Shown: in pieces, positions 1-64,000 of the stretch
Layout: every line of letters begins with the position of its first letter
Position numbering within the stretch: the first letter of the stretch is position 1
Source: Acidobacteriota bacterium
GTDB lineage: Bacteria > Acidobacteriota > Terriglobia > Bryobacterales > Bryobacteraceae
Direction: 5' to 3'
NCBI GenBank assembly: GCA_025352795.1
Contig: JANXSF010000088.1
Location: forward strand, 62,001 to 126,000
DNA: 64,000 nucleotides
The notes under the pieces: generated by a model
Told to the model about the DNA's origin: nothing
Seen by the model: the letters and a program-made list of their open reading frames with translations, nothing else
The model's database searches: none
Program-made: the position numbers and the translations under genes

Positions 1-2
1 TG

Positions 3-335
3 GAATTGATTGTCAACGGGAAGGCGATTGCCAGGCAGGAAATAGATGCTGATGGGGTGCAACGGAAAATCGAGTTCGACGCGCAGATTGACGTAAGCAG
101 TTGGGTGGCAATTCGAATTCTGCCATCTTCGCACACTAATCCGATTTGGGTTTTAGTGGATGGCAAGCCAGTAAGAGCATCGAAGAAGAGCGCTGAGTGG
201 TGCCTTGCAGCGGTTGAAAAGTGCAGGACTCAGAAGATGCCACGAATCCGGCTGGAAGAACGTGGAGACGCGGAACGGGCGTATGATTTCGCCAGGAATG
301 CATATCTGCAGCGGTTGCGGGAAAGTGAGCGGTAA
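3..335 (+). CDS. C-terminal fragment of a CehA/McbA-family metallohydrolase-like protein (5' end outside window)
   Basis: The reading frame is open from the first bases (the codon before TTG at 6 is GAA), so this is the tail of a gene that starts upstream. The visible 110 residues contain a pattern I associate with the C-terminus of large secreted CehA/McbA-type amidohydrolases of Acidobacteria: an 'RILPSSHTNP' strand, then a 'VDGKPVRASKKSAEWC' segment. No metal-binding residues are visible because the PHP-like catalytic domain would lie outside the window. The family call rests on remembered similarity and is moderate. The gene ends in TAA, 12 bases before a good -35 element for the next gene. 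Confidence 0.6.
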   Translation, partial: ELIVNGKAIARQEIDADGVQRKIEFDAQIDVSSWVAIRILPSSHTNPIWVLVDGKPVRASKKSAEWCLAAVEKCRTQKMPRIRLEERGDAERAYDFARNAYLQRLRESER

Positions 336-347
336 GGGATGAGTTTG

Positions 348-377
348 TTGACACGTCAGGATTTGCAAAAGTATTTT
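348..377 (+). promoter_or_regulatory. Sigma-70-like promoter candidate
   Basis: A perfect TTGACA lies at 348-353 and TATTTT at 372-377, with an 18-base spacer. The start point would fall near 384, about 34 bases before the ATG at 418 of the interrupted nuclease-like gene. It directly follows the stop codon of the preceding gene, which fits an independent transcription unit. Confidence 0.4.
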
Positions 378-417
378 GCAGCAAACGCATTGCCGAACCA
401 TGTTACTTTCATCTTGT

Positions 418-1293
418 ATGACGAATCCCGTTGACCGTAAACCGCAGACTGATGATGATTGAACTGTTCATGCACTCAATATCCACGGTCTCTTTTTCGA
501 AAGGGCATGCCAACGAATCATCGAAGAATCAGCAACTTGGAAGATCGAAGCAGTGGAGTATCCGGTTATGTATCGTAATCAGGAAACAGCCTTGGATATC
601 CGAGCCGATGCAAAGGTCAATGGTCGTGATACTGCACTGCTCATCGAGTGTAAGAAGAATAATCCAGACTTCACACAATGGATATTCTTTCCTAAGAGGG
701 TCGAACAGGGATTCTTCCTGATTCCAGCCGTCTCACCTGGAGATGGGAAGTACTTGGAGCGTGTTCCTCTAAGTCAAGACTTGAAAATCGTTGATGCTGG
801 AAGAGAAACAAAAGCGTCTTATTCGAGCAAAAGCGACGATAGGCAAAAGACAAAAACATCGAACTCAGCCATTTCGGATGCCGCGAGACAGATCAGTATC
901 ACCACACATTCGCTCTGGACATCTGAACAAGCCGCCTCTCACCGTAAGTATCCCCATAGTTTTATCTTGCCGGTAATCGTAACAACAGCCAACCTCTTCA
1001 TTTGTGAGTTCGAGTCCAAAGAGATCAACATCCTAACAGGTGAGATTCCTTTCGATCAGGCCAAACTCTTTCCAGTTGAAAGATTGGTTTACGAGTATGC
1101 GATGCCAGCAAGTCTTCAAGTTGAATTTCAAAGCGGTCCCGCCCAAGGACTAAGAGTGGATTGCTTAACTCGCCAACACATCATCGTTATGAACAGTTCC
1201 TCCTTTCAGGATTTTCTTAACGTTGGCGTTTCTGAATTGATGAAGTTTCCATCCACACATCCTTCCTTGGAGCCTCGGATTCGGATTGCCTAG
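418..1293 (+). pseudogene. PD-(D/E)XK nuclease-like protein interrupted by an in-frame TGA
   Basis: A frame starting with ATG at 418 runs 14 codons, meets TGA at 460-462, then continues in the same frame without another stop to 1293. The 30 codons after the TGA read as protein (a helix with 'FFERACQRIIEE'), but no ATG, GTG or TTG occurs among them until GTG at 553. This suggests the original gene started at 418. About 55 residues in, an 'ALDIRAD' strand followed about 14 residues later by 'LLIECKK' resembles the D...ExK core of restriction-endonuclease-like folds. The rest of the protein, about 190 residues, I do not recognise. Either the gene is inactivated, or a shorter protein of 246 residues starts at 553 and lacks the first helix. 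Confidence 0.5.
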
Positions 1294-1324
1294 AATGACG
1301 AAGCAGCATACCTCCCAAACGCTG

Positions 1325-1634
1325 CTAAAGATGCTTGTACATAAGGGTTTGTAGATAACCAATCCCCTTCCACTCCGCAATCTCCCGCGCATTGGCAACA
1401 TCGGGCGAAGGCAACCGCAACGCGATCTGCACCCACGAACCAACTTTGCCACCAGCTTTGAACCACTACGCCGATCCACAACCTGCACCACAGATTGCTG
1501 CTTGAGAAATGCGCGACCCTCCGAGCTCGCCCACCACTTCGATTCATCCCGTTCGTTCGCGAACTTCGGAAAGCCTGATTTTTTAATTTGCGTTTTTCCA
1601 CTTTCTTACTCCTCTTGCGAGGCGTAAGATTCAT
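1325..1634 (-). pseudogene. Decayed CopG/BrnA-like antitoxin (frameshifted)
   Basis: No single frame is a gene, but three consecutive frames on the minus strand assemble into a CopG-type antitoxin. Near 1580-1465 one frame reads 'KSGFPKFANERDESKWWAS' followed by an 'EGRAFLKQQ' helix and 'RRSGSKLVAK'. After a shift near 1450-1435 another frame reads 'VQIALRLPSPDVANAREIAE' and 'WKGIGYLQTLMYKHL', ending at TAG 1325-1327. This is the usual order of an acidic, tryptophan-rich N-terminus and a C-terminal ribbon-helix-helix with the 'RLP..D...A...A..KG..YQT' pattern. At least one further shift separates the start near 1634. No BrnT-like toxin is visible beside it. Confidence 0.6.
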
Positions 1635-1668
1635 GAGAGGTCGATAGTAATTCGAATCAGGACTGCGG

Positions 1669-2337
1669 CTAAGCTTCTTTCAAGCTGGCGATAAGGGAAT
1701 CGCGGGCACGGGTAATGTGGTGCCGCATGGCAATGGTCACGCGTGCTACGTCGCGAGCTTCCAGGGCACCGAAGATTTCTTCGTGCTCATCCTGCTCTTC
1801 TTTAAGCCTTGAGACGCCTGAATCAATGCCCATATGAATGTGGGCGATTTTCAAATGCGCGTTGAGACTGTTATAGACTTCGTAAAGTCGCTGATTGTCT
1901 GAAAGCCGAATGATAGAAAAATGAAAATCGTTGTTGTCTCGTTCGTGCTGCAAACGATCCTGTTCATTTTTCACTGGTTTGCGCAGCGATTGGACCAAAG
2001 CTTTGAGACGCTTCAAATCTGTCGCCTGAATGCGTTCCACTGCTTTTTCAGCCGCTAAGCACTCCAAAGCACAACGGATGTCGAACGTTTCTTCCACGTC
2101 TTTAGGCGACAAACTGGCCACAAACGTTCCGCTTCGTGGCAACACTTCCACCAGACCTTCGGTGGCTAATTGTTGAATCGCGTTGCGCACTGGGGTCAGG
2201 CTTACGTCCAGCTTTTCGGAAAGCTGGTCAATGTGCAAACGTTCCCCAGGCTTCAACGTTGAGTTAAGAATGGCCTGACGGAGAACTTTGTAAACCGCAT
2301 CGACGGCGCGTTCCCGCTTTAATTTTTCTATTTCCAT
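1669..2337 (-). CDS. GntR-family transcriptional regulator, FCD (FadR) subfamily
   Basis: A 222-residue cytoplasmic DNA-binding regulator. Residues about 1-70 form the GntR winged helix ('AVYKVLRQAILNSTLKPGE', then 'LTPVRNAIQQLATEGLV'). Residues about 75-215 are the all-helical FCD effector domain, with the usual His/Asp metal or ligand positions ('HFSIIRLSDN', 'EHEEIFGALE', 'MRHHI'). FCD regulators usually respond to organic acids or sugar acids; the ligand cannot be read here. I chose ATG at 2337, after which a normal GntR N-terminus begins, over a GTG at 2373. The 36 bases between carry a direct repeat of GGCCGACC (2351-2358 and 2363-2370), a possible operator. It follows the STAS gene by 59 bases on the same strand. 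Confidence 0.9.
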   Translation of the reverse strand: MEIEKLKRERAVDAVYKVLRQAILNSTLKPGERLHIDQLSEKLDVSLTPVRNAIQQLATEGLVEVLPRSGTFVASLSPKDVEETFDIRCALECLAAEKAVERIQATDLKRLKALVQSLRKPVKNEQDRLQHERDNNDFHFSIIRLSDNQRLYEVYNSLNAHLKIAHIHMGIDSGVSRLKEEQDEHEEIFGALEARDVARVTIAMRHHITRARDSLIASLKEA

Positions 2338-2396
2338 TGGAATTGGGTAGGGCCGACCGGTTGGCCGACCCACTCGTAAAACTGTTAAAGAAACCC

Positions 2397-2738
2397 TTAA
2401 AAACTCTTCAACGCAGCATCTTCGCTGTCGAATACTTCAAACACTGTGTACAACTTTGTAATCTGCAAAAGATCATGAACTCGCTTGGTCAGATTCAGCA
2501 GTTTCAAAGCCCCACCTGAGTTGGAAACGGTGGTAAAGGCGCTTACCAATTCGCCAATTCCGGAACTGTCAATATAGTTGACGTCACCAAGATTGATGAG
2601 CATCTTTTTAACGCCGGTTGCGGAAAGTTCTTTCACCTTATCGCGCAGAGCGCTGGAGCCTTCACCCAGCGTAATCTTACCGGCAACATCCACAATCGTT
2701 ACATCGCCCGCACTGCGGGTCGAAATTTGAACGCCCAT
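2397..2738 (-). CDS. STAS-domain anti-sigma factor antagonist
   Basis: A 113-residue single-domain protein of the SpoIIAA/RsbV type. The phosphorylation loop 'NYIDSSGIGEL' is present, with Ser58 the expected phosphoacceptor. Such proteins bind and neutralise an anti-sigma kinase in their unphosphorylated form; no partner kinase or phosphatase gene lies nearby. A very good Shine-Dalgarno, GGAGGAG, is at 2743-2749, five bases before the ATG. It appears to lead a two-gene unit with the GntR regulator. Confidence 0.93.
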   Translation of the reverse strand: MGVQISTRSAGDVTIVDVAGKITLGEGSSALRDKVKELSATGVKKMLINLGDVNYIDSSGIGELVSAFTTVSNSGGALKLLNLTKRVHDLLQITKLYTVFEVFDSEDAALKSF

Positions 2739-2747
2739 TCCACTCCT

Positions 2748-2774
2748 CCATGCTTAAAAAACCCATGCTTAAAA
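2748..2774 (-). repeat. Two 12-bp direct repeats in the STAS gene leader
   Basis: CCATGCTTAAAA occurs at 2748-2759 and again at 2763-2774 (plus-strand reading), a period of 15 bases. The copy nearer the gene overlaps the 5' edge of the Shine-Dalgarno sequence. It may be a small tandem duplication or a binding site for a regulator. Confidence 0.5.
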
Positions 2775-2810
2775 CAAAGTTAAGAAACAACCGGGATATA
2801 GCCAACGCAT

Positions 2811-2829
2811 AATTTACTTGGAGTAAATT
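2811..2829. promoter_or_regulatory. 19-bp palindrome (operator candidate)
   Basis: AATTTAC-TTGGA-GTAAATT has perfect 7-bp arms around a 5-bp centre. It lies about 75 bp upstream of the STAS-GntR unit and 90 bp past the end of the next gene. The neighbouring GntR regulator is one candidate to bind it, but nothing in the sequence proves this. Confidence 0.4.
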
Positions 2830-2917
2830 CCCACGCGGTTGATCCACACGCCCTTAGCTCTAAAAATTGGTACCTATCGAGTATACAAAGTGAAGGAGGG
2901 TTGCGGTAGTGTAAAAG

Positions 2918-3271
2918 CTAAAAATGATAGTCCCGACGTTCCGGGAGAAGTAACTTCAGCAGATGATTGGGTGGATGAGATCGAATTACAATGGCCCGAC
3001 GCTCGTCTTTGCCTTCCACCTGAATCTGGTCATCCTGCTGGACCACGCGGTAGGCCTGCGTTGCGCCGTGGTGGGCTCGCAACGAATCCAGAGGCCAATC
3101 AGAGCCTGAAACCATGTGAATGGTGCCTTCAGAGCCCACCAGAATGCTCCAATCTGACCCTTTATGACCAGCAACGCGCATGGATTCCGCTGCGTCTAAA
3201 ATTTTGTTCGCATTGTCCATTAGCTGGCTCACACCCACCATATCGGGCAGAGGACCGTAAAGTTTGAACAC
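2918..3271 (-). CDS. Conserved hypothetical protein
   Basis: 117 residues, probably cytoplasmic: no signal peptide or membrane segment is visible. I recall similar short proteins in Acidobacteria ('KLYGP.PDM.GV..LMDNA', 'GSDWPLDSLRAHHGA', then a short basic C-terminus), but no function. The start is uncertain: GTG at 3271 keeps the conserved-looking N-terminus, while an ATG lies at 3241. No good Shine-Dalgarno was found for either. It is divergent from the gene at 3302, with only 30 bases between starts. Confidence 0.65.
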   Translation of the reverse strand: MFKLYGPLPDMVGVSQLMDNANKILDAAESMRVAGHKGSDWSILVGSEGTIHMVSGSDWPLDSLRAHHGATQAYRVVQQDDQIQVEGKDERRAIVIRSHPPNHLLKLLLPERRDYHF

Positions 3272-3301
3272 GTTTCAGACGACAAGGAGTATAATTTCGT
3301 C

Positions 3302-3955
3302 ATGCGCAGGGCCTTTCTCTTAACATTGACCGCAGTTGCCATCTTTGCAGCCGAAAAAAAGCCGCTTCCAGGCCGCAGCGGAAACGAAATTTTGGATGCA
3401 GAAGCGACCGTTATTGTCGATAAAGACGAAATCAAGGCACTTTTAGGTGACGATATGGGCGGAACCATCGTCGTGGTGAAAGTGAAAATCACTCCCAAAG
3501 AGGGTGCGATCAAGATCTGGCTCGATGATTTTTCGTTATTGAATTCCAAAGCAGGCCTGAAAGTTCAACCATTTCAACCCAGCCAAATCGCCGGTTCAGC
3601 CAAACTGATGGTCCGAACAACGTACAGCAGCGGCGGTGCAGGCACGTCCAGCAACGGTCCCACCTGGGGCGGATTGGGCGGACGCGGTTCGCAGATGCCT
3701 GGCAACGGGGGCGGTGTTGGGAACACGTCGGCGGTAGCATCGGCAGAGGCTACGCTGTCCGATGGTGGCAAAGAAACAGTGAATCCTCTACTTGAAGTGT
3801 TGAAGCAGAAAGTACTGATAGAAAAGGAAACTACGGAAACCGTAGAGGGTCTTTTATATTTCCCGGTTGAAGGTAAAAACAAGGTGAAGGACCTGGAGCT
3901 GTACTATAAGAATCCGCAGCAGGGTAAGTTTGTGATCACCTTCGCGCTAAAATAG
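3302..3955 (+). CDS. Secreted hypothetical protein with glycine-rich linker
   Basis: 217 residues. The first 17 form a signal peptide (basic MRR, then a hydrophobic stretch to 'FAAEKK'). Residues about 30-105 and 145-217 look like beta-rich domains, joined by a Gly/Ser/Asn-rich linker at about 105-140. The fold and role are not recognised. A Shine-Dalgarno AAGGAG lies near 3284. It is followed after 12 bases by the threonine-aldolase-like gene. Confidence 0.75.
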   Translation: MRRAFLLTLTAVAIFAAEKKPLPGRSGNEILDAEATVIVDKDEIKALLGDDMGGTIVVVKVKITPKEGAIKIWLDDFSLLNSKAGLKVQPFQPSQIAGSAKLMVRTTYSSGGAGTSSNGPTWGGLGGRGSQMPGNGGGVGNTSAVASAEATLSDGGKETVNPLLEVLKQKVLIEKETTETVEGLLYFPVEGKNKVKDLELYYKNPQQGKFVITFALK

Positions 3956-3967
3956 CAATTTCTGCCC

Positions 3968-5053
3968 ATGCACATTTCCGAACTCGATACCCCGGCCATT
4001 GTAATTGATCTGGACATTATGGAACGCAACTTGTGCCGTATGGCCGATTACACAGCGCAACACCGACTGCGGCTGCGTCCCCATTCCAAGACCCATAAGA
4101 TCCCCGCATTAGGTGCTCAACAGCTTGCCCTGGGGGCCGTTGGGTTGTCTGTGGCCAAGGTCAGCGAGGCCGAAGTGATGTTGGAAGCAGGTGTTCAGGA
4201 ACTGCTGATTGCCTACCCTGTGATTGGTGCCCTGAAACTGGCCCGCATGGTGGAAGTGGCCAGGAAGACTCAATTAACCATATCGGTAGACAGTTTGGAG
4301 TCTGCCCAGGGAATTGCAGCGGCGGCGTTCAAAGCAGGTGTGGATATTGGCATTCTAGTGGAAATGGATGTGGGCCTGCATCGGGTGGGCGTCACACCAG
4401 GAAAGGCTGCGGTCGGACTGGCGCAGGATGTTAGCAAGCTGAAGGGCATCCACCTGGAAGGTTTCGCCTTCTACCCTGGTCATATCAAGGACTGGACTGC
4501 CGATGGTCCCCAGAAAATGGCCGCTTTGTCCGAAGCCATTGAAGAAACTCTTCACCAACTCACAGCAGCAGGGCTGGAAGCGCGTATTGTGAGCGGCGGT
4601 TCCACTCCTACAGAATGGCATGCGCATGAAGTGAAGGGGATGAACGAGGTGCGTCCAGGAACCTATATTTTTAATGATCGCAACGTGGTTCTGAGTGGTG
4701 CTTGTAGCTGGGAAGATTGCGCTGCAACCATTCTGACGACAGTTGTTTCCACCAGTGTAGACGATCAGTTTGTGATCGACGGCGGGTCGAAAACTTTTTC
4801 ATCGGATAAATCAGCCGAACCGGGTTGCGGCATTGTGACGCAAGCGAAAGACGCCCTTTTTGATAGGATGAACGAAGAACACGGGGTGGTGGTGCTGAAA
4901 GGTGCCAGGGATCGATTCAAGGTGGGTGACCGGGTGAACGTACTTCCCAATCACATTTGCGTGGCAATGAATTTACATGAGCAGGTGTATGGAATCCGCG
5001 GAGAAACGGTGGAAAGCATCTGGCCAGTGGCTGGACGCGGCAAATTGCAATAA
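3968..5053 (+). CDS. D-threonine aldolase-like PLP enzyme (DSD1/alanine-racemase fold)
   Basis: 361 residues, the usual length for the fold-type III D-threonine aldolase / D-serine dehydratase group. The N-terminal alanine-racemase barrel carries 'RPHSKTHK', where Lys41 is the expected Schiff-base lysine. The C-terminal beta domain carries 'PNHICVAMN'; His329 and Cys331 match the metal ligands of this group. The reaction would be retro-aldol cleavage of a D-beta-hydroxy amino acid or dehydration of D-serine; sequence alone does not separate these. The protein is cytoplasmic. It may be cotranscribed with the secreted protein gene upstream. Confidence 0.9.
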   Translation: MHISELDTPAIVIDLDIMERNLCRMADYTAQHRLRLRPHSKTHKIPALGAQQLALGAVGLSVAKVSEAEVMLEAGVQELLIAYPVIGALKLARMVEVARKTQLTISVDSLESAQGIAAAAFKAGVDIGILVEMDVGLHRVGVTPGKAAVGLAQDVSKLKGIHLEGFAFYPGHIKDWTADGPQKMAALSEAIEETLHQLTAAGLEARIVSGGSTPTEWHAHEVKGMNEVRPGTYIFNDRNVVLSGACSWEDCAATILTTVVSTSVDDQFVIDGGSKTFSSDKSAEPGCGIVTQAKDALFDRMNEEHGVVVLKGARDRFKVGDRVNVLPNHICVAMNLHEQVYGIRGETVESIWPVAGRGKLQ

Positions 5054-5082
5054 AAAAGCGGACACCGCAATGGCATCCGCTT
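5051..5082 (-). terminator. Rho-independent terminator
   Basis: On the minus strand, a stem AAGCGGA/TCCGCTT (5056-5062 with 5076-5082) is followed by a run of six T (5052-5057). It lies 23 bases past the stop of the small secreted protein gene (5105-5407) and overlaps the stop codon of the convergent aldolase gene. Confidence 0.7.
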
Positions 5083-5104
5083 CCTCGAATTTAAGATTCA
5101 GAAC

Positions 5105-5407
5105 TTAGAGCTTTGTGACGCTGTCAACGTGCAGGGAATCGCCGTCAACCTTTCCGTCAACCTTCACGCGAACACCCAAATTCTCTTCACCACCCAAACC
5201 ATCAGGATTGTGAATTTTCAGAACTTTTCCATCTTTTGTTACGAAAACGGGGGCTGCGCCACCCTTTACGCAACTACGAACGCAAGATGTGTTCAACTTT
5301 TCGCCAGCATGCTTTTCAGCACATTTCGCGTCGGAGATCACACCTTCCCAACTTGCGGCAAAGGTGCTCATTGCGAACAGCGAAAAAACTAATGTTACTT
5401 TTTTCAT
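5105..5407 (-). CDS. Small secreted protein with conserved cysteines
   Basis: About 100 residues: signal peptide 'MKKVTLVFSLFAMSTFAAS', then a mature domain with 'SDAKCAEKHAG', 'SCVRSC' and a C-terminal beta-rich part ('VFVTKDGKVLKI'). Three cysteines near the mature N-terminus could form a disulfide or bind metal. I recall similar small exported proteins of unknown function in Acidobacteria. I placed the start at the ATG at 5407 because a strong GGGAGGAA lies just upstream and the signal peptide begins there. It is followed by a clear terminator. Confidence 0.8.
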   Translation of the reverse strand: MKKVTLVFSLFAMSTFAASWEGVISDAKCAEKHAGEKLNTSCVRSCVKGGAAPVFVTKDGKVLKIHNPDGLGGEENLGVRVKVDGKVDGDSLHVDSVTKL

Positions 5408-5509
5408 TCCTGGTTCCTCCCAGTTCAAATTGTACTAACGCCTAACAATATAGCGCATTTATGTAAACGTCGTCTAACGGAGTTTAGATGTTCTGGAGGT
5501 AGGTTAATT

Positions 5510-6946
5510 TTATTTCTTAATGGGTTCAGACTCGCCCACTTTACGCCAACCACCAGCTTTTTGTTCTGGTTCGGCAGTAGGAGTTTCCACTTGTGCTGGT
5601 TTAGGCGTAGTGGATCCGCCAAGAGACGGATTGGGTCCGCGAGGGCCACTGCCTGACCCATCGGAGATTGGACGCGGCCCAACCACTGGACGATCCACAT
5701 CACGATTTGCATCATTGCTTTTTCGGGGTCGGGTGAAAACAGGGCGGTCGTCATTCGGGACATACGTTGGTTCCGCAGAGCCAGAACCTGCCGAAGCAAA
5801 ATAGGTACGGCGGAAGCGCACTTCAGCATTGGCATAGCGACTGCGAATTGCTTCCGTCAATTCTAAATTTATGCTGCGCTCCTGGCCAGAACGGGCTTCC
5901 GACGGCGAAACGAAAAAGAGCGTGTAACGCTGCCGCATGCGAGTTAAAGTGTTTTCCAGGGCTAAGGCATCGCTCACCGGAAAGCTATCGCCGCCAGATG
6001 CGTGGGCAATCTGATCTGAACCGGCGGACTTGGTCTTGGGACCATTCATACCTCCCCGATTGCTACCGCCATTTCGAGGTGAACCGCCGCCATTCCCACC
6101 GCCGTTACCACCGGGATAGCCGCCGCCACCGGGCATGGGGCCAAAGATCACTCCACCCAAGCCGCCACGACGCCGTTGCCCTCCACCTTGATTGCCGCCC
6201 CGCTGCTGCCCGCCGCCGCGGCGGTCGTCGCGGCGGTCGGCTCGCTGGTCGTCGGGATAATTACCGGATCCGCGCATCGCATCCGGGGCAAGCAGTGCGT
6301 TCAATACTGTGTCGGCATTGGCCAAGGCGCGTCCCACTCCGAATTCGTCCACTTGAAACATGGATTCGGTCTGGTCATCAGTGACAATAATGATTGTTTT
6401 GCGGGCTTCTTTGCGGGCGGAACGGCCCATGAATTCGGCAGCATCGTACAGAGCCCGGGTGATATCTGTTCCACCTTTGAACTTTTCCTGTCTGAGTAGC
6501 GATTGGAATTCCTGTTCCACGGTACCTACACCAAGAAAAGGCATTCGCATCCGAGTTTGCCGATCAAAAACCATGATTGCTACTCGATCTTCACCCTTCA
6601 ATACCTGCATTGCCTGACGGGAAGCTGAGGCGATTCGCTCCACGTTTGAGCGCATGCTTTGGCTGACGTCGATCAGCAGCAGCACATCGAGTGGCATATT
6701 CTCGCGAGCAAAGTTGCGGATTTCAACCACTTTGCCTTCGTCGCGCAGAATAAAATCCTGGGCAACCAGGTTAGCCAATGTATGTCCGCCATCAAGCACT
6801 TGGGCATCGACACGCACCAGCCCGACGTCGGAACGAAACACTACCGTTTCATTGCTTGCTGAACTCGGCGAGTTCGGTGGGCTTGGTGGCTGGCCCAATG
6901 CATTGAAGGCAGCCAAGGCTATTATCAAGCCTATTTTGGAGCGCAT
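5510..6946 (-). CDS. VWFA-related secreted protein of acidobacterial type
   Basis: 478 residues from the ATG at 6946, where a signal peptide begins ('MRSKIGLIIALAAFNALG'). A von Willebrand A domain follows, with the metal-ion-dependent adhesion motif DVSQSMRS (DxSxS) about 90 residues in, and 'GGTDITRALYDAA' and 'TDDQTES' further on. A long insert rich in Gly, Asn, Arg and Asp (about residues 230-310) separates it from a second domain ('RQRYTLFFVSPSE'). The tail is Pro/Gly-rich. Multi-copy VWFA proteins of this type are characteristic of Acidobacteria; their role, presumably extracellular binding, is not established. AGACGTGCA is repeated twice 15 bases apart upstream (6986 and 7001). Confidence 0.9.
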   Translation of the reverse strand: MRSKIGLIIALAAFNALGQPPSPPNSPSSASNETVVFRSDVGLVRVDAQVLDGGHTLANLVAQDFILRDEGKVVEIRNFARENMPLDVLLLIDVSQSMRSNVERIASASRQAMQVLKGEDRVAIMVFDRQTRMRMPFLGVGTVEQEFQSLLRQEKFKGGTDITRALYDAAEFMGRSARKEARKTIIIVTDDQTESMFQVDEFGVGRALANADTVLNALLAPDAMRGSGNYPDDQRADRRDDRRGGGQQRGGNQGGGQRRRGGLGGVIFGPMPGGGGYPGGNGGGNGGGSPRNGGSNRGGMNGPKTKSAGSDQIAHASGGDSFPVSDALALENTLTRMRQRYTLFFVSPSEARSGQERSINLELTEAIRSRYANAEVRFRRTYFASAGSGSAEPTYVPNDDRPVFTRPRKSNDANRDVDRPVVGPRPISDGSGSGPRGPNPSLGGSTTPKPAQVETPTAEPEQKAGGWRKVGESEPIKK

Positions 6947-7058
6947 AAAGTAAACCTCATCCCCGCAGTTAAAGACGGGATTTAAAGACGTGCAATGTTG
7001 AGACGTGCAGTACATTAAACCCGGATTTAGGCGTTTGGTTATGGTCAGCGCAACAATA

Positions 7059-8000
7059 CTAAATGGCCGACCCTTTCAGCAGTCGAATGGGGCCATTGCT
7101 GGTGGACAGTTCCAAGTGTGGACCGCCAGAACCGATCACTCCTTCCAGACGACCTTTAGACCAACTGCCGCTGGACTTCACATCCAATTCGCTGGAAACG
7201 CTGGAATTGTGAGTGCTGGCATCCACCCTTGCATTGACATTGGAGGGAAGTCGAACGTTGATATGTCCGTTGGTTGTGGAAGCGCGCACGTCGGACCGGA
7301 CTTGGTCAAAAGTAAGATCCACGCCGCCGTTGGAAGTGGAGGCTTTGACCAGAGAATTTACTGGGACGTCGAATAAACGGGCGGAAATAGCACCGTTAGT
7401 GGTCTTCGCCGTGAATTCGCCGTGCAGATTGTCAGCGTTAATGTGACCGTTGCTGGTGGTGACCTTGGCGCCACCGGTGACATCGAACATATCTACATTT
7501 CCATTGGTGGTGTTGATTTCCAGGTTGCCCTTAAGTGACCTGGTACGAACTCCGCCATTGGTGGTGCGAATGCGGGCCGCACCTTCCAAGTGTTCCAAAT
7601 GGATGCTGCCGTTGGTGGAGGCTGCCAGTTCCACTAATATTTTGTAGGGAACTCGAATGTTGTATCGCGCACCAGCATTAGCGTTCCACTTCTCTACAGG
7701 AGGAATGGTGCGGATGCTGACTGCACCGTTGGAAGACTGCACGTCAATTTTCATTTCGTCGAGGATGGCTTTGGTTTTAGCGTACTTGGTGCCAGAAATA
7801 TCGACTTCACTTTTCTCCCAACCGGTGATGTCCACCGAACCATTGAAATTTTCGATAGAGAAACGTCCGCCAGAAGCCAGCGGTTTGGTGTAGTGGAAGT
7901 CCTGTTTTTCCTGAGTACCGGCAAATACTTCGTCGGCATCACAACCGGAGAGCATGAAGAGCGCAGGTAATACGGAGAGCGCGTAATGGGATCGGGACAT
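7059..8000 (-). CDS. DUF4097-type repeat lipoprotein (putative adhesin)
   Basis: 313 residues. The start is the ATG at 8000, preceded by a strong GGAGGT at 8007-8012. A lipoprotein signal ends in 'LSGC'. The mature part has about nine short repeats of roughly 18-20 residues, each ending in (T/S)(T/S)NG, as in DUF4097 proteins predicted to form a right-handed beta-solenoid. Similar genes often accompany anti-sigma factors and membrane stress systems, but here the neighbours are the VWFA gene and a zinc-ribbon protein. It is probably cell-surface or periplasmic. The specific function is unknown. Confidence 0.88.
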   Translation of the reverse strand: MSRSHYALSVLPALFMLSGCDADEVFAGTQEKQDFHYTKPLASGGRFSIENFNGSVDITGWEKSEVDISGTKYAKTKAILDEMKIDVQSSNGAVSIRTIPPVEKWNANAGARYNIRVPYKILVELAASTNGSIHLEHLEGAARIRTTNGGVRTRSLKGNLEINTTNGNVDMFDVTGGAKVTTSNGHINADNLHGEFTAKTTNGAISARLFDVPVNSLVKASTSNGGVDLTFDQVRSDVRASTTNGHINVRLPSNVNARVDASTHNSSVSSELDVKSSGSWSKGRLEGVIGSGGPHLELSTSNGPIRLLKGSAI

Positions 8001-8072
8001 GGGGGTTACCTCCAAGGGGATATTGCTTAGTACGAATGATACCCGAAAACGTTCCAGGAAAAAATGGAGTTG

Positions 8073-8375
8073 TTATGTTGCCGGGTGACCGCAGGCAGCG
8101 CACAATTTTGCTTTTGGAGTTCTGAGTGGTTTGCCACAGTTCAGGCAAGGATTTCCGTAGAGCGCCAAACGGTGATGCCAGACTTCCATCGCGTCAGGTT
8201 CGTGATGGCCGGTGATTCGTTCGTATTCACGGACCACAGGGCCTGAAAACTGATCGACGCGCTCCCCAAAGTTTCCAGACCCTTTGGTGCCGTATTTGGA
8301 AAAGACCAACGCAGACTCTTCGCCATTGAGCATGGGGACTTCGGATTTGCATCGCCAACACCACAGCAGTTTCAT
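8073..8375 (-). CDS. Hypothetical protein with zinc-ribbon cysteines
   Basis: 100 residues, no signal peptide. A CxxC pair near the N-terminus ('CWRCKSEVPML') and two CxxC pairs at the C-terminus ('CLNCGKPL', 'LCAACGHP') suggest one or two structural zinc sites. The middle section is helical with 'GPVVREYERITG'. The function is not recognised. The hicB gene lies upstream on the same strand, 21 bases away. Confidence 0.75.
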   Translation of the reverse strand: MKLLWCWRCKSEVPMLNGEESALVFSKYGTKGSGNFGERVDQFSGPVVREYERITGHHEPDAMEVWHHRLALYGNPCLNCGKPLRTPKAKLCAACGHPAT

Positions 8376-8396
8376 CGATTGTTTGATCGTGGAACT

Positions 8397-8618
8397 TTAA
8401 GACGCAATTTCAAATTCAACAACTTCAACCTCGGTGGTTGTAGAAGGAATAGGCTCACCGATTTCGCGCATCACTTCCACGTGCAATGCGATAGCTTCTT
8501 TAATATTGCGCTTCGTTTCTTCAAGAGTGGCACCAGTAGTGACGCACCCAGGCAGGTCCGGGATGTATGCTGCCCAGTTCGACTCTGCTTCTTCATAGAC
8601 AACGGCAAAGCGTCTCAT
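8397..8618 (-). CDS. hicB: HicB-family antitoxin
   Basis: 73 residues with the degraded RNase-H-like fold typical of short HicB antitoxins: 'AVVYEEAESNWAAYIPDLPGCVTTG' (written here in pieces: the 'YIPDLPGC' core and the following 'TLEETKRNIKEAI' helix). It lacks an added DNA-binding domain. It normally sequesters the HicA mRNA interferase. It begins two bases after the end of the hicA frame, the classic hicA-hicB order, but hicA is broken. The frame is intact, so it stands as an orphan antitoxin. Confidence 0.9.
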   Translation of the reverse strand: MRRFAVVYEEAESNWAAYIPDLPGCVTTGATLEETKRNIKEAIALHVEVMREIGEPIPSTTTEVEVVEFEIAS

Positions 8619-8620
8619 GA

Positions 8621-8806
8621 TTACTCCATTCCAGCTTTCTTTAAGATAGATCTCAACGTGCCAAGGGGAAGATCGTCATTCCAATGTCAGGGGACAGTTA
8701 CAACAAGTGGTTTATCTGGATGTTTGAATGCCCGATGACTTCCTTTTTGGAGAACCAATCGCCAGTGATTTAATTCTAAACGGCGAATTACATCACGAAC
8801 CTTCAT
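8621..8806 (-). pseudogene. hicA: hicA toxin with a premature TGA at codon 40
   Basis: From ATG at 8806 the frame reads a complete 61-residue HicA: 'MKVRDVIRRLE', the catalytic 'KGSHRAFKHP' with His24, a strand 'PLVVTVP', and the C-terminal 'DDLPLGTLRSILKKAGME'. Codon 40 (8687-8689) is TGA, exactly where HicA proteins usually have Gly ('VPGH..DDL'), so a single G-to-T change from GGA explains it. The stop precedes the last helix, which should abolish the dsRBD-like fold. No start codon allows the downstream part to be made separately in a useful form. Confidence 0.85.
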
Positions 8807-8879
8807 ACACTAAACCAGGCATACTAAACCCAAGACGGTTTATTGATTGAGACATAATTGAAGCAAGGAGGGAATATCG

Positions 8880-9148
8880 GTGACTCACACAATTAGCATC
8901 GATCTTCCTCTGGAAAAAATTTCCGAAATCTGTCGTCGCTACAGTGTCGCCGAATCGGCTGTTTTTGGTCTGCTGCTCGTGGAGAACTAGGCCCGGAGTC
9001 GGACTTAGACATTCTGGTGGAGTTTCAACCTGGGGTCACGTGGGGTCTGGAATACTTCAGTCTTGAACAAGAACTTGCGGAAGCAGTAGGCCGTTGTGTG
9101 GATCTAGCCACCAAAAAATGGCTCCGTCCGGAAGTGCGGATGCATTGA
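8880..9148 (+). pseudogene. MNT-type nucleotidyltransferase (MntA-like antitoxin) with a frameshift
   Basis: A GTG at 8880 follows an excellent AAGGAGGG (8864-8871). The first 30 residues read as the N-terminus of a minimal nucleotidyltransferase up to 'AESAVFG'. One missing base after 8969 breaks the 'GSAARGE' motif; in the next frame the protein continues 'ARGELGPESDLDILVEF', with the DxD metal site, to a natural end at 9148 ('WLRPEVRMH'). Proteins of this size are antitoxins of HepT/MntA modules or components of DNA-repair-like operons. No HepT partner is visible downstream. Confidence 0.8.
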
Positions 9149-9265
9149 CTTGAGTTCCAACGTTGACCGTTCGCGATAGGACACGCCGGAGCCCCATCCC
9201 ACTTAGTTTTCCCGAAATTGGACAGCTTCAAGTGTTTGATCGGAGCGCAACAGGCCTTTGAGGAT

Positions 9266-9333
9266 ACCGCTCCCTTGCGGTAACGGCTCTTTAGAATAAA
9301 TATGTTACGGAGCCGTAACCGCAAGGGATCGGT
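9266..9333. repeat. Long imperfect inverted repeat (intergenic element)
   Basis: Arms of 24 bases, 9266-9289 and 9310-9333, pair with only two mismatches around a 20-base A/T-rich loop. The arms contain CCGCTCCCTTGCGGTAACGG and its near complement. The right side also contains a smaller palindrome, GTTACGG-AG-CCGTAAC (9304-9319). It lies in the 283-base gap between the nucleotidyltransferase remnant and pyruvate carboxylase. I recall closely similar elements dispersed through Solibacter-type genomes, so it may be a REP-like mobile element. It could also act as a transcription barrier. Confidence 0.75.
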
Positions 9334-9387
9334 CTTTCAACCACGTTAAAACTTCGCATGTTATTCTTGGGATTCAGTCCTCGCTGT

Positions 9388-9428
9388 CCGAACCCTTGTA
9401 GGTTCGGTCACCTTCAACTTTTTATAAT
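9388..9428 (+). promoter_or_regulatory. Hairpin and TATAAT directly upstream of pyc
   Basis: CCGAACC-CTTGTA-GGTTCGG forms a perfect 7-bp stem (9388-9407). A consensus -10 TATAAT lies at 9423-9428, only three bases before the ATG at 9432. No -35 element sits at the right distance and no Shine-Dalgarno precedes the ATG. Either the TATAAT drives a leaderless mRNA, or it is just A/T-rich leader sequence. Confidence 0.35.
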
Positions 9429-9431
9429 TAT

Positions 9432-12400
9432 ATGAAAAAGCTTCTAGCCCTGAATCGCGGCGAAATCGCCATTCGAATCTTTCGCGCAACCAATGAACTG
9501 GGCATCCGCACTGTGGCTGTATACTCGCAGGAGGATCGACTCAGCCTGCATCGCTTCAAGGCTGATGAAGCCTACCTCATCGGGGTGGGCAAAGGGCCTG
9601 TTCAAGCCTACTTGGACGTGGATAACATTGTTGCCATGGCCGCCGAAAAGGGTGTGGACGCCATCCACCCTGGCTATGGATTCCTATCAGAAAACCCTGC
9701 CCTGCCCCGAGCTTGTGCAAAGCATGGCATCACATTTATTGGACCCAGTCCCCACCTCTTGGAAGAGCTGGGGGACAAAACAGCAGCCCGCTCCCTGGCT
9801 GAAAAGGCTGGCGTCCCGGTGGTGCCCGGAACTGAACATGCGATTTCCGACGCAGTGAAAGCCGGGAAACTTGCGGCCAGCATCGGCTTTCCATTGATCA
9901 TCAAAGCAGCCTTCGGCGGTGGTGGCCGGGGCATGCGAGTTGTGGAAAAGCCGGAAGACTTTGCCGGTAAGTTTGACGAAGCCAGCCGTGAAGCAGGCGC
10001 TGCTTTTGGGAATAGCGGTTGCTTTATGGAACGCTATATCCGTCGCGCGCGCCATGTGGAAGTTCAGATTCTGGGCGATAAGCACGGGAACATTCTCCAC
10101 TTGCATGAACGGGATTGTTCCGTGCAGCGCCGTCATCAAAAAGTTGTGGAAGTGGCCCCGGCGGTCAACCTGGATGCTCGTATTCGTCGTGAACTGGCCG
10201 ATGCCGCCGTGAAACTGGCTCGTACCGCCGGTTACTACAACGCGGGCACTGTGGAATTCCTGGTGGATGCCGATTCCGGCGAATGGTTCTTCATTGAAGT
10301 GAATCCGCGAGTGCAGGTGGAACATACGGTGACGGAAATGATCACCGGCATAGACATTGTGCGGGCGCAAATTCAGATAGCCCAAGGCATGTCTCTGCAT
10401 GGTCCGGAAATGGATTTGCCGAAGCAGGAAGACGTCCCGCTGCACGGGTTCGCCATGCAATGCCGTGTCACCACGGAAGATCCAGCGAATCACTTTGTGC
10501 CTGATTACGGCAAGATTCAGACCTATCGTTCCCCGGCAGGCTTTGGCGTGCGGCTGGACGGAGCGTCGGCTTATGGTGGGGCGGTGATCACCCCGTTCTA
10601 CGATTCCTTGTTGGTGAAAGTTTCCACTTGGGGTCGTCGATTTCCCGATGCTTGCGATCGCATGGATCGGGCTTTGCGCGAATTCCGTATCCGTGGCGTG
10701 AAGACCAACATTCCGTTTTTGGAAAATGTTGTGAACAACGACAAGTTCCAGAACGGCTTGGTTACCACCAGCTTTATTGACGATACTCCGGCGCTATTTA
10801 AATTCAGCACGCGCAAGGACCGGGCTACTCGTCTGCTGACTTACATGGGGGAAGTGATTGTCAACGGCAATCCAGAAGTGGCCGGTAAAACGAAGCAGAC
10901 TGTCTTCAAGGCTGCACCAATTCCGGCGCACAATTCCGCAGTTCCGCCGCCCGGCACACGACAGATGTTGGATCAAATGGGTGCGGAGAAATTTGCGCAG
11001 TGGACTCGCGATCAGAAGCGGCTGCTGATTACCGACACCACCTTTCGCGATGCCCATCAGTCACTGTTCGCAACCAGGGCGCGCACCTACGACATGATGG
11101 CCATTGCCAACTATGTGTCACACAACTTGAGTGGACTTTATAGTTTGGAAATGTGGGGTGGCGCAACGTTTGACGTGAGCATGCGCTACCTGCTGGAAGA
11201 TCCCTGGCAGCGCTTGCGACTGTTGCGTCAAGCCATTCCGAATGTCCTGTTCCAGATGCTGTTACGGGCGTCGAATGCAGTGGGCTACACCGCTTACCCG
11301 GACAACGTCGTAAAGGAATTCATCCAGGGAGCCGCGGACGAAGGCATGGATATTTTCCGTGTGTTTGATTCGCTGAACTGGCTGCCAAACATGAAGGCAC
11401 CAATGGATGCAGTTCGCAAAACCGGGAAGTTGTGCGAAGCATCGGTGTGCTACACGGGCGATATTTTGGATCCGAAACGGGACAAATACGGGCTGAATTA
11501 CTACGTCAAAATGGCTAAGGAACTGGAGCGAATGGGTGCCCACATTCTGGCTATTAAAGATATGGCCGGGCTTTGCAAACCATACGCTGCGCAGAAACTG
11601 GTAAAGACGTTGCGAGAGGAAGTGGGCATCCCTATTCACTTCCACACGCATGACACGAGCGGCATTAACGCGGCCTCTATTTTGAAGGCTTCCGATGCTG
11701 GGGTGGACATTGCCGATGCGGCCATTGCATCCATGAGCGGGACCACGTCGCAACCGAACTTGAATTCTATTGTGGCAGCGTTGGACAACACTCCGCGCGC
11801 TACAAAGTTAGACTTAAAAGTTTTGAACAATTGTTCCGATTATTGGGAAGTGGTACGCACCTACTATCTGCCGTTCGATAGCGGGTTAAAGGCAGGCACA
11901 GCAAGTGTTTATGAACACGAAATGCCGGGTGGCCAGTTCACCAATTTAAAAGAACAGGCTGAATCTATGGGGCTGGGTCCGAAGTGGAACGAAGTGGCCA
12001 AGACCTATGCCGAAGTGAACCAGATGTTTGGAGACATTGTGAAGGTGACTCCATCCAGCAAAGTGGTGGGCGACATGGCGGTGTTCCTGGTGGGCCACGG
12101 CATGACCTGCGCGGAGTTTGAGAAGTTGAGTCCCGATCATACGTTGACGCTGCCCAACTCTGTGGTGGACATGTTTACGGGGTCGTTGGGAGAACCGGAA
12201 GGCGGTTGGCCGAAGAAGATCGCGAAGATTATTCTGCGGGGAGAGACGCCGAAGAAGGGTCGGCCTGGTGCACATTTGGCTTCTGTCGATATGGCCGAGA
12301 CGGCTGCTCTGGTGGAGAAAAAGATCGGCCGCAAACCTTCACGGACCGATGTCCTTAGTTACCTGATGTATCCCGACGTCTATTTGAAATTCGCCAAAGC

Positions 12401-12869
12401 GCTGCAAAGCTACGGTGATTTGGAAGCGTTGCCCACTCCACAATTTTTCTATGGAATGGAACGCGGCGAAGAGATCATGGTGGACATTGAACCGGGCAAG
12501 ACGCTGGTGATTAAATTTCTAGCGGTCAGTGATCCGCATCCTGACGGTTATCGGACAGTGTTTTTCGAGTTGAACGGACAGCCACGGGAAGCGAACATCG
12601 TCGATAAATCGCTGAAGCCTACGGGACCAGTGCGGGTGAAGGCTGACCCTGGGGTGGCTGGTCAAGTAGGCGCACCAATTCCAGGGGCGGTGACTGCCAT
12701 TGCGGTGGAGGTGGGTCAACCGGTGGAAAAAGGTGCGAAGCTGCTGATCATGGAAGCGATGAAAATGCAGACGACAGTTTATGCTCCGGTAGCAGGGAAG
12801 ATATCGAAGAAGCTGGTGCAGACGGGGCAGCAGGTGGAGGCGAAAGATCTGTTGCTGGTCATTGAGTAG
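9432..12869 (+). CDS. pyc: Pyruvate carboxylase, single-chain
   Basis: 1145 residues, the normal length for the fused enzyme that makes oxaloacetate from pyruvate, bicarbonate and ATP. Domains in order: biotin carboxylase (1-455; 'NRGEIAIRIFRA', the glycine-rich 'KAAFGGGGRGMR', 'EVNPRVQVEHTVTE'); carboxyltransferase (about 530-810; 'DTTFRDAHQSLFATR' and 'HFHTHDTSG' metal site); and biotin carrier domain (about 1070-1145; 'EAMKM' with biotinyl Lys1111). All key residues seen are intact. It is anaplerotic and cytoplasmic, and is followed after three bases by the propeller gene. Confidence 0.98.
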   Translation: MKKLLALNRGEIAIRIFRATNELGIRTVAVYSQEDRLSLHRFKADEAYLIGVGKGPVQAYLDVDNIVAMAAEKGVDAIHPGYGFLSENPALPRACAKHGITFIGPSPHLLEELGDKTAARSLAEKAGVPVVPGTEHAISDAVKAGKLAASIGFPLIIKAAFGGGGRGMRVVEKPEDFAGKFDEASREAGAAFGNSGCFMERYIRRARHVEVQILGDKHGNILHLHERDCSVQRRHQKVVEVAPAVNLDARIRRELADAAVKLARTAGYYNAGTVEFLVDADSGEWFFIEVNPRVQVEHTVTEMITGIDIVRAQIQIAQGMSLHGPEMDLPKQEDVPLHGFAMQCRVTTEDPANHFVPDYGKIQTYRSPAGFGVRLDGASAYGGAVITPFYDSLLVKVSTWGRRFPDACDRMDRALREFRIRGVKTNIPFLENVVNNDKFQNGLVTTSFIDDTPALFKFSTRKDRATRLLTYMGEVIVNGNPEVAGKTKQTVFKAAPIPAHNSAVPPPGTRQMLDQMGAEKFAQWTRDQKRLLITDTTFRDAHQSLFATRARTYDMMAIANYVSHNLSGLYSLEMWGGATFDVSMRYLLEDPWQRLRLLRQAIPNVLFQMLLRASNAVGYTAYPDNVVKEFIQGAADEGMDIFRVFDSLNWLPNMKAPMDAVRKTGKLCEASVCYTGDILDPKRDKYGLNYYVKMAKELERMGAHILAIKDMAGLCKPYAAQKLVKTLREEVGIPIHFHTHDTSGINAASILKASDAGVDIADAAIASMSGTTSQPNLNSIVAALDNTPRATKLDLKVLNNCSDYWEVVRTYYLPFDSGLKAGTASVYEHEMPGGQFTNLKEQAESMGLGPKWNEVAKTYAEVNQMFGDIVKVTPSSKVVGDMAVFLVGHGMTCAEFEKLSPDHTLTLPNSVVDMFTGSLGEPEGGWPKKIAKIILRGETPKKGRPGAHLASVDMAETAALVEKKIGRKPSRTDVLSYLMYPDVYLKFAKALQSYGDLEALPTPQFFYGMERGEEIMVDIEPGKTLVIKFLAVSDPHPDGYRTVFFELNGQPREANIVDKSLKPTGPVRVKADPGVAGQVGAPIPGAVTAIAVEVGQPVEKGAKLLIMEAMKMQTTVYAPVAGKISKKLVQTGQQVEAKDLLLVIE

Positions 12870-12872
12870 GAT

Positions 12873-13847
12873 ATGATTTCCAGCATGCAACCAAACATAT
12901 TTCCTTTGTATCTGGCATTGTTGCTGGCATCGCTGTTAACGCAAACGCTTTCGGCCCAAACGCCAGCCACTGTTGTGGAGGATGCAACCCGTATCCGTGC
13001 CATGGCCAAGGCGGCACCAAAGCTTCCTTTGGAACTCACCCTGCTGAAAGTCACTCCTGAACTGGAACTGGGGTACGTATCCTCAGCAGCAGCGGACAGC
13101 CAGGGCAACTTCTATCTGTTGCAGCGCGAACCTAAAACCGACGCGATCATAGTGATTGACCCAATGGGGAAACTTTTGCGCAGTTGGGGCAAAGGATTCT
13201 TCACAATTCCCCACAGCATCCGCCTTGATCCCGCAGGAAACGTGTGGACCACCGATGCCAACACATCCATGGTCTATAAGTTCGCTCCAGATGGACGGAA
13301 ATTGTTGGAAATCAAGGTCGGCGGACAACCGTTCACAACCACCAGCGAGTTTCGAGGAACCACAGACACGGGCTTTGCCTCCAACGGACACGTCTACATT
13401 TCCGACGGATACGGTAACGCTCGAATCCTGGAATACGATAAAAGAGGGAAGAAAATTCGGGAGTGGGGTCGGCGTGGCAATCAGTCCGGTGAGTTCAGGC
13501 TTCCACACGGTATTGCCGTCCATCCGAATGGAAATGTATACGTGGCTGATCGCGAAAACGACCGTGTGCAGTGGTTCACGCCCAAAGGAAAGTATCTCGG
13601 TGAATGGAAGTTCGCTGGCAGAGTTTTCTCTTTGGCATTTAGTAAAAAGGGCGAGCTATATGTATCAGCCCAACCGAGGGATGTGGCAATTGGCTCGGAA
13701 GGATGGATATTCAAGGTAAATGATCGCGACGGCAGCATCCTTGGGCGAGTAGACGGTGCAGGACATTCCATCAACATAGCACCGGATGGCTCCATTCTGA
13801 TTGGCAAACGCCCGGACCAGATTTTACTTTTTAGCCCAGTGAAGTAA
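12873..13847 (+). CDS. Secreted NHL-repeat beta-propeller protein
   Basis: 324 residues with an N-terminal signal peptide (hydrophobic 'LYLALLLASLLTQTLSAQ'). From about residue 65 there are six NHL-like blades, with repeats such as 'PHSIRLDPAGNVWTTDANT', 'GFASNGHVYISDGYGNARI' and 'PHGIAVHPNGNVYVADREN'. It resembles the propeller of peptidylglycine alpha-amidating lyases, but I cannot see the enzyme's specific metal ligands. The start could be ATG 12873 or ATG 12885. It is probably periplasmic or extracellular. It lies three bases after pyc, so it may be cotranscribed without being functionally linked. Confidence 0.85.
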   Translation: MISSMQPNIFPLYLALLLASLLTQTLSAQTPATVVEDATRIRAMAKAAPKLPLELTLLKVTPELELGYVSSAAADSQGNFYLLQREPKTDAIIVIDPMGKLLRSWGKGFFTIPHSIRLDPAGNVWTTDANTSMVYKFAPDGRKLLEIKVGGQPFTTTSEFRGTTDTGFASNGHVYISDGYGNARILEYDKRGKKIREWGRRGNQSGEFRLPHGIAVHPNGNVYVADRENDRVQWFTPKGKYLGEWKFAGRVFSLAFSKKGELYVSAQPRDVAIGSEGWIFKVNDRDGSILGRVDGAGHSINIAPDGSILIGKRPDQILLFSPVK

Positions 13848-13857
13848 CATTGAAAGC

Positions 13858-14235
13858 TTATCGAATCTGCTTGTCTTTCAAATCGCTGACCATCTGTTCA
13901 AACTTCTTCTTCTGTTCAGGATTCAAAACGTTCTGAATACGATCCTTACCATGAGCCCGAACTTCATCCATTTGCGCCTGCAAAGTTTGGTAGTACATGG
14001 TTAAATCGTCCAAAGACTGCTCAATTGCTTCCGATTGCACTGGAGTCAATTGCAGCTCTTTGCGCATTCGTTTAATAGTCATGTCCTTCCAATTGGCATT
14101 AATCCGATTGGTGGATGCCTGGGCCGTGGTGTAGCGTGACAACACTACACCAGTAATGCCACCGCAGGCGAATACCAGGATCAGTATCAGGAAGATTTTC
14201 GAAGTTCGTATGGGGGAGTTGGAATTTCCAAACAT
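13858..14235 (-). CDS. Spy/CpxP-like periplasmic stress protein (membrane-anchored)
   Basis: 125 residues. One N-terminal membrane segment (about 14-33) anchors a helical periplasmic domain with two LTxxQ-like motifs, 'LQLTPVQSEAIEQ' and 'LNPEQKKKFEQM', the signature of Spy/CpxP/RsrP-type proteins. Such domains bind unfolded proteins or metal in the periplasm. It is the third gene of a sigma / anti-sigma / Spy-like unit, starting 8 bases after the anti-sigma gene ends, which suggests an envelope-stress circuit in which this is an effector or sensor. Confidence 0.85.
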   Translation of the reverse strand: MFGNSNSPIRTSKIFLILILVFACGGITGVVLSRYTTAQASTNRINANWKDMTIKRMRKELQLTPVQSEAIEQSLDDLTMYYQTLQAQMDEVRAHGKDRIQNVLNPEQKKKFEQMVSDLKDKQIR

Positions 14236-14243
14236 CGTTAAAT

Positions 14244-14711
14244 TTAATCCGCCTGGGGATAACTCACCATGTCCACAAGAACAACATTGCGGTCATGATC
14301 GGCATCCTCGTTGGACTGCATGACTGCGGTGGACGAGGGAGCCACTAGCAGTCGCTCAGGAGTGGAAGCCACTTGCAACAACTCGACTGGCGAAAACATA
14401 AGAAAGCCGCTCATCAACAAAACCAGAGCTGTGGTGGCATAAACCAATCGACGACCGAAAATGGGATCAAGCAACAGGTCCCAAAACGACGGCTTGGTTT
14501 GCGATTCAATGCGAGCTGAAACGCGCGCATAAAATCCGGGGGTTGGTGCAATCTGTTCGTCGACGCGAAGCGTATGTAACAGTGTGGAGTGCACGGCAAA
14601 CACCGTCAACTCCGCTTGGCAATCCGCGCAAGATCGAATGTGAGACTCAAGCTCAGGAACGTGACGTCCCTCAAGGTAAGCCTCCAGGTTTTGAATTACT
14701 GGATCGTGCAT
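14244..14711 (-). CDS. Anti-sigma factor with zinc-binding ZAS motif
   Basis: About 155 residues from the ATG at 14711. The N-terminal domain has 'HIRSCADCQAEL', the HxxxCxxC anti-sigma zinc motif, which should bind the ECF sigma factor encoded just upstream. One transmembrane segment ('LVYATTALVLLMSGFLMF') crosses the membrane near residues 95-112, leaving a short periplasmic tail of about 40 residues. This is the standard layout for release of sigma after envelope stress. It is second in a three-gene unit. Confidence 0.9.
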   Translation of the reverse strand: MHDPVIQNLEAYLEGRHVPELESHIRSCADCQAELTVFAVHSTLLHTLRVDEQIAPTPGFYARVSARIESQTKPSFWDLLLDPIFGRRLVYATTALVLLMSGFLMFSPVELLQVASTPERLLVAPSSTAVMQSNEDADHDRNVVLVDMVSYPQAD

Positions 14712-14815
14712 ATTATTTTCCCTAGACCAACAAATAATACAAAACAACTTTAGGAGTCATTCTCGCGGCGGATCATGTTGTCCGCGAATATTTTCTGCGA
14801 TTGAAAGACCCCGAC

Positions 14816-15487
14816 TTAAGCACCCAAGGCAATTTGACCAGGTAATTTGGTCAAACGTTGCGCGGCTTTCAGCAACTTCTGCCGCGCTCTAAAAAGCTTT
14901 ACCTTAATAGTATTCTCATTCATGCCCGTCATTTGGGCTAACTCTTCCACTGAATGACCTTCCACTTCCTTGAGCAAAATCAACGAGCGGTCTTCCGCTG
15001 AAACTTTGGACAGCAACTTGGTGACTAAATCCCGCTTAGCCAGCGAATCATCGGCGGCTGGCGCGCGATCCACTGCAATATCGGAACTTTCCATTTTCCG
15101 GGCATCATCCTCAGAAAAGTCGCTTTCGTAAACTAACTTGCGAACCTTTTTCTTGCGCAGATAGTCGTAGCATTCGTTCACTGTAATCTTGTAGATCCAG
15201 GTGAGCAGCGAACTGCGGAAGTCGAAACTATTGATGGAAAAATAAATCTTAGCGAAAACTTGTTGAGCGATATCTTCAGCATCGTTACGGTTGCGCAATA
15301 TGCCGTAAATGATAGAAAACACTTTGGATTGGAAGCGATCTACCACTTCTTTGAACGCGGTTTCTTCACCCGCCTGAACACGGCGAACGAGCGCTGCCTC
15401 GTCTGTCTTGTGATAATCCACTTTCGTTTTTGTGCGACCAGTGCTGCCTGCAACCGGAAAGTCAAGAACACCAGTTAATACGCTCAT
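14816..15487 (-). CDS. ECF-family RNA polymerase sigma factor
   Basis: 223 residues. Sigma region 2 runs from about 30 to 105 ('FKEVVDRFQSKVFSIIYGIL', 'DAEDIAQQVFAKIY', 'LLTWIYKITVNECYDYLR'). Region 4 lies at about 155-210 ('LILLKEVEGHSVEELAQMTG', 'ENTIKVKLFRARQKL'). It is RpoE-like and presumably regulated by the ZAS protein encoded next. The start is ATG 15487; a TTG lies two codons upstream. There is no Shine-Dalgarno, and an ECF-type promoter candidate ends only about ten bases upstream. Confidence 0.93.
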   Translation of the reverse strand: MSVLTGVLDFPVAGSTGRTKTKVDYHKTDEAALVRRVQAGEETAFKEVVDRFQSKVFSIIYGILRNRNDAEDIAQQVFAKIYFSINSFDFRSSLLTWIYKITVNECYDYLRKKKVRKLVYESDFSEDDARKMESSDIAVDRAPAADDSLAKRDLVTKLLSKVSAEDRSLILLKEVEGHSVEELAQMTGMNENTIKVKLFRARQKLLKAAQRLTKLPGQIALGA

Positions 15488-15496
15488 GCCCAATCC

Positions 15497-15522
15497 GACG
15501 CGTACCGTACCTGCTAGGTTTC
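15497..15522 (-). promoter_or_regulatory. Candidate autoregulated ECF promoter
   Basis: Read on the minus strand: GAAACC at 15522-15517, a 16-base spacer, then CGTC at 15500-15497. This matches the general ECF pattern of a GAAC-like -35 and a CGTC -10. Transcription would begin within a few bases of the sigma gene's ATG at 15487, giving a leaderless or nearly leaderless mRNA, in line with the absent Shine-Dalgarno. Confidence 0.35.
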
Positions 15523-15589
15523 AATTATCCGGGCAACCTTATGAAAACTGGCACTCCTAAGAGGGTACGATAGCAGATTTTGGGGTGCC

Positions 15590-16873
15590 TTAAATAAACT
15601 TATACACTCCAGGAACCGGTAGCGGCATGCTTTCCACTTTCAGATCGTAATCAAACTGCTTGGGAAACAGATCCTGTTTGGAATTCATGATCATGTCCCA
15701 GGTGATTTCCATTCCTGAATAGGCCGACTCGCGCGCCATAATGCAAGTCAGTGTCGATTCGGCAACGGGCATGGCGTGGTTGATATACGGTCCATCGCCA
15801 CGAATGGAATTAACCATTGCCGTATGTTCGGCCACGTAAGGTGGGGCGGTGGCTTCATTTCCAGCCAGATCATGACAGTTAGAACGTCCCTTGCTGCCAA
15901 TCACCAGTTCTTCCACTTTACGGGCCAAGTTGCCTTGCGGTGGATATTGTCGGCAATAACTGGAAAGGCGCATTCCGTTTTCGTATTCAAAATCGGAACT
16001 GAAGTGATCAAAGATGTGCCCGTAAATTTCCTCGCGAGGACGCCAAGCCGCGCCACCAGTGGACATCACTTTTACCGGATGCGTGCCCATCAACCAATTA
16101 ATGGTGTCAATGTTGTGCAAATGCTGTTCCACAATCTGATCACCGCACAGCCAAAGGTGTGAATACCAGGCCCGATGCTGCCAGGTCATATCGCCCCATT
16201 TCGCATCGCGAGCTTTCTGTTGAATGACCGGAGTACCAACCCAATAAGCGTAAGCAGCGTTCAAATCGCCAATAGCGCCGTTCTTGATTTTATCGATGGT
16301 GATCTGATATTTACGATCGTGCCGACGTTGCGCGCCACTCATCACCGTAAGCTTCAGCTCTTCAGATTTCTTCGCGGCAGCCATGAAACGGCGCACTCCA
16401 GTGGCATCCGTACCAAATGGTTTTTCGCAAAATACATGCTTCTTCGCATTAATAGCAGCTTCAAAGTGCATGGGACGATAGCCAGGCGGCGTAGCGAGCA
16501 TGACAATGTCCACACCACTGGCAATTACTTTCTGATAGGCATCAAACCCAATGAAGCGCTGATCCGGCGCAATCTTCACCCGATCTTTAATCTTGGCATT
16601 GCGCGGATCTTCATTGATCCAACGCATATTGGCTTCCACGTGGTCTTCAAAAATATCGGCCACTGCCACAACATCCACGTTTTCCGTACCGGTGAGCAGA
16701 TCGTTAACAGCCTGGCGCCCACGTCCGCCGAAACCAATGAGCCCGGCCTTGAGTCGCTCTTTACCAGCGCCCCTCACAAGTTCCGGTTTGATGATCTGAA
16801 ATGCGGTGGCTGCTGCAACTGTTTTCGTTCCGGCAGAAAACAACTTGCGTCGGGAGATTTGGTTTGAGTCCAT
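15590..16873 (-). CDS. Gfo/Idh/MocA-family oxidoreductase, Tat-exported
   Basis: 427 residues from ATG 16873. The N-terminus has a twin-arginine signal ('QISRRKLFSAG') followed by a hydrophobic stretch, so the folded, cofactor-bound enzyme is probably exported. The Rossmann domain begins at about residue 40 ('KAGLIGFGGRGRQAV'), with the 'HVFCEKPFGTD' segment carrying the family's conserved EKP. The C-terminal domain has 'QIVEQHLHNIDTINWLMG'. Substrates are probably sugars or inositols with NAD(P) as cofactor; the exact one is unknown. It is divergent from the decarboxylase gene, with a 40-base intergenic space. Confidence 0.92.
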   Translation of the reverse strand: MDSNQISRRKLFSAGTKTVAAATAFQIIKPELVRGAGKERLKAGLIGFGGRGRQAVNDLLTGTENVDVVAVADIFEDHVEANMRWINEDPRNAKIKDRVKIAPDQRFIGFDAYQKVIASGVDIVMLATPPGYRPMHFEAAINAKKHVFCEKPFGTDATGVRRFMAAAKKSEELKLTVMSGAQRRHDRKYQITIDKIKNGAIGDLNAAYAYWVGTPVIQQKARDAKWGDMTWQHRAWYSHLWLCGDQIVEQHLHNIDTINWLMGTHPVKVMSTGGAAWRPREEIYGHIFDHFSSDFEYENGMRLSSYCRQYPPQGNLARKVEELVIGSKGRSNCHDLAGNEATAPPYVAEHTAMVNSIRGDGPYINHAMPVAESTLTCIMARESAYSGMEITWDMIMNSKQDLFPKQFDYDLKVESMPLPVPGVYKFI

Positions 16874-16913
16874 GCAGCAGTTAGTATATCGAACGAAGGA
16901 CAATGAAAGAAAG

Positions 16914-18305
16914 ATGAAACACGACGCAGCCGAGTTCCGTAAATTGGGTCACGAAGTAGTGGAGTGGATGGCCAATTATTTCGCTGATCCAGCCAGGTTT
17001 CCGGTGACTCCCACCATGCGTCCTGGAGATCTGATCGACCGGCTTCCCCGCAGTGGACCGCTGACAGGCGAGCCTTTAGCAAAATCTGTGGAAGACTTTT
17101 ACAAGCTGGTGATGCCCGCCGTAGTGCATTGGAATCATCCCCGATTCCTAAACTATTTCGGTTGTTCCGCATCCACCCCGGCGGTGTTGGCGGAAATGTT
17201 GGTGAGCGTAGTGAATACCAACGGTTTCAACTGGACAGCCTCGCCAGCAGTGGCGGAGTTGGAAGAAGTAGCGCTTGGTTGGCTGCGGCAGTGGATGGGG
17301 ATCAGTTCAAATTTTTTTGGCATCATCTACGACACTGCTTCGACAAGTACGCTGCATGCTTTGGCGGCAGCGCGCGAAGTATCCGATCCGGATTCGCGAC
17401 AGAAAGGGACTCGCCCTGGGTTACGAATTTATTGTTCTGACCAAGCCCATTCCTCAGTAGACAAGGCAGTTCTAACGTTGGGAATTGGGCTGGATAATCT
17501 GCAGAAAATCGAATCGGATGCGCAGTTTTCCATGAAGCCAGATTTGTTAGAGGCAAGGATTCAAGCCGACCTGGCGGCGGGGTTGCTGCCTTGTGTAATT
17601 GTGGCGACCATTGGGACTACATCGACAACTTCCAGCGATCCACTGCGTGAAGTTTTGGAAATCGCCAAGAAATATAAACTGTGGCTGCACGTGGATACTG
17701 CTTATGCCGGAGTCACGGCCATGCTGCCGGAATATGCTGCCTGGTTCGACGGTTTGAGCGAAGCCGATTCAATTGTTGTGAATCCCCACAAGTGGATGTT
17801 TGTGACCGTGGACACTAGCGTTCTTTATACAAGACATCCGAAGGTATTACGACGTGCGTTCACCTATAATCCGGAATACTTGACTTCGTCGCAGGACCCT
17901 CGTGCGGTCAATTTAATGGACTATGGATTTCAATTGGGCCGACGCTTTCGAGCAGTAAAGCTGTGGTTCGTCATGCGTTATTTCGGGCTGGAAGGGATTC
18001 AAAAAGTGTTACGGGGACACATGGTGCTGGCCCGTAATTTTCAGGCGCTGGTGGAAGCGGATGAACGGTTTGAACTAACTGCACCGACGCCCTTTTCCAC
18101 GGTGTGCTTTCGCTTGAAGGGTAGTGACCCCGTGAATCGCGAACTGTTGGCGCGAGTGAACGCTACCCACGATACTTTTATTTCACAGACCATCTTGCAT
18201 GGGCGGTTCTGCTTGCGTGTGGCAGTAGGAAACATTGCTACTGAGCAAGAAGATATGGAAGCTGTCTGGCAACTGATCCAGCGTGAAGCCGATTCAATCC
18301 TATAA
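16914..18305 (+). CDS. PLP-dependent aromatic-L-amino-acid decarboxylase family enzyme
   Basis: 463 residues from ATG 16914, close to the usual length of group II decarboxylases (DOPA/tryptophan/tyrosine decarboxylases). It shows 'PAVVHWNHPRFLNYF', 'ATIGTTSTTSSDPLREV', the PLP-contacting 'HVDTAYAG' and 'NPHKWMFV', where Lys293 should form the internal aldimine. The C-terminal small domain is complete. A longer frame to 16806 overlaps the divergent oxidoreductase and is not needed. The substrate cannot be fixed from sequence. The stop codon overlaps the stop of the convergent isomerase-like gene. Confidence 0.93.
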   Translation: MKHDAAEFRKLGHEVVEWMANYFADPARFPVTPTMRPGDLIDRLPRSGPLTGEPLAKSVEDFYKLVMPAVVHWNHPRFLNYFGCSASTPAVLAEMLVSVVNTNGFNWTASPAVAELEEVALGWLRQWMGISSNFFGIIYDTASTSTLHALAAAREVSDPDSRQKGTRPGLRIYCSDQAHSSVDKAVLTLGIGLDNLQKIESDAQFSMKPDLLEARIQADLAAGLLPCVIVATIGTTSTTSSDPLREVLEIAKKYKLWLHVDTAYAGVTAMLPEYAAWFDGLSEADSIVVNPHKWMFVTVDTSVLYTRHPKVLRRAFTYNPEYLTSSQDPRAVNLMDYGFQLGRRFRAVKLWFVMRYFGLEGIQKVLRGHMVLARNFQALVEADERFELTAPTPFSTVCFRLKGSDPVNRELLARVNATHDTFISQTILHGRFCLRVAVGNIATEQEDMEAVWQLIQREADSIL

Positions 18306-19304
18306 GCGATCCAATTTTTCGCGAGCGTAATTTAGCGATGCAACAACGTTTTCTTCTTCCACGCGAAGCTGTGCATCTTTATCCAGGCCAGTGGTGCGGG
18401 GCAATGGTTTCGTTGGCTTATTGGCTCGAACCATGCTTAATGTGCGGGCCATGGCCAGCCCATTTCGATCTGGAAAAGTGGCCCAATACTTATCTGTCAA
18501 GCAAGGCACTTCCAAAGGATCGCGGGTGATCATCTCTAAGGTGAGCTTGGTCTTGGGTCGGGCTTTTCGAATGATGGAGGCTATCTTGACCACATCTAAC
18601 ATTCCTGTTCCCATAACCATTTCTGAAAGAAGAAAGCCTTTCGGGTATTCATCCACAGCCATGTCTTTCAAGTGAGTGGACACCACATAGGGCGCGATTT
18701 TTTCAACCAGTTCCATGGGGTCGTCCAGCAAAGAAATATTGTTGCCGGTATCAAGGCAGGCACCCATGTAAGGCCCAGCGTATTTCCCAAGAATTTTCAG
18801 ATACTCTTCAGCAGTCCAGTCCTTATGATTTTCCAGAGCTAAGGGAAACTGCAAGCGTTCGGCGATGCGCACAGCCTTTTCCACGGAAGTCCAGGAACGA
18901 TCTACAAACTGCTTCCAATCAGCCAACGTGGCAAAGGTTTCATACCGCCGTCCACTCAGGCATCCGACGCGCATGGCCAGTGCCCCGGCTTCCTTTGAGG
19001 CAACCATCGCCTTTTCAAACGGCGCCGTATCTGCCCCAGGAAGCGCGCCCATGGTTTCAAAATACATTCCATAACGTTCGCAGCGTTCGCGAATGCTCTT
19101 GCCGAATGCGGGCTCCAAATTCGAAAGCGAGATCTGAATTCCACCAGCACCCAGGTCGTGCATATGCTCCAGGAATTCTGAGGTGTCCCGATATCTGCGG
19201 AAGCTCAAGTAGCAAGTAGCAGCCACGCCCATCTGCGATTTCGTCGGTGCTGCCAGGGCCACTGAGGCTGCGGCAGACGCCGCTAAAAATGTACGACGCA
19301 TCAT
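18300..19304 (-). CDS. Sugar phosphate isomerase/epimerase-like TIM-barrel protein, exported
   Basis: 334 residues. The N-terminus 'MMRRTFLAASAAASVALAAP' looks like a Tat or Sec signal. The rest is an AP-endonuclease-2/xylose-isomerase-type barrel with expected metal or catalytic residues in 'LALENHKDW', 'GACLDTGNN', 'VVSTHLKDM' and 'KLTLEMITRD'. It probably isomerises or epimerises a sugar derivative together with the oxidoreductase encoded just upstream. Its ATG (19304) overlaps that gene's TGA in an ATGA arrangement, implying translational coupling, and AAGGAG lies about ten bases upstream. Confidence 0.9.
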   Translation of the reverse strand: MMRRTFLAASAAASVALAAPTKSQMGVAATCYLSFRRYRDTSEFLEHMHDLGAGGIQISLSNLEPAFGKSIRERCERYGMYFETMGALPGADTAPFEKAMVASKEAGALAMRVGCLSGRRYETFATLADWKQFVDRSWTSVEKAVRIAERLQFPLALENHKDWTAEEYLKILGKYAGPYMGACLDTGNNISLLDDPMELVEKIAPYVVSTHLKDMAVDEYPKGFLLSEMVMGTGMLDVVKIASIIRKARPKTKLTLEMITRDPLEVPCLTDKYWATFPDRNGLAMARTLSMVRANKPTKPLPRTTGLDKDAQLRVEEENVVASLNYAREKLDRL

Positions 19305-20641
19305 AAATTGAAACTCCTTAAAACCTGATCCCAAGGTTTGCGATAGGGCCGTACCAGCATCTTCGATGCTTCAGCGTCTCCAATAATATCTTCCTTAACT
19401 GGATCCCACCGCAACTTGCGGCCCAAGCGCAAGGACAGGTTCGCCAAGTGGCAAGTGACAGCCACGCGATGCCCATCTTCAACGTCGGAAATAGGACGCT
19501 GCCGGGTCTTAATGCAATCAAGAAAATTGCGAACATGCAGATCGAACTGCTGCGCACCAGATCCTTTTTCCTTCACTGCTTCCGTCCAGGGTGTGGGCTT
19601 GAAATCTGATTTCTTGGGACCGCCACCAGGATGCCCTTGAAACTGAGGAATGGCGCTGGCAGGATCGACACTCATGTCGGGAGTAATTTCAAATCCAGAG
19701 CGATCTATTCCCAGGCTGCCTTTGGTGCCATAGAACTCCAGGCCCCCGCCCAGGCGCTTGCCCAGACTGGTTTCACGATGCGACCATGTAGCATTAAAAC
19801 CTGGGTATTCCAGCAGTGCATCTTGAGTGTCGGGGGTCTCGCCATCATCTTCAAGTGCGAACCTTCCTCCAATAGAAGTTACCGAAGTTGGTCCCAACAC
19901 TTTCAGATACCACTGCATTATGTCAATGGAATGTGCCCCCAGGTTGGTCATCTGACCGCCTGAATAATCCCAGAACCAGCGGAAATGATAAATGCCGCGG
20001 TGTGGACTGTAGGGCCGCGCAGGCGCAGGTCCCAGCCACATGTCGTAATTGAAATCAGAAGGGGTTGCCGATGGCGGCGGGACACCGAACCCGGGCATAA
20101 TGTTGCGCGTTGATTGCATCCGAACGCTGACCACTTTGCCGATAGCGCCATCCTGAATCAGTTTCTTCGCCTGTTGATAGTGCAATCCACTGCGCTGCTG
20201 TGTGCCCGTCTGCACAACGCGATTATATTTGCGAGCCGCCTTGGTCATCCAGCGGCCTTCGGCCACAAACAACGTCAGCGGTTTTTCAACATAGACGTCT
20301 TTTCCAGCGGCGCAAGCCATGATAGTCATCATGGTATGCCAGTGATCGGGTGTAGCAACAACTACTGCTTGAATGTTCTTATCGTCAAGAAGACGGCGGA
20401 AATCAGGGTAGGCCTTGGCATTGCCACCGCACGCTGCAACGCCCTGTTCCAGGCGCGGTTGATAGGTGTCCGACATGGCTGCCATGTCCACGTCTTTTTG
20501 ATTCTTGAAATCAAAAACATGTTGCGCACCAATCAGACCATAGCCGATGAAGCCAACTTGAACACGGTCATTAGCACCAAGAATGCGAGAGTAAGATGCA
20601 GCGGTGGTGGCGGCAAGAAAGGATCGGCGTGTGGAAGTCAT
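19301..20641 (-). CDS. Gfo/Idh/MocA-family oxidoreductase, Tat-exported
   Basis: 446 residues from ATG 20641 (a GTG immediately precedes it). Twin-arginine signal 'STRRSFLAATTAA'; Rossmann motif 'VQVGFIGYGLIGAQH'; 'KDVYVEKPLTLFVAEG' with the conserved EKP; C-terminal 'FRWFWDYSGGQMTNLGAHSI' (first part) as in many planctomycete and acidobacterial members. It is coupled to the TIM-barrel gene downstream. The leader holds a perfect 12-bp hairpin ending ten bases before the ATG, and no Shine-Dalgarno is visible between them. Confidence 0.92.
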   Translation of the reverse strand: MTSTRRSFLAATTAASYSRILGANDRVQVGFIGYGLIGAQHVFDFKNQKDVDMAAMSDTYQPRLEQGVAACGGNAKAYPDFRRLLDDKNIQAVVVATPDHWHTMMTIMACAAGKDVYVEKPLTLFVAEGRWMTKAARKYNRVVQTGTQQRSGLHYQQAKKLIQDGAIGKVVSVRMQSTRNIMPGFGVPPPSATPSDFNYDMWLGPAPARPYSPHRGIYHFRWFWDYSGGQMTNLGAHSIDIMQWYLKVLGPTSVTSIGGRFALEDDGETPDTQDALLEYPGFNATWSHRETSLGKRLGGGLEFYGTKGSLGIDRSGFEITPDMSVDPASAIPQFQGHPGGGPKKSDFKPTPWTEAVKEKGSGAQQFDLHVRNFLDCIKTRQRPISDVEDGHRVAVTCHLANLSLRLGRKLRWDPVKEDIIGDAEASKMLVRPYRKPWDQVLRSFNL

Positions 20642-20651
20642 CACGGGGATT

Positions 20652-20685
20652 CTATCACTCGCGGCGGGGGCTTCGCGAGTGATAG
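20652..20685. promoter_or_regulatory. Perfect 12-bp stem-loop before the oxidoreductase start
   Basis: CTATCACTCGCG (20652-20663) pairs perfectly with CGCGAGTGATAG (20674-20685) around a 10-base G-rich loop. It lies 40 bases after the haloperoxidase stop and 10 bases before the next ATG on the minus strand. No T-run follows on that strand, so it is not a textbook terminator. It may be an attenuating terminator, an mRNA-processing or stability element, or a REP-like repeat. Confidence 0.7.
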
Positions 20686-20725
20686 TTGCCCTTTGGTTTT
20701 AGGTTTCTTCGTTACTTGAAAGCAG

Positions 20726-22060
20726 CTATTTGAAAGCAGCAACCGTTATGGTGGCAATCGCTCCACCAACTTTTTCCCCGCCGGTTGCATCGAATATCCA
20801 GTGAACCCCAAGGAAGATTCGGCTGACACTATTTTGGTCAATGGCTTCTTTCAGGCTGAACGTTTGCTCCCACCGGGGCCGGACGATTCCTTCGTTATCG
20901 GCGGTTGTTCCATTGAATTCATCGGAGGTGAATTGCACTTTGATATTCTTGGTGGTTTTTTTAACCAAGCCAGCGAAAGTCTCAAAGCATGCCGAACCGA
21001 ATGTTGCATGGCCTGAAGGGTAAGCAGGGAAATTGGGAGTGAAGTTGTCTCCATCCGCTCCGGGCTTCGGCACCGGATTGTTACTTTTGGGGGCGCCTAA
21101 AGGCAACCAGAAGGGATCACCCTTATGGTTTCGATGTGTATTCCCATCCCCATTCCCGGTTGGACCCCATCCTTTCTCCGCTTCACGAATAGCCACGACC
21201 GGACGCCACAGGTCGTACTCATATTTCCAATGCCAGGCCGCAATCCCAGCGTCGGCCATTGCGGCATTGATTGCAGCCAAAACGTTGACTTGATCTTTGT
21301 GCGCCAGAGTCTGAAATTCGGTGGTCTTGACGATCACTTGGTTGTAAAGACGGGGTGGAGTTCCAAGTTTATTTGCGCCATCATAGCCCCAAAAAAGGCC
21401 AACCGCAGCCTTGTGTTGAAATTCGTGACTTCTTTGCGCTATGTTGTCGCGCCCACAGACAAATACCTGGTCGAACGCATCTGCATACTTCTTGGTCGTC
21501 AGCTTCGGATAGTGTTCTAACGGAGCATCCATGGCAACATTGGTCAGCACAAAGGGTGTCACTTTCCCCCATTTGCGACCAAGGGTCGGCATTTTACTCA
21601 CCGGATCTGCTCGATGGCGCCCTACATCCTGACTATACATGGTGTCAGTTTGGGGCAACGCGGAACCATCGTTTACACGGCTGGCCAACCATTTGTCGGC
21701 AATCAATGCGCCATATGCTAACGCTGCAGGATTTGCTCCAGAGGTAGAAAACAAAGCTACGTCGTTAATGTAGGGTAGAAAATCTGGATAAAGCATAGAA
21801 GCCGCGCGGAAGCCAGCACCAAACACTGCTGCTTTGCCTGCATCATCCGTGGTTGGAAGCCCTGAGGGTGGATTTGGAAGTCCAGCCAGCTTTGGTGGAT
21901 ATGCCGAGGTCACCTTGGCATAGGCGTCGCGCGCTGCCAAGTGAATGATTGCCAGGGCACGAGATGTCTTCGTTGGACCTCCGTTCGATGGGCTATGCCC
22001 GTCACTGAAGTCTTTTGCAACTAGCTCAAGGGCCATCGCGTTGATAATCAAAATGCTCAT
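20726..22060 (-). CDS. Vanadium-dependent haloperoxidase-related protein (PAP2 fold)
   Basis: 444 residues from ATG 22060, which has a strong AAGGAG just upstream. The all-helical vanadate/acid-phosphatase core shows the expected sites: 'YEYDLWRPVVAIR' (Lys and Arg contacts), 'AYPSGHATFGSACFETF' (PSGH with the acid/base His), and 'VSRIFLGVHWIFDA' (Arg and the vanadate-linking His). No signal peptide is evident. The reaction would be halide oxidation with peroxide or phosphate-ester hydrolysis; family members without characterised activity are common. It is divergent from the permease gene. Confidence 0.9.
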   Translation of the reverse strand: MSILIINAMALELVAKDFSDGHSPSNGGPTKTSRALAIIHLAARDAYAKVTSAYPPKLAGLPNPPSGLPTTDDAGKAAVFGAGFRAASMLYPDFLPYINDVALFSTSGANPAALAYGALIADKWLASRVNDGSALPQTDTMYSQDVGRHRADPVSKMPTLGRKWGKVTPFVLTNVAMDAPLEHYPKLTTKKYADAFDQVFVCGRDNIAQRSHEFQHKAAVGLFWGYDGANKLGTPPRLYNQVIVKTTEFQTLAHKDQVNVLAAINAAMADAGIAAWHWKYEYDLWRPVVAIREAEKGWGPTGNGDGNTHRNHKGDPFWLPLGAPKSNNPVPKPGADGDNFTPNFPAYPSGHATFGSACFETFAGLVKKTTKNIKVQFTSDEFNGTTADNEGIVRPRWEQTFSLKEAIDQNSVSRIFLGVHWIFDATGGEKVGGAIATITVAAFK

Positions 22061-22156
22061 TCGTGCTCCTTCACAACACATGATTCAAGACCTGCATTGA
22101 AGAAATGAAGATCCTTGTTAATTTCCTTGTTAATTGTAGTAGCGCAATCCGACTGG

Positions 22157-22204
22157 AAACGGGGCCAAAGTATTTAAAATACTTTGACTCTGCCGCCCCG
22201 GTTT
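22157..22204. promoter_or_regulatory. Nested palindrome between haloperoxidase and permease genes
   Basis: CAAAGTATTT-A-AAATACTTTG is a perfect palindrome with 10-bp arms (22166-22186). Outer G/C arms CGGGGC (22160-22165) and GCCCCG (22195-22200) also pair, leaving eight unpaired bases on one side. It could be an operator for the divergent genes on either side, or a cruciform repeat element. A tandem CCTTGTTAATTT-like duplication lies at about 22112-22135. Confidence 0.6.
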
Positions 22205-22293
22205 GATTCGCGGATTCATGAGTTATTGTGTGACAATAGCTCCACAGAGGTTCGTTTTACGACCTCAAAACTAATCCTGGAGATATCGGTAAG

Positions 22294-23880
22294 ATGGCAA
22301 ACTTGTTGGCGCGAAAGCCCTTGAAACTGCTTTTGGATGAGGCTCGAGAATCCGGCGAGCATAGCCTGAAGCGAACCCTTGGCGTGCTGCAACTGACAGC
22401 CTTGGGAGTGGGTGCTGTCATCGGCGCTGGCATCTTTGTGATGGCCGGTTTGGGTGCGCACTACGCCGGGCCGGGGTTGATGTTGTCCTTCGTCCTATCG
22501 GGATTGGGCTGCGCATTTGCCGCTATTTGCTATGCCGAATTTGCCGCCATGATTCCCCTGGCAGGCAGCGCTTACACCTATGCTTACGCCACGCTGGGCG
22601 AGATTTTTGCCTGGATCATTGGATGGGATCTTACGCTGGAGTATGCCATGGGCGCCAGTACAGTTTCATCCGGTTGGTCAAACCACTTCATTGAACTACT
22701 CAATATTTTTAATATCAAAATGCCCTTATGGCTTTCCTACGATCATTGGACTGGACTGCGAACGGCGGAAGCAACCATCGCTCGCGAAATGGCTGCGGCC
22801 TCTGATTCCACGCTGGTGCCCGGCACCCAGGCGTTCCTCACGAAAGTATCGGCAATCAGCGCCGAGCATTCTCCATTGCTGGTCCAAAGAGCACATGACC
22901 TATTGGGCGCCCCTCAAATTTTCGGGATGGAGATCGGCTTCAATCTTCCAGCATTTCTGATTGCATTGATCATTACCGCCATCCTTGTCAGAGGAATCAA
23001 GGAAAGCGCTCAATTCAATTCGGCCATTGTGATTGTCAAGGTAGCGGTGGTGCTTTTCGTGATCGGCCTGGGCATCACCTACGTGGATACATCCAACTGG
23101 GGACATGACTGGGCAACGTTTGCGCCCTTCGGCTTTTCAGGAATTGGCGCTGGTGCTGCGTACATCTTTTTCGCCTACATCGGCTTTGACGCAATTTCCA
23201 CCACTGCCCAGGAAGCCAAGAATCCGCAACGCGATTTGCCAATAGGCATCATCGCTTCCTTGCTTATCTGTACGGTGCTGTATATCTCAGTGGCCGCCAT
23301 TCTCACGGGCATGGTGCCCTGGCGTGAAGTCAACATTGAAGCCCCCATCGCCCGCGCTTTTCTGGATCGAGGCTTGGTTGGCGCATCGCACATTATCACG
23401 GTAGGCGCTTTGGCCGGATTAACCAGTGTCATGCTGGTCATGTTACTTGGACAAACCCGCGTGCTTTATGCAATGGCCAACGATGGCTTACTGCCAAAGA
23501 AAGTTTTTGCTGAAATTCATCCTACCTATCGCACTCCCTGGAAGAACACAATGCTGGTTGGACTGCTGGCGGCGATAGTCGGAAGTGTCACCCCCATTGA
23601 CGATATCGGCAAGATGGTGAACATTGGAACGTTGCTGGCCTTTGTGATTGTCTGCGTAGCGGTCATCGTATTGCGACGCACAGATCCAGATCAACCTCGC
23701 CCCTTCCGCACACCAATGGTTCCACTAATTCCAATTCTAGGAATCATTTTTAATGGCTACATGATGTATGAACTGGGTTGGGTAAACTGGGCCAGATTGA
23801 TTATTTGGCTGGCCATCGGGTTGGTCGTGTACTTTGTATACGGCGTCAAAAACAGCCGCGTGCAAGCTGCGCTGAAGTAA
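22294..23880 (+). CDS. APC-superfamily amino acid permease (cationic amino acid transporter-like)
   Basis: 528 residues with about 12 membrane segments. The N-terminus carries the APC signature 'GVGAVIGAGIFVMAGLGAHY' (TM1 unwound GAGIF), then 'GPGLMLSFVLSGLGCAFAAI' (TM2) and 'FAYIGFDAISTTAQEAKNPQ' (TM6 and the loop typical of the CAT/YfnA group). There is an unusually long extracytoplasmic loop at about residues 140-215. It takes up amino acids by proton symport. A GGAG lies about 12 bases before the ATG. It is followed after 15 bases by the dehydratase gene. Confidence 0.94.
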   Translation: MANLLARKPLKLLLDEARESGEHSLKRTLGVLQLTALGVGAVIGAGIFVMAGLGAHYAGPGLMLSFVLSGLGCAFAAICYAEFAAMIPLAGSAYTYAYATLGEIFAWIIGWDLTLEYAMGASTVSSGWSNHFIELLNIFNIKMPLWLSYDHWTGLRTAEATIAREMAAASDSTLVPGTQAFLTKVSAISAEHSPLLVQRAHDLLGAPQIFGMEIGFNLPAFLIALIITAILVRGIKESAQFNSAIVIVKVAVVLFVIGLGITYVDTSNWGHDWATFAPFGFSGIGAGAAYIFFAYIGFDAISTTAQEAKNPQRDLPIGIIASLLICTVLYISVAAILTGMVPWREVNIEAPIARAFLDRGLVGASHIITVGALAGLTSVMLVMLLGQTRVLYAMANDGLLPKKVFAEIHPTYRTPWKNTMLVGLLAAIVGSVTPIDDIGKMVNIGTLLAFVIVCVAVIVLRRTDPDQPRPFRTPMVPLIPILGIIFNGYMMYELGWVNWARLIIWLAIGLVVYFVYGVKNSRVQAALK

Positions 23881-23895
23881 CGCTCCCGGAGCATC

Positions 23896-25842
23896 ATGAA
23901 CAATATTTACGATTCAGGCGACGCATCGCTGTTCGACGTGCGCACTCATCTTCCAGGCCCCAAGGGTGCACTTCCCATCACTGTGGAAATGCTATTGCAA
24001 AGGCCTTCTGGTGATCTTTTCGGTTGGACACAGAATGCCGGAATGGGCTGGGACCCATCTAAATTAGCTGGCGGAGATTTTCTATTATTGAGCACCCATG
24101 GCGGCATTCGCGCCGCTGATGGCAACCCCATCGCACTGGGTTATCACACCGGCCACTGGGAAGTTGGGCTGCTAATGCAAGCTGCGGCGGAAGAACTGAA
24201 GCAGGCAGGACGAGTTCCCTTTGCAGCATATTGTACCGACCCTTGCGACGGTCGTTCCCAAGGCACAACCGGCATGTTCGATAGCCTGCCGTACCGCAAC
24301 GATGCCGCAATCATTTTCCGTCGCCTGATTCGCAGCCTGCCCACACGTCGTGGAGTGGTGGGGATCGCCACGTGCGATAAGGGCCTTCCTTCAATGATGA
24401 TGGCCTTGGCTGGAACGCCCGATATGCCTTGCGTGCTGGTGCCCGGAGGCGTCACATTGGTAGCCGAAGATGGTGAAGATGCCGGGAAAGTGCAGACCAT
24501 CGGCGCTCGTTTTTCACATGGTGTAATTACGTTGCAAGAAGCGGCGGAGATGGGTTGCCGCGCTTGTGGATCACCCGGTGGTGGTTGCCAATTCCTGGGC
24601 ACTGCAGCTACCGCTCAAGTGGTTGGCGAGGCTCTGGGCATGTCGTTGACGCATTCCGCACTTGCTCCATCAGGACATCCCCTTTGGCTGGACATGGCTC
24701 GTCGTTCCGCGCGTGCGGTGATGCAAATGGAAACTGAAGGGCTGAATATGCGCGATATTCTAACCCCCGCTGCGTTGGAAAATGCCATGGTCGTTCACGC
24801 CGCTTTTGGCGGCTCCACAAATTTAATTTTGCATATTCCCGCCATCGCTCATGCTGCGGGATTGCGTCGACCAACGGTGGATGACTGGGCTCGCATCAAC
24901 AAAGAAGTGCCGCGAGTTGTGGATGCCTTGCCTAACGGACCTCGGAATCATCCCACGGTGCAAGTCTTTTTGGCTGGCGGGGTACCTGAGGTGATGCTGC
25001 ACCTACGTCGCGCTGGTTTGCTGAATTTGACAGCACTCACAGCATCGGGTCAGACCCTGGGTGCATCTCTCGATTGGTGGGAGCAAAGTGAACGACGCGT
25101 GGCCTTGCGTAAGGTTTTGAAGGAACGCGACGGGATTGATCCGGAAGACGTCATTATGAGCCTTCCTGGTGCCAGGTCACGCGGCCTGACGTCGACGGTC
25201 TGTTTCCCCAAAGGCAATTTGAGTCCCGATGGTTCGGTGATTAAGAGCACTTCCATTGACCCAAGCGTGGTGGGGGAAGATGGCGTTTACCGCAAGCGCG
25301 GACCGGCCCGAGTATTCACTTCGGAACCTGCGGCCATCGCGGCGATCAAGGGCGGAAAGATTGCGGCGGGAGACGTGCTGGTGTTGATGGGTCGGGGTCC
25401 GCTGGGGTCTGGTATGGAAGAAACGTATCAGCTCACAAGCGCGCTAAAATTTCTGCCATTCGGCAAGGATGTGGCACTGATGACCGATGCCCGTTTCAGC
25501 GGTGTTTCGACAGGAGCCTGCATAGGCCATGTCTCACCGGAAGCATTGGCAGGTGGGCCTATCGGCAAGTTGCGTGACGGCGATACGATTGAAATTATTG
25601 TGGATCGTAACAGCCTGGAAGGAACTGTGAATGCATTGGGTGCAGATGGCAGCATTGAGAGTGGGACAGCTCTACTGGCATCGCGAACACCGCATCCCGA
25701 CTTGGCCCCGGATCCTGATCTGCCGCTTGATTCCAAGCTTTGGGCAGCACTACAAGATGCCAGCGGTGGGCCATGGGGCGGCTGTGTTTACGATGCCGAA
25801 GCGATCATCACCGCGCTGAAGTTAGCAAAGCAACACTCGTAG
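23896..25842 (+). CDS. YjhG/YagF-family D-xylonate dehydratase (IlvD/Edd superfamily)
   Basis: 648 residues, matching the long YjhG/YagF branch rather than IlvD (about 560) or Edd (about 600). It shows the cluster-ligand region '[16 protein letters not shown]', '[17 protein letters not shown]' and '[20 protein letters not shown]', and the C-terminal '[20 protein letters not shown]'. The likely reaction is dehydration of D-xylonate or a similar aldonate to a 2-keto-3-deoxy acid with an Fe-S cluster. Sugar dehydrogenases elsewhere in the window could feed it, but the direct neighbour is an amino acid permease. It is cytoplasmic. Confidence 0.92.
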
Positions 25843-25863
25843 AGAGTGATTGTGCTAACAAAC

Positions 25864-25917
25864 GGCAGGCTGAATGCCTGCCCCACCTTCGACGCCCGGT
25901 TTACATTGGGTGGGGCA
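25864..25917. repeat. REP-like element with two overlapping hairpins
   Basis: GGCAGGC-TGAAT-GCCTGCC (25864-25882) is a perfect 7-bp stem. TGCCCCACC (25879-25887) pairs perfectly with GGTGGGGCA (25909-25917). The two stems share TGCC and are mutually exclusive. The 'GCAGGCTGAATGCCTGCCCC' core resembles dispersed repeats I recall from acidobacterial genomes. It sits between convergent genes and could also act as a two-way terminator. Confidence 0.65.
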
Positions 25918-25930
25918 GCTATTACCGCGC

Positions 25931-27562
25931 TCAATGTAGCAAAGCGATGCTCGTAACCGCCCAGGGAATATTCTTCAATTCGTGAAGCACTTTCCCTTGT
26001 CCATCAAACTCCACAATCCGCGCGCCCATATAATCGGAAACAATCAGACCGCCTTCAGGAGTCTCAGTAAATCCAGATGTCCAGGCCATGCGCGCTGTGC
26101 CATTCGTCCCTGCAAAAGTCATCAGCGTTTTACCAGCGGCATCCAAGCGACGCACTTCCCCAGGACCAGCTAAGCCGATCAGCAACCCGCCATCATCCAT
26201 CGGCCAAGCGTGCGCAGGCATTCGATTCTTGAAATCCATTTGACGAAGAACGTTGCCTTTAGAATCGAGTTCCAGAAATATACCGGGCTTCTGGACAGCC
26301 ACCACAGTAGTGCCAGCCTGTGTCCTTCGCGCACGCCGCATCGCTTGACCCTTATACTCAGGCTTCTCCACACTCCACACCACTTCCCCGCCCGGTGAGA
26401 CTTCATACAGACGCGAAGCAACGTCATCCACCATAAGCGTGTTCCCATTTTTCAAGCGCTGAACACTCACCAAACTGGCTTTTTCCGTCTTGTACTGCCA
26501 TACAACTTTTTGTTCAGAATCGAGCTCTGTCACCACGCCCTTAGGATCTTCGATGAACAGCACATTGCCGCTGGGTGTCACGCCCACTTCAGTGCCGCGA
26601 TGATTCGACTTGCGCCACAACACGCGACCAGATGGCCAGGCAATCGCTAAAATTTCACCGCCCGGGCCATGATCGTTGACCATCAGACGACGGGTCTCAA
26701 GTAACTTGGGCTTCAGTTTACGATTCAAAAAATCAAGCGTCCGCGTGAAGGCTCGCTCGTCATCGGCACCTTTGAATCCATGACCAGCCTCAGCAATAGT
26801 TTCCAGCTCTGATTCCACACCAGCTGCGCGCATTTTTTCGATTAAGATGACCGATTGCTCGAACGGAACATTTTGATCGCGAGTGCCGTGGATGGCCAAT
26901 ATCGGTGCTGAATCCGGAGTCACCCATTGCAGTGGGCTGCCCCGTAGATGCGCCTCCATGGCGTGATCGCGATCGCCACCGAACAACAATGGCAGCACTG
27001 TCGGCGCATTGCGACTTCCTTCATAAGCGCGACGCATGTCGGAACGTCCGAAATAGCTGATGGCGCAATCGACAGCGCTCGATTGTTCTTTGTTCGCACC
27101 GGTGCCTTCAAACTGCGGTACGTTACGCGTAATGGCCAGGAACTGCGCCCAGGTAGCACCAGCGGAGACTCCTATGGCACCCATGTGTTCCTTGTTGATG
27201 TCATATTTACTGGCGTTCCCCCGCAGAAATCGTACAGCGGCTTTCACGTCGTAAAGGGGAATCGGAAATTGGAACATCGGCGTAAGACGGTAGCTTACTG
27301 TTGCTGCCACGTAACCGTTCTGGGCCAGGCGAATGGCCATGGGCAGGTAGCTATCACGCTGTCCGGAGTTGAATCCGCCGCCATGAATCATTACGATTCC
27401 GGGATAGCTGCCCTTGGCCTTCGGCCTGACAATATCCATGGCCAGCTTGCCGTGTGTGATGGAAGTATAGTCAACGCCACGCTCTACAATTACGTCGACA
27501 GGAACGGTGATATCCGCAGCCCCGCACAAAGCGGCAGTTAGAAGGAAAATGGAAAAACGCAC
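25931..27562 (-). CDS. Alpha/beta-hydrolase (acetyl-esterase-like) fused to a PQQ-like beta-propeller, secreted
   Basis: 543 residues. Signal peptide at 1-16. Residues about 20-285 form an alpha/beta hydrolase of the BD-FAE/acetyl-esterase type: oxyanion 'MIHGGGF' (60-63), nucleophile Ser133 in 'GVSAGA', Asp229 in 'HGTRDQNVP' and His261 in 'EAGHGF'. Residues about 290-543 are a propeller with repeats such as 'GRVLWRKSNHRGTEVGVTP' and 'GEVVWSVEKPEYKGQ', like PQQ-type or arylsulfotransferase-like domains. The likely role is an exported esterase acting on a carbohydrate, with the propeller for binding. The GTG start (27562) overlaps the DUF1501 stop by one base. Confidence 0.85.
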   Translation of the reverse strand: MRFSIFLLTAALCGAADITVPVDVIVERGVDYTSITHGKLAMDIVRPKAKGSYPGIVMIHGGGFNSGQRDSYLPMAIRLAQNGYVAATVSYRLTPMFQFPIPLYDVKAAVRFLRGNASKYDINKEHMGAIGVSAGATWAQFLAITRNVPQFEGTGANKEQSSAVDCAISYFGRSDMRRAYEGSRNAPTVLPLLFGGDRDHAMEAHLRGSPLQWVTPDSAPILAIHGTRDQNVPFEQSVILIEKMRAAGVESELETIAEAGHGFKGADDERAFTRTLDFLNRKLKPKLLETRRLMVNDHGPGGEILAIAWPSGRVLWRKSNHRGTEVGVTPSGNVLFIEDPKGVVTELDSEQKVVWQYKTEKASLVSVQRLKNGNTLMVDDVASRLYEVSPGGEVVWSVEKPEYKGQAMRRARRTQAGTTVVAVQKPGIFLELDSKGNVLRQMDFKNRMPAHAWPMDDGGLLIGLAGPGEVRRLDAAGKTLMTFAGTNGTARMAWTSGFTETPEGGLIVSDYMGARIVEFDGQGKVLHELKNIPWAVTSIALLH

Positions 27563-28962
27563 TATGCGAGGATATCGCGAATTACGTTTCCATGCACGTC
27601 AGTCAACCGGAAATCGCGGCCACTGTAAAAGTAAGTGAGCTTGGTATGGTCCAATCCCATCAAGTGCAGGATAGTCGCATTCAGGTCGTGAACATGCACT
27701 GGCTTTTCGACAGCTTTATAACCGATGTCGTCGGTTGCACCGTACGTCATGCCGCCTTTGATGCCCCCTCCGGCCAACAAAACGGTGAAGCCCAACGAAT
27801 TATGATCGCGGCCATTGTGCAGTTTAACAGTGGAGCTATTTTGCACCGCAGGGGTGCGCCCGAACTCGGTTCCCAGAACCACCAGCGTATCGTCCAGCAT
27901 GCCTCGCTCTTTCAGATCGGTGATCAACGCCGCAACTGCCGGGTCAGTCTTCTGGGCATTGCTCTTGTGGGCCATTATGTCTTCATGACTGTCCCACGGT
28001 TGGCTATTGCCGTAGTAAATCTGCACCATACGCACGCCACGTTCGGCTAACCGGCGGGCCATTAAACAGCCTCGACCAAAATCGCTGTCACCATATTTGG
28101 CAATAGTTTTCGGATCTTCTTTGCGAATGTCAAACGCTTCAGGAGCCTCAGTTTGCATACGAAACGCCGTTTCCATAGCTTCCAGCGATGCTTCCAGTTG
28201 CGCATCACCGGCACGCTTCGCCAAATGTTCCTGATTCAACTTGGCCAGCAGATCCAGTTGCCGACGCTGGGCTTCCGGGGCGGCACCAGCACCAATAAAT
28301 TGAATCAACTTTTTAGGATCGGTCTCACTGTTCTTGAGAAAAGTACCCTGGTAAACTGCCGGGAGGAATGCCGATTCCCACAACGGCGGTCCAACCACAG
28401 GCGTCCCCGGACACAGCACAACAAATCCCGGCAGATTTCGATTTTCCGTCCCCAATCCATAGGTCAACCAGGAGCCCATAGAAGGTCGACCAGGCTGGAT
28501 GACACCGCAATTGATCATGAACAGCGAGGGCTCATGGTTGGGCACGTTGGTGTGCATGGAACGGATGACGCAAAAATCGTCAATCACACCACCAATCTTG
28601 GGAAAAATGTCGCTTACTTCAATCCCGCTTTGTCCATATTTCTGAAATGAAAATGGGGAGCGCATCAGGTTGCCAACAGAGCTTTCCGTTTGTGGCGCGC
28701 CACCTGGAACCGGTTGGCCATGGTGTCGGTCCAGCATCGGCTTGGGATCAAAAGAATCTACCTGCGAAAGACCGCCATTGAGCACCAGATAAATCACTCG
28801 TTTGGCTTTGGGTTTGAAGTGCGCAGGTTTGGGAGCGAATGGATCACGGGCGGCGTCAGAGGTGGCGGCCATCCCAAGCATGCCTAAACCACTGGCCATT
28901 TTCGTTAGGGCCTCGCGTCGGGAAAGATGCGGAAGAACATCGGCTTTGTGCAGCTTCGTCAT
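27562..28962 (-). CDS. DUF1501 protein, Tat-exported
   Basis: 466 residues with an N-terminal 'LSRREALTKMASGLGMLGMA' twin-arginine-like signal. The rest belongs to the DUF1501 branch of the alkaline-phosphatase/sulfatase fold: 'VIYLVLNGGLSQVDSFDPKP', 'VVLGTEFGRTPAVQ', 'NGRDHNSLGFTVLLAGGG' and a terminal 'HVHDLNATILHLMGLDH'. Conserved Asp/His residues suggest metal binding. These proteins are nearly always encoded next to DUF1549/DUF1553 proteins, as here with a 3-base gap, but the joint function is unknown. Confidence 0.93.
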   Translation of the reverse strand: MTKLHKADVLPHLSRREALTKMASGLGMLGMAATSDAARDPFAPKPAHFKPKAKRVIYLVLNGGLSQVDSFDPKPMLDRHHGQPVPGGAPQTESSVGNLMRSPFSFQKYGQSGIEVSDIFPKIGGVIDDFCVIRSMHTNVPNHEPSLFMINCGVIQPGRPSMGSWLTYGLGTENRNLPGFVVLCPGTPVVGPPLWESAFLPAVYQGTFLKNSETDPKKLIQFIGAGAAPEAQRRQLDLLAKLNQEHLAKRAGDAQLEASLEAMETAFRMQTEAPEAFDIRKEDPKTIAKYGDSDFGRGCLMARRLAERGVRMVQIYYGNSQPWDSHEDIMAHKSNAQKTDPAVAALITDLKERGMLDDTLVVLGTEFGRTPAVQNSSTVKLHNGRDHNSLGFTVLLAGGGIKGGMTYGATDDIGYKAVEKPVHVHDLNATILHLMGLDHTKLTYFYSGRDFRLTDVHGNVIRDILA

Positions 28963-28965
28963 TTT

Positions 28966-31557
28966 TTAATCTATGAAAGCGAATTCGTTGGAACTTAACA
29001 AAACCTGGGCGAATTGTTCTGGAGCTTTTTCTCCAGCGGAAGCAAAGAACCGCCCAGCTAAATCAATTTCATTTTCCGTTGCGTCGCGCCCATACGCAAG
29101 CTGGTAGGCTTTTCGGACATCCTGTCCAAATCGCTTGGCAAACGCTTTGGATTGATCCAGCACAAAGGCACTATTCAGGAAAAACAACTTTTGCAGAGGC
29201 ACATTGGTCACCACTCTGGATTCATTGGAAACGCTGGCACTGGGAAAATCGAACAGAGCCAGAGTTTCCTCCTGCTGGAATCGGCCCACTCGCACGTAGA
29301 TGGTGCGGCGGCTATTTTCGTTCATCGACTTTGATTCCCCGCCTACTTTCGGATCAAGTGTCCCGGCAGTGGCTAGGATTGTGTCGCGAATGGCTTCAGC
29401 ATCCAGGCGACGTCGATTAGCGCGCCAGAAATAGCGGTTATCCGGATCAATTCCATCATTGGCTAAGTTGCCATTGCTTGCGGACTGATACGTTGCCGAC
29501 AACACAATTTCCCGAACCAGCTTCTTGACGGAAAGCCCCTTCTGATCAAATTGCCATGCCAGGTATTCCAATAGTTCTGCGTTCGCTGGCCGTTCCCCCA
29601 TGACCCCAAAATTACTTGGCGTGCGAACCACTCCCGATCCAAACAAATGAAGCCACACTCGATTCGCCATCACACGACGAGCCATGGGATGGTTTGCCAC
29701 CTGCATCGCTAGTTGCAGACGCCCACTCCCTTGCTGAAGTCGAGCTGGTTCGCCGTTCGATAACGAGGTTAAGAAATGACGCGGAATCACTTCGCCCAAC
29801 TCGTCGGGATTGCCACGCACATTCACCTGCATATCCATTGGTGCAATATCTTCCACGCCATGATAGAAAGCATATTGGGGCGGCAGCTTTTCTTTCTTCT
29901 CTTTTAGCTGCGCCCGCATGGCGTCCACATGTCGTTTCCATTCGCCGGTTAGAAAGCGATCCATTTTCTCACTGGCAAGCCGCAGAATCGCTTTATCGCC
30001 TGTAAACAGCCAGTTATACCAGACGTAGCGATCCCGCTCCAGTGATTTGGTAGGGATTTCTGCACCGGGATTGAAATCAGATTCTGAGCGATACCCGAAC
30101 GGCAGCACATAGTCACGGCCAGGCTTGGGCTTTTTGTTCTTGGCCACTATCTCAGTATTTTCTTCGTCCAGTTTCTTTTTGTCGGCAATGATCTGGGCAA
30201 TGTTCGTTTCCACCAACTCCGATTGCTTACGAACCTCCGCCTCATCCGTCCCGACAGCGGCTGCGCGCCAAGCTTTCATGTAGGGGTGATTGTCTTCGGT
30301 CTTTTTTAGGTAGCCTGCCCAACGATCCACAATTTCGGCATCCAGACCAGCGGGATTCTTTTTCCATGCGGCCACTAAATACTCGGCAACTCGGCTGGAT
30401 AAAATCTCTGCCAACTGATCTGCTTGCTGATCCAAAAACTTTTTCATCCTGGCTTCTAAGTCTTGAATTTCTTTATTGGCGGCAGTGTATCGGGCCACTT
30501 CTTCAACGGAAGCCAAAGGATATTCCTTGTACTGCACACTGGCAAATACGCCGCCCAAGGCGTAGTAATCTTTGGTGGGAATAGGATCATATTTATGATC
30601 GTGGCAACGGGCGCAGGCCACGGTAAGCCCCAGCATTCCCCGTGTAATGACGTCAATCCGATCATTTCGTTCATCGGCACGCGCCTGCGCAGGCTGCGAA
30701 ATACCGAAATACCAAGGTCCCAATCCCAACATCCCCAGCCCACCAATGTAAGAGGAATTGTCACCAGGCAACTGATCGGCGGCTATCTGGGCATGAATAA
30801 ATTTGTCATAGGGCATGTCGCTATTGAAAGCGTTCACTACCCAATCGCGATATCGCCAGGCGTTGGGATAAGCTTTGACTGCGGTACCTGTAAAATCATC
30901 TTCACCAAATCTCGCAACATCTAACCAATGGCGAGCCCAACGTTCGCCAAAGTGAGGGGACGCTACTAGCCGGTCAACCACTTTCTCCGTCGCGTTGGCT
31001 GAAGTGTCTAACAGAAATGTGTCCAGTTCTCCGGGAGTAGGCGGGAGTCCGATTAAGTCAAACGTGAGACGCCGCAAAAGGGTCCTCTTACTTGCAGGCT
31101 GATTCGCTATCAGGTTCTTCCCAACCAATCCATGATGAACTGCTTCGTCAATAGATTTACTTTCAGGCGTGTGCAATGGTCCGGCTGACCATAGAGTTCC
31201 TGCGCGGGCAGATACCGTTTCAGGCCACTGCGCACCTTGCCGAACCCAACTTTCAAGCGCTTCAATTTCGGCAGGATCCAACTTTGCCCCAGGAGGCATT
31301 TTCAATGACGCCGATTCCTGACGTACCGCTTGAATCAGCAGGCTGCGATCCACATCCCCTGGAATAATGGCTGGGCCTGACTTTCCGCCAGCCAGCAAAG
31401 CTTCGCGGGAATCGACCCTTAGTCCAGCGGCCTTGGTAGCCGTGTGGCAGGCATAGCAGCGCTTGGCCAAAACCGGACGAACTTTTTGCTCGAAGCGATC
31501 AGCATCCGTAGCCCCGTACACTGAACCAAATATCGCGAATAGGATAAGCAGACGCAT
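28966..31557 (-). CDS. Cytochrome-c-domain DUF1549/DUF1553 protein, secreted
   Basis: 863 residues. Signal peptide 'MRLLILFAIFGSVYG'. Near residue 33 a haem motif CYACH defines the planctomycete-type cytochrome c domain (to about 110). DUF1549 follows at about 130-340 ('LTFDLIGLPPTPGELD', 'ERWARHWLDVARFGE'), then a helical linker, then DUF1553 at about 580-840 ('NRVWLHLFGSGVVRTPSNFG', 'NRRRLDAEAIRDTILATAG'). It is periplasmic and haem-binding, with a possible role in polymer oxidation, though no activity is proven. It leads an operon with DUF1501 and the esterase-propeller; mazF ends 8 bases upstream. Confidence 0.93.
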   Translation of the reverse strand: MRLLILFAIFGSVYGATDADRFEQKVRPVLAKRCYACHTATKAAGLRVDSREALLAGGKSGPAIIPGDVDRSLLIQAVRQESASLKMPPGAKLDPAEIEALESWVRQGAQWPETVSARAGTLWSAGPLHTPESKSIDEAVHHGLVGKNLIANQPASKRTLLRRLTFDLIGLPPTPGELDTFLLDTSANATEKVVDRLVASPHFGERWARHWLDVARFGEDDFTGTAVKAYPNAWRYRDWVVNAFNSDMPYDKFIHAQIAADQLPGDNSSYIGGLGMLGLGPWYFGISQPAQARADERNDRIDVITRGMLGLTVACARCHDHKYDPIPTKDYYALGGVFASVQYKEYPLASVEEVARYTAANKEIQDLEARMKKFLDQQADQLAEILSSRVAEYLVAAWKKNPAGLDAEIVDRWAGYLKKTEDNHPYMKAWRAAAVGTDEAEVRKQSELVETNIAQIIADKKKLDEENTEIVAKNKKPKPGRDYVLPFGYRSESDFNPGAEIPTKSLERDRYVWYNWLFTGDKAILRLASEKMDRFLTGEWKRHVDAMRAQLKEKKEKLPPQYAFYHGVEDIAPMDMQVNVRGNPDELGEVIPRHFLTSLSNGEPARLQQGSGRLQLAMQVANHPMARRVMANRVWLHLFGSGVVRTPSNFGVMGERPANAELLEYLAWQFDQKGLSVKKLVREIVLSATYQSASNGNLANDGIDPDNRYFWRANRRRLDAEAIRDTILATAGTLDPKVGGESKSMNENSRRTIYVRVGRFQQEETLALFDFPSASVSNESRVVTNVPLQKLFFLNSAFVLDQSKAFAKRFGQDVRKAYQLAYGRDATENEIDLAGRFFASAGEKAPEQFAQVLLSSNEFAFID

Positions 31558-31565
31558 GAATTAAC

Positions 31566-31898
31566 CTAAGCAACAATATACTTGCGCATACTCGCTTCCA
31601 CGTTGGCCTGGTCCGTTGCGCCCAAGCTACCGGCGCGCTTTTGGATAATGCGATTATCCAACGTCATTACCTTCCAACGGATCAGGCAATCGTGCGGTAA
31701 GCCAGCCGAATCCAAGTCCGTAATGGGGATATCGCCCATCCAAACTGAATTGGCCCCGGTAGTAATCATCGCCATCACAGTGTAGCCACCCAGGTTGAAT
31801 TCTTCACTGCTCAGCACCAGTGCGGGCCGCTTCTTATCGGCTGGCCGATCAATAAAAGGGAATGGGACAATGGCCACGTCCCAGCGTTTAAAGACCAC
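31566..31898 (-). CDS. mazF: MazF/PemK-family mRNA interferase toxin
   Basis: About 110 residues from a GTG at 31898, which overlaps the antitoxin gene by 11 bases; a longer frame to 31934 lies inside that gene. Typical features: 'KRWDVAIVPFPFIDRPADKK' (first strands), 'RPALVLSSEEFN' with the conserved Arg-Pro, 'VMAMITTGANS', and the terminal 'TLDNRIIQKRAGSLG'. The fold should cleave mRNA at short motifs. All segments are present, so the toxin looks active. It lies 8 bases upstream of the DUF1549/DUF1553 gene. Confidence 0.9.
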   Translation of the reverse strand: MVFKRWDVAIVPFPFIDRPADKKRPALVLSSEEFNLGGYTVMAMITTGANSVWMGDIPITDLDSAGLPHDCLIRWKVMTLDNRIIQKRAGSLGATDQANVEASMRKYIVA

Positions 31899-32115
31899 CG
31901 AAAGCTGCCTCGTCTTCTTTACTAGCCCATTCACTCATATTCTGGGAAAGGGCAGCATGATAAATGGCATCGAAAGGTTCCATCTTGCGGACCCGAACAG
32001 TGCGACCTTCAATTTCATAGATCAGTTTGTCGCCCGTAGCAAGTCCAAGCGAATCTCGAACTTCCTTCGGAAGCGTGGTCTGTCCTTTGCTGGAGAGTGT
32101 GCTATCTATATTCAT
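31888..32115 (-). CDS. mazE: AbrB/MazE-type antitoxin
   Basis: 75 residues from ATG 32115. The N-terminal swapped-hairpin DNA-binding domain reads 'STLSSKGQTTLPKEVRDSLG' then 'GDKLIYEIEGRTVRVRK'. The acidic C-terminal tail ('ALSQNMSEWASKEDEAAFG') should wrap around MazF. AGAGGA lies about seven bases upstream and a near-consensus promoter lies just before it. Autoregulation by the MazEF complex at that promoter is expected from the family but not visible as a clear operator. Confidence 0.9.
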   Translation of the reverse strand: MNIDSTLSSKGQTTLPKEVRDSLGLATGDKLIYEIEGRTVRVRKMEPFDAIYHAALSQNMSEWASKEDEAAFGGL

Positions 32116-32134
32116 TCCAATCCTCTTTAATCCC

Positions 32135-32163
32135 ATTGTAAGGAGTAAGGATCTAGAAGTCAA
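32135..32163 (-). promoter_or_regulatory. Near-consensus sigma-70 promoter of mazEF
   Basis: On the minus strand: TTGACT (32163-32158), a 17-base spacer, TACAAT (32140-32135). The start point near 32128 gives a leader of only about 13 bases, which contains the AGAGG ribosome site before the ATG at 32115. Confidence 0.7.
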
Positions 32164-32185
32164 GAACAAAGCTCCCCTTCCTATC

Positions 32186-32797
32186 CTAAACCCAGAGCCT
32201 TACCGGATCTTCTGAAAATTTCTGCTTCGCCTGTTCCGTATCCATGAAGTAAAGCGCGTCCAACTTTGCCAATGCGTAGAGTGGAAGGGGACTAAAATCT
32301 GGAGTATCGGGACCTGGTTGATGAACAATGACTGCCAGCCCAACCACTTTACCGCCACTCGATTCCACCATTGACTTCAATTCCATCAACTTCTTGCCAG
32401 TGCGTAGAATGTCATCGACCAGCAGAACTTTTTCCCCAGGCTCAACTTGCTGAAATTGGCGAAACCGCATCGGCTCTTTCTCGTTCTCCCGTTCGGCCCA
32501 ATACACCCGCTTAGCTCGCAAAGCTTCGCACACACCAAACGCCACCGGTAGACCACCTGTAGCTGGGCAGACAATAGAAAGTTCAGGAATGGCTGCCCGC
32601 AATTCGGGATTGGCGCGAATCAGTCGACTTAACCCGACGCTCAGAACTTTTGCGTGTTCGTAGTGCCGAAAGGCCACTGGGATTTGCAAAGACAGATCAG
32701 AATGCAATCCGTTTGGATAGATGAAATGGCCAGTTCGCAAAGCACCGGTGCTTTTCAACAGTTGTATCACTTCATCTTGCGTGGGAATCATTTGCAT
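32186..32797 (-). CDS. pyrE: Orotate phosphoribosyltransferase family protein
   Basis: 203 residues. The type I PRTase fold is clear: the PRPP loop 'KVLLVDDILRTGKKLMEL' at about 123-140, 'TGHFIYPNGLHSD' in the hood, 'SIVCPATGGLPVAFG' and 'AERENEKEPMRF' as in OPRTases. It would make orotidine 5'-monophosphate from orotate and PRPP in pyrimidine synthesis; pyrD lies elsewhere in the window (48994). I chose ATG 32797; ATG 32791 is also possible. An AAAGGAG lies 12 bases upstream. It is 4 bases from the preceding glycosyltransferase gene. Confidence 0.85.
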   Translation of the reverse strand: MQMIPTQDEVIQLLKSTGALRTGHFIYPNGLHSDLSLQIPVAFRHYEHAKVLSVGLSRLIRANPELRAAIPELSIVCPATGGLPVAFGVCEALRAKRVYWAERENEKEPMRFRQFQQVEPGEKVLLVDDILRTGKKLMELKSMVESSGGKVVGLAVIVHQPGPDTPDFSPLPLYALAKLDALYFMDTEQAKQKFSEDPVRLWV

Positions 32798-32801
32798 CTG
32801 T

Positions 32802-34205
32802 TTAGTTGGCTCCTTTGCCGGTGACTACATGAGGTATGGTTTTCAAAATAATCTTCCAATCTAACCAGAGCGACCAGTTGTCAATGTACTGCATGTCCAG
32901 CCGCATCCAGGTATCAAAATCCAACGTATCGCGCCCGGAAATCGCCCACAAACAGGTTAGGCCGGGGCGCATTCGTAAGCGCCGCCGCTGCCATCTCTTG
33001 TATTGTTCCACTTCCTGCGGGACGGCGGGCCGCGGTCCAACAAGTGACATGTCGCCACGCATCACGTTCCATAATTGTGGCCATTCATCAATGGAAAACT
33101 TGCGCAACCAACGGCCCACTGGAGTCAAGCGCGGATCGTTGGTGATTTTAAACGCTGTCTGTTTTTCATTCAGGTGGGCCAAGGCAGCCTTCAATTCCTC
33201 AGCGTTATTGCACATGGAGCGAAATTTGTAAAAGACGAATCTTCGGCCATTCAACCCGCAGCGTTCCTGGCTGAAAATCACCGGCCCAGGAGAGGAGAAT
33301 TTAATCGTTGCGGCAATCGCTGCCATCAAGGGGGCAACAACAACTAACGCCAACGCACTCACCATTACGTCGCACACCCGCTTAATCACCAACCGAAATT
33401 CATCATGCGGAGCAGCGGAAAACGTCAGCATAGGTAGCGTTCCCAACTGATCTAAATACATTTCGCTGTTCACGTGTGGAAAGAAATCCAAGGCCAGGCG
33501 GGTGCGCACTCCCTGTTCATCACACAGTAGAAAAGTATTTTCCAATTTGGCCACATCTTCCGGTGGAACTGCAAATAAAATTTCGTCAATGATTTGTGAT
33601 TGCAGCAGCTCGTTCAACTGCTCCATGGGGTAAACCGGCTTGCCACCAATCCGCTGAGTCTTTGGTGATAAAGAAAGATAGCCGCTCAATCGAAACCCGT
33701 AGTGCGATGCTTTATCTACCAAAGCACCTAGTTCCAGGGCTTTTTGCCCGTCACCGGCAACCAAAACGTGATGAACAGATCCAAACCGTTCGCGAATGGA
33801 ACCGTAGAAAGCTCTTGCATTGAGCCGAAAAACGATGAGAAAAAGGCCCCCAAGACTGCCATAAAGCACCAAAAATGCTCGACTAAGATCCAAACGGAGC
33901 GCAAATTGGACCAAAACAATGGTAGTAACGGCGGCAATGGACTGCCGCAGGCCATCGCGGATGATCACCAACGCTTCCGCTGAATCCAGCCGATCATAGA
34001 CCGCCATCCAGCGACCAGCCAACACCCAAGACATTCCGCCAACTACTGCAATCAAAAATTGAAGAGAGGCATCTAAATGGAATCCCCGTTGAAATAGTTC
34101 CACTGATGCACGCAGTCGGTAGGCTGCAAGGAAAGCCATTGTGACCAGTGCCACGTCAGAGATGGCGAACAAAATCCGGGTCTTTCTATGGTGACGGGAG
34201 AACAC
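32802..34205 (-). CDS. Undecaprenyl-phosphate sugar phosphotransferase (exopolysaccharide initiation)
   Basis: 467 residues, the WcaJ/CpsE/WbaP layout. Four or five N-terminal membrane segments (about 10-130) are followed by a CoA-binding-like cytoplasmic domain (about 145-260, 'HHVLVAGDGQKALELG'). A membrane helix near 285 then leads to the bacterial sugar transferase domain with 'FSQERCGLNGRRFVFYKFRS', 'KFSIDEWPQLWNVMRGDMS' and 'LVGPRPAVPQE', the catalytic region. It adds the first sugar phosphate to the lipid carrier. No other polysaccharide genes are adjacent. It is divergent from the TetR efflux operon. Confidence 0.95.
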   Translation of the reverse strand: MFSRHHRKTRILFAISDVALVTMAFLAAYRLRASVELFQRGFHLDASLQFLIAVVGGMSWVLAGRWMAVYDRLDSAEALVIIRDGLRQSIAAVTTIVLVQFALRLDLSRAFLVLYGSLGGLFLIVFRLNARAFYGSIRERFGSVHHVLVAGDGQKALELGALVDKASHYGFRLSGYLSLSPKTQRIGGKPVYPMEQLNELLQSQIIDEILFAVPPEDVAKLENTFLLCDEQGVRTRLALDFFPHVNSEMYLDQLGTLPMLTFSAAPHDEFRLVIKRVCDVMVSALALVVVAPLMAAIAATIKFSSPGPVIFSQERCGLNGRRFVFYKFRSMCNNAEELKAALAHLNEKQTAFKITNDPRLTPVGRWLRKFSIDEWPQLWNVMRGDMSLVGPRPAVPQEVEQYKRWQRRRLRMRPGLTCLWAISGRDTLDFDTWMRLDMQYIDNWSLWLDWKIILKTIPHVVTGKGAN

Positions 34206-34245
34206 GCGTTATACCTTTGACGATATCACGCGGAACAGTTTGTGG

Positions 34246-34278
34246 TAACCTAGTGCTTGCTAGGTTAGTGTCCACTAA
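34246..34278. promoter_or_regulatory. Two palindromes before the TetR gene (operator candidates)
   Basis: TAACCTAG-TGCTTG-CTAGGTTA has perfect 8-bp arms (34246-34267). A second palindrome TTAGTG-TC-CACTAA overlaps its right end (34265-34278) and ends three bases before the ATG at 34282. Two overlapping palindromes between the TetR operon and the divergent glycosyltransferase gene fit autorepression by the TetR protein. Confidence 0.6.
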
Positions 34279-34281
34279 GCA

Positions 34282-34893
34282 ATGAAGCAACGAACGAAAC
34301 TCACCGCCGCTGAACGTCGCGCATCCATCGTGGCTGCGGCCATCCATCTTTTCTCCGCTCGAGGTTTCCGAGGCGTCACCACACGAGAACTGGCAAAAGC
34401 CTGCGGCGTATCAGAACCAATGCTTTACGAACACTTCGCCGATAAGCAGGAACTTTATTGCGCCATTCTGGAAGAAGCCTGCAACGATGGCGATACCGTC
34501 GCTATGCGCATTGATGAAGCCTTTGCAAGCAATCTGGAAGCTCCGGCATTTTTCCGTGCCCTGGCGGAAAGCATCATTAAGCTTTTAGACAAGAATCCGA
34601 ACTATACGCGCCTAATCCTGTTCAGTGCCCTGGAAGGTCACAGCCTTGCGGAACTCCATTTTGAGCATCGAATGAAACCGTTTTATGGCATGCTGACTCG
34701 TCGTATTCGCGACTACATCGCCGCTGGTAGCCTTAATCCGTGCGACCCTAGCGTCGCCGCCCGTGCCTTTATTGGCATGGTCAACCAATATGTAATTTTC
34801 GACCTTCACTTCGGTTTCTCCATCGCGAAAACTTCGCGAAAAAAGGTGATCAATGGCATGGTCGATATCTTCTTGAATGGAGTCTTAAAATAA
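34282..34893 (+). CDS. TetR-family transcriptional regulator
   Basis: 203 residues. The N-terminal helix-turn-helix spans about residues 10-55 ('RRASIVAAAIHLFSARGFRG', 'TTRELAKACGVSEPMLYEHF', 'ADKQELYCAILEE'). The C-terminal ligand domain is AcrR-like. It probably represses its own operon, encoding the RND adaptor and the pump-channel fusion. Its stop codon overlaps the next ATG (TAATG), suggesting translational coupling. Confidence 0.94.
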   Translation: MKQRTKLTAAERRASIVAAAIHLFSARGFRGVTTRELAKACGVSEPMLYEHFADKQELYCAILEEACNDGDTVAMRIDEAFASNLEAPAFFRALAESIIKLLDKNPNYTRLILFSALEGHSLAELHFEHRMKPFYGMLTRRIRDYIAAGSLNPCDPSVAARAFIGMVNQYVIFDLHFGFSIAKTSRKKVINGMVDIFLNGVLK

Positions 34894-36083
34894 TGAAGCG
34901 TCTTACTGTTCTTGCCGCCACCCTCCTGTTTCTTACCTCGTGCTCCAATGAAAAAAAGCTGGCCGCTGAAAAGAAACAGTCCGCCCCAGCCGAACTCTTA
35001 GTAGTCAAAACTGCTGCTGCCGAATCCAAATCCGTGGAACGATCTATCCGTATCACAGGGTCCCTGCAACCCGACGAAACAGCCTCTGTCAGCTCTGAAG
35101 TGGCCGGTCGTATTGCCAAGCTGAATGGTGATTTCGGCCAGGCCGTTCATAAGGGCGATGTGTTGGCGGAACTGGAAACCACTGAGTTCCAAATTGACAT
35201 TGAACGCAAGCGAGCTGCAATCTCCCAAACGCTAGCCCGGCTTGGACTGGACCCGAATAACTTCGATAAGACTCCTGAATCGACCCCCGCCATCCGTCAG
35301 GCGATTGCCCAACTGGAAGATTCCAAGAGCAAGTATGACTCGGCTGCCAAATTGGTTCAAAGTGGCGATATTGCCCGCGAGAGATTCACCGAGTTGGAAA
35401 AATCGTTGCGAGCTCGGGAAGAATCGGTGGCTGCGGCCAAAGATGAGATGCGCACCCAGTGGGCTTCCATCGCTGCTTTGAAAGCCGACCTCCGTTCCGC
35501 TGAAAAACATCGGAGCGACACGCAGGTAAGGGCTCCGTTCGATGGAGTGATCTCCGCCAGAATGGTTTCCCCTGGCCAGTACATGAAGGAAAATACGCCG
35601 ATTGTCACGTTGGTGAAGAACTATCCACTGCGATTGCGGATGGAGGCGCCAGAATCGGCTGCAGCACTGCTGCGAGTGGGAACCGCGCTCACCTTCACCA
35701 CCGATGCGATTCCAGACGAGACCTTCCCCGCAGTGCTTCGGGAACTGAATCCTACTCTAGATCCAAAATCGCGCACGTTGACTGCTGAAGCCCGAGCCAC
35801 TAAGAATGATCCTCGCTTGCGTCCAGGAATGTTTGTCCAAGTGAAACTGACCACTGCCAGTGGATCAAAAATAATTGCCGTTCCTAAACAAGCCATCTAT
35901 TCCGTAGCCGGACTGAACAAATTGTTCGTCATTGCCAACGGACGAGCCTATGAGAAGAAATTCATTCCTGGTCAGGACTTGGGGTCTTTCATAGAAATCC
36001 CCGACGGCTTGGTCAACGAAGGGGATCGGGTAGCGGTGAGCCAACTGAACATGCTCACTGACAAGATGCAGGTGAGGCAATAA
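34893..36083 (+). CDS. RND efflux periplasmic adaptor lipoprotein (MFP/HlyD family)
   Basis: 396 residues. A lipoprotein signal ends in 'LLFLTSC'. The order is typical: barrel-sandwich half ('VSSEVAGRIAKLNGDFGQAV'), a coiled-coil hairpin at about 105-195, the second lipoyl half ('QVRAPFDGVISARMVSPGQY'), a beta-barrel ('LRMEAPESAAALLRVGT') and the membrane-proximal domain. It should join an inner-membrane RND pump to an outer-membrane channel. Here both partners are encoded together in the next gene, three bases downstream. Confidence 0.95.
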   Translation: MKRLTVLAATLLFLTSCSNEKKLAAEKKQSAPAELLVVKTAAAESKSVERSIRITGSLQPDETASVSSEVAGRIAKLNGDFGQAVHKGDVLAELETTEFQIDIERKRAAISQTLARLGLDPNNFDKTPESTPAIRQAIAQLEDSKSKYDSAAKLVQSGDIARERFTELEKSLRAREESVAAAKDEMRTQWASIAALKADLRSAEKHRSDTQVRAPFDGVISARMVSPGQYMKENTPIVTLVKNYPLRLRMEAPESAAALLRVGTALTFTTDAIPDETFPAVLRELNPTLDPKSRTLTAEARATKNDPRLRPGMFVQVKLTTASGSKIIAVPKQAIYSVAGLNKLFVIANGRAYEKKFIPGQDLGSFIEIPDGLVNEGDRVAVSQLNMLTDKMQVRQ

Positions 36084-36086
36084 CAT

Positions 36087-39000
36087 ATGCGCAAACTTGC
36101 TGAACTATGCATTAATCGGCCTGTATTCGCCACCATGCTCATCTTGGCACTGGTTGTGTTGGGTCTGGATTCCTACCGCAAACTGGGCGTCGACTTTTTA
36201 CCGAAAGTGGAATTCCCTATTGTCACAGTCACCACTTCCCTTCGCGGCGCTTCCCCTGAAGAAGTGGAAACTCAAGTCACCAAGCAAATCGAAGAAGCCA
36301 TCAACACAGTTTCCGGTGTGGATGAACTTAGTTCTAACTCTTATGAAGGTCTTTCCCGAGTTACGATCACCTTCGTTTTAGAAAAGGATGCGGAGGTTGC
36401 GGCACAAGAAGTTCGCGACAAAATATCTTCTGTTCTTGGTCAATTGCCCAAAGATGCCGATCCGCCCATTGTAGAAAAACTGGCAACGGATGCCAGTCCT
36501 ATTGTGAGTGTTGTAGTCAGCAGTCCTCGCGATTTGCGTGAGACCACAAAGATTGTGGACGATATTTTAAAGAAGAACCTGGAATCGCTAAATGGAGTTG
36601 GTCAGGTGCGATTCATTGGGGATCGGCGCCGCCAGATCCAAGTTTCTTTAGATGGGGAAAAGCTTTATGCCTATGGTTTGAACATCGATCAAGTTCGCGC
36701 ATCGCTCACCGCACAAAACGTGGAAGTGCCCGGTGGCAGGCTCGATGAAGGCTCGCGCGAATCCAGCGTCCGCACTTTGGGACGCATTGAGCGCCCCGCA
36801 GATTTCGGTCGCATCATTGTTGCCAACGTCGCTGGTACCGCTGTCCGCATCAACGATGTGGGAAGCGTAAGCGATGGGGTGGAAGAAGCTCGCACTCTAG
36901 CCAGGCTTGATGGGGTGGATGGTGTAGTGCTTGCTGTTCGCAAACAATCGGGTACGAATTCTCTGGAAGTTATCAATCGTGTAAAGGAACGGATTGAAGA
37001 AGTCCGTAAATTTCTGCCGCCCGATATGAAGATTGCTTATGTCGGCGATCAGTCGGGCTTCATTCAAGCGTCCTTTGAAGCAGTGCAGGAACATCTGGTG
37101 CTGGGTGGAGTTCTGGCAGGCATTGTGGTGTTGCTGTTTATGCGCAACTGGCGGTCCACTCTGATAGCCGCCATCGCCATACCTGCGTCGATTATTTCCA
37201 CTTATACTCTGATGTACCTCATGGGTTTCACCTTGAACCAGATCAGTATGCTGGCTCTGACATTGATGGTGGGAATCGTCATTGACGACGCGATTGTGGT
37301 GCTGGAAAATATTTTCCGTTTCATGGAAGAAAAGCATCTATCCCCAATAGAGGCGGCTATTCAAGGTACTGCTGACATCGGCCTGGCAGTGCTTGCAACC
37401 ACGTTAAGTCTTGCCGTAGTGTTTCTGCCTGTTGCTACCATGAGCGGAATTGTAGGACGTTTCATGTCCAGTTTCGGCTATACGGCAGCATTCGCCGTGA
37501 TGGTTAGCCTGCTGGTTAGTTTTACGCTGACTCCCATGCTTTGCAGTCGATTCCTGAAAGTGAAGCATGCCGATTCCGGTAAGTCCACCAAAGATAACTG
37601 GGTGTTCCGCATCATTGATTTGCCTTACCAGGCCATGCTGCGCTGGTCCATGAATCATCGCTGGGTAATTGTAGTCATTGCCATGGCGGTCTTTGCTTCC
37701 ATTGGCCCGTTGATGAAACAAGTGGGTATCGACTTTTTACCAAGTGATGATCAAAGTGAATTTGAAGTGCAAGTGAGAATGCCTCCAGGATCTGCGCTGG
37801 AAGGTTCCTCGGAAATCATGAAGCAGATTGAAGCTGACCTCAAAACCTTGCCTGGCGTCCGCAACCTGCTCACGCAGATTGGTGCTGATTTTCAACGACA
37901 AGTAGATCGCGGCAGCGTGCTGGTGGAACTGGTTGACGTCAGTGAGCGCAAGGAATCGCAAAAGCAGTTGATGTTGGATGCGCGTGAAAAATTGCGTAAG
38001 TACAAAGATCTTGTGATTGGCGTTCAGCTTCCAGCGGTGATTCAAGGCGCAGGACCCAACGCTGATTTCCTCTATATTTTGCAGGGCCCAGATCTTTTGC
38101 AATTGGAAAAATATGCCACACAACTGAAGTTGAAATTGCGCGAACTGCCCGGTGTTGCAGACGTCGATAGTACTTACGAAACAGGCAAACCGGAACTGCG
38201 CGTGTTGATCAATCGGGACAAGGCTGCTGATTTAAATGTAAGCGTGGCATCCATTGCCACGGCCATGCGCACCATGGTGGGAGGTGATGAACAGGCAACT
38301 ACGTATCGGGAAGGTGACGACCGTTACGATGTAATGCTACGGGTGGATAAGCAGTTCCGGAATTCGCCAGAAGCGCTGTCCCGTTTGTACGTGCCATCCA
38401 CTTCACTAGGCAATGTGCCTCTATCCAATGTGGCACACTTAAAACGATCAGTGGGACCCATCGGCATTGATCGCTACAATCGCCAACGTCAGATTCTAGT
38501 TTCAGCCAGCGTCACAGGCAATCAATCTCTAGGAACAGTAGTCACTGCGGCAGAAGATTCCATCCGCGAAATGAACTTTGGACCGGAATATCATGCCCAA
38601 ACATTGGGGAAAACCAAAGAATTAGCACGTGCCGGGAAGAGCTACATATTCGCACTGGGACTTTCCATCATATTCATGTACATGATTTTGGCCAGCCAGT
38701 TTGAAAGTTTTGTAGATCCGATTACCATTCTGTTGAGCCTGCCACTCTCCATCCCATTCGCGCTGGTCTCACTCATCCTGATGGGAGAGAACTTTTCCAT
38801 CGTTTATACATCAGTAGGTATTTTGGTGCTGTTTGGAATTGTGAAGAAGAACTCTATTTTGCAGGTGGACCACATTAAGTCACTTCGTCGGCAAGGGCTG
38901 CCACGTGCGGAAGCAATTCTGAAGGGTTGCGAGGATCGGTTACGTCCTATTCTGATGACCACGTTGGCACTGGTTGCCGGTATGATTCCTCTGGCATTGG

Positions 39001-40787
39001 GCAGCGGGGCCGGTTCGGGGACGCGCCGCACGGTGGCCATTGTGGTCATTGGTGGGCAATCACTATGCCTGATACTCACCCTTCTTGTGACGCCTGTTTT
39101 TTACTCTCTGTTCGATGACCTTGCCGCTTTTTTCAAAGGCCGAGTAAAGGTACCGATTGCTGCTACAGGCCTGATTTTATTGTTTGGTCTATCCGCAAGT
39201 GCGCAGCCCCGAATCGGCGTGACGTCAGAACAACGGAAACTCAGTTTGGATGAAGCCACGCAAATGGCGCTGCAAAACAACTTGGAATTGGAAACTGAAA
39301 AAACGAATGTGGAATCCACCCGCGTCGCCATCAAGGCGGCGAAAGGAGTTTTTGATCCGTACTTCAAATACACGCCATCCTTTGAAGATCGCAACACGCC
39401 AACATCCAGTTCCTTGCAGGGCTCAACAGGAAAGTTGAATGAAAAGTATTTCAACAATAACTTTGAGTTCCGGCAGAAGACTTCGTTCTATGGTGGCAGC
39501 GCAACCGCCAACTTCGAGAACTCCCGACAATCTTCCACAAACCCCTTTACCAGCCTTTCCCCTCTTTCCAGTTCGCGCCTTGGCGTCATCTATATTCAGC
39601 CACTGCTACGAAACAGATTGATCGACAAAGATCGTGCCGAACTTTTGATCCGCAACAAGCAAGTGGGTATTTCTGAATTGGAGTTCGAGCTTCGCGCCAT
39701 TGACGTAGTGGCACGTGTGGAACAGGCTTACTGGGACCTAGTGGCAGCCCGTCAAGACCTGGAAGTGAAAACAGAAGCTGTGAAACTGGGGGATGAGCAG
39801 TTGCAGCGAAATCGTCGAATGATTGACGCCGGCACACTTGCTCCCATTGAACTCTCTGCGTCACAAGCAGAGTTGGAACGTCGTAAAGATGGTCTTCTTT
39901 CCGCATTAGGAGTGATCACGGAACTGGAAAATCAATTAAAGCTTCTTTTGGCCCACGACCGTGCATCGGACATTTGGCCCATCGAAATCATTCCCACCGA
40001 TGTGGGATTAACCAAAACTCCAGATGCCAAGGAGCTGGAACCTTCGCTGAAGAAGGCATTGGCACAAAGGCCAGAGTTGCGTCAGGCCGACGAACGGCTG
40101 CTGTTGAACGATATTGACATGCGCCTGAATCGCGAGCAATTAAAAACACAAGTGAACTTTGTAGGCAGCTATTCTCTGAGTGGCTTAGCCGGAACATTGC
40201 GTTCAGGCGACAATCCATTTACAGCATCCAATGTATCGTTATACGACCGATTGAACCGATTGAGTTCGGCCGCAGGCTTGCCACCTTTTATCCCACCAGT
40301 GCAGGGAAACTTGCCTGATTTCTTAGTAGGCGGCTATGGTTCGGCACTGAGCAATATTTTCAAAGGGCGCTACCCAACTGCGCAAGTGGGATTGCAAATC
40401 GACTTCAGTCTGCACAATAACCAAGGAAAGGCGGCAGTGGAACAAACTGTGTTTGCGGAACGAAAATTGAAGATTCAGCGGATGCAGGTTGAGCAAGCAA
40501 TTAGTGTTCAAGTTCGCAATGCTTTGCAGCTTTTGGAAACTTCTGAGGGTCGTATTGTATCGGCAGAAGCAGGCTTCAAAGCCGCTAAAGACAGGCTGGA
40601 AAGCGAAGTTCGTCTATATCAAACGGGGGAATCCACCAACTTCTTTGTGCTTACAAGGCAGAACGAATTTCTGGACGCGCGACGTCGGGAATTGCTTTCA
40701 AAACTGGATTTCAACAAAGCTTCTGCACGACTTTCGCAGGCACTTGGGGAAACGCTCAAGAGTCGAAATATTCGCGTTCGGCCCTGA
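36087..40787 (+). CDS. RND (HAE1-type) efflux pump fused to a TolC-type outer-membrane channel
   Basis: 1566 residues in one uninterrupted frame. Residues 1-1016 are a complete HAE1-type RND pump: TM1 after 'LAELCINRPVFATM', two large periplasmic porter regions, and the TM4 proton-relay motif 'VGIVIDDAIVVLEN'. Its last helix ends with 'VFYSLFDDLAAFFKG'. Residues 1017-1039, a basic start (KGRVK) then 'VPIAATGLILLFGLSASA', read as a classical signal peptide with an ASA|Q cleavage site. Residues 1040-1566 form a TolC-family channel with two OEP repeats (about 1055-1290 and 1310-1560; 'LDEATQMALQNNLELETEK', 'EQAYWDLVAARQDLEVK'). No start codon or ribosome site occurs at the junction. The likely product is a polyprotein cut by signal peptidase. 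Confidence 0.93.
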   Translation: MRKLAELCINRPVFATMLILALVVLGLDSYRKLGVDFLPKVEFPIVTVTTSLRGASPEEVETQVTKQIEEAINTVSGVDELSSNSYEGLSRVTITFVLEKDAEVAAQEVRDKISSVLGQLPKDADPPIVEKLATDASPIVSVVVSSPRDLRETTKIVDDILKKNLESLNGVGQVRFIGDRRRQIQVSLDGEKLYAYGLNIDQVRASLTAQNVEVPGGRLDEGSRESSVRTLGRIERPADFGRIIVANVAGTAVRINDVGSVSDGVEEARTLARLDGVDGVVLAVRKQSGTNSLEVINRVKERIEEVRKFLPPDMKIAYVGDQSGFIQASFEAVQEHLVLGGVLAGIVVLLFMRNWRSTLIAAIAIPASIISTYTLMYLMGFTLNQISMLALTLMVGIVIDDAIVVLENIFRFMEEKHLSPIEAAIQGTADIGLAVLATTLSLAVVFLPVATMSGIVGRFMSSFGYTAAFAVMVSLLVSFTLTPMLCSRFLKVKHADSGKSTKDNWVFRIIDLPYQAMLRWSMNHRWVIVVIAMAVFASIGPLMKQVGIDFLPSDDQSEFEVQVRMPPGSALEGSSEIMKQIEADLKTLPGVRNLLTQIGADFQRQVDRGSVLVELVDVSERKESQKQLMLDAREKLRKYKDLVIGVQLPAVIQGAGPNADFLYILQGPDLLQLEKYATQLKLKLRELPGVADVDSTYETGKPELRVLINRDKAADLNVSVASIATAMRTMVGGDEQATTYREGDDRYDVMLRVDKQFRNSPEALSRLYVPSTSLGNVPLSNVAHLKRSVGPIGIDRYNRQRQILVSASVTGNQSLGTVVTAAEDSIREMNFGPEYHAQTLGKTKELARAGKSYIFALGLSIIFMYMILASQFESFVDPITILLSLPLSIPFALVSLILMGENFSIVYTSVGILVLFGIVKKNSILQVDHIKSLRRQGLPRAEAILKGCEDRLRPILMTTLALVAGMIPLALGSGAGSGTRRTVAIVVIGGQSLCLILTLLVTPVFYSLFDDLAAFFKGRVKVPIAATGLILLFGLSASAQPRIGVTSEQRKLSLDEATQMALQNNLELETEKTNVESTRVAIKAAKGVFDPYFKYTPSFEDRNTPTSSSLQGSTGKLNEKYFNNNFEFRQKTSFYGGSATANFENSRQSSTNPFTSLSPLSSSRLGVIYIQPLLRNRLIDKDRAELLIRNKQVGISELEFELRAIDVVARVEQAYWDLVAARQDLEVKTEAVKLGDEQLQRNRRMIDAGTLAPIELSASQAELERRKDGLLSALGVITELENQLKLLLAHDRASDIWPIEIIPTDVGLTKTPDAKELEPSLKKALAQRPELRQADERLLLNDIDMRLNREQLKTQVNFVGSYSLSGLAGTLRSGDNPFTASNVSLYDRLNRLSSAAGLPPFIPPVQGNLPDFLVGGYGSALSNIFKGRYPTAQVGLQIDFSLHNNQGKAAVEQTVFAERKLKIQRMQVEQAISVQVRNALQLLETSEGRIVSAEAGFKAAKDRLESEVRLYQTGESTNFFVLTRQNEFLDARRRELLSKLDFNKASARLSQALGETLKSRNIRVRP

Positions 40788-40862
40788 TTTTTAATAAACT
40801 GTGGAAAAGCTGTGGGTGTCGGCCATTTGAGTTGTCAGCCACTTTTTGCTTAGTCTAAACCC

Positions 40863-42233
40863 ATGGCGTCAAGCGAACTCGTTTTTCAAAAAGGCTTGCC
40901 CGCCAACCCGGAGGCGGAACGATTTGTCCTAGGAGCAATCCTCATGGACGACACCGCATTCGTGTCGGTTGCGGGCAGCGTTGACGCGGACGATTTTAGT
41001 CTGGAAGGTCATCGCCGTATTTTCACCCGTATGCTGGACCTCAGCGTGCGTGCGGAAAAGATTGACCGCGTAACACTGGCCAACGAGTTAATGCGCTACA
41101 ACCAACTGGAATCGGTTGGCGGCCTTACCTACCTGATTTCGCTGGACGACGGACTTCCGCAAATCTACAACCTGGATAGTTACATCCGCATTGTCCGCGA
41201 AAAATCCATGTTGCGGCGGATGATCATGGCGGCGCAGGCAACCATTGATAAATGCTTGATCGGTGAAGAATCGGCAGATCAGATTTTAGCCACCACTGAA
41301 GAATCGTTGTTGAAGTTGGGTGAGGCGCAGTCCACCACCACTTTGGTGAGTCCGCGGCAGGTGATTGAAACCTTCGAAGGCGGCATCAATGCTTTTCTTG
41401 ATCCATCAAAGAGAATCAAAGGAACCACCACCGGCTATTTGAAGTTAGATGAAATGACAGGCGGCTTCCGCCCCGGCGAACTCATCATACTGGCCGCCAG
41501 ACCCGCCATGGGCAAGACCGCCCTTGCATTAAATATTGGCCAACATGTTTCCATGAATCCAAAAGGGTCACGCGCAGTGGCTGTCTTCTCTTTAGAAATG
41601 TCCAATGAATCGCTGCTGACGCGTATGATTTGCGCGGAAGCTCGCGTGGACCAAACTAAATTCCGCGAAGGATACTTGAACGGCGATGAGCGTCGTAGAT
41701 TGCAGATGGGGACAGCGAATATTGTGGAAGCGCCCATTTTTATTGACGATTCCGCCGGTTCCAATTTGATGGACATCCACGCTAAATTGCGACGCTTAAA
41801 AGCAGAACAAGATTTAGGTCTGGTGATTGTCGACTACCTTCAGTTGATGACTGTTCGTGGAAAATCAGAAAACAGAACTCAGGAAATCAGCACTCTGTCG
41901 CGAGGCCTAAAGCTGTTGTCTAAAGAATTGAAAGTTCCATTCTTGGTGCTCAGTCAGTTGAGTCGCGCACCGGAACAACGGCCTGGGGATCATCGACCGC
42001 AGTTGAGCGATTTGCGCGAATCCGGGTCCATTGAACAAGATGCTGACATGGTTATGTTTGTGTTTCGCGAAGAATATTATAAGCGTGACGATGAAAGTCT
42101 TCGCGGCAAAGCAGAAGTCATTTTAGCCAAACAACGTAACGGTCCCACAGGCACAGCCAAACTCGCCTTTCTGCATCAATACACCAAGTTTGAAAACCTG
42201 ATGGAAGATGTGGGTGGAGACCTTGCCGAGTAG
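40863..42233 (+). CDS. dnaB: Replicative DNA helicase DnaB
   Basis: 456 residues, the normal length. N-terminal DnaG-binding domain ('PANPEAERFVLGAILMDD') at about 8-110, a linker, then the RecA-like helicase domain. Walker A is 'AARPAMGKTALALN' with Lys218; Walker B is 'LGLVIVDYLQLM'; 'LSQLSRAPEQR' and 'SDLRESGSIEQDADMVMF' follow, as in all DnaB. It unwinds DNA ahead of the replisome. The 75-base upstream gap has a TGTGGAAAA one base from a DnaA box, which may be chance. There is no evidence of an intein. Confidence 0.98.
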   Translation: MASSELVFQKGLPANPEAERFVLGAILMDDTAFVSVAGSVDADDFSLEGHRRIFTRMLDLSVRAEKIDRVTLANELMRYNQLESVGGLTYLISLDDGLPQIYNLDSYIRIVREKSMLRRMIMAAQATIDKCLIGEESADQILATTEESLLKLGEAQSTTTLVSPRQVIETFEGGINAFLDPSKRIKGTTTGYLKLDEMTGGFRPGELIILAARPAMGKTALALNIGQHVSMNPKGSRAVAVFSLEMSNESLLTRMICAEARVDQTKFREGYLNGDERRRLQMGTANIVEAPIFIDDSAGSNLMDIHAKLRRLKAEQDLGLVIVDYLQLMTVRGKSENRTQEISTLSRGLKLLSKELKVPFLVLSQLSRAPEQRPGDHRPQLSDLRESGSIEQDADMVMFVFREEYYKRDDESLRGKAEVILAKQRNGPTGTAKLAFLHQYTKFENLMEDVGGDLAE

Positions 42234-42261
42234 TCTGCTGATAAACTAAACAATTCTGTCT

Positions 42262-43755
42262 ATGCTGCTGGAGCTACGCGGTCTCCAAAAAAGGTTCGGT
42301 GGAGTGCACGCTCTGAAGAAGGGCGACCTGTGCGTTGAAGCTGGTGAAGTCCATTTGTTGATGGGCGAAAATGGTGCAGGGAAATCTACCATGATGAAAA
42401 TTGTGGCAGGCCTGCAACGTAAAGATGGTGGCGATTTCTTGTGGCAAGGCCAGCCTGTTGATTTCCGCAATCCGGCGGAAGCGCAGCGCATGGGCATTGC
42501 GATGGTGCACCAGGAATCCTTGCTGGCACCGCACTTAAGCGTTGCTGAGAACATTTTTCTGGGTCGCGAAGATTTGCTTCCGTTGGGATTCGTCAACCGC
42601 CAGGCCATGATGACTAAGACACGTCGGCTGATTGAAGAGCATAAATTCCCGCTGCAACCGGAATGGCGCGTAGATCGTTTGAGCCCCGCAGGCAAGCAGA
42701 TGGTGGAAATTTGCCGGGCTATTCAACATGGTTCGTCACTGTTGATCTTTGATGAACCGACGTCATCTTTATCCGATTCAGAAACCAAGGAAGTGTTCGG
42801 GATTGTACGCACTCTACGACAACGAAAAGTTGGCGTAATCTATATCACTCACCGCTTAGACGAATTGCGCGAAGTGGGCGATCATGTGACAGTTCTGCGC
42901 GACGGCGAAACCATTCATACTGAACCGCTGGCGACATTGACTACGGACCGGATAATTCAATATATGGTGGGCCGTCCGCTGTCCTCTGTCTATAAACGCG
43001 AACCCATCACTCCCGGTAAGCCAATGTTGGAAGTAAAGAATCTAAGTTCTGGGACACTGCTTCGCAACTTGAATCTTACCGTCAGGGCGGGTGAGATTGT
43101 CGGTCTCGCTGGTCTGGTGGGCGCAGGCAGAACAGAACTGTGCCGTGCTATTTTCGGCATTGACCCCATTGATTCAGGCGAAGTACTGGTGGAAGGCAAA
43201 CCCGTTCGCATTCGGTCGCCGCGCGAAGCGGTTCAATCAAGCCTGGCCTTGATCCCTGAAGATAGACAGAAGACTGGATTGGCACGCGCCATGCCGATTT
43301 CCTTCAACGTCACCATGGCAAATATGGAAGCTGTTTCTCCAAATGGAATGGTCAGCACATCGGCAGTGAAAGTGGCCACCGATAAAGCCATTGCCCGGCT
43401 GCACATCCGTTGCGAATCGGGCGGCCAACTTGCTGGTCGGTTAAGCGGTGGGAATCAACAGAAAGTGGTCATCTCCAAATGGGTGACGCGAGGCGCGCGC
43501 ATCTACCTTTTTGATGAACCCACGCGCGGCATTGACGTGGGCGCGAAAGTGGAAGTGTTTGAAGTGATGGACGAATTGGCCCGGCAAGGCGCAGCCATCT
43601 TAATGGTTTCAAGCGAACTGCCTGAGTTGCTGCAGGTGGCTGATCGCATCGTGGTCATGCGGCAGGGCCGGTTCACCGGCGAATTGCCTGGGCGAACCAC
43701 ACAAGAAGACATTCTACGTCTAGCTGCTTTTGAAAGTCCGGGGAAGGTTTCATGA
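42262..43755 (+). CDS. Sugar ABC transporter ATP-binding protein (RbsA/MglA-type, two ABC domains)
   Basis: 497 residues with two tandem ATPase domains, as in carbohydrate uptake type 2 transporters. Domain 1 has Walker A 'GENGAGKSTMMK', signature 'LSPAGKQMVEICRA' and Walker B 'SLLIFDEPTSSL'. Domain 2 has the degenerate Walker A 'GLVGAGRTELC' normal for this group, with 'LSGGNQQKVVISKW' and 'IYLFDEPTRGIDVG'. It drives import of a monosaccharide. It overlaps the permease gene by four bases. No periplasmic binding protein is encoded in this cluster. Confidence 0.95.
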   Translation: MLLELRGLQKRFGGVHALKKGDLCVEAGEVHLLMGENGAGKSTMMKIVAGLQRKDGGDFLWQGQPVDFRNPAEAQRMGIAMVHQESLLAPHLSVAENIFLGREDLLPLGFVNRQAMMTKTRRLIEEHKFPLQPEWRVDRLSPAGKQMVEICRAIQHGSSLLIFDEPTSSLSDSETKEVFGIVRTLRQRKVGVIYITHRLDELREVGDHVTVLRDGETIHTEPLATLTTDRIIQYMVGRPLSSVYKREPITPGKPMLEVKNLSSGTLLRNLNLTVRAGEIVGLAGLVGAGRTELCRAIFGIDPIDSGEVLVEGKPVRIRSPREAVQSSLALIPEDRQKTGLARAMPISFNVTMANMEAVSPNGMVSTSAVKVATDKAIARLHIRCESGGQLAGRLSGGNQQKVVISKWVTRGARIYLFDEPTRGIDVGAKVEVFEVMDELARQGAAILMVSSELPELLQVADRIVVMRQGRFTGELPGRTTQEDILRLAAFESPGKVS

Positions 43756-44672
43756 TTCAACGTCTATTACCGTTTTTGACACTGATCATTTTGTTTGTGA
43801 TCTTGTGCTTTGCATCACCCTACTTTTTGACGGTGACCAATTTATCAAGCGTTGTACGTCAAACGGCTGTAATCAATATTATGGCCCTGGGTATGACGTT
43901 GGTAATCATTTCCGGGGGCATTGACCTTTCGGTGGGCTCAATTTTGGCGATGGGCGGATTGTTCGGAACCATGATGATGCAGGCCGGACAACCGGTTCTG
44001 GTAGGCGTTGCAGTAGGACTTCTTACTGGCTGCCTATGCGGTTTTGTGAATGGAACGCTGGTCACTCGGCTGAAAATTAATCCCTTCATCGTAACGTTGG
44101 GAACCATGGGCATTATCCGTGGGCTCACCCTGCTGATTTCAAACGGATTGCCAGTACACCAAATTCCAAAAGACTTTTCCTACCTTGGGGAAGGCATGCT
44201 GCTGGGTGTCCCATTTGTGTTGTGGCTGTTGGTGATTTGTGCCCTGGCCGTCCACGTGATTTTGGAACATACTCGGCTGGGCAGATATGCTTTTGCCATT
44301 GGCAGCAATCCCGATGCCGCTTATTACGCGGGCATCCCCGTGAACTTTCACACTGTTGCTGTCTATTCCATCTGCGGTATGTTAACCGGCTTAGCAGGCA
44401 TGATTGAGGCATCCCGTTTAATGACCGGGCAGCCCACCGCTGGCCAGGGTTACGAACTGCAAGCCATCGCCGCAGTAGTGATTGGTGGTGGCAGTTTACG
44501 AGGCGGTGAAGGGACGGTGTTGGGGACATTGGTTGGCGCGTTCATCATGGGACTGCTGGCCAATGGGTCGGATTTATTGGGTATTTCACCCTATCTGCAG
44601 CAAGCGATCATCGGCGCAGTGATTATTTTAGCGGTCACTGTGGACGAACTTCGTAAGCGCAAAACTGCGTGA
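43752..44672 (+). CDS. Sugar ABC transporter permease (RbsC/AraH-type)
   Basis: 306 residues with about nine membrane segments. It carries the family motifs 'SGGIDLSVGSILAMGG', 'FIVTLGTMGIIRGLTLL' and 'GRYAFAIGSNPDAAYYAGI' (the loop contacting the ATPase), and 'VVIGGGSLRGGEGTVLGTLVG'. The start ATG overlaps the end of the ATPase gene (ATGA). It works with the preceding ATPase in uptake of a sugar, possibly a product of the GH88-type hydrolase encoded two genes on. Confidence 0.94.
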   Translation: MIQRLLPFLTLIILFVILCFASPYFLTVTNLSSVVRQTAVINIMALGMTLVIISGGIDLSVGSILAMGGLFGTMMMQAGQPVLVGVAVGLLTGCLCGFVNGTLVTRLKINPFIVTLGTMGIIRGLTLLISNGLPVHQIPKDFSYLGEGMLLGVPFVLWLLVICALAVHVILEHTRLGRYAFAIGSNPDAAYYAGIPVNFHTVAVYSICGMLTGLAGMIEASRLMTGQPTAGQGYELQAIAAVVIGGGSLRGGEGTVLGTLVGAFIMGLLANGSDLLGISPYLQQAIIGAVIILAVTVDELRKRKTA

Positions 44673-44683
44673 GGAAACATTTT

Positions 44684-45466
44684 ATGGGAAACGTAAAGAA
44701 CATTATGGATTTGACTGGCCGCGTTGCGGTCGTGGTGGGCGGCACTTCAGGATTGGGGCGCGTGCTTGCTCTGGGCTTGGCCGATGCCGGTGCTGATGTG
44801 GTAGTTACTGGACGTCGTGAAAACCTTATCAACGATGTGGCGATAGAGATTGAAGCCCGCGGTCGCCGTAGTTTGCGCATAGCAGCGGATATCTTAAAAA
44901 AGAGTGACCTGGAGGTCCTGCGCGATAAGATCCTTGCTGAATTTGGTCAAGTTGATATTCTTTTGAATGCCGCCGGACGCACCGCCCGCCGTCCGACCAA
45001 GGATGTAACCGAAGAAGAATGGCGCAGCATTATGGACACTAACGTGACAGGCACATTGCTTTCCTGTCAGGTGTTCTACGAACCGTTGTCAAAGAATGGA
45101 CGTGGCCGCATCATCAACATTGCTTCACTCAGTTCCTTCGTCAGTCTGCTGGAAGTGTCGGCCTATGCGGCGTCGAAATCAGCGGTGCTTTCTTTGACTC
45201 GAAGCTTGGGTATTGAATGGGCCAAGCACGGCATCAACGTCAATGCCATTGCTCCCGGCCTGTTCCTCACCGATTTGAATTCAGCGTTGCTCAATGGCAC
45301 CGAACGGGGCAAGGAATTCCTGCTGCGCACGCCCATGAAGCGATTCGGCAATGCCCAAGAGTTGGTGGGAGCGGCAGTCTTACTTGCATCGGACGCGGCC
45401 AGTTTCATCACCGGCCAGTGCATTGCAGTGGATGGCGGATTCCTGGCATCCGGAGTAAATCAGTAA
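44684..45466 (+). CDS. Short-chain dehydrogenase/reductase
   Basis: 260 residues from ATG 44684, which has GAGGAA at a good distance; a GTG at 44669 overlapping the permease stop is an alternative. NAD(P) motif 'VVVGGTSGLGRVLALGLADA' (TGxxxGxG variant), 'NAAGRTARRP', active-site Ser in 'NIASLSSF' and the YxxxK 'YAASKSAVLSLTRSLGIEWA'. It resembles gluconate or 2-keto-3-deoxygluconate oxidoreductases. It is probably involved in catabolism of the imported sugar. Confidence 0.92.
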   Translation: MGNVKNIMDLTGRVAVVVGGTSGLGRVLALGLADAGADVVVTGRRENLINDVAIEIEARGRRSLRIAADILKKSDLEVLRDKILAEFGQVDILLNAAGRTARRPTKDVTEEEWRSIMDTNVTGTLLSCQVFYEPLSKNGRGRIINIASLSSFVSLLEVSAYAASKSAVLSLTRSLGIEWAKHGINVNAIAPGLFLTDLNSALLNGTERGKEFLLRTPMKRFGNAQELVGAAVLLASDAASFITGQCIAVDGGFLASGVNQ

Positions 45467-45475
45467 ACGTAGATT

Positions 45476-46966
45476 ATGTTTTTAGCTGTTGCCATACTTA
45501 CCGCCGCCGTCGGGTTAACCGGCTCTGGAAAGCGCATTGACGTTCTGCATGGGCCTGACTCATTGCCCCATGAGGGATTGAAGCGGAAAGTCCTGCTGAT
45601 AGGGGGATTGGACGGCTCCGATGCCTCGGCAAAATTCGTGCGCCAACAGTTCGATAAGTTGAAATCCTCAGACAGGCTAGCCATTTCAGCCATCCCCATG
45701 GGCAATCCAGAAAAGTCCTCACTGCAATTTCCACCCACCGGGGATGCTTATGCGAAGGGTACGGAATCCCATTACCTATGGCGGTTCATCGGGACCTTTG
45801 CTCCAGACATAGTGATTGTTGCGGGTGAAGATCCAGGTGGATTAGCCAAAGCGTTGTCTCGTGCTGCTGCGGCTGATGTCGGCATTATCCCGGCACAAGT
45901 TGTGGAATTGAAAGCAGGCCCATTGAAAGATGCGCTCACCCCAACCATCGTCACCTCGCAAGCAAGGCAGCAGATGCTGCGAAGGTTGGATCGTACCCCA
46001 AGTGGCATCGCGAAACTACTGGCCACTGTCTATGGTCACGAATTCAAAGAAGCTGTTTACATCCCCGCTATGGCGTTGATTGGTCGATTACGTTTGGGCG
46101 GAGTGGATGTATTGGAAGATGTGGAGTCTCTGGTGTCACCGTTCTTATCCGGGGAACGCAACAGCATGGAAAAGGCCAACAGTAGTCATTTGTCTGGCCA
46201 CCTGATTTTTGCTGAACTGGCCGAACGGACCAACAATAAAAAATATGTCGATCTGGTCCGCACTGCGGCAGACACGGGTTTTGAGTGGGATGGCTCACTG
46301 CGCAGTTCCATGCCGTTTCACAACGAAATGAGCGACAGCGTTTTTATGGGAACACCCATTTTGGTGAAGGCAGGCAAGCTGACCGGCGAGGCTCGTTACT
46401 TTCAAATGGCCATGCGTCATACACGCTTCATGCGCAAGTTGTGCCTGCGTGCCGATGGCCTGTATCGGCATTCTCCATTGGATGAAGCGGCCTGGGGACG
46501 TGGCAACGGCTTCCCTGCCCTGGGCTTGGCTTTAAGCTTGCCAGACATGCCGAAGGGAGCCGACCGGGCTGAGATGCTGGAAGCCTTTCGTCAACACATG
46601 GCGGCTTTGCTGAAGCATCAGGATGAGACGGGCATGTGGCGACAAGTGATTGATGTTCCGGGTGCCTATCGCGAGTTTTCAGCAACAGCCATGATCGGCT
46701 TTGCCATGGCCAAGGGTGTGCGATTAGGTTGGCTGGATGCAGCAACGTATCGTCCAGCCGTTATGCGAGCCTGGGCTGCGGTGAAGACTAGAATTTCCAG
46801 TAACGGCCAATTGATTGATGTTTGCACCAACACTGGAAAGCAAAAGAGTCTGAAAGAATATTTTGACCGGACGGCGGTAATGGGCATTGATGCCCGTGGC
46901 GGCGCAATGGCACTGCTCTTTGCTACAGAGCTAATGGAACCTGGCGCAGGACGATTGAGTCCCTAA
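45476..46966 (+). CDS. GH88/GH105-type glycoside hydrolase with an N-terminal M14-like domain
   Basis: 496 residues with a short signal-like N-terminus. Residues about 35-150 ('RKVLLIGGLDGSDASAKFV', 'AISAIPMGNPE', 'APDIVIVAGED') look like a zinc-carboxypeptidase/deacylase (M14) fold whose 'HGDE' ligands are replaced by 'LDGSD'. Residues about 190-490 are an alpha/alpha barrel of the unsaturated-glucuronyl/rhamnogalacturonyl hydrolase kind ('NSSHLSGHLIFAELAERT', 'DSVFMGTPILVKAGKLTG', 'EAAWGRGNGFPALGLAL', 'GMWRQVIDVPGAYREFSATA'). The Asp in the 'MSDSVFMG' segment and the 'WGRGNG' loop are the expected active-site regions. It is last in the sugar operon. Its stop interlocks with the convergent kinase stop. 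Confidence 0.82.
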   Translation: MFLAVAILTAAVGLTGSGKRIDVLHGPDSLPHEGLKRKVLLIGGLDGSDASAKFVRQQFDKLKSSDRLAISAIPMGNPEKSSLQFPPTGDAYAKGTESHYLWRFIGTFAPDIVIVAGEDPGGLAKALSRAAAADVGIIPAQVVELKAGPLKDALTPTIVTSQARQQMLRRLDRTPSGIAKLLATVYGHEFKEAVYIPAMALIGRLRLGGVDVLEDVESLVSPFLSGERNSMEKANSSHLSGHLIFAELAERTNNKKYVDLVRTAADTGFEWDGSLRSSMPFHNEMSDSVFMGTPILVKAGKLTGEARYFQMAMRHTRFMRKLCLRADGLYRHSPLDEAAWGRGNGFPALGLALSLPDMPKGADRAEMLEAFRQHMAALLKHQDETGMWRQVIDVPGAYREFSATAMIGFAMAKGVRLGWLDAATYRPAVMRAWAAVKTRISSNGQLIDVCTNTGKQKSLKEYFDRTAVMGIDARGGAMALLFATELMEPGAGRLSP

Positions 46967-48870
46967 CCGGCATGATAGCTAGTAACAACTGCCTGCTGAT
47001 TCAGAAGCGCAATTTCGCCCTCAAGCAATAGCAGACTGTGCATTACATCATCCGTGTTTTTGGCTGCCACGGCTATCTCTACCCTCTTTGCGCATTCCAC
47101 GATTCCTGTTGCTGAAATCGCTTCCGCCGCTTGAAGCAGATAGCCAACCTGTTCTTCCAGCGTAGCCAGATCTGTATTATCCAAGGACTTTCGCAACTGC
47201 GCTAACCCATCATTGGCACGGGAAAGAAATGGCTTCATTAAATCGTCAACTGGAGCCGCGGTAAGCTTCTTCACGGGTCGCGATGTGTAGGCTTCAATGG
47301 TCGCCAGTAGGTGTGCAGAATGCACCGGCTTGGAGATGTAGGCATTCATACCAGCCGCCAAACACTTTTCTTTATCACCATTCATTGCATGAGCGGTCAT
47401 GGCGATCACAGGAATGTCCTTCCAACGCTCTTCCAGACGCATGCGCCGAGTAGTTTCCAAACCATCCAACACCGGCATCTGGACGTCCATCAGCACCACC
47501 GCATAGGACCGCTGTTCCAGCTTTACCAACGCTTCTTCTCCATTGCTCGCCAAATCAATTTCATAACCGCGCTTCTTCAACACGGCCATGACCACTTTCT
47601 GATTCACAATGTTGTCTTCCACCAGAAGCACAATGCCAGCGTTGTCTTTAGAATGTGAAGTTGATCCTTCGCTTCCCTTCGATTCTGTCTCAACAGGTGC
47701 TAACACCACCACGGGAGCAACGGCCACATCATACTCAAGCAACACGGAAAACTTACTGCCCAATCCTAATTCACTTTCCGCTGATATGGATCCGTTATGC
47801 AGATCCACCAGTCTCTCGGTAATGGCCAGACCCAACCCGGTTCCACCATATCGGCGTGAGATGCTGCCATCGGCCTGGGTGAATTTTTCAAAGATCGTAG
47901 CAATCTTATCCTGGGGAATGCCCGCCCCGGTATCGATCACGTGCAGCTCTACATTCCACTTGGTAGGATCGGTCCCTTTGAACGCCGCCACACGAACTTC
48001 AATGGCCCCTTCATCGGTGAACTTGATGGAATTGCTGACCAGGTTATTTACAATTTGACGCAGCCGCAACGGATCGCCAACAACTTCATCGGGCATGGAA
48101 GGTGCAAACTTCCAATCCAACAGCACGCCTTTCTGACGAGCCTTTAGTTCATGCCCTTTCAGCGTGTCTTCCAACTGATTTGCCAATGGAAAACTGATTT
48201 TTTCCAGAGCCATTTTGCCAGATTCGATTTTTGAAAGATCCAGTACATCATTCACCAACGCCAGCAAAGACAACGCACAACGCTGTGCGGTTTCCAGTTG
48301 CTCTTCTTGTTCTGCCGAAGCTGGCGCATCCAAAGAAAGTTCAATCATCCCCAACAATCCGTTCATCGGAGTGCGTAATTCATGGGACATGTTGGCCAGG
48401 AACTCACTCTTTGCCCCGCTCGCTTCCATGGCCTTTTGCATGGCCTCTTCCAGCGCTTGCGTTCGTTCGTGCACTTTTTGTTCCAGCTCTTCATGTTGCT
48501 GCACCAGACGTGTTTGCGTTTCAATCAGGCGCTCAATCATGCCGTTGAAACTCTTCCCCAGGAATTCGATTTCATCTCCGGTTTTGGCAAACTTGATGCG
48601 TTCCAAATTGCCCCGGCCCACTTCCTCCATGCCGATTTGCAGAAGCCGGATCGGCTTGATCAGTTGTTTGATCGTAAAGCGAGCGATGGCCCAGGACACC
48701 ATTAAAACTACGGTGCACAACAGCAGACCTTTGCTTGGATTAAAGTTGCCCTGGTTGATATCGTAGGCAAGAATAACGATCACAATCCACAACACCAGTA
48801 GCGAGGTGAAACGGAAAAACTTAACCGATAACGAACGGAATGGAGCCGCGTTGGCAGATGCTTCTGACAC
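46963..48870 (-). CDS. Hybrid sensor histidine kinase with receiver and degenerate Hpt domain
   Basis: 635 residues. Two closely spaced membrane helices (about 20-37 and 49-66), HAMP (about 66-120), coiled coil, HisKA with His163 in 'MSHELRTPMNG', HATPase ('NNLVSNSIKFTDEG', 'DTGAGIP', 'GGTGLGLAI'), then a receiver (about 413-535; phosphoacceptor Asp462 in 'VLMDVQMP', 'SKPVH'). A C-terminal helical domain (about 550-630) aligns with Hpt, but the 'AHxLKGAA' motif reads 'VGYLLQAA': the phosphoacceptor His is Gly576 and Lys is Leu579. The kinase has almost no periplasmic loop, so it may sense within or inside the membrane. No cognate response regulator is adjacent. Confidence 0.93.
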   Translation of the reverse strand: MSEASANAAPFRSLSVKFFRFTSLLVLWIVIVILAYDINQGNFNPSKGLLLCTVVLMVSWAIARFTIKQLIKPIRLLQIGMEEVGRGNLERIKFAKTGDEIEFLGKSFNGMIERLIETQTRLVQQHEELEQKVHERTQALEEAMQKAMEASGAKSEFLANMSHELRTPMNGLLGMIELSLDAPASAEQEEQLETAQRCALSLLALVNDVLDLSKIESGKMALEKISFPLANQLEDTLKGHELKARQKGVLLDWKFAPSMPDEVVGDPLRLRQIVNNLVSNSIKFTDEGAIEVRVAAFKGTDPTKWNVELHVIDTGAGIPQDKIATIFEKFTQADGSISRRYGGTGLGLAITERLVDLHNGSISAESELGLGSKFSVLLEYDVAVAPVVVLAPVETESKGSEGSTSHSKDNAGIVLLVEDNIVNQKVVMAVLKKRGYEIDLASNGEEALVKLEQRSYAVVLMDVQMPVLDGLETTRRMRLEERWKDIPVIAMTAHAMNGDKEKCLAAGMNAYISKPVHSAHLLATIEAYTSRPVKKLTAAPVDDLMKPFLSRANDGLAQLRKSLDNTDLATLEEQVGYLLQAAEAISATGIVECAKRVEIAVAAKNTDDVMHSLLLLEGEIALLNQQAVVTSYHAG

Positions 48871-48993
48871 TATTTCCTTTGGGATGCACCTCTATATTCC
48901 ACTGAAAAAGAGAATAGGCCTATCGAACAAACACCTTAAGCCGCACCTTAATCAACTGTAATGTTGGCTGGTTCGCTAAACTGTTAAGAAGCT

Positions 48994-49923
48994 TTGAATC
49001 AACAAACGAAACAGGCCCTTCAAACCAGCCTCTGCGGAATAACCCTAGCCAATCCAGTGCTAGCAGCATCGGGAACATTCGGATACGGTGTTGAATTTGA
49101 ATCTATCGTCGACCTTAGCCAACTGGGCGGCATCATCGTCAAAGGACTTTCCCGCGAGCCGCTAGCGGGCAACCCACCCCCTCGAATTTGGGAGGCCGAA
49201 GGCGGCATGATCAACTCCATTGGTCTGCAAAACATCGGTGTGAGGGCGTTTGTGAGAGACAAGCTGCCCAGCCTTCGCCACTACCAGACCCCGCTATTCG
49301 CCAATGTATTCGGCTATGAACAGGCCGACTATTTGGAGGTCGTTCAAGTTTTAGAAGACGCCGAGGGCTTAGCAGGTTACGAATTGAACGTGTCCTGCCC
49401 CAATACAAAACATGGTGGGATTTTCTTTTCCAGCGATACCGCGATGCTGGAAAACTTAGTCGCCAGCGTGAAGCAAATTGCCAGGCGTCCAGTAATGGTC
49501 AAGCTGTCCCCAAACGTTTCCAGCATCGCCGCCATCGCCAAAGCCGCTGAAGCAGGTGGTGCCGATGCCATCAGTCTGGTCAATACATTCATCTCTCTTG
49601 CCGTGGACGCCAGAACTCGGAAGCCCAGAATCGGTGCCGGGTTCGGAGGCCTTTCAGGACCTGCCATAAAACCCATTGCGCTGCGCATGGTTTACGAAGT
49701 TGCGCGCGCGGTGAAGATACCAGTGGTAGGACTCGGCGGCATCGGGACTGGGGAAGACGCGGCGGAATTCATGATAGCCGGGGCGACCGCTGTTGAAGTG
49801 GGCACGGCAACTTTCTGGGACCCCCGTTCGCCGCTCCGTATCGCCAATGAGTTGGGCGATTTCCTGGCCGCCCAAAAGATCAGCAATATCCGCGAAATAG
49901 TTGGCACGCTGCAAATGCCCTAA
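48994..49923 (+). CDS. pyrD: Dihydroorotate dehydrogenase, class 1B type
   Basis: 309 residues. The FMN barrel is complete: 'NPVLAASGTFGYGVEF', 'GGIIVKGLSREPLAGNPPPR', 'MINSIGLQN', the catalytic Cys in 'ELNVSCPNTKHGG', 'PVMVKLSPN' and 'GLGGIGTGEDAAEFMIAGA'. The Cys base marks class 1; length and motifs fit the catalytic subunit of class 1B, but no electron-transfer subunit (PyrK) is adjacent. The start is TTG at 48994 with a weak AAGAAG upstream. It is followed after 12 bases by the ridA-like gene. Confidence 0.92.
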   Translation: MNQQTKQALQTSLCGITLANPVLAASGTFGYGVEFESIVDLSQLGGIIVKGLSREPLAGNPPPRIWEAEGGMINSIGLQNIGVRAFVRDKLPSLRHYQTPLFANVFGYEQADYLEVVQVLEDAEGLAGYELNVSCPNTKHGGIFFSSDTAMLENLVASVKQIARRPVMVKLSPNVSSIAAIAKAAEAGGADAISLVNTFISLAVDARTRKPRIGAGFGGLSGPAIKPIALRMVYEVARAVKIPVVGLGGIGTGEDAAEFMIAGATAVEVGTATFWDPRSPLRIANELGDFLAAQKISNIREIVGTLQMP

Positions 49924-49935
49924 AATAGGAAATCC

Positions 49936-50319
49936 ATGACCAAGAAAATCGTAGCTACGGAAAACGCCCCCAAGGCAATTGGACCGTATTCGCAAGCTGT
50001 CATCTATAACGGTGTTGTTTATTGCAGCGGCCAGATTCCGCTTGATCCAACAACCGGTCAGATTATAGAGGGCGATGTTTCAGCGCAGACTGAGCGGGTG
50101 TTGGAAAATCTGAAAGCAGTTCTTGAAGCAGCGGGCTCATCTTTGGAAAAGGTTTTGAAGACCACCGTGTTCATCAAGGACATGTCCGAGTTCGGAAAAA
50201 TCAATGATGTGTATAGCCGCTACTTCAGCGGAAGTTTACCGGCACGCGCAACGGTGGAAGTGGCTCGGTTACCGCGCGACGTTCGTGTTGAGATCGATGC
50301 CATCGCGGCTATTGATTAG
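49936..50319 (+). CDS. ridA: RidA-family 2-iminobutanoate/2-iminopropanoate deaminase
   Basis: 127 residues, the full family length. The typical start 'ATENAPKAIGPYSQAVIYNG', 'YCSGQIPLDPTTGQI', and the C-terminal 'PARATVEVARLPRDVRVEID' carry the conserved active-site Arg and Glu. It removes reactive enamines and imines made by PLP enzymes in the cytoplasm. It appears cotranscribed with pyrD. Confidence 0.95.
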   Translation: MTKKIVATENAPKAIGPYSQAVIYNGVVYCSGQIPLDPTTGQIIEGDVSAQTERVLENLKAVLEAAGSSLEKVLKTTVFIKDMSEFGKINDVYSRYFSGSLPARATVEVARLPRDVRVEIDAIAAID

Positions 50320-50321
50320 CC

Positions 50322-50702
50322 TTACTGGTGCACCGAATACTGCGCCTGTGGATCTTTCAGCTTGATTTCAATGGTTTTCTCTTCTTCGGAAACTTCAAAT
50401 TCCTCTCCGAATGTTTGAAAGCCATTGGCTCTAATCTGCACCAAAATTTTTCCTTGCGGAATAGAGGGGATTGAAGCCACGCCATCAATTCCAGTCTTCA
50501 AGTAATAGGATGTCCGCACCTTTGCCCCAAGCTTTATGGGGGATCGCCCTTCCACAAAGCGAACCGTGACGCTGGCCTGCTCCACCGGTTTTTGCGTGGT
50601 CGCTTTCTTCACCTCAATGCGCAGCTTGGTCATAGGCGTGGCGGCTAACGTTGCTGTAGCCGACACAAGAATCAGAATCAAGGGCGCGACAAGGTGCTTC
50701 AT
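50322..50702 (-). CDS. Secreted carboxypeptidase-regulatory-like (Ig-fold) protein
   Basis: 126 residues from ATG 50702, where a signal peptide begins ('MKHLVAPLILILVSATATLA'). The mature part is a single beta-sandwich like the CarboxypepD_reg domain: 'KATTQKPVEQASVTVRF', 'KTGIDGVASIPSIPQGKILVQI', 'GFQTFGEEFEV'. Such domains occur at the N-terminus of acidobacterial TonB-dependent receptors, but here it stands alone. The role is unknown, presumably periplasmic. It converges with ridA, with two bases between stops. Confidence 0.8.
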   Translation of the reverse strand: MKHLVAPLILILVSATATLAATPMTKLRIEVKKATTQKPVEQASVTVRFVEGRSPIKLGAKVRTSYYLKTGIDGVASIPSIPQGKILVQIRANGFQTFGEEFEVSEEEKTIEIKLKDPQAQYSVHQ

Positions 50703-50803
50703 ATTCGGGGTCATCTGACTAAAAGTATCTCAAAGTACAAGGCGAAAGACAGCCCATGCTCCGGTAAATTCCTTTTGAAATTCGATACAATCGTAAAAGT
50801 CCA

Positions 50804-51838
50804 ATGAACGCACTCCTCCTAACCGAATACAAAAAACTAGAGCTCGTCGATTTCCCCATGCCCACCATCGGCCCAGACGACGTTCTGGTGCGCGTCCGTG
50901 CCTGCGGCATCTGTGGCAGCGATGTCCATGGGTTTGACGGCTCCTCTGGCCGTCGCAATCCGCCACTCATCATGGGTCACGAAGCTTCCGGCGAAGTAGC
51001 CGAACTCGGCACAAACGTGAAAGATCTCAACGTAGGCGATCGCGTCACGTTTGATTCCACTGTCTATTGCGGCAAGTGTGATTTCTGCGTCAAGGGCGAT
51101 GTGAACCTTTGCGACAATCGCGAAGTGGTGGGAGTGGCACCCAAGGAGTTCAAGCGTCACGGTGCGTTCGCCGAATATGTTTCGGTCCCGCGCCGCATCA
51201 TGTATCGCCTGCCCGATAGTTTTCCTTTTGAACAAGCGGCATTGATTGAAGCCGTGTCCATTGGCGTTCACGCCGTAGCCATCACTCCAGTCAAACTCGG
51301 TGACACTGCGGTGATCATCGGAACCGGCATGATCGGCCTGGTGACGTTGCAGGCTGCCAAGGCCGCAGGTTGCACGCGCATCATCGCGGTGGACATGGAA
51401 GATTCCAAGATCGCCGCCGCCATTGCTATGGGCGCAACTGATGGCATCAATTCGAAGAATGTGAATGTGCCCGATGCTGTGCGCGCACTCACCGGTGGTC
51501 GTGGTGCTGATGTTGCGTTTGAATGCGTTGGCTACACGGTTCCCGTTCAGACGGCGATTTACTCAGTCCGCAAAGGCGGTTCGGTGACGCTGATCGGCAA
51601 CCTGCAACCGAACATCGAAATCCCACTGCAATACGTCGTGACCCGTCAAATTCGATTGCAAGGATCGTGCGCATCGAACGGCGAATATCCGCAATGCATC
51701 GACATGATGGCCCGCGGCATCATCAAAGTAGCACCGTTGATTTCAGCCGTTGCACCGCTGTCGGAGGGCGCAGCCTGGTTCAACAAGTTATACAACCATG
51801 AAGACCCAACCCTGATGAAGGTAGTGCTGAAGCCGTGA
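50804..51838 (+). CDS. Zinc-dependent medium-chain alcohol/sugar dehydrogenase
   Basis: 344 residues, MDR family. Catalytic zinc site 'ACGICGSDVHGFDG' and 'GHEASGEVAELG'; structural zinc with four Cys in 'CGKCDFCVKGDVNLC'; NAD-binding 'AVIIGTGMIGLVTLQAAKAA'. It resembles sorbitol, galactitol-phosphate and threonine dehydrogenases; I cannot choose between them. It is coupled to the SDR gene downstream through a GTGA overlap, so the two likely act in one sugar-acid or polyol pathway. Confidence 0.93.
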   Translation: MNALLLTEYKKLELVDFPMPTIGPDDVLVRVRACGICGSDVHGFDGSSGRRNPPLIMGHEASGEVAELGTNVKDLNVGDRVTFDSTVYCGKCDFCVKGDVNLCDNREVVGVAPKEFKRHGAFAEYVSVPRRIMYRLPDSFPFEQAALIEAVSIGVHAVAITPVKLGDTAVIIGTGMIGLVTLQAAKAAGCTRIIAVDMEDSKIAAAIAMGATDGINSKNVNVPDAVRALTGGRGADVAFECVGYTVPVQTAIYSVRKGGSVTLIGNLQPNIEIPLQYVVTRQIRLQGSCASNGEYPQCIDMMARGIIKVAPLISAVAPLSEGAAWFNKLYNHEDPTLMKVVLKP

Positions 51839-52626
51839 GCCAAATTTTCGATTTGACAGGTAAAGTTGCTCTGGTAACCGGCACCAGCCGTGGCCTGGGC
51901 CAATATATGGGACGTGCCCTGGCCCGCGCCGGTGCGGACTTGGTAATCACCAGTCGTAAAATCGCCGACCTCGATCCGTTCAAAGCAGAAGTAGAAGCCA
52001 TTGGTCGCAAGGCCTTTCCGGTGGAACTCGACGTCCGTAATTACGACAGCATTCAGAACGCTGTCAAAGCCGCTGTTGCGCATTACGGCAAGATCGACAT
52101 TCTGGTAAACAACGCCGGATTGAACGTGCGGAAGCCAGCAGTGGATCTCACCTGGGACGATTGGAATCTGGTTCTGGAAACCAATCTGCGTGGTGAATTC
52201 TTTGTGGCCCAGGCTGTAGCGCGAGAAACCATGATCCCCCGCAAATACGGTCGCATCATCAATATTGGATCAGTAACAAGTGTGTTCGGATACGCAGGCC
52301 TGACCCCCTATTGCGCCAGCCGTGGCGGCGTGAAACAGATGACCATGAGCCTGGCCGACGATTGGGGCAAGCACGGCATCACCGTGAACTGTCTGGCCCC
52401 AGGCTGGTTCAAAACATCGCAAAATGCGGCGCTTTACGAAAACAAAGAATGGCTGGAATATATCATTGATCGCATTCCAATGAGACGTCCCGGTGCGCCC
52501 CAGGATCTGGATGGCGCGGTAGTGTTCATGGCGTCGGACGCGAGTGAGTATTACACGGGTCAGACGATGCTGGTGGATGGTGGGATTTCGACTGGTGCGA
52601 CACGGGCTACGGTGGCGGCGAAGTAG
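51835..52626 (+). CDS. Short-chain dehydrogenase with Arg in place of the catalytic Lys
   Basis: 263 residues, most like gluconate 5-dehydrogenases. NAD(P) motif 'VALVTGTSRGLGQYMGRAL', 'ILVNNAGLNVRKP', active Ser in 'NIGSVTSVFG', then 'YCASRGGVKQMTMSLADDWG'. The YxxxK motif is YCASR: Tyr159 is present, but residue 163 is Arg (CGT). The C-terminus is normal ('YTGQTMLVDGGIS'). Start GTG 51835 overlaps the previous stop. The loss of Lys may weaken catalysis or change specificity. The gene ends right where a broken PIN-toxin remnant begins on the other strand. Confidence 0.92.
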   Translation: MSQIFDLTGKVALVTGTSRGLGQYMGRALARAGADLVITSRKIADLDPFKAEVEAIGRKAFPVELDVRNYDSIQNAVKAAVAHYGKIDILVNNAGLNVRKPAVDLTWDDWNLVLETNLRGEFFVAQAVARETMIPRKYGRIINIGSVTSVFGYAGLTPYCASRGGVKQMTMSLADDWGKHGITVNCLAPGWFKTSQNAALYENKEWLEYIIDRIPMRRPGAPQDLDGAVVFMASDASEYYTGQTMLVDGGISTGATRATVAAK

Positions 52627-52688
52627 TGCTGATGGGGATGCCATTCCGCCAGTTCGATCCAGATGTTGACGTCAGGTAAGTAGATCAT
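52626..52688 (-). pseudogene. N-terminal remnant of a PIN-domain (VapC-like) toxin
   Basis: An ATG at 52688 opens 'MIYLPDVNIWIELAEWHPHQ', a textbook PIN-domain start with the first catalytic Asp (D6). It overlaps the end of the antitoxin frame by 17 bases, as in vapBC. After 21 residues the similarity stops at the very end of the SDR gene (52626), where the remaining 100 or so residues are missing. The toxin has been cut away, presumably by the rearrangement that joined it to the SDR operon. Confidence 0.65.
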
Positions 52689-52914
52689 CAAAATCGAACT
52701 TTGAGAGATCGAGGGTTCCCGGCTTCCTAGAGCGGATCAGGGGTAATGCAACCTCGCCATCAATTCACTGGGCGGCAGTCTGTGAAACCAGGGTGCTTTG
52801 TACTTCTTTTTTGACAGCTTCAACAATGAACTGTTCCACTGTGGCTCCACGCGATTCCGCTAATGCCTCACTGCTATGGTAAAGAGAGTCTGGAAGATTC
52901 ACTGTGGTCTGCAT
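52672..52914 (-). pseudogene. VapB-like ribbon-helix-helix antitoxin with in-frame TGA
   Basis: From ATG 52914 the frame reads 'MQTTVNLPDSLYHSSEALAE', then 'RGATVEQFIVEAVKKEVQS', a ribbon-helix-helix DNA-binding domain. Codon 50 (52765-52767) is TGA. The same frame continues for 30 codons with 'GEVALPLIRSRKPGTLDLSK' and 'FDFDDLL', the usual toxin-binding tail of such antitoxins, and ends at TGA 52672-52674. The interrupted protein of 49 residues might still bind DNA but would lack the neutralising tail. Its toxin is also truncated. Confidence 0.75.
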
Positions 52915-53020
52915 AAGTTTCAGCACTTTAATTGTACTGGTCCATTGCCAAAGTTGCTTAGCGTATTCATATCGTAAGGCATAGAAACCGGTTATTTCCA
53001 ATCCGGTACACCTGGATCGT

Positions 53021-53251
53021 CTACCAAACGCCTTGTTCTATCCGGCCAAGCACATCCACAACATCCACAATTCCACTGGATATATTCAGCATGGAAAGTG
53101 GAGTCCTGTCACTAAGGGATGGCAACGGTGTTCGGAGCCAACGGAGGGCTTTTTCCCGATCGCCTAAAGCATCAAGCGCTCGAGCGGTGACAGTAACAAT
53201 GGCATCCAAATCAACCGCCTGCAATTGCTGTTCTGTCGTTTCTAAGCGTCT
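53021..53251 (-). pseudogene. C-terminal remnant of an Xre/MbcA/ParS-type antitoxin
   Basis: The 67-residue stretch from TTG 53224 is the DUF2384 toxin-binding domain: 'ARALDALGDREKALRWLRTP', then 'LSDRTPLSMLNIS' and 'VVDVLGRIEQGVW'. In frame upstream it continues only to 'RRLETTEQQL' and a TAG at 53252-53254, so the N-terminal helix-turn-helix of a normal antitoxin (about 120-140 residues) is missing. The partner would be a RES-domain toxin. Downstream only a short 'VYRIGN'-like start is visible, too little to call. Confidence 0.7.
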
Positions 53252-53330
53252 CTATCCTTAAGCTCAGCATAGCACCCGATAATAATGATGCAGCGGCGCT
53301 AAGGCAACTAATTCAATGCATGATAGAGAC

Positions 53331-53525
53331 ATGCCGAAATCTCTAAAAGGATTCTCGTTAGCCATCGAATATGATCGCGAAACGGACGGACGCTGGTTGG
53401 CCGACATTCCAGCCCTCCCTGGAGTTACCGTATATGGCCGCACCAAGAGACAAGAAACCGCATTCGCTTAAGCGCTACCCGTGCGGCTGGTCGCAGACCG
53501 TCTGGATCACGGGGAGTCCTTTCCC
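53331..53525 (+). pseudogene. HicB-like antitoxin with premature TAA
   Basis: From ATG 53331 the frame reads 'FSLAIEYDRETDGRWLADIP' and 'ALPGVTVYGRT', the core of long HicB-type antitoxins. A TAA at 53469-53471 interrupts it, after which the same frame continues with 'RLVADRLDHGESFP', the expected next helix. Two codons also seem to be missing near the stop. No intact hicA lies beside it. Confidence 0.7.
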
Positions 53526-53593
53526 GGTCAAATCAACAGAAGAAAACATCACCAACACTTGATAGTTGAAGAAGGGCCAACCAAACTTCAAGG

Positions 53594-53710
53594 CTTATCA
53601 AACGAGATACACTCAAGTGCACCCCCGAAGAATTGGACCAAGCTCTACTCGATATGAGAAAGAATCCGCTGCCCTTTGGGATGACAAACGGTGCAATAAA
53701 CTCTAGTTAG
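53594..53710 (+). other. Possible coding remnant of unknown origin
   Basis: One frame reads 'LIKRDTLKCTPEELDQALLD' then 'MRKNPLPFGMTNGAI' and ends at TAG 53708-53710. It has a protein-like composition but no start codon and an upstream TGA at 53567-53569. It may be the tail of another decayed gene in this degenerate stretch. I do not recognise the family. Confidence 0.25.
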
Positions 53711-53719
53711 AACCCAACA

Positions 53720-56700
53720 TCACAACGTCTTCGATTCCGGCCCAGCCTTAAACATCAAATACAAAGTCGGCAGCACAATCAAAGTCAAAAACGTGGCCGA
53801 TACCAGCCCGCCAATAATCACCACAGCCAACGGACGCTGCACTTCCGACCCAATTGCGTGCGATAACGCCATCGGTAATAAACCAAGCATAGCCAGCATA
53901 GAGGTCATCAATACTGTTCGCAGCCGTGTCTGTGCTCCTTCGAAAACAGCCGTGTAAAGATCCGTCCCGGTTTCCTGAAGTTCATTGAAATGGCTCACCA
54001 TTACAACGCCATTCAGCACCGCTTGTCCGAACAGTGCGATGAATCCAATCGCTGCCGAAACGCTGAGGTGAATCCCAGTGCCATACAGCGCCAAAATCCC
54101 GCCCACCAGGGCGAAAGGCACGTTCATCAAAATGAGCGATGCACTTTTAACCGTCTTGAACGCCTCAAACAGAAGAATGAATATCAGCAGAATGCTAATC
54201 GGGATGATCATCAACAAACGGCTCATAGCGCGTTGTTGATTTTCAAATTCTCCACCCCAGGTAATGCTGTACCCAGGGGGAAGCTTTACCTTTTTCTGCA
54301 CTTCCTTCTGCATCTCCTGAACCAGGCTACCCATGTCGCGGTTCTTGATAAACACGCCGATAGCAGCAGTGCTTCTGCCGCCTTCGCGACTTATGTTTAG
54401 AACACCATCGCGGACTCCGATCTTCGCCACTTGGTTCAACGGAACCTGTGAACCATTCGGCGCATCCAGCAACAAATTTTTGATCGCATTAATGTCGTTC
54501 CGTTCGCTTTCCTTCAGCCTTACCACTACGCCAAAGCGCTTTTCGCCTTCCCAAATTTGTGTCGCCGGTCGACCACCCAATGCCGTCTCAATCACATCCT
54601 GCACGTCGCCGACATTCAAACCATAACGCGCAGCCCGGGCACGATCAATGTCAATCAGCAGTTGCGGGACACGACCGGCGCGGTCGACAAAGGCACGGGC
54701 AACTCCTGGGACAGGCGCAATCACTTTCAGCACTTCTTCAATCTGTTGCTTCAGAACGCTGGAATCTTCACCAAATAGTTTGATGACAATCTGACCGTCA
54801 ATCTGTGAAATGGATTCCAATACGTTGTCCCGAATTGGTTGTGAGAACGACGGCTGAATTCCTGGCAACACGTCCAGCATCTTGTCCATTTTGTCGATCA
54901 GCTCTTCCTTGGTCACGCCAGGACGCCATTCCGCCTCAGGCTTAAGATCAACCAACATTTCCACCATGTTGATGGGCTTGGGGTCAGTGCCATCATCGGG
55001 CCGTCCAGCCTGACTTACAACGCGGAATACTTCCGGGATCTGCAGTAACGTTGTGCGGGCCTTGTGCACGGCACGATTCACTTCCGTGGGGGCAATTCCT
55101 GGTGGCAAATTGAAGTTGATCCAAATGCTACCCTCGTTCAATTCGGGAAGGAATTCAGATCCTAAGCGCGGCACCAGCAATAACGTTCCAATTAATGCAA
55201 CTGCCGAAGCGGCAAAAATCATTTTGGGCCGAGCCAACGCGCTCTTCAAAATTACCCTGTATCCTTTCTGTATCCAACGGACCAGAAATGTTTCCTTTTC
55301 ACCGCCACCCTGACGCATGAAGTACATGCAAAGTACCGGCACCAGCGTTAGCGAAAATAACAAAGAGCCGATCAATGCAGACGTGATCGTGTAAGCCATC
55401 GGCGCAAAAATCCGACCTTCATGGCGCTGTAAGGTGAAAATCGGAAAATGCGCGGTGATGATAATCAGCATGGAAAAGAACGTGGGGCGGGCCACTTGCG
55501 AGGCAGCTTCCGCGACCAGCTCTTTGAATGAGCCTGCCTGATTCCTTTCATGCGAAACGCGACGGAAAATGTTCTCCACAACGATCACCGCACCATCCAC
55601 AATGATGCCGAAATCCATGGCCCCCAATGACAGCAGATTGGCGGGAATTCCCTTGAATTTAAGCCCGATGAAAGTCGCTAGCAGCGCCAAAGGAATGATG
55701 ATTGCCACAATGGCTGCGGGTCGAATACGGCCAAGAAACAGAAACAACACAAGGCAAACCAATAACGCACCTTCGCCAAGATTCTTAAACACCGTTTTCA
55801 AAGTATTGTCTATTAACCAGGCGCGGTCGTAGTAAGGAACCAGTTGCACTCCCTTGGGCAGAATGCTCCGGTTTAATTCCTCAATCTTGGCCTTGACGCC
55901 TTCCAGTACCAGCGACGGATTTTCGCCCTTGCGCATCAGAATCGTGCCATTTACAATGTCGTCTGTCGCATTCATTCCAACCATACCCTGACGTTGTTGG
56001 AAGCCCGTATTTACTTCGGCAATGTCGCCCAACAGAACGGGAACACCTTGATGTTCCGCAATCACCACATTCTTGATATCTTCAGGTGAGCCCAGCAACC
56101 CCACGCCTCGAATAATAAATTGCTGTTCACCTTGTTCTATATAGCCACCGCCAGCGTTCATGTTTCCTCGTTGAAGAGCTTGGAAAACTTGCTGCAAGGT
56201 GACTTTGTAAGACTTCATTTTGGTCTGGTTGGGGATTACCTGATACTGCTTGATATACCCGCCACGGCTTACTACATCGGCTACGCCGGGAACCAGTTTC
56301 AGATTGCGTTCCACAACCCAATCTTCAATGCTGCGCAGTTCCATGGCATCGTACTTGTCTGACTTGAGGTACACACGGAAGATCTCGCCAATCGGGCTGG
56401 AAAGGGGGGCAAGTTCGGGTCGTATTCCGTCTGGTAACTCAACTGACTGCAAGCGTTCCAACACCTGTTGGCGAGCGAAATAGTTGTCCACTTCGTCGTC
56501 AAAAGTAATGTAAGTGGACGATAGTCCGAATTGGGTATGGGAAAAGACGCGTACAGAATGCGGCAACCCACTCAACACAATTTCCAGTGGAATAGTAACT
56601 TGCTTTTCTACTTCTTCCGCAGCGTGGCCCGGAAAAAGAGTAACTACAGTAACTTGAATGTCTGTAACATCAGGAAACGCTTCAATAGGTAACGTGCGAA

Positions 56701-56791
56701 AAGAGTAGACTCCAGCCGCAATGAAAATGCTCAAAAGCATAAACACGAACAGAGGTTGATGAACGGAGAAGAAGATTATTTTACGAAGCAT
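53720..56791 (-). CDS. Heavy-metal RND efflux pump (CusA/CzcA family)
   Basis: 1023 residues, a full HME-RND pump. It starts 'MLRKIIFFSVHQPLFVFMLL' (TM1). TM4 has the family motif 'LGAMDFGIIVDGAVIVVEN', with the acidic residues characteristic of CzcA/CusA-type pumps. Other landmarks are 'PGRIVRLL'-free porter domains with 'FPDVTDIQVTVVTLFPGHAAEE' (first part) and the terminal 'GGLVSATFLTLIVLPTLYLMF'. It should export divalent or monovalent metal ions from the periplasm or cytoplasm. It is last in a TolC-adaptor-pump operon, starting one base after the adaptor stop. Confidence 0.95.
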   Translation of the reverse strand: MLRKIIFFSVHQPLFVFMLLSIFIAAGVYSFRTLPIEAFPDVTDIQVTVVTLFPGHAAEEVEKQVTIPLEIVLSGLPHSVRVFSHTQFGLSSTYITFDDEVDNYFARQQVLERLQSVELPDGIRPELAPLSSPIGEIFRVYLKSDKYDAMELRSIEDWVVERNLKLVPGVADVVSRGGYIKQYQVIPNQTKMKSYKVTLQQVFQALQRGNMNAGGGYIEQGEQQFIIRGVGLLGSPEDIKNVVIAEHQGVPVLLGDIAEVNTGFQQRQGMVGMNATDDIVNGTILMRKGENPSLVLEGVKAKIEELNRSILPKGVQLVPYYDRAWLIDNTLKTVFKNLGEGALLVCLVLFLFLGRIRPAAIVAIIIPLALLATFIGLKFKGIPANLLSLGAMDFGIIVDGAVIVVENIFRRVSHERNQAGSFKELVAEAASQVARPTFFSMLIIITAHFPIFTLQRHEGRIFAPMAYTITSALIGSLLFSLTLVPVLCMYFMRQGGGEKETFLVRWIQKGYRVILKSALARPKMIFAASAVALIGTLLLVPRLGSEFLPELNEGSIWINFNLPPGIAPTEVNRAVHKARTTLLQIPEVFRVVSQAGRPDDGTDPKPINMVEMLVDLKPEAEWRPGVTKEELIDKMDKMLDVLPGIQPSFSQPIRDNVLESISQIDGQIVIKLFGEDSSVLKQQIEEVLKVIAPVPGVARAFVDRAGRVPQLLIDIDRARAARYGLNVGDVQDVIETALGGRPATQIWEGEKRFGVVVRLKESERNDINAIKNLLLDAPNGSQVPLNQVAKIGVRDGVLNISREGGRSTAAIGVFIKNRDMGSLVQEMQKEVQKKVKLPPGYSITWGGEFENQQRAMSRLLMIIPISILLIFILLFEAFKTVKSASLILMNVPFALVGGILALYGTGIHLSVSAAIGFIALFGQAVLNGVVMVSHFNELQETGTDLYTAVFEGAQTRLRTVLMTSMLAMLGLLPMALSHAIGSEVQRPLAVVIIGGLVSATFLTLIVLPTLYLMFKAGPESKTL

Positions 56792-56792
56792 T

Positions 56793-57971
56793 TTATAAAG
56801 CAGCTTTCAAGTAGATGGCACCGCGAGTAACTACCCGATCCCCCACTTTTAGACCGTTGGAAACTGGAAATCCACCTTCATGCGGCTTGCCTAACTCCAC
56901 CGGTGCCAACAGAAATTGGCCCCGTTTTTGCTCAACAAAAACGAAGTCTTTTCCTTGATTCCTGACTACTGCTGCATCGGGTACCCACAACGCAGAGAAT
57001 GTGCCGTCGGCATAGCGCAACTTACCAAACATTTCCGGACGCAACCGCCCGCCAAGGTTCTCAAGTTCCGCGCTTACTTTGATAGTGCGAGTTTCTTTGT
57101 TCACCACATCAGCAATACGAGTAACTCGTGCGTGGAACACTTCGTTGGGATAGGCAATCAATTCCAGGTCAACAATGCCGCCCACTTTGCAATTGCGAAT
57201 TTCGCTTTCTGGCACTTCTGAAGATGCCCAAACACGGCTCAAATCATTGATGGTCACCAAAGGGGCATTGATCTCATTCCGGAATTCCCCTTCCACCACA
57301 CTTACTTCCATAACTTTGCCGGCAATGGGGGCAGTAACTACAATCAACTGCTGGTAAACGTCGGTCTTCAATCCCAGTAATTCCAATCGGCGGCGAGCTT
57401 GGTCGCGTCCTGTTTGCGCCTGTTCCAAGGAAGCCTTAGTGATTGCCAGGGTTGACCGCACCGCAATCAATTCCTTTTGAGCAACGGCTTGATGTTCAAA
57501 TAAATCGGTTAATCGGGCCAAATCCGATTCAGCTTTGGCAATAGCCAGTTCAGCTTGGCGTACGGCAGATCCGGCTTGCACATACGCACCCTCTGCTTCC
57601 GCTACCGTGGCACTTTCAATGGTCAGCAGAGGTTGGCCCTGCTTGACGGAATCCCCAAGTTGCACCAACAGCCTTACAATACGACCCGGCGCGGGGGCCA
57701 TAGCGTGTCCAACGCGATTGGGATTGGCTTCAATTCGAGCAGTAGCAGTAACTTCTTGAGCAGGCATCGGTGCTGTGCGGACAGCCTCAATGGTCATTTC
57801 TTTCAGTTCGGGTGCATCCGGTCCCATCACCACAACTCCAGGCGGAGCCATTTTCACCGCTGACGCCGCCGGGTTTGCATCGGCCGACGCCTCTTTCGGT
57901 TTCCCGCATCCCATGGAACACAAGACCGCTACGGAACATACCAGGGCACCGATAAAGGTTTGTTTAATCAA
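56793..57971 (-). CDS. RND efflux adaptor lipoprotein (CusB/CzcB-like)
   Basis: About 392 residues. The signal peptide ends in the lipobox 'CSMGC'. Order: barrel-sandwich half ('GHAMAPAPGRIVRLLVQLGD'), a long coiled-coil at about 120-190, the second half ('VTAPIAGKVMEVSVVEGEFR'), beta-barrel ('VWASSEVPESEIRNCKVGG') and the C-terminal domain. I prefer TTG 57971 as start because GAGGAG (57980-57985) is eight bases before it; TTG 57977 is too close. It joins the TolC-type channel upstream with the metal pump downstream. No His-rich metal-binding N-terminus is seen. Confidence 0.93.
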   Translation of the reverse strand: MIKQTFIGALVCSVAVLCSMGCGKPKEASADANPAASAVKMAPPGVVVMGPDAPELKEMTIEAVRTAPMPAQEVTATARIEANPNRVGHAMAPAPGRIVRLLVQLGDSVKQGQPLLTIESATVAEAEGAYVQAGSAVRQAELAIAKAESDLARLTDLFEHQAVAQKELIAVRSTLAITKASLEQAQTGRDQARRRLELLGLKTDVYQQLIVVTAPIAGKVMEVSVVEGEFRNEINAPLVTINDLSRVWASSEVPESEIRNCKVGGIVDLELIAYPNEVFHARVTRIADVVNKETRTIKVSAELENLGGRLRPEMFGKLRYADGTFSALWVPDAAVVRNQGKDFVFVEQKRGQFLLAPVELGKPHEGGFPVSNGLKVGDRVVTRGAIYLKAAL

Positions 57972-57988
57972 TTCCAATTCTCCTCAAA

Positions 57989-59284
57989 TCAATTGCCACT
58001 TACGGTTGCTCCGGAAACAGTATCCATCAGGTATAGGCTGCGAGCAAAGCTGGCCCGCGCATCGTTGAAGGTCTGCGACGTATCATTGAAAGCTCGTTGC
58101 GCGTCCAGGAATTCAACTAGGCTCGCTTCCCCCCGTCGATAGGAGTATTCGGTTATGTCACGGACACTCTTGGCTCTAGTAATTATATCGGTCTCAACGG
58201 TGGCCAGCAGTTGACGCGACACAGAATATTGACGATAGGCTTGTTCCACTTCCGTAGTGATGCTTGCCGCCAGCGCATCTTTTTGCGCCCCTGCCAGGTT
58301 GATCTCACGGCGAGCTCGCATAATTTCACCTTGATTTTTGTTGAACACGGCAAGCGGCATGCTGAAATACAAACCTATGGAATTGCCTGAAATACCCCAA
58401 GCGGATTGTCGTGTGAATTCAGCCCCAACACTATAATCCACTTTGCCGTTTGCCAACTGTAATCTTAAATCTGCCTGCGACCGCACTTGCGATTGTTGAC
58501 CCGCCAAATAATCCGGCCTCCCCAGCAGAGCACGTTGCGCGATGTCCGCTTCGGTATCGGAAATCGTATCGCGACGCAGGTCGCCCACCACATCGAAACC
58601 AGTGGTTCGAATGCGACGTCCCATTAAAAGCTGCAAGCGGGTCTTCGCCTGATCCAGTTGTAGTTGCGCTTGTTGTACCGACGCACGATATTGAAAAGCA
58701 GCCACCCGTGAACGGTCTAGTTCTAGTTGGGAAAGATCTCCACTGCGCAGACGCGCTTCGTTAATCACCACCACGCCGTCCAGACTGCGCAAGTTTTCCT
58801 GCGCCAATGATAAATTATTCTTCGCTTGTTGAATATCCACAAACGCGGTTTGAACGCCAAAAATCACCTGTCGGATGGCTTCCCTTACACCCAGTTCAGC
58901 CAATGACTTTTGTTCCTTTGCCAGCGCAATCCGTTCTACCCGCTTATGGCCGCGCTCCATAGGAAATTCAGTATGGATATTGAGTTGGTTGGGCCCCAAA
59001 GGCGTGTCAGGAGAGTAAGTTGAACCCAGCAAATTCAAGGTCTGACCGGCTACTGTCAAAACAGGATTGGGGCGCAGCGCAGCCGTGATCTCACGCGCCT
59101 CCGCCACGCCTACATTCAGACGTTGCGCAATCAAATCCAAGTTCTTGCTGATGGCTTCTTGAATTGCCTGATCCAGCGTAATTGCAGTAGTTTCAACCGG
59201 GGTTTGAGCCTGGAGGAAGACTCCAATCATTAGCCCAGCGACAATGGTCCTCGTTATCACAGCCTCCATCATCGGTGATTTCAT
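57989..59284 (-). CDS. TolC-family outer-membrane channel (CusC/CzcC-like)
   Basis: 431 residues. A signal peptide lies at about 8-28 ('TRTIVAGLMIGVFLQAQ'), without a lipobox Cys. Two OEP repeats follow: 'LDQAIQEAISKNLDLIAQRL' and 'IRQVIFGVQTAFVDIQQAKN' in the first, 'EVEQAYRQYSVSRQLLATVE' and 'YRRGEASLVEFLDAQRAFND' in the second. It forms the outer-membrane exit of the heavy-metal system. First gene of its operon, divergent from the sensor kinase gene, with a weak GAGGG before ATG 59284. Confidence 0.93.
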   Translation of the reverse strand: MKSPMMEAVITRTIVAGLMIGVFLQAQTPVETTAITLDQAIQEAISKNLDLIAQRLNVGVAEAREITAALRPNPVLTVAGQTLNLLGSTYSPDTPLGPNQLNIHTEFPMERGHKRVERIALAKEQKSLAELGVREAIRQVIFGVQTAFVDIQQAKNNLSLAQENLRSLDGVVVINEARLRSGDLSQLELDRSRVAAFQYRASVQQAQLQLDQAKTRLQLLMGRRIRTTGFDVVGDLRRDTISDTEADIAQRALLGRPDYLAGQQSQVRSQADLRLQLANGKVDYSVGAEFTRQSAWGISGNSIGLYFSMPLAVFNKNQGEIMRARREINLAGAQKDALAASITTEVEQAYRQYSVSRQLLATVETDIITRAKSVRDITEYSYRRGEASLVEFLDAQRAFNDTSQTFNDARASFARSLYLMDTVSGATVSGN

Positions 59285-59327
59285 GAAGAAGAACCCTCAC
59301 ATGGAAGTGGTATTTTTCCAGGTGCAA

Positions 59328-59455
59328 GGGAGGTCCGCCTCCCCCATTCACAGGATGATTTTATCCCCTATGGAAGGGATACCAATTGTGATGGAAGCAA
59401 ACAACAACTGCCCACCGCCCCCGATTGCCGCTGGATTTCCTAGCCCCACTAGGGG
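59328..59455. promoter_or_regulatory. Cluster of short inverted repeats between metal-efflux operon and kinase genes
   Basis: Three perfect inverted repeats occur in this divergent spacer: GGGAGG-TCCG-CCTCCC (59328-59343), TATCCC-CTATGGAA-GGGATA (59362-59381) and CCCC-ACTA-GGGG (59444-59455). The last overlaps CCTAG-CCCCA-CTAGG. These are plausible binding sites for the NarL-type regulator encoded nearby or another metal-responsive factor. No clear -35/-10 pair was identified. Confidence 0.4.
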
Positions 59456-59510
59456 ATGCTCCACTTTCCTTTCTACCGCGATTATGATTGTAGTGGCATT
59501 TAAGAGTTCC

Positions 59511-60548
59511 ATGGATCAGCCAATTACCGCAAATTCACCGCTCGACTTGGTGGTTGACCCGCCTATCTCTCGTCGCCGTGTATTCTATATCTCATTGGTC
59601 GGCTTTGGTCTGTTGGTGGGCTTGGTGTTGTTGGCAGGATACTTGGGCTACTCCGGTTCTGATCGAATCCAGGACGCCGCCCAGGCACTAATCCGGGAAC
59701 AGGTTCCGCAAAATGATCGGGCTGCGTCGCTGGAAGCGAAAATCGTCAAGGAAACGCAGTTGCTGATTGACCAGTTGGCTTGGGTGCTGGGGCTTTGTTT
59801 CCTTTTAGCCGCAGGCACGGCGACGATGACTGTATGGATACTGCACCGCGCCTTTGGCAAGCTGGAATGGCAGGCTGCGGAATTGGCCCACGTTTCCTGG
59901 CACATGATTGATGGTCATGAGAAAATGGCTCGACGCTTTTCACATGAAATGCACGATGAATTAGGGCAGTCTCTGAGCGGTTTGCGTCGCATGTTGAGCC
60001 TTGTGCCCGATGCTGGGTTCGGCGGAATCCGGCAGGAATCCATTAGTATTGTGGATGAAGTGCTGCAGGATGTCCGGAAGTTGTCCCAAGCCTTGCGTCC
60101 GGTGATTCTGGATGACTTCGGTTTGGATTCAGGGCTTCGTTGGCTTTGCGAACGGTTTACGCAGCGCACCCAAATTCCCGTGGAATATTCCTGCACATCA
60201 AAAAGTAGGTTGGTGGAAGCGGTGGAAACTCACTTCTTCCGCATTGCGCAAGAAGCACTCACAAACATAGCCCGGCACTCCGGTGCCACATCCGCTTCAG
60301 TGGAACTTTCCGTAAAGGACGATGTTGTGCAGCTTACGATCTGCGACAATGGCCACGGGTTGAAGTCGACTCCAGAACATAAGGCTCCTAGTTTGGGAAT
60401 GGTTGGAATGCGCGCCAGAGCCAGGCAACTGGGCGGTGACCTGATCGTAGAGAATCGTGATGAGGGTGGTTTGCGGATTCATGTAGAAGCCCCGCTGCAG
60501 CAGGTGGAACGAAATGCAGAACAAGAAAATTCGAGTTTTGTTGGCTGA
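59511..60548 (+). CDS. NarX-type sensor histidine kinase (HisKA_3)
   Basis: 345 residues from ATG 59511; the frame remains open upstream, but that stretch is proline-rich and not protein-like. Two membrane helices (about 25-45 and 80-105) frame a periplasmic loop of about 35 residues. The dimerisation domain has 'RRFSHEMHDELGQSLSGLRR' with the phosphoacceptor His, and the ATPase domain has 'RIAQEALTNIARHSGA', 'ICDNGHGL' and 'GMVGMRARARQLGG'. It pairs with the overlapping response-regulator gene. The small sensor loop and position opposite a metal efflux operon suggest metal or envelope sensing, by inference only. Confidence 0.9.
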   Translation: MDQPITANSPLDLVVDPPISRRRVFYISLVGFGLLVGLVLLAGYLGYSGSDRIQDAAQALIREQVPQNDRAASLEAKIVKETQLLIDQLAWVLGLCFLLAAGTATMTVWILHRAFGKLEWQAAELAHVSWHMIDGHEKMARRFSHEMHDELGQSLSGLRRMLSLVPDAGFGGIRQESISIVDEVLQDVRKLSQALRPVILDDFGLDSGLRWLCERFTQRTQIPVEYSCTSKSRLVEAVETHFFRIAQEALTNIARHSGATSASVELSVKDDVVQLTICDNGHGLKSTPEHKAPSLGMVGMRARARQLGGDLIVENRDEGGLRIHVEAPLQQVERNAEQENSSFVG

Positions 60549-61155
60549 TGATCACGCCATTCTCCGCAAAGGCGTGAAGATGTTGATTGATTCTCAGACC
60601 GATATGGAAGTGGTTGGCGAAGCCAAGACCGGTCGTGAAGCAATTGAGCAGGCGCAAAAGTTGAAGCCCGAAATCGTGGTGATGGATATTTCCATGCCCG
60701 AACTCAATGGCATTGAAGGCACCCGTCAAATTTGCGACACGCTGCCCCAAACCAAAGTGATCGCCCTGAGTATGCACAAGGATTCCGTGTATGTCCGGGA
60801 AATTCTTCGTGCCGGTGCGCGTGGCTATCTGGTGAAAGATTCAGAAGACGACGATTTGCTGCGGGCCATCCGCTCAGTCAATCGTGGAGAAGCGTTTCTA
60901 AGCCCGGCCATTTCCGATGCCATTCTGGTTGACTATCGCAGGTTCGTTTCCAATCCCGTTGATCTGCTGACCAGCAGAGAGCGCGAAGTGCTGACGATGA
61001 TTGCCGAAGGGCAAACAAATAAGGACATCGCCAATGCGCTGAACTTGAGCGTGTATACCGTGGAGTCGCATCGGGGCAGTTTGATGGAGAAGTTGAATCT
61101 CCACAGCACTGGCGACATAGTACGGTTTGGAATCCGTAATGGCTTAACAAATTAA
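60514..61155 (+). CDS. NarL/FixJ-family response regulator
   Basis: 213 residues. Receiver domain: 'VLLADDHAILRKGVKMLID' with the acidic pair, phosphoacceptor Asp58 in 'IVVMDISMPELNG', and 'GARGYLVKD' with the conserved Lys. LuxR-type helix-turn-helix: 'LTSREREVLTMIAEGQTNKD' and 'IANALNLSVYTVESHRGSLM'. Its ATG lies 35 bases inside the kinase gene, so the two are translated as a pair. Candidate targets include the divergent metal-efflux operon. Confidence 0.95.
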   Translation: MQNKKIRVLLADDHAILRKGVKMLIDSQTDMEVVGEAKTGREAIEQAQKLKPEIVVMDISMPELNGIEGTRQICDTLPQTKVIALSMHKDSVYVREILRAGARGYLVKDSEDDDLLRAIRSVNRGEAFLSPAISDAILVDYRRFVSNPVDLLTSREREVLTMIAEGQTNKDIANALNLSVYTVESHRGSLMEKLNLHSTGDIVRFGIRNGLTN

Positions 61156-61164
61156 AAAGATTAG

Positions 61165-61240
61165 TGGCGTCCCCAGAGGGAGTCGAACCCTCGTTACCGC
61201 CGTGAAAGGGCGATGTCCTAGGCCACTGGACGATAGGGAC
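61165..61240 (-). tRNA. tRNA-Glu (anticodon TTC)
   Basis: 76 bases on the minus strand, from G at 61240 to an encoded CCA at 61167-61165. The acceptor stem is GTCCCTA with TGGGGAC, including one G-U pair. The anticodon stem is CCGCC-related with loop CTTTCAC, giving TTC at 61206-61204. The T arm contains GGTTCGACT. The overall sequence is close to bacterial tRNA-Glu. It lies 9 bases past the response-regulator stop, on the opposite strand. Confidence 0.95.
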
Positions 61241-61299
61241 GCATGTGGGCTTACTGCAAGAACTGACTCTTTTACTTTACCTTTTAGGCATGTGGTTCG

Positions 61300-62709
61300 T
61301 CAACTTTTCTGTCGTTTGTTAACCGCGTCAAATGTGGCCAGCTTGTACAAATCGCCCAATGTCGGGTAGTTGAAGCAAGACGCTTCAAACAACTCGCGAC
61401 CCGCGCCAGTTACCATCGCCAGCAATCCGATGTGGATCACTTCGCTGGCGATTTCTCCCATACAATGTGCCCCTAACAATTTCATCTCTGCATCGTCGGT
61501 GAAGATCAACTTCAGGAATCCAGTCCGGTCGCCAATGATCTGCCCGCGCACCGTTTGTTGATAATAACCATGGCCAGTGACAAAAGGAATATTCTTACCT
61601 TTCAACGCTTCTTCTGTTTCGCCGATCATGCTGACTTCAGGAATTGTGTAGATGCCTGTGGGCAGCACCGATGCCAACTTCAGTTCGCACGATTGGCCGA
61701 AAGCATGATGGACGGCAATGCGTCCTTGCTCGGCACTGGTGGCGGCAAGCGCTGGGAAGCCGATAATATCCCCGGCCGCATAAATATGAGGAACCGCTGT
61801 GCGATAAGTGGCATCCACCGTAATCAATCCACGAGCGCCAGGCGTGACACCGGCAACGGCTAAATTTAACTTTTCCACATTGGAGCATCGGCCAGCAGCC
61901 ACCAGCACTTGATCCACTTCCAGATCCGGTCCTGGGTCGCAGATAAGTTTCACTCTCCCGTTTTCTTGAATTGTACAGCCGGTAACTTTCACTGGCCGAT
62001 GGAACTTGATCCCTAACCGTTCCAATTCCAAAGTAAGACCCGTCGAAATTTCTTTATCCAGAAACGACATCAACGTATCGCGTCCGTCAATAAGGTGGGT
62101 CTCCACTCCCAGCGCCGCAAACGTGCAGGCATATTCGCTTCCAATCACACCTGCGCCAACCACGGCCATTGTTTCGGGCAAACATTGAATGCCCAGAATT
62201 TCATCCGAGTCATGAATCAGCGAACTCTCAAAAGGAAACATAGCCGGGTGAACAGGCGATGATCCCGTGGCCAGTAGGATAAAATCACCGGCAACCTGAA
62301 TGACTCCTGTACTGGTGGTCACGTTCAATGTGTGAGGATCAGCAAAACTCGCCAAGCCTTGAATACAGTCCACCTTCCAATGCTCCAAAACCTGGCGAAC
62401 ACGGCTACGCTCTTCCGACTTTACCGCTTCTTCGTGATACAAGAATTCCTGAATGGTAGCCTTGCGATGTAAGGAAAGGTCCACTTCGACACCATACAAA
62501 TTGCGGGTTTTCCAGCCGGACAAAGCCACCGAGGTTTCCCGAAACGTCTTACTGGGCAGTGTGCCCGTATTGGTGGAAGCCCCGCCAACATAGGCATCCT
62601 TTTCGATCAACGCCACGCGATGCCCTAAAGAGGCCGCAGTGGTTGCAGCTTTTTCTCCAGCAGGACCGGAACCGATCACCACTAATTCATAACGGGAAAT
62701 GTCAGCCAT
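61300..62709 (-). CDS. sthA: Soluble pyridine nucleotide transhydrogenase (Si-specific)
   Basis: 469 residues, FAD flavoprotein of the pyridine nucleotide disulfide reductase family. FAD motif 'LVVIGSGPAGEKAATTAASL', then 'GGASTNTGTLPSKTFRE', where the redox Cys of lipoamide dehydrogenases is replaced by Thr, as in SthA. NAD(P) motif 'AVVGAGVIGSEYACTFAALG', FAD-contacting 'IYAAGDIIG' and the C-terminal dimer domain are intact. It transfers hydride between NADPH and NAD. It is cytoplasmic and appears monocistronic. Confidence 0.92.
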   Translation of the reverse strand: MADISRYELVVIGSGPAGEKAATTAASLGHRVALIEKDAYVGGASTNTGTLPSKTFRETSVALSGWKTRNLYGVEVDLSLHRKATIQEFLYHEEAVKSEERSRVRQVLEHWKVDCIQGLASFADPHTLNVTTSTGVIQVAGDFILLATGSSPVHPAMFPFESSLIHDSDEILGIQCLPETMAVVGAGVIGSEYACTFAALGVETHLIDGRDTLMSFLDKEISTGLTLELERLGIKFHRPVKVTGCTIQENGRVKLICDPGPDLEVDQVLVAAGRCSNVEKLNLAVAGVTPGARGLITVDATYRTAVPHIYAAGDIIGFPALAATSAEQGRIAVHHAFGQSCELKLASVLPTGIYTIPEVSMIGETEEALKGKNIPFVTGHGYYQQTVRGQIIGDRTGFLKLIFTDDAEMKLLGAHCMGEIASEVIHIGLLAMVTGAGRELFEASCFNYPTLGDLYKLATFDAVNKRQKS

Positions 62710-62753
62710 AGATAGTTCTACAATTTTCGCACTGATCGCGGTAGTCTCAATCT

Positions 62754-63194
62754 ATGAGTTTAGGAGAATTCACCAAACAACTGGCCAAAGAGGCCCTCGG
62801 CAACCAGATGAAGGACGTGATGGGTGGGTTGCGTCCAGCCGACGCCGCAGCCAGAGCGGAAGCCATCGGCAACCTGGGGAACACGGCTGACGAAGCAGGC
62901 GGCAACTTGGCGGCGATCCTGATTGGGCAAGTGCAGGCTATGCAAAACGCTTTGAAAGAGGAGCAGGAATTGGTGGTGGTGTGTACCTGCGGATTTGAAA
63001 CTCTGCGCGTATTGGAAATCTTCTCCGCTGCCCCCAGAGTGCTGGTACTGACAGGAATCGACGCGGATAAAAACGTCACTCGTATCATTTCGCCAGCCGA
63101 CGCGGTGCAATTGGTCTGCAAGCCCTTGGCCGTGCAACCGGGAACAAAGGCGGCGCGAATTCGATTTGTGCTGCCTCGACCAAAACCAGATTAA
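62754..63194 (+). CDS. Conserved hypothetical protein
   Basis: 146 residues, no signal peptide or membrane segment. The N-terminal half is helical and alanine-rich ('ADAAARAEAIGNLGNTADEA'). The C-terminal half has strands 'ELVVVCTCGFETLRVLEI' and 'RVLVLTGIDADKNVTRIISP', a Rossmann-like alternation. I do not recognise a family. It is divergent from sthA and precedes the deacetylase gene by 15 bases, possibly as an operon. Confidence 0.7.
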   Translation: MSLGEFTKQLAKEALGNQMKDVMGGLRPADAAARAEAIGNLGNTADEAGGNLAAILIGQVQAMQNALKEEQELVVVCTCGFETLRVLEIFSAAPRVLVLTGIDADKNVTRIISPADAVQLVCKPLAVQPGTKAARIRFVLPRPKPD

Positions 63195-63209
63195 GTAAAG
63201 TTGGTTAGG

Positions 63210-64000
63210 ATGAAATCCATGTTCAGACGATCCTTTCTCACGGCACTCGCGGTGGGTGCAACGGTTAGACGGTTAACCGCGCAAGTGGTAACCGACGGCA
63301 CGGCGATGACTGCCGAAGTGAAGATTGAGCGACCCCTTGCAGGCACACCGCATGCCGGGAAAATATTGATCGCAATCCAACCTCACTCCGATGACATTCC
63401 AATATTCGCCGCCGGTACCGTTGCCAAGCTGATCCACGAAGGCTATACCGGCTACCTGATTCGCATGACCAATGACGACATGGCTGGACCGGGCACGGTT
63501 GGCGATACCGTGTTGGCAAATGAAAAAGACAACGACGCAGTAGCCCGTGTGTTGGGATTAAAAAAGGTGTTCAACCTGAACTATGCCAACCATCAAATGG
63601 ACAAAGAATCCCGCCTTGAAATAAGAGCCCGCCTCATCTTCCTCCTCCGCCTGCTGAAAGCGGACACCGTGATTTGCTACGACCCAGTGGCCCATTACGA
63701 AGAGAATCCTGACCATTACGTAACCGCCCAAACAGTGGAAGCAGCTTGCTGGATGGCCGGTGGATCAAAAGATTATCCGGAGCACTTTGCAGCGGGCCTG
63801 GTGCCCCATTCGGTTCAGGAAAAATATTATTTCTCCCGTGGACCACAAGTGGTGAACCGCGTGGTTGACATCAGCAACACCATGGACTTGAAAGTGGCCG
63901 CAAATCGCGTGAACTTGGCCCAAGGTCCTGGCGGAGATAATGGGGCGGCATTGCGAAAGTCGCTTGCGGGTCGCGGATTAAGACTGCCGCTGCTTGGCGA
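63210..64000 (+). CDS. PIG-L (LmbE) family deacetylase, exported; 3' end outside window
   Basis: At least 263 residues, cut by the window edge with no stop codon. The N-terminus 'MFRRSFLTALAVGATVRRLT' is a twin-arginine-like signal. The zinc-site motif appears as 'IAIQPHSDD' (usual HPDD with Ser for Pro), and a later 'NPDHYVTAQTVEAA' supplies the second His. Family members remove N-acetyl groups from sugars such as GlcNAc derivatives. Start at ATG 63210; ATG 63219 is also possible. Confidence 0.88.
   Translation, partial: MKSMFRRSFLTALAVGATVRRLTAQVVTDGTAMTAEVKIERPLAGTPHAGKILIAIQPHSDDIPIFAAGTVAKLIHEGYTGYLIRMTNDDMAGPGTVGDTVLANEKDNDAVARVLGLKKVFNLNYANHQMDKESRLEIRARLIFLLRLLKADTVICYDPVAHYEENPDHYVTAQTVEAACWMAGGSKDYPEHFAAGLVPHSVQEKYYFSRGPQVVNRVVDISNTMDLKVAANRVNLAQGPGGDNGAALRKSLAGRGLRLPLLG

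Follow-up and report, generated by a model that had tools for sequence, protein, structure and literature searches.

A probable hicA pseudogene beside an open hicB antitoxin gene in a draft Bryobacteraceae genome, and the frequency of such loci in the order

Gene organization of the locus

The window analysed here, that is, the whole stretch of 64,000 nucleotides from one contig of an Acidobacteriota draft genome, carries on its minus strand a hicA frame followed directly by a hicB gene. The hicA frame (8621..8806, minus; ATG at 8806, TAA at 8623-8621) comprises 61 sense positions including an internal stop, an in-frame TGA at codon 40 (8687..8689, minus), behind which it is open to its TAA. 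After a gap of 2 nt comes the ATG of hicB at 8618, from which that gene (8397..8618, minus) is open over 73 codons. The assembly sequence thus bears out the preliminary description of a hicA with a TGA at codon 40 beside an open hicB. Read through the stop, hicA matched PF07927 over profile positions 2-58 of 58 (70.3 bits, E 9.5e-19, cut-off 27), and the 39-aa piece before the stop, taken alone, still scored 38.7 bits against the same cut-off. Since the match extends over both sides of the stop, the resemblance to HicA is not due to chance, and the region behind the stop is, as had been claimed, still readable. Sequence matches to HicA were found among the structures 4c26, 6g26, 1whz and 9svk.

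To place the stop, we counted codon conservation over 78 distinct intact relatives aligned with the frame. Codon 40 encodes Gly in 76 of the 78, so that the TGA falls at a near-invariant glycine column, in agreement with the earlier assignment. Also as described, codon 24 (8735..8737, minus) retains the catalytic His of the GSH motif, present in 77/78 relatives. The further claim that the frame is complete apart from the TGA stood for the frame and its stop but not for the rest, because codon 14 (8765..8767, minus) is aberrant too: it encodes His where 77/78 relatives have Gly, and all three of its bases differ from those of the closest relatives. Codon 60 encodes Met (Leu in 71/76 relatives). 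These two departures at conserved columns, besides the stop, make an unexceptional count, given that 10 of the 78 intact relatives also have at least two departures among the 17 hicA columns that are conserved. The closest intact hicAB pairs of the same order, in genomes G224, G251, G112 and G250 (HicA 72–78% and HicB 68–71% identical to ours), differ from our locus in having no internal stop and in keeping Gly at both codon 14 and codon 40. In all four of these intact relatives the Gly of codon 40 is encoded by GGC; an origin of the stop by a single base change from GGA to TGA, as proposed earlier, is therefore not demonstrated.

The product of hicB likewise looked intact, as stated before, with a PF15919 score of 49.7 bits (cut-off 27) and departures at two of the 17 columns conserved across 103 relatives. 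PF21748 was the only other match in the Pfam search, which found no DNA-binding domain. Structures with a sequence match were 6g1c, 6g1n and 4p78, and the best-matching named relatives came from Terriglobia, Bryobacteraceae, Bryobacterales and other Acidobacteriota, from which we take the order to be Bryobacterales. According to PMC10865869, class 1 hicAB modules share with our locus the hicA-first order with hicB close behind, here after 2 nt, and their HicB of 60–90 aa without a DNA-binding domain is matched by ours at 73 aa; the HicA typical of the class has 60–85 aa, a range outside which the present one, cut at 39 residues, falls. In the HicA fold as that paper describes it, the last helix corresponds to sequence behind the TGA position here. 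A 39-residue HicA would lack this helix and is expected to be inactive.

A putative ribosome-binding-site-like GGAG (8624..8627, minus) lies within the 3' end of hicA, 5 nt before the hicB ATG, and the truncated hicA reading ends 68 nt upstream of the hicB start. With its own start codon and this GGAG, hicB can probably be translated without ribosomes completing hicA. A promoter scan of positions 8380-9440 found none and returned two terminator-like sites, both at a palindrome described below; Rfam gave no match over the same positions, and neither did NCBIfam for the five proteins tried. The locus presents an open hicB adjoining a non-intact hicA, as in an orphan antitoxin.

Genomic neighbourhood

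Divergent from hicA, at 8880-9148 (plus), lies a gene for an MNT-type antitoxin nucleotidyltransferase that is split over two frames. Its piece at 8951-9148 (plus) matched PF01909 with 35.1 bits (cut-off 21), the piece in the other frame (8880-8972, plus) had no profile match, and the frames up to 9430 revealed no evident toxin gene as a partner. Further on, a palindrome (9266-9333) has 33-nt arms that are 82% complementary. Its 18-base core recurs in 39 genome copies at ≤1 mismatch, as against 0 for the reversed control, and the genome has four Y1 transposase genes (PF01797), two of which, on contigs C85 and C125, are about 230 and 170 bp away from a core copy; we take the palindrome and the transposase together to be a REPIN/RAYT-like system. 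Downstream of hicB, a 100-aa zinc-ribbon-like protein (8073-8375, minus) matched PF12773 with 20.8 bits, below the cut-off of 27.3. With a match in 3 of the 61 genomes searched, our own included, this neighbour is too rare to be used for synteny.

Frequency of broken hicA genes in the order

Given an interrupted toxin gene beside an open antitoxin gene, we investigated how common such an arrangement is in the order. HicB was searched against 257 genomes of the order, as was a HicA query with X at the stop, and the best 80 matches of each search were classified, more matches existing in both. For this classification, a hicA profile was built from 28 relatives. A hicA was called broken if a stop lay in its best profile match or if that match spanned less than 52 of the 61 positions, and unrecognisable if the 450 nt upstream, read on the same strand, gave no profile match.

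Among the best 80 hicB matches, 76 had an open hicB, with hicA intact in 47, broken in 19 (our own locus included) and unrecognisable in 10, so that 29 of the 76, again counting our own, were without an intact hicA. In the remaining four loci the part of hicB that matched was interrupted by a stop, and hicA was missing. Anchoring on the toxin instead, 71 of the best 80 hicA matches were intact with at least 260 nt of sequence downstream; 70 of these had an intact hicB and one did not. At this single exception, L210, no HicB was found in three frames downstream, although a diverged antitoxin may be present. The other nine loci were seven with a broken hicA and an intact hicB, and two at contig edges.

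By construction the hicB-anchored set favours open hicB and the hicA-anchored set intact hicA. Owing to the former bias, and to the loci that occur in both sets, the Fisher p of 4e-9 is no true probability. Even so, the hicA-anchored set, despite favouring intact hicA, held seven loci with the toxin broken and the antitoxin intact versus one of the reverse. Internal stops were present in 12 of 150 hicA genes among the matches listed (own locus included; rows counted by hand) and in six hicB genes among the matches listed. The lesions in broken hicA genes vary by locus, with stops, frameshifts and deletions among them, and because they differ between loci the losses are probably largely independent, as judged from the lesions rather than from a tree. 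By these counts toxin-first decay is frequent in the order, which makes our own case an ordinary one. The proposal that the toxin was inactivated while the antitoxin survived is hence supported, and the pattern recurs in related genomes.

This asymmetry also bears on the quality of the underlying sequence. The source genome is a draft (6.05 Mb in 140 contigs, 96.58% complete), and if the TGA were a sequencing or assembly error, the hicAB module would be intact in the organism. Consistent with such an error, no second assembly of the locus was found, the one other genome of the genus that was searched having yielded no DNA match to it, and the frameshifted nucleotidyltransferase gene lies only 74 nt from the hicA start. 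Random error, however, would not favour broken toxins over broken antitoxins in the hicA-anchored set; the long frame of the adjacent carboxylase gene is open; and the aberrant codon 14, three bases off the closest relatives, is not a stop. We therefore consider an error at the TGA improbable.

Reading of the TGA codon

A genuine TGA could still be read through, by selenocysteine insertion or a suppressor tRNA, to give a low level of full-length HicA. The genome does contain a tRNA-Sec with anticodon tca (L150, G000:C12:150616-150705) and a second hicA with an in-frame TGA, at the codon-14 column and with no hicB match, both of which would fit readthrough. Yet codon 40 in relatives is Gly, not Cys (76/78), and the 50-nt stretch from the TGA is less stably folded than its shuffled versions are on average (-4.7 versus -6.97 kcal/mol, z 0.93, with 165 of 200 shuffles folding at least as well, in a test of folding only). 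Moreover, of the window's 35 long frames 9 are closed by TGA, and other hicA genes of the order carry TAG and TAA as well. Readthrough is accordingly extremely improbable, and selenocysteine at hicA codon 40, unlikely in view of the Gly in relatives and the weak fold, was rejected.

Given its tRNA-Sec, the organism may make selenoproteins. The second hicA (L005, G000:C103:55359-55526) has its TGA where relatives have Gly, and no hicB match was found in its 2.9-kb locus; it prompted us to consider recoding of TGA as Gly, which was rejected on the count of long non-overlapping window frames ending in TGA and on the internal TAG and TAA of the order's other hicA genes.

Age of the lesion

The inactivation had been called recent. 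No insertion or deletion was found within hicA relative to its closest relatives, and the divergence of codons 41-60 does not exceed that of codons 1-39 or of hicB: dN versus the four closest relatives was 0.14–0.15 for codons 41-60, 0.14–0.17 for codons 1-39 and 0.16–0.18 for hicB. Both results are compatible with a young stop; its age is not measured by them, as synonymous sites were saturated in 10 of 12 comparisons with these relatives. The loss of Gly14 as well means that the stop was perhaps not the first lesion and may be later than another one. The other genome of the genus offers no readable empty site, because the contig that carries its DUF4097 gene ends about 330 bases away from that gene.

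Selection on the orphan antitoxin

With the toxin presumably dead and the antitoxin open, HicB might be kept by selection, whether to shield the cell from related HicA toxins (anti-addiction) or for some other role, a proposal that is compatible with the decay of the module and adds a function to it. We regard it as tentative and rather doubtful. In its favour, 10 of the 76 open hicB genes among the best 80 matches have no recognisable hicA at all, and dN/dS of the antitoxin genes is low. For 45 closest hicB pairs, out of 545 differing by ≤30%, dN/dS was 0.00–0.12 in the 25 that include an orphan, resembling the 0.01–0.14 of the 20 that do not, with no relaxation of orphan hicB visible among the 45. 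Individual pairs gave the same picture: dN and dS of hicB were 0.000 and 0.067 between L185 (frameshifted hicA) and L186 (intact), 0.007 and 0.086 between L087 (truncated hicA) and L086 (intact), and 0.020 and 0.200 between L075 (no hicA) and L076 (intact). Such low ratios, however, may date from before the loss of hicA, and the four of 80 hicB loci in which hicB is interrupted by a stop and hicA is missing are what would be expected if orphans decay later. Distant relatives of HicB were found on plasmids (86 among 72,556 records) and phages (63 among 50,697 records), which counts in favour of the proposal; counting against it, every one of these 86 plasmid and 63 phage best matches is less than 60% identical.

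Across the genome that carries the locus, PF07927 matched at 10 places, eight of them above cut-off, and three complete hicA genes with a hicB just downstream were found (C103:29697, C8:22352 and C69:19699), which answers the earlier suggestion to look for other intact copies. Compared with our locus, in that order, they are 50, 43 and 39% identical in HicA and 39, 39 and 30% in HicB. The nearest HicB paralogue (L134, G000:C131:7166-7366) is open, of the same subfamily and 55% identical; no hicA could be recognised beside it, although the hicA of its relative L169 is intact. Given how distant the paired toxins and antitoxins are and that the nearest paralogue is without hicA, a shield within its own genome seems doubtful. 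Protection against incoming HicA of the 72–78% identical kind is possible.

Discussion

Toxin–antitoxin modules are expected to decay from the toxin side, since a toxin gene can be safely lost while its antitoxin is present but not vice versa. In line with this way in which such pairs work, we read the locus as a decayed module of class 1 type whose toxin is dead and whose antitoxin survives, and assign this reading a probability of about 0.87. The best reading of the draft assembly, our one source for the locus, is thus a hicA pseudogene beside an open antitoxin gene. Its foundation is seen directly: hicA holds a stop, hicB is open, and related genomes show the toxin-first asymmetry. Truncation at codon 40 would leave an inactive HicA of 39 residues, so that toxicity has probably been lost, and hicB, with its own ATG and GGAG, would still be translated, which points to continued expression of HicB; the toxin gene would then decay first and the antitoxin outlast it. 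Also counted in favour were the neighbouring antitoxin-type gene, which is broken too, and the 1145-aa carboxylase frame beyond, which is open; counted against were the lack of a promoter found in 8380-9440 and the loss of Gly14.

Loci of this kind have precedents. PMC7192599 describes an abundance of orphan antitoxins in Klebsiella pneumoniae, with degraded pairs as one source, and PMC10790755 an abundance of them in Escherichia coli, together with orphan toxins. Our locus is like them in having an open antitoxin beside no working partner; it differs in that the remains of the toxin gene can still be read, its evident defects being the stop and one aberrant near-invariant codon. The order also differs from E. 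coli as portrayed there, since orphan toxins abound in the latter, whereas here the asymmetry is towards the surviving antitoxin. Anti-addiction as a common use of orphans is said to await demonstration in PMC7354431, and class 1 and 2 hicAB toxins and antitoxins are without experimental analysis according to PMC10865869. Among the titles and abstract openings surveyed, we found no report of hicA decay in Acidobacteriota.

A toxin-dead pair with an open antitoxin is an already known kind of locus and frequent in the order, and because such pairs are familiar, this single locus matters little by itself. The useful part is the base rate, with 29 of 76 open hicB genes lacking an intact hicA versus 1 of 71 intact hicA genes lacking a hicB (best 80 matches in each case). 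Should selection on the orphans hold, which we think doubtful, the small class 1 HicB proteins of the order would have been stripped of their toxins repeatedly and kept as shields or in another role, and would be domesticated genes rather than debris. The differing lesions, some of them between close genomes, provide a test set for whether orphan antitoxins are selected or decaying.
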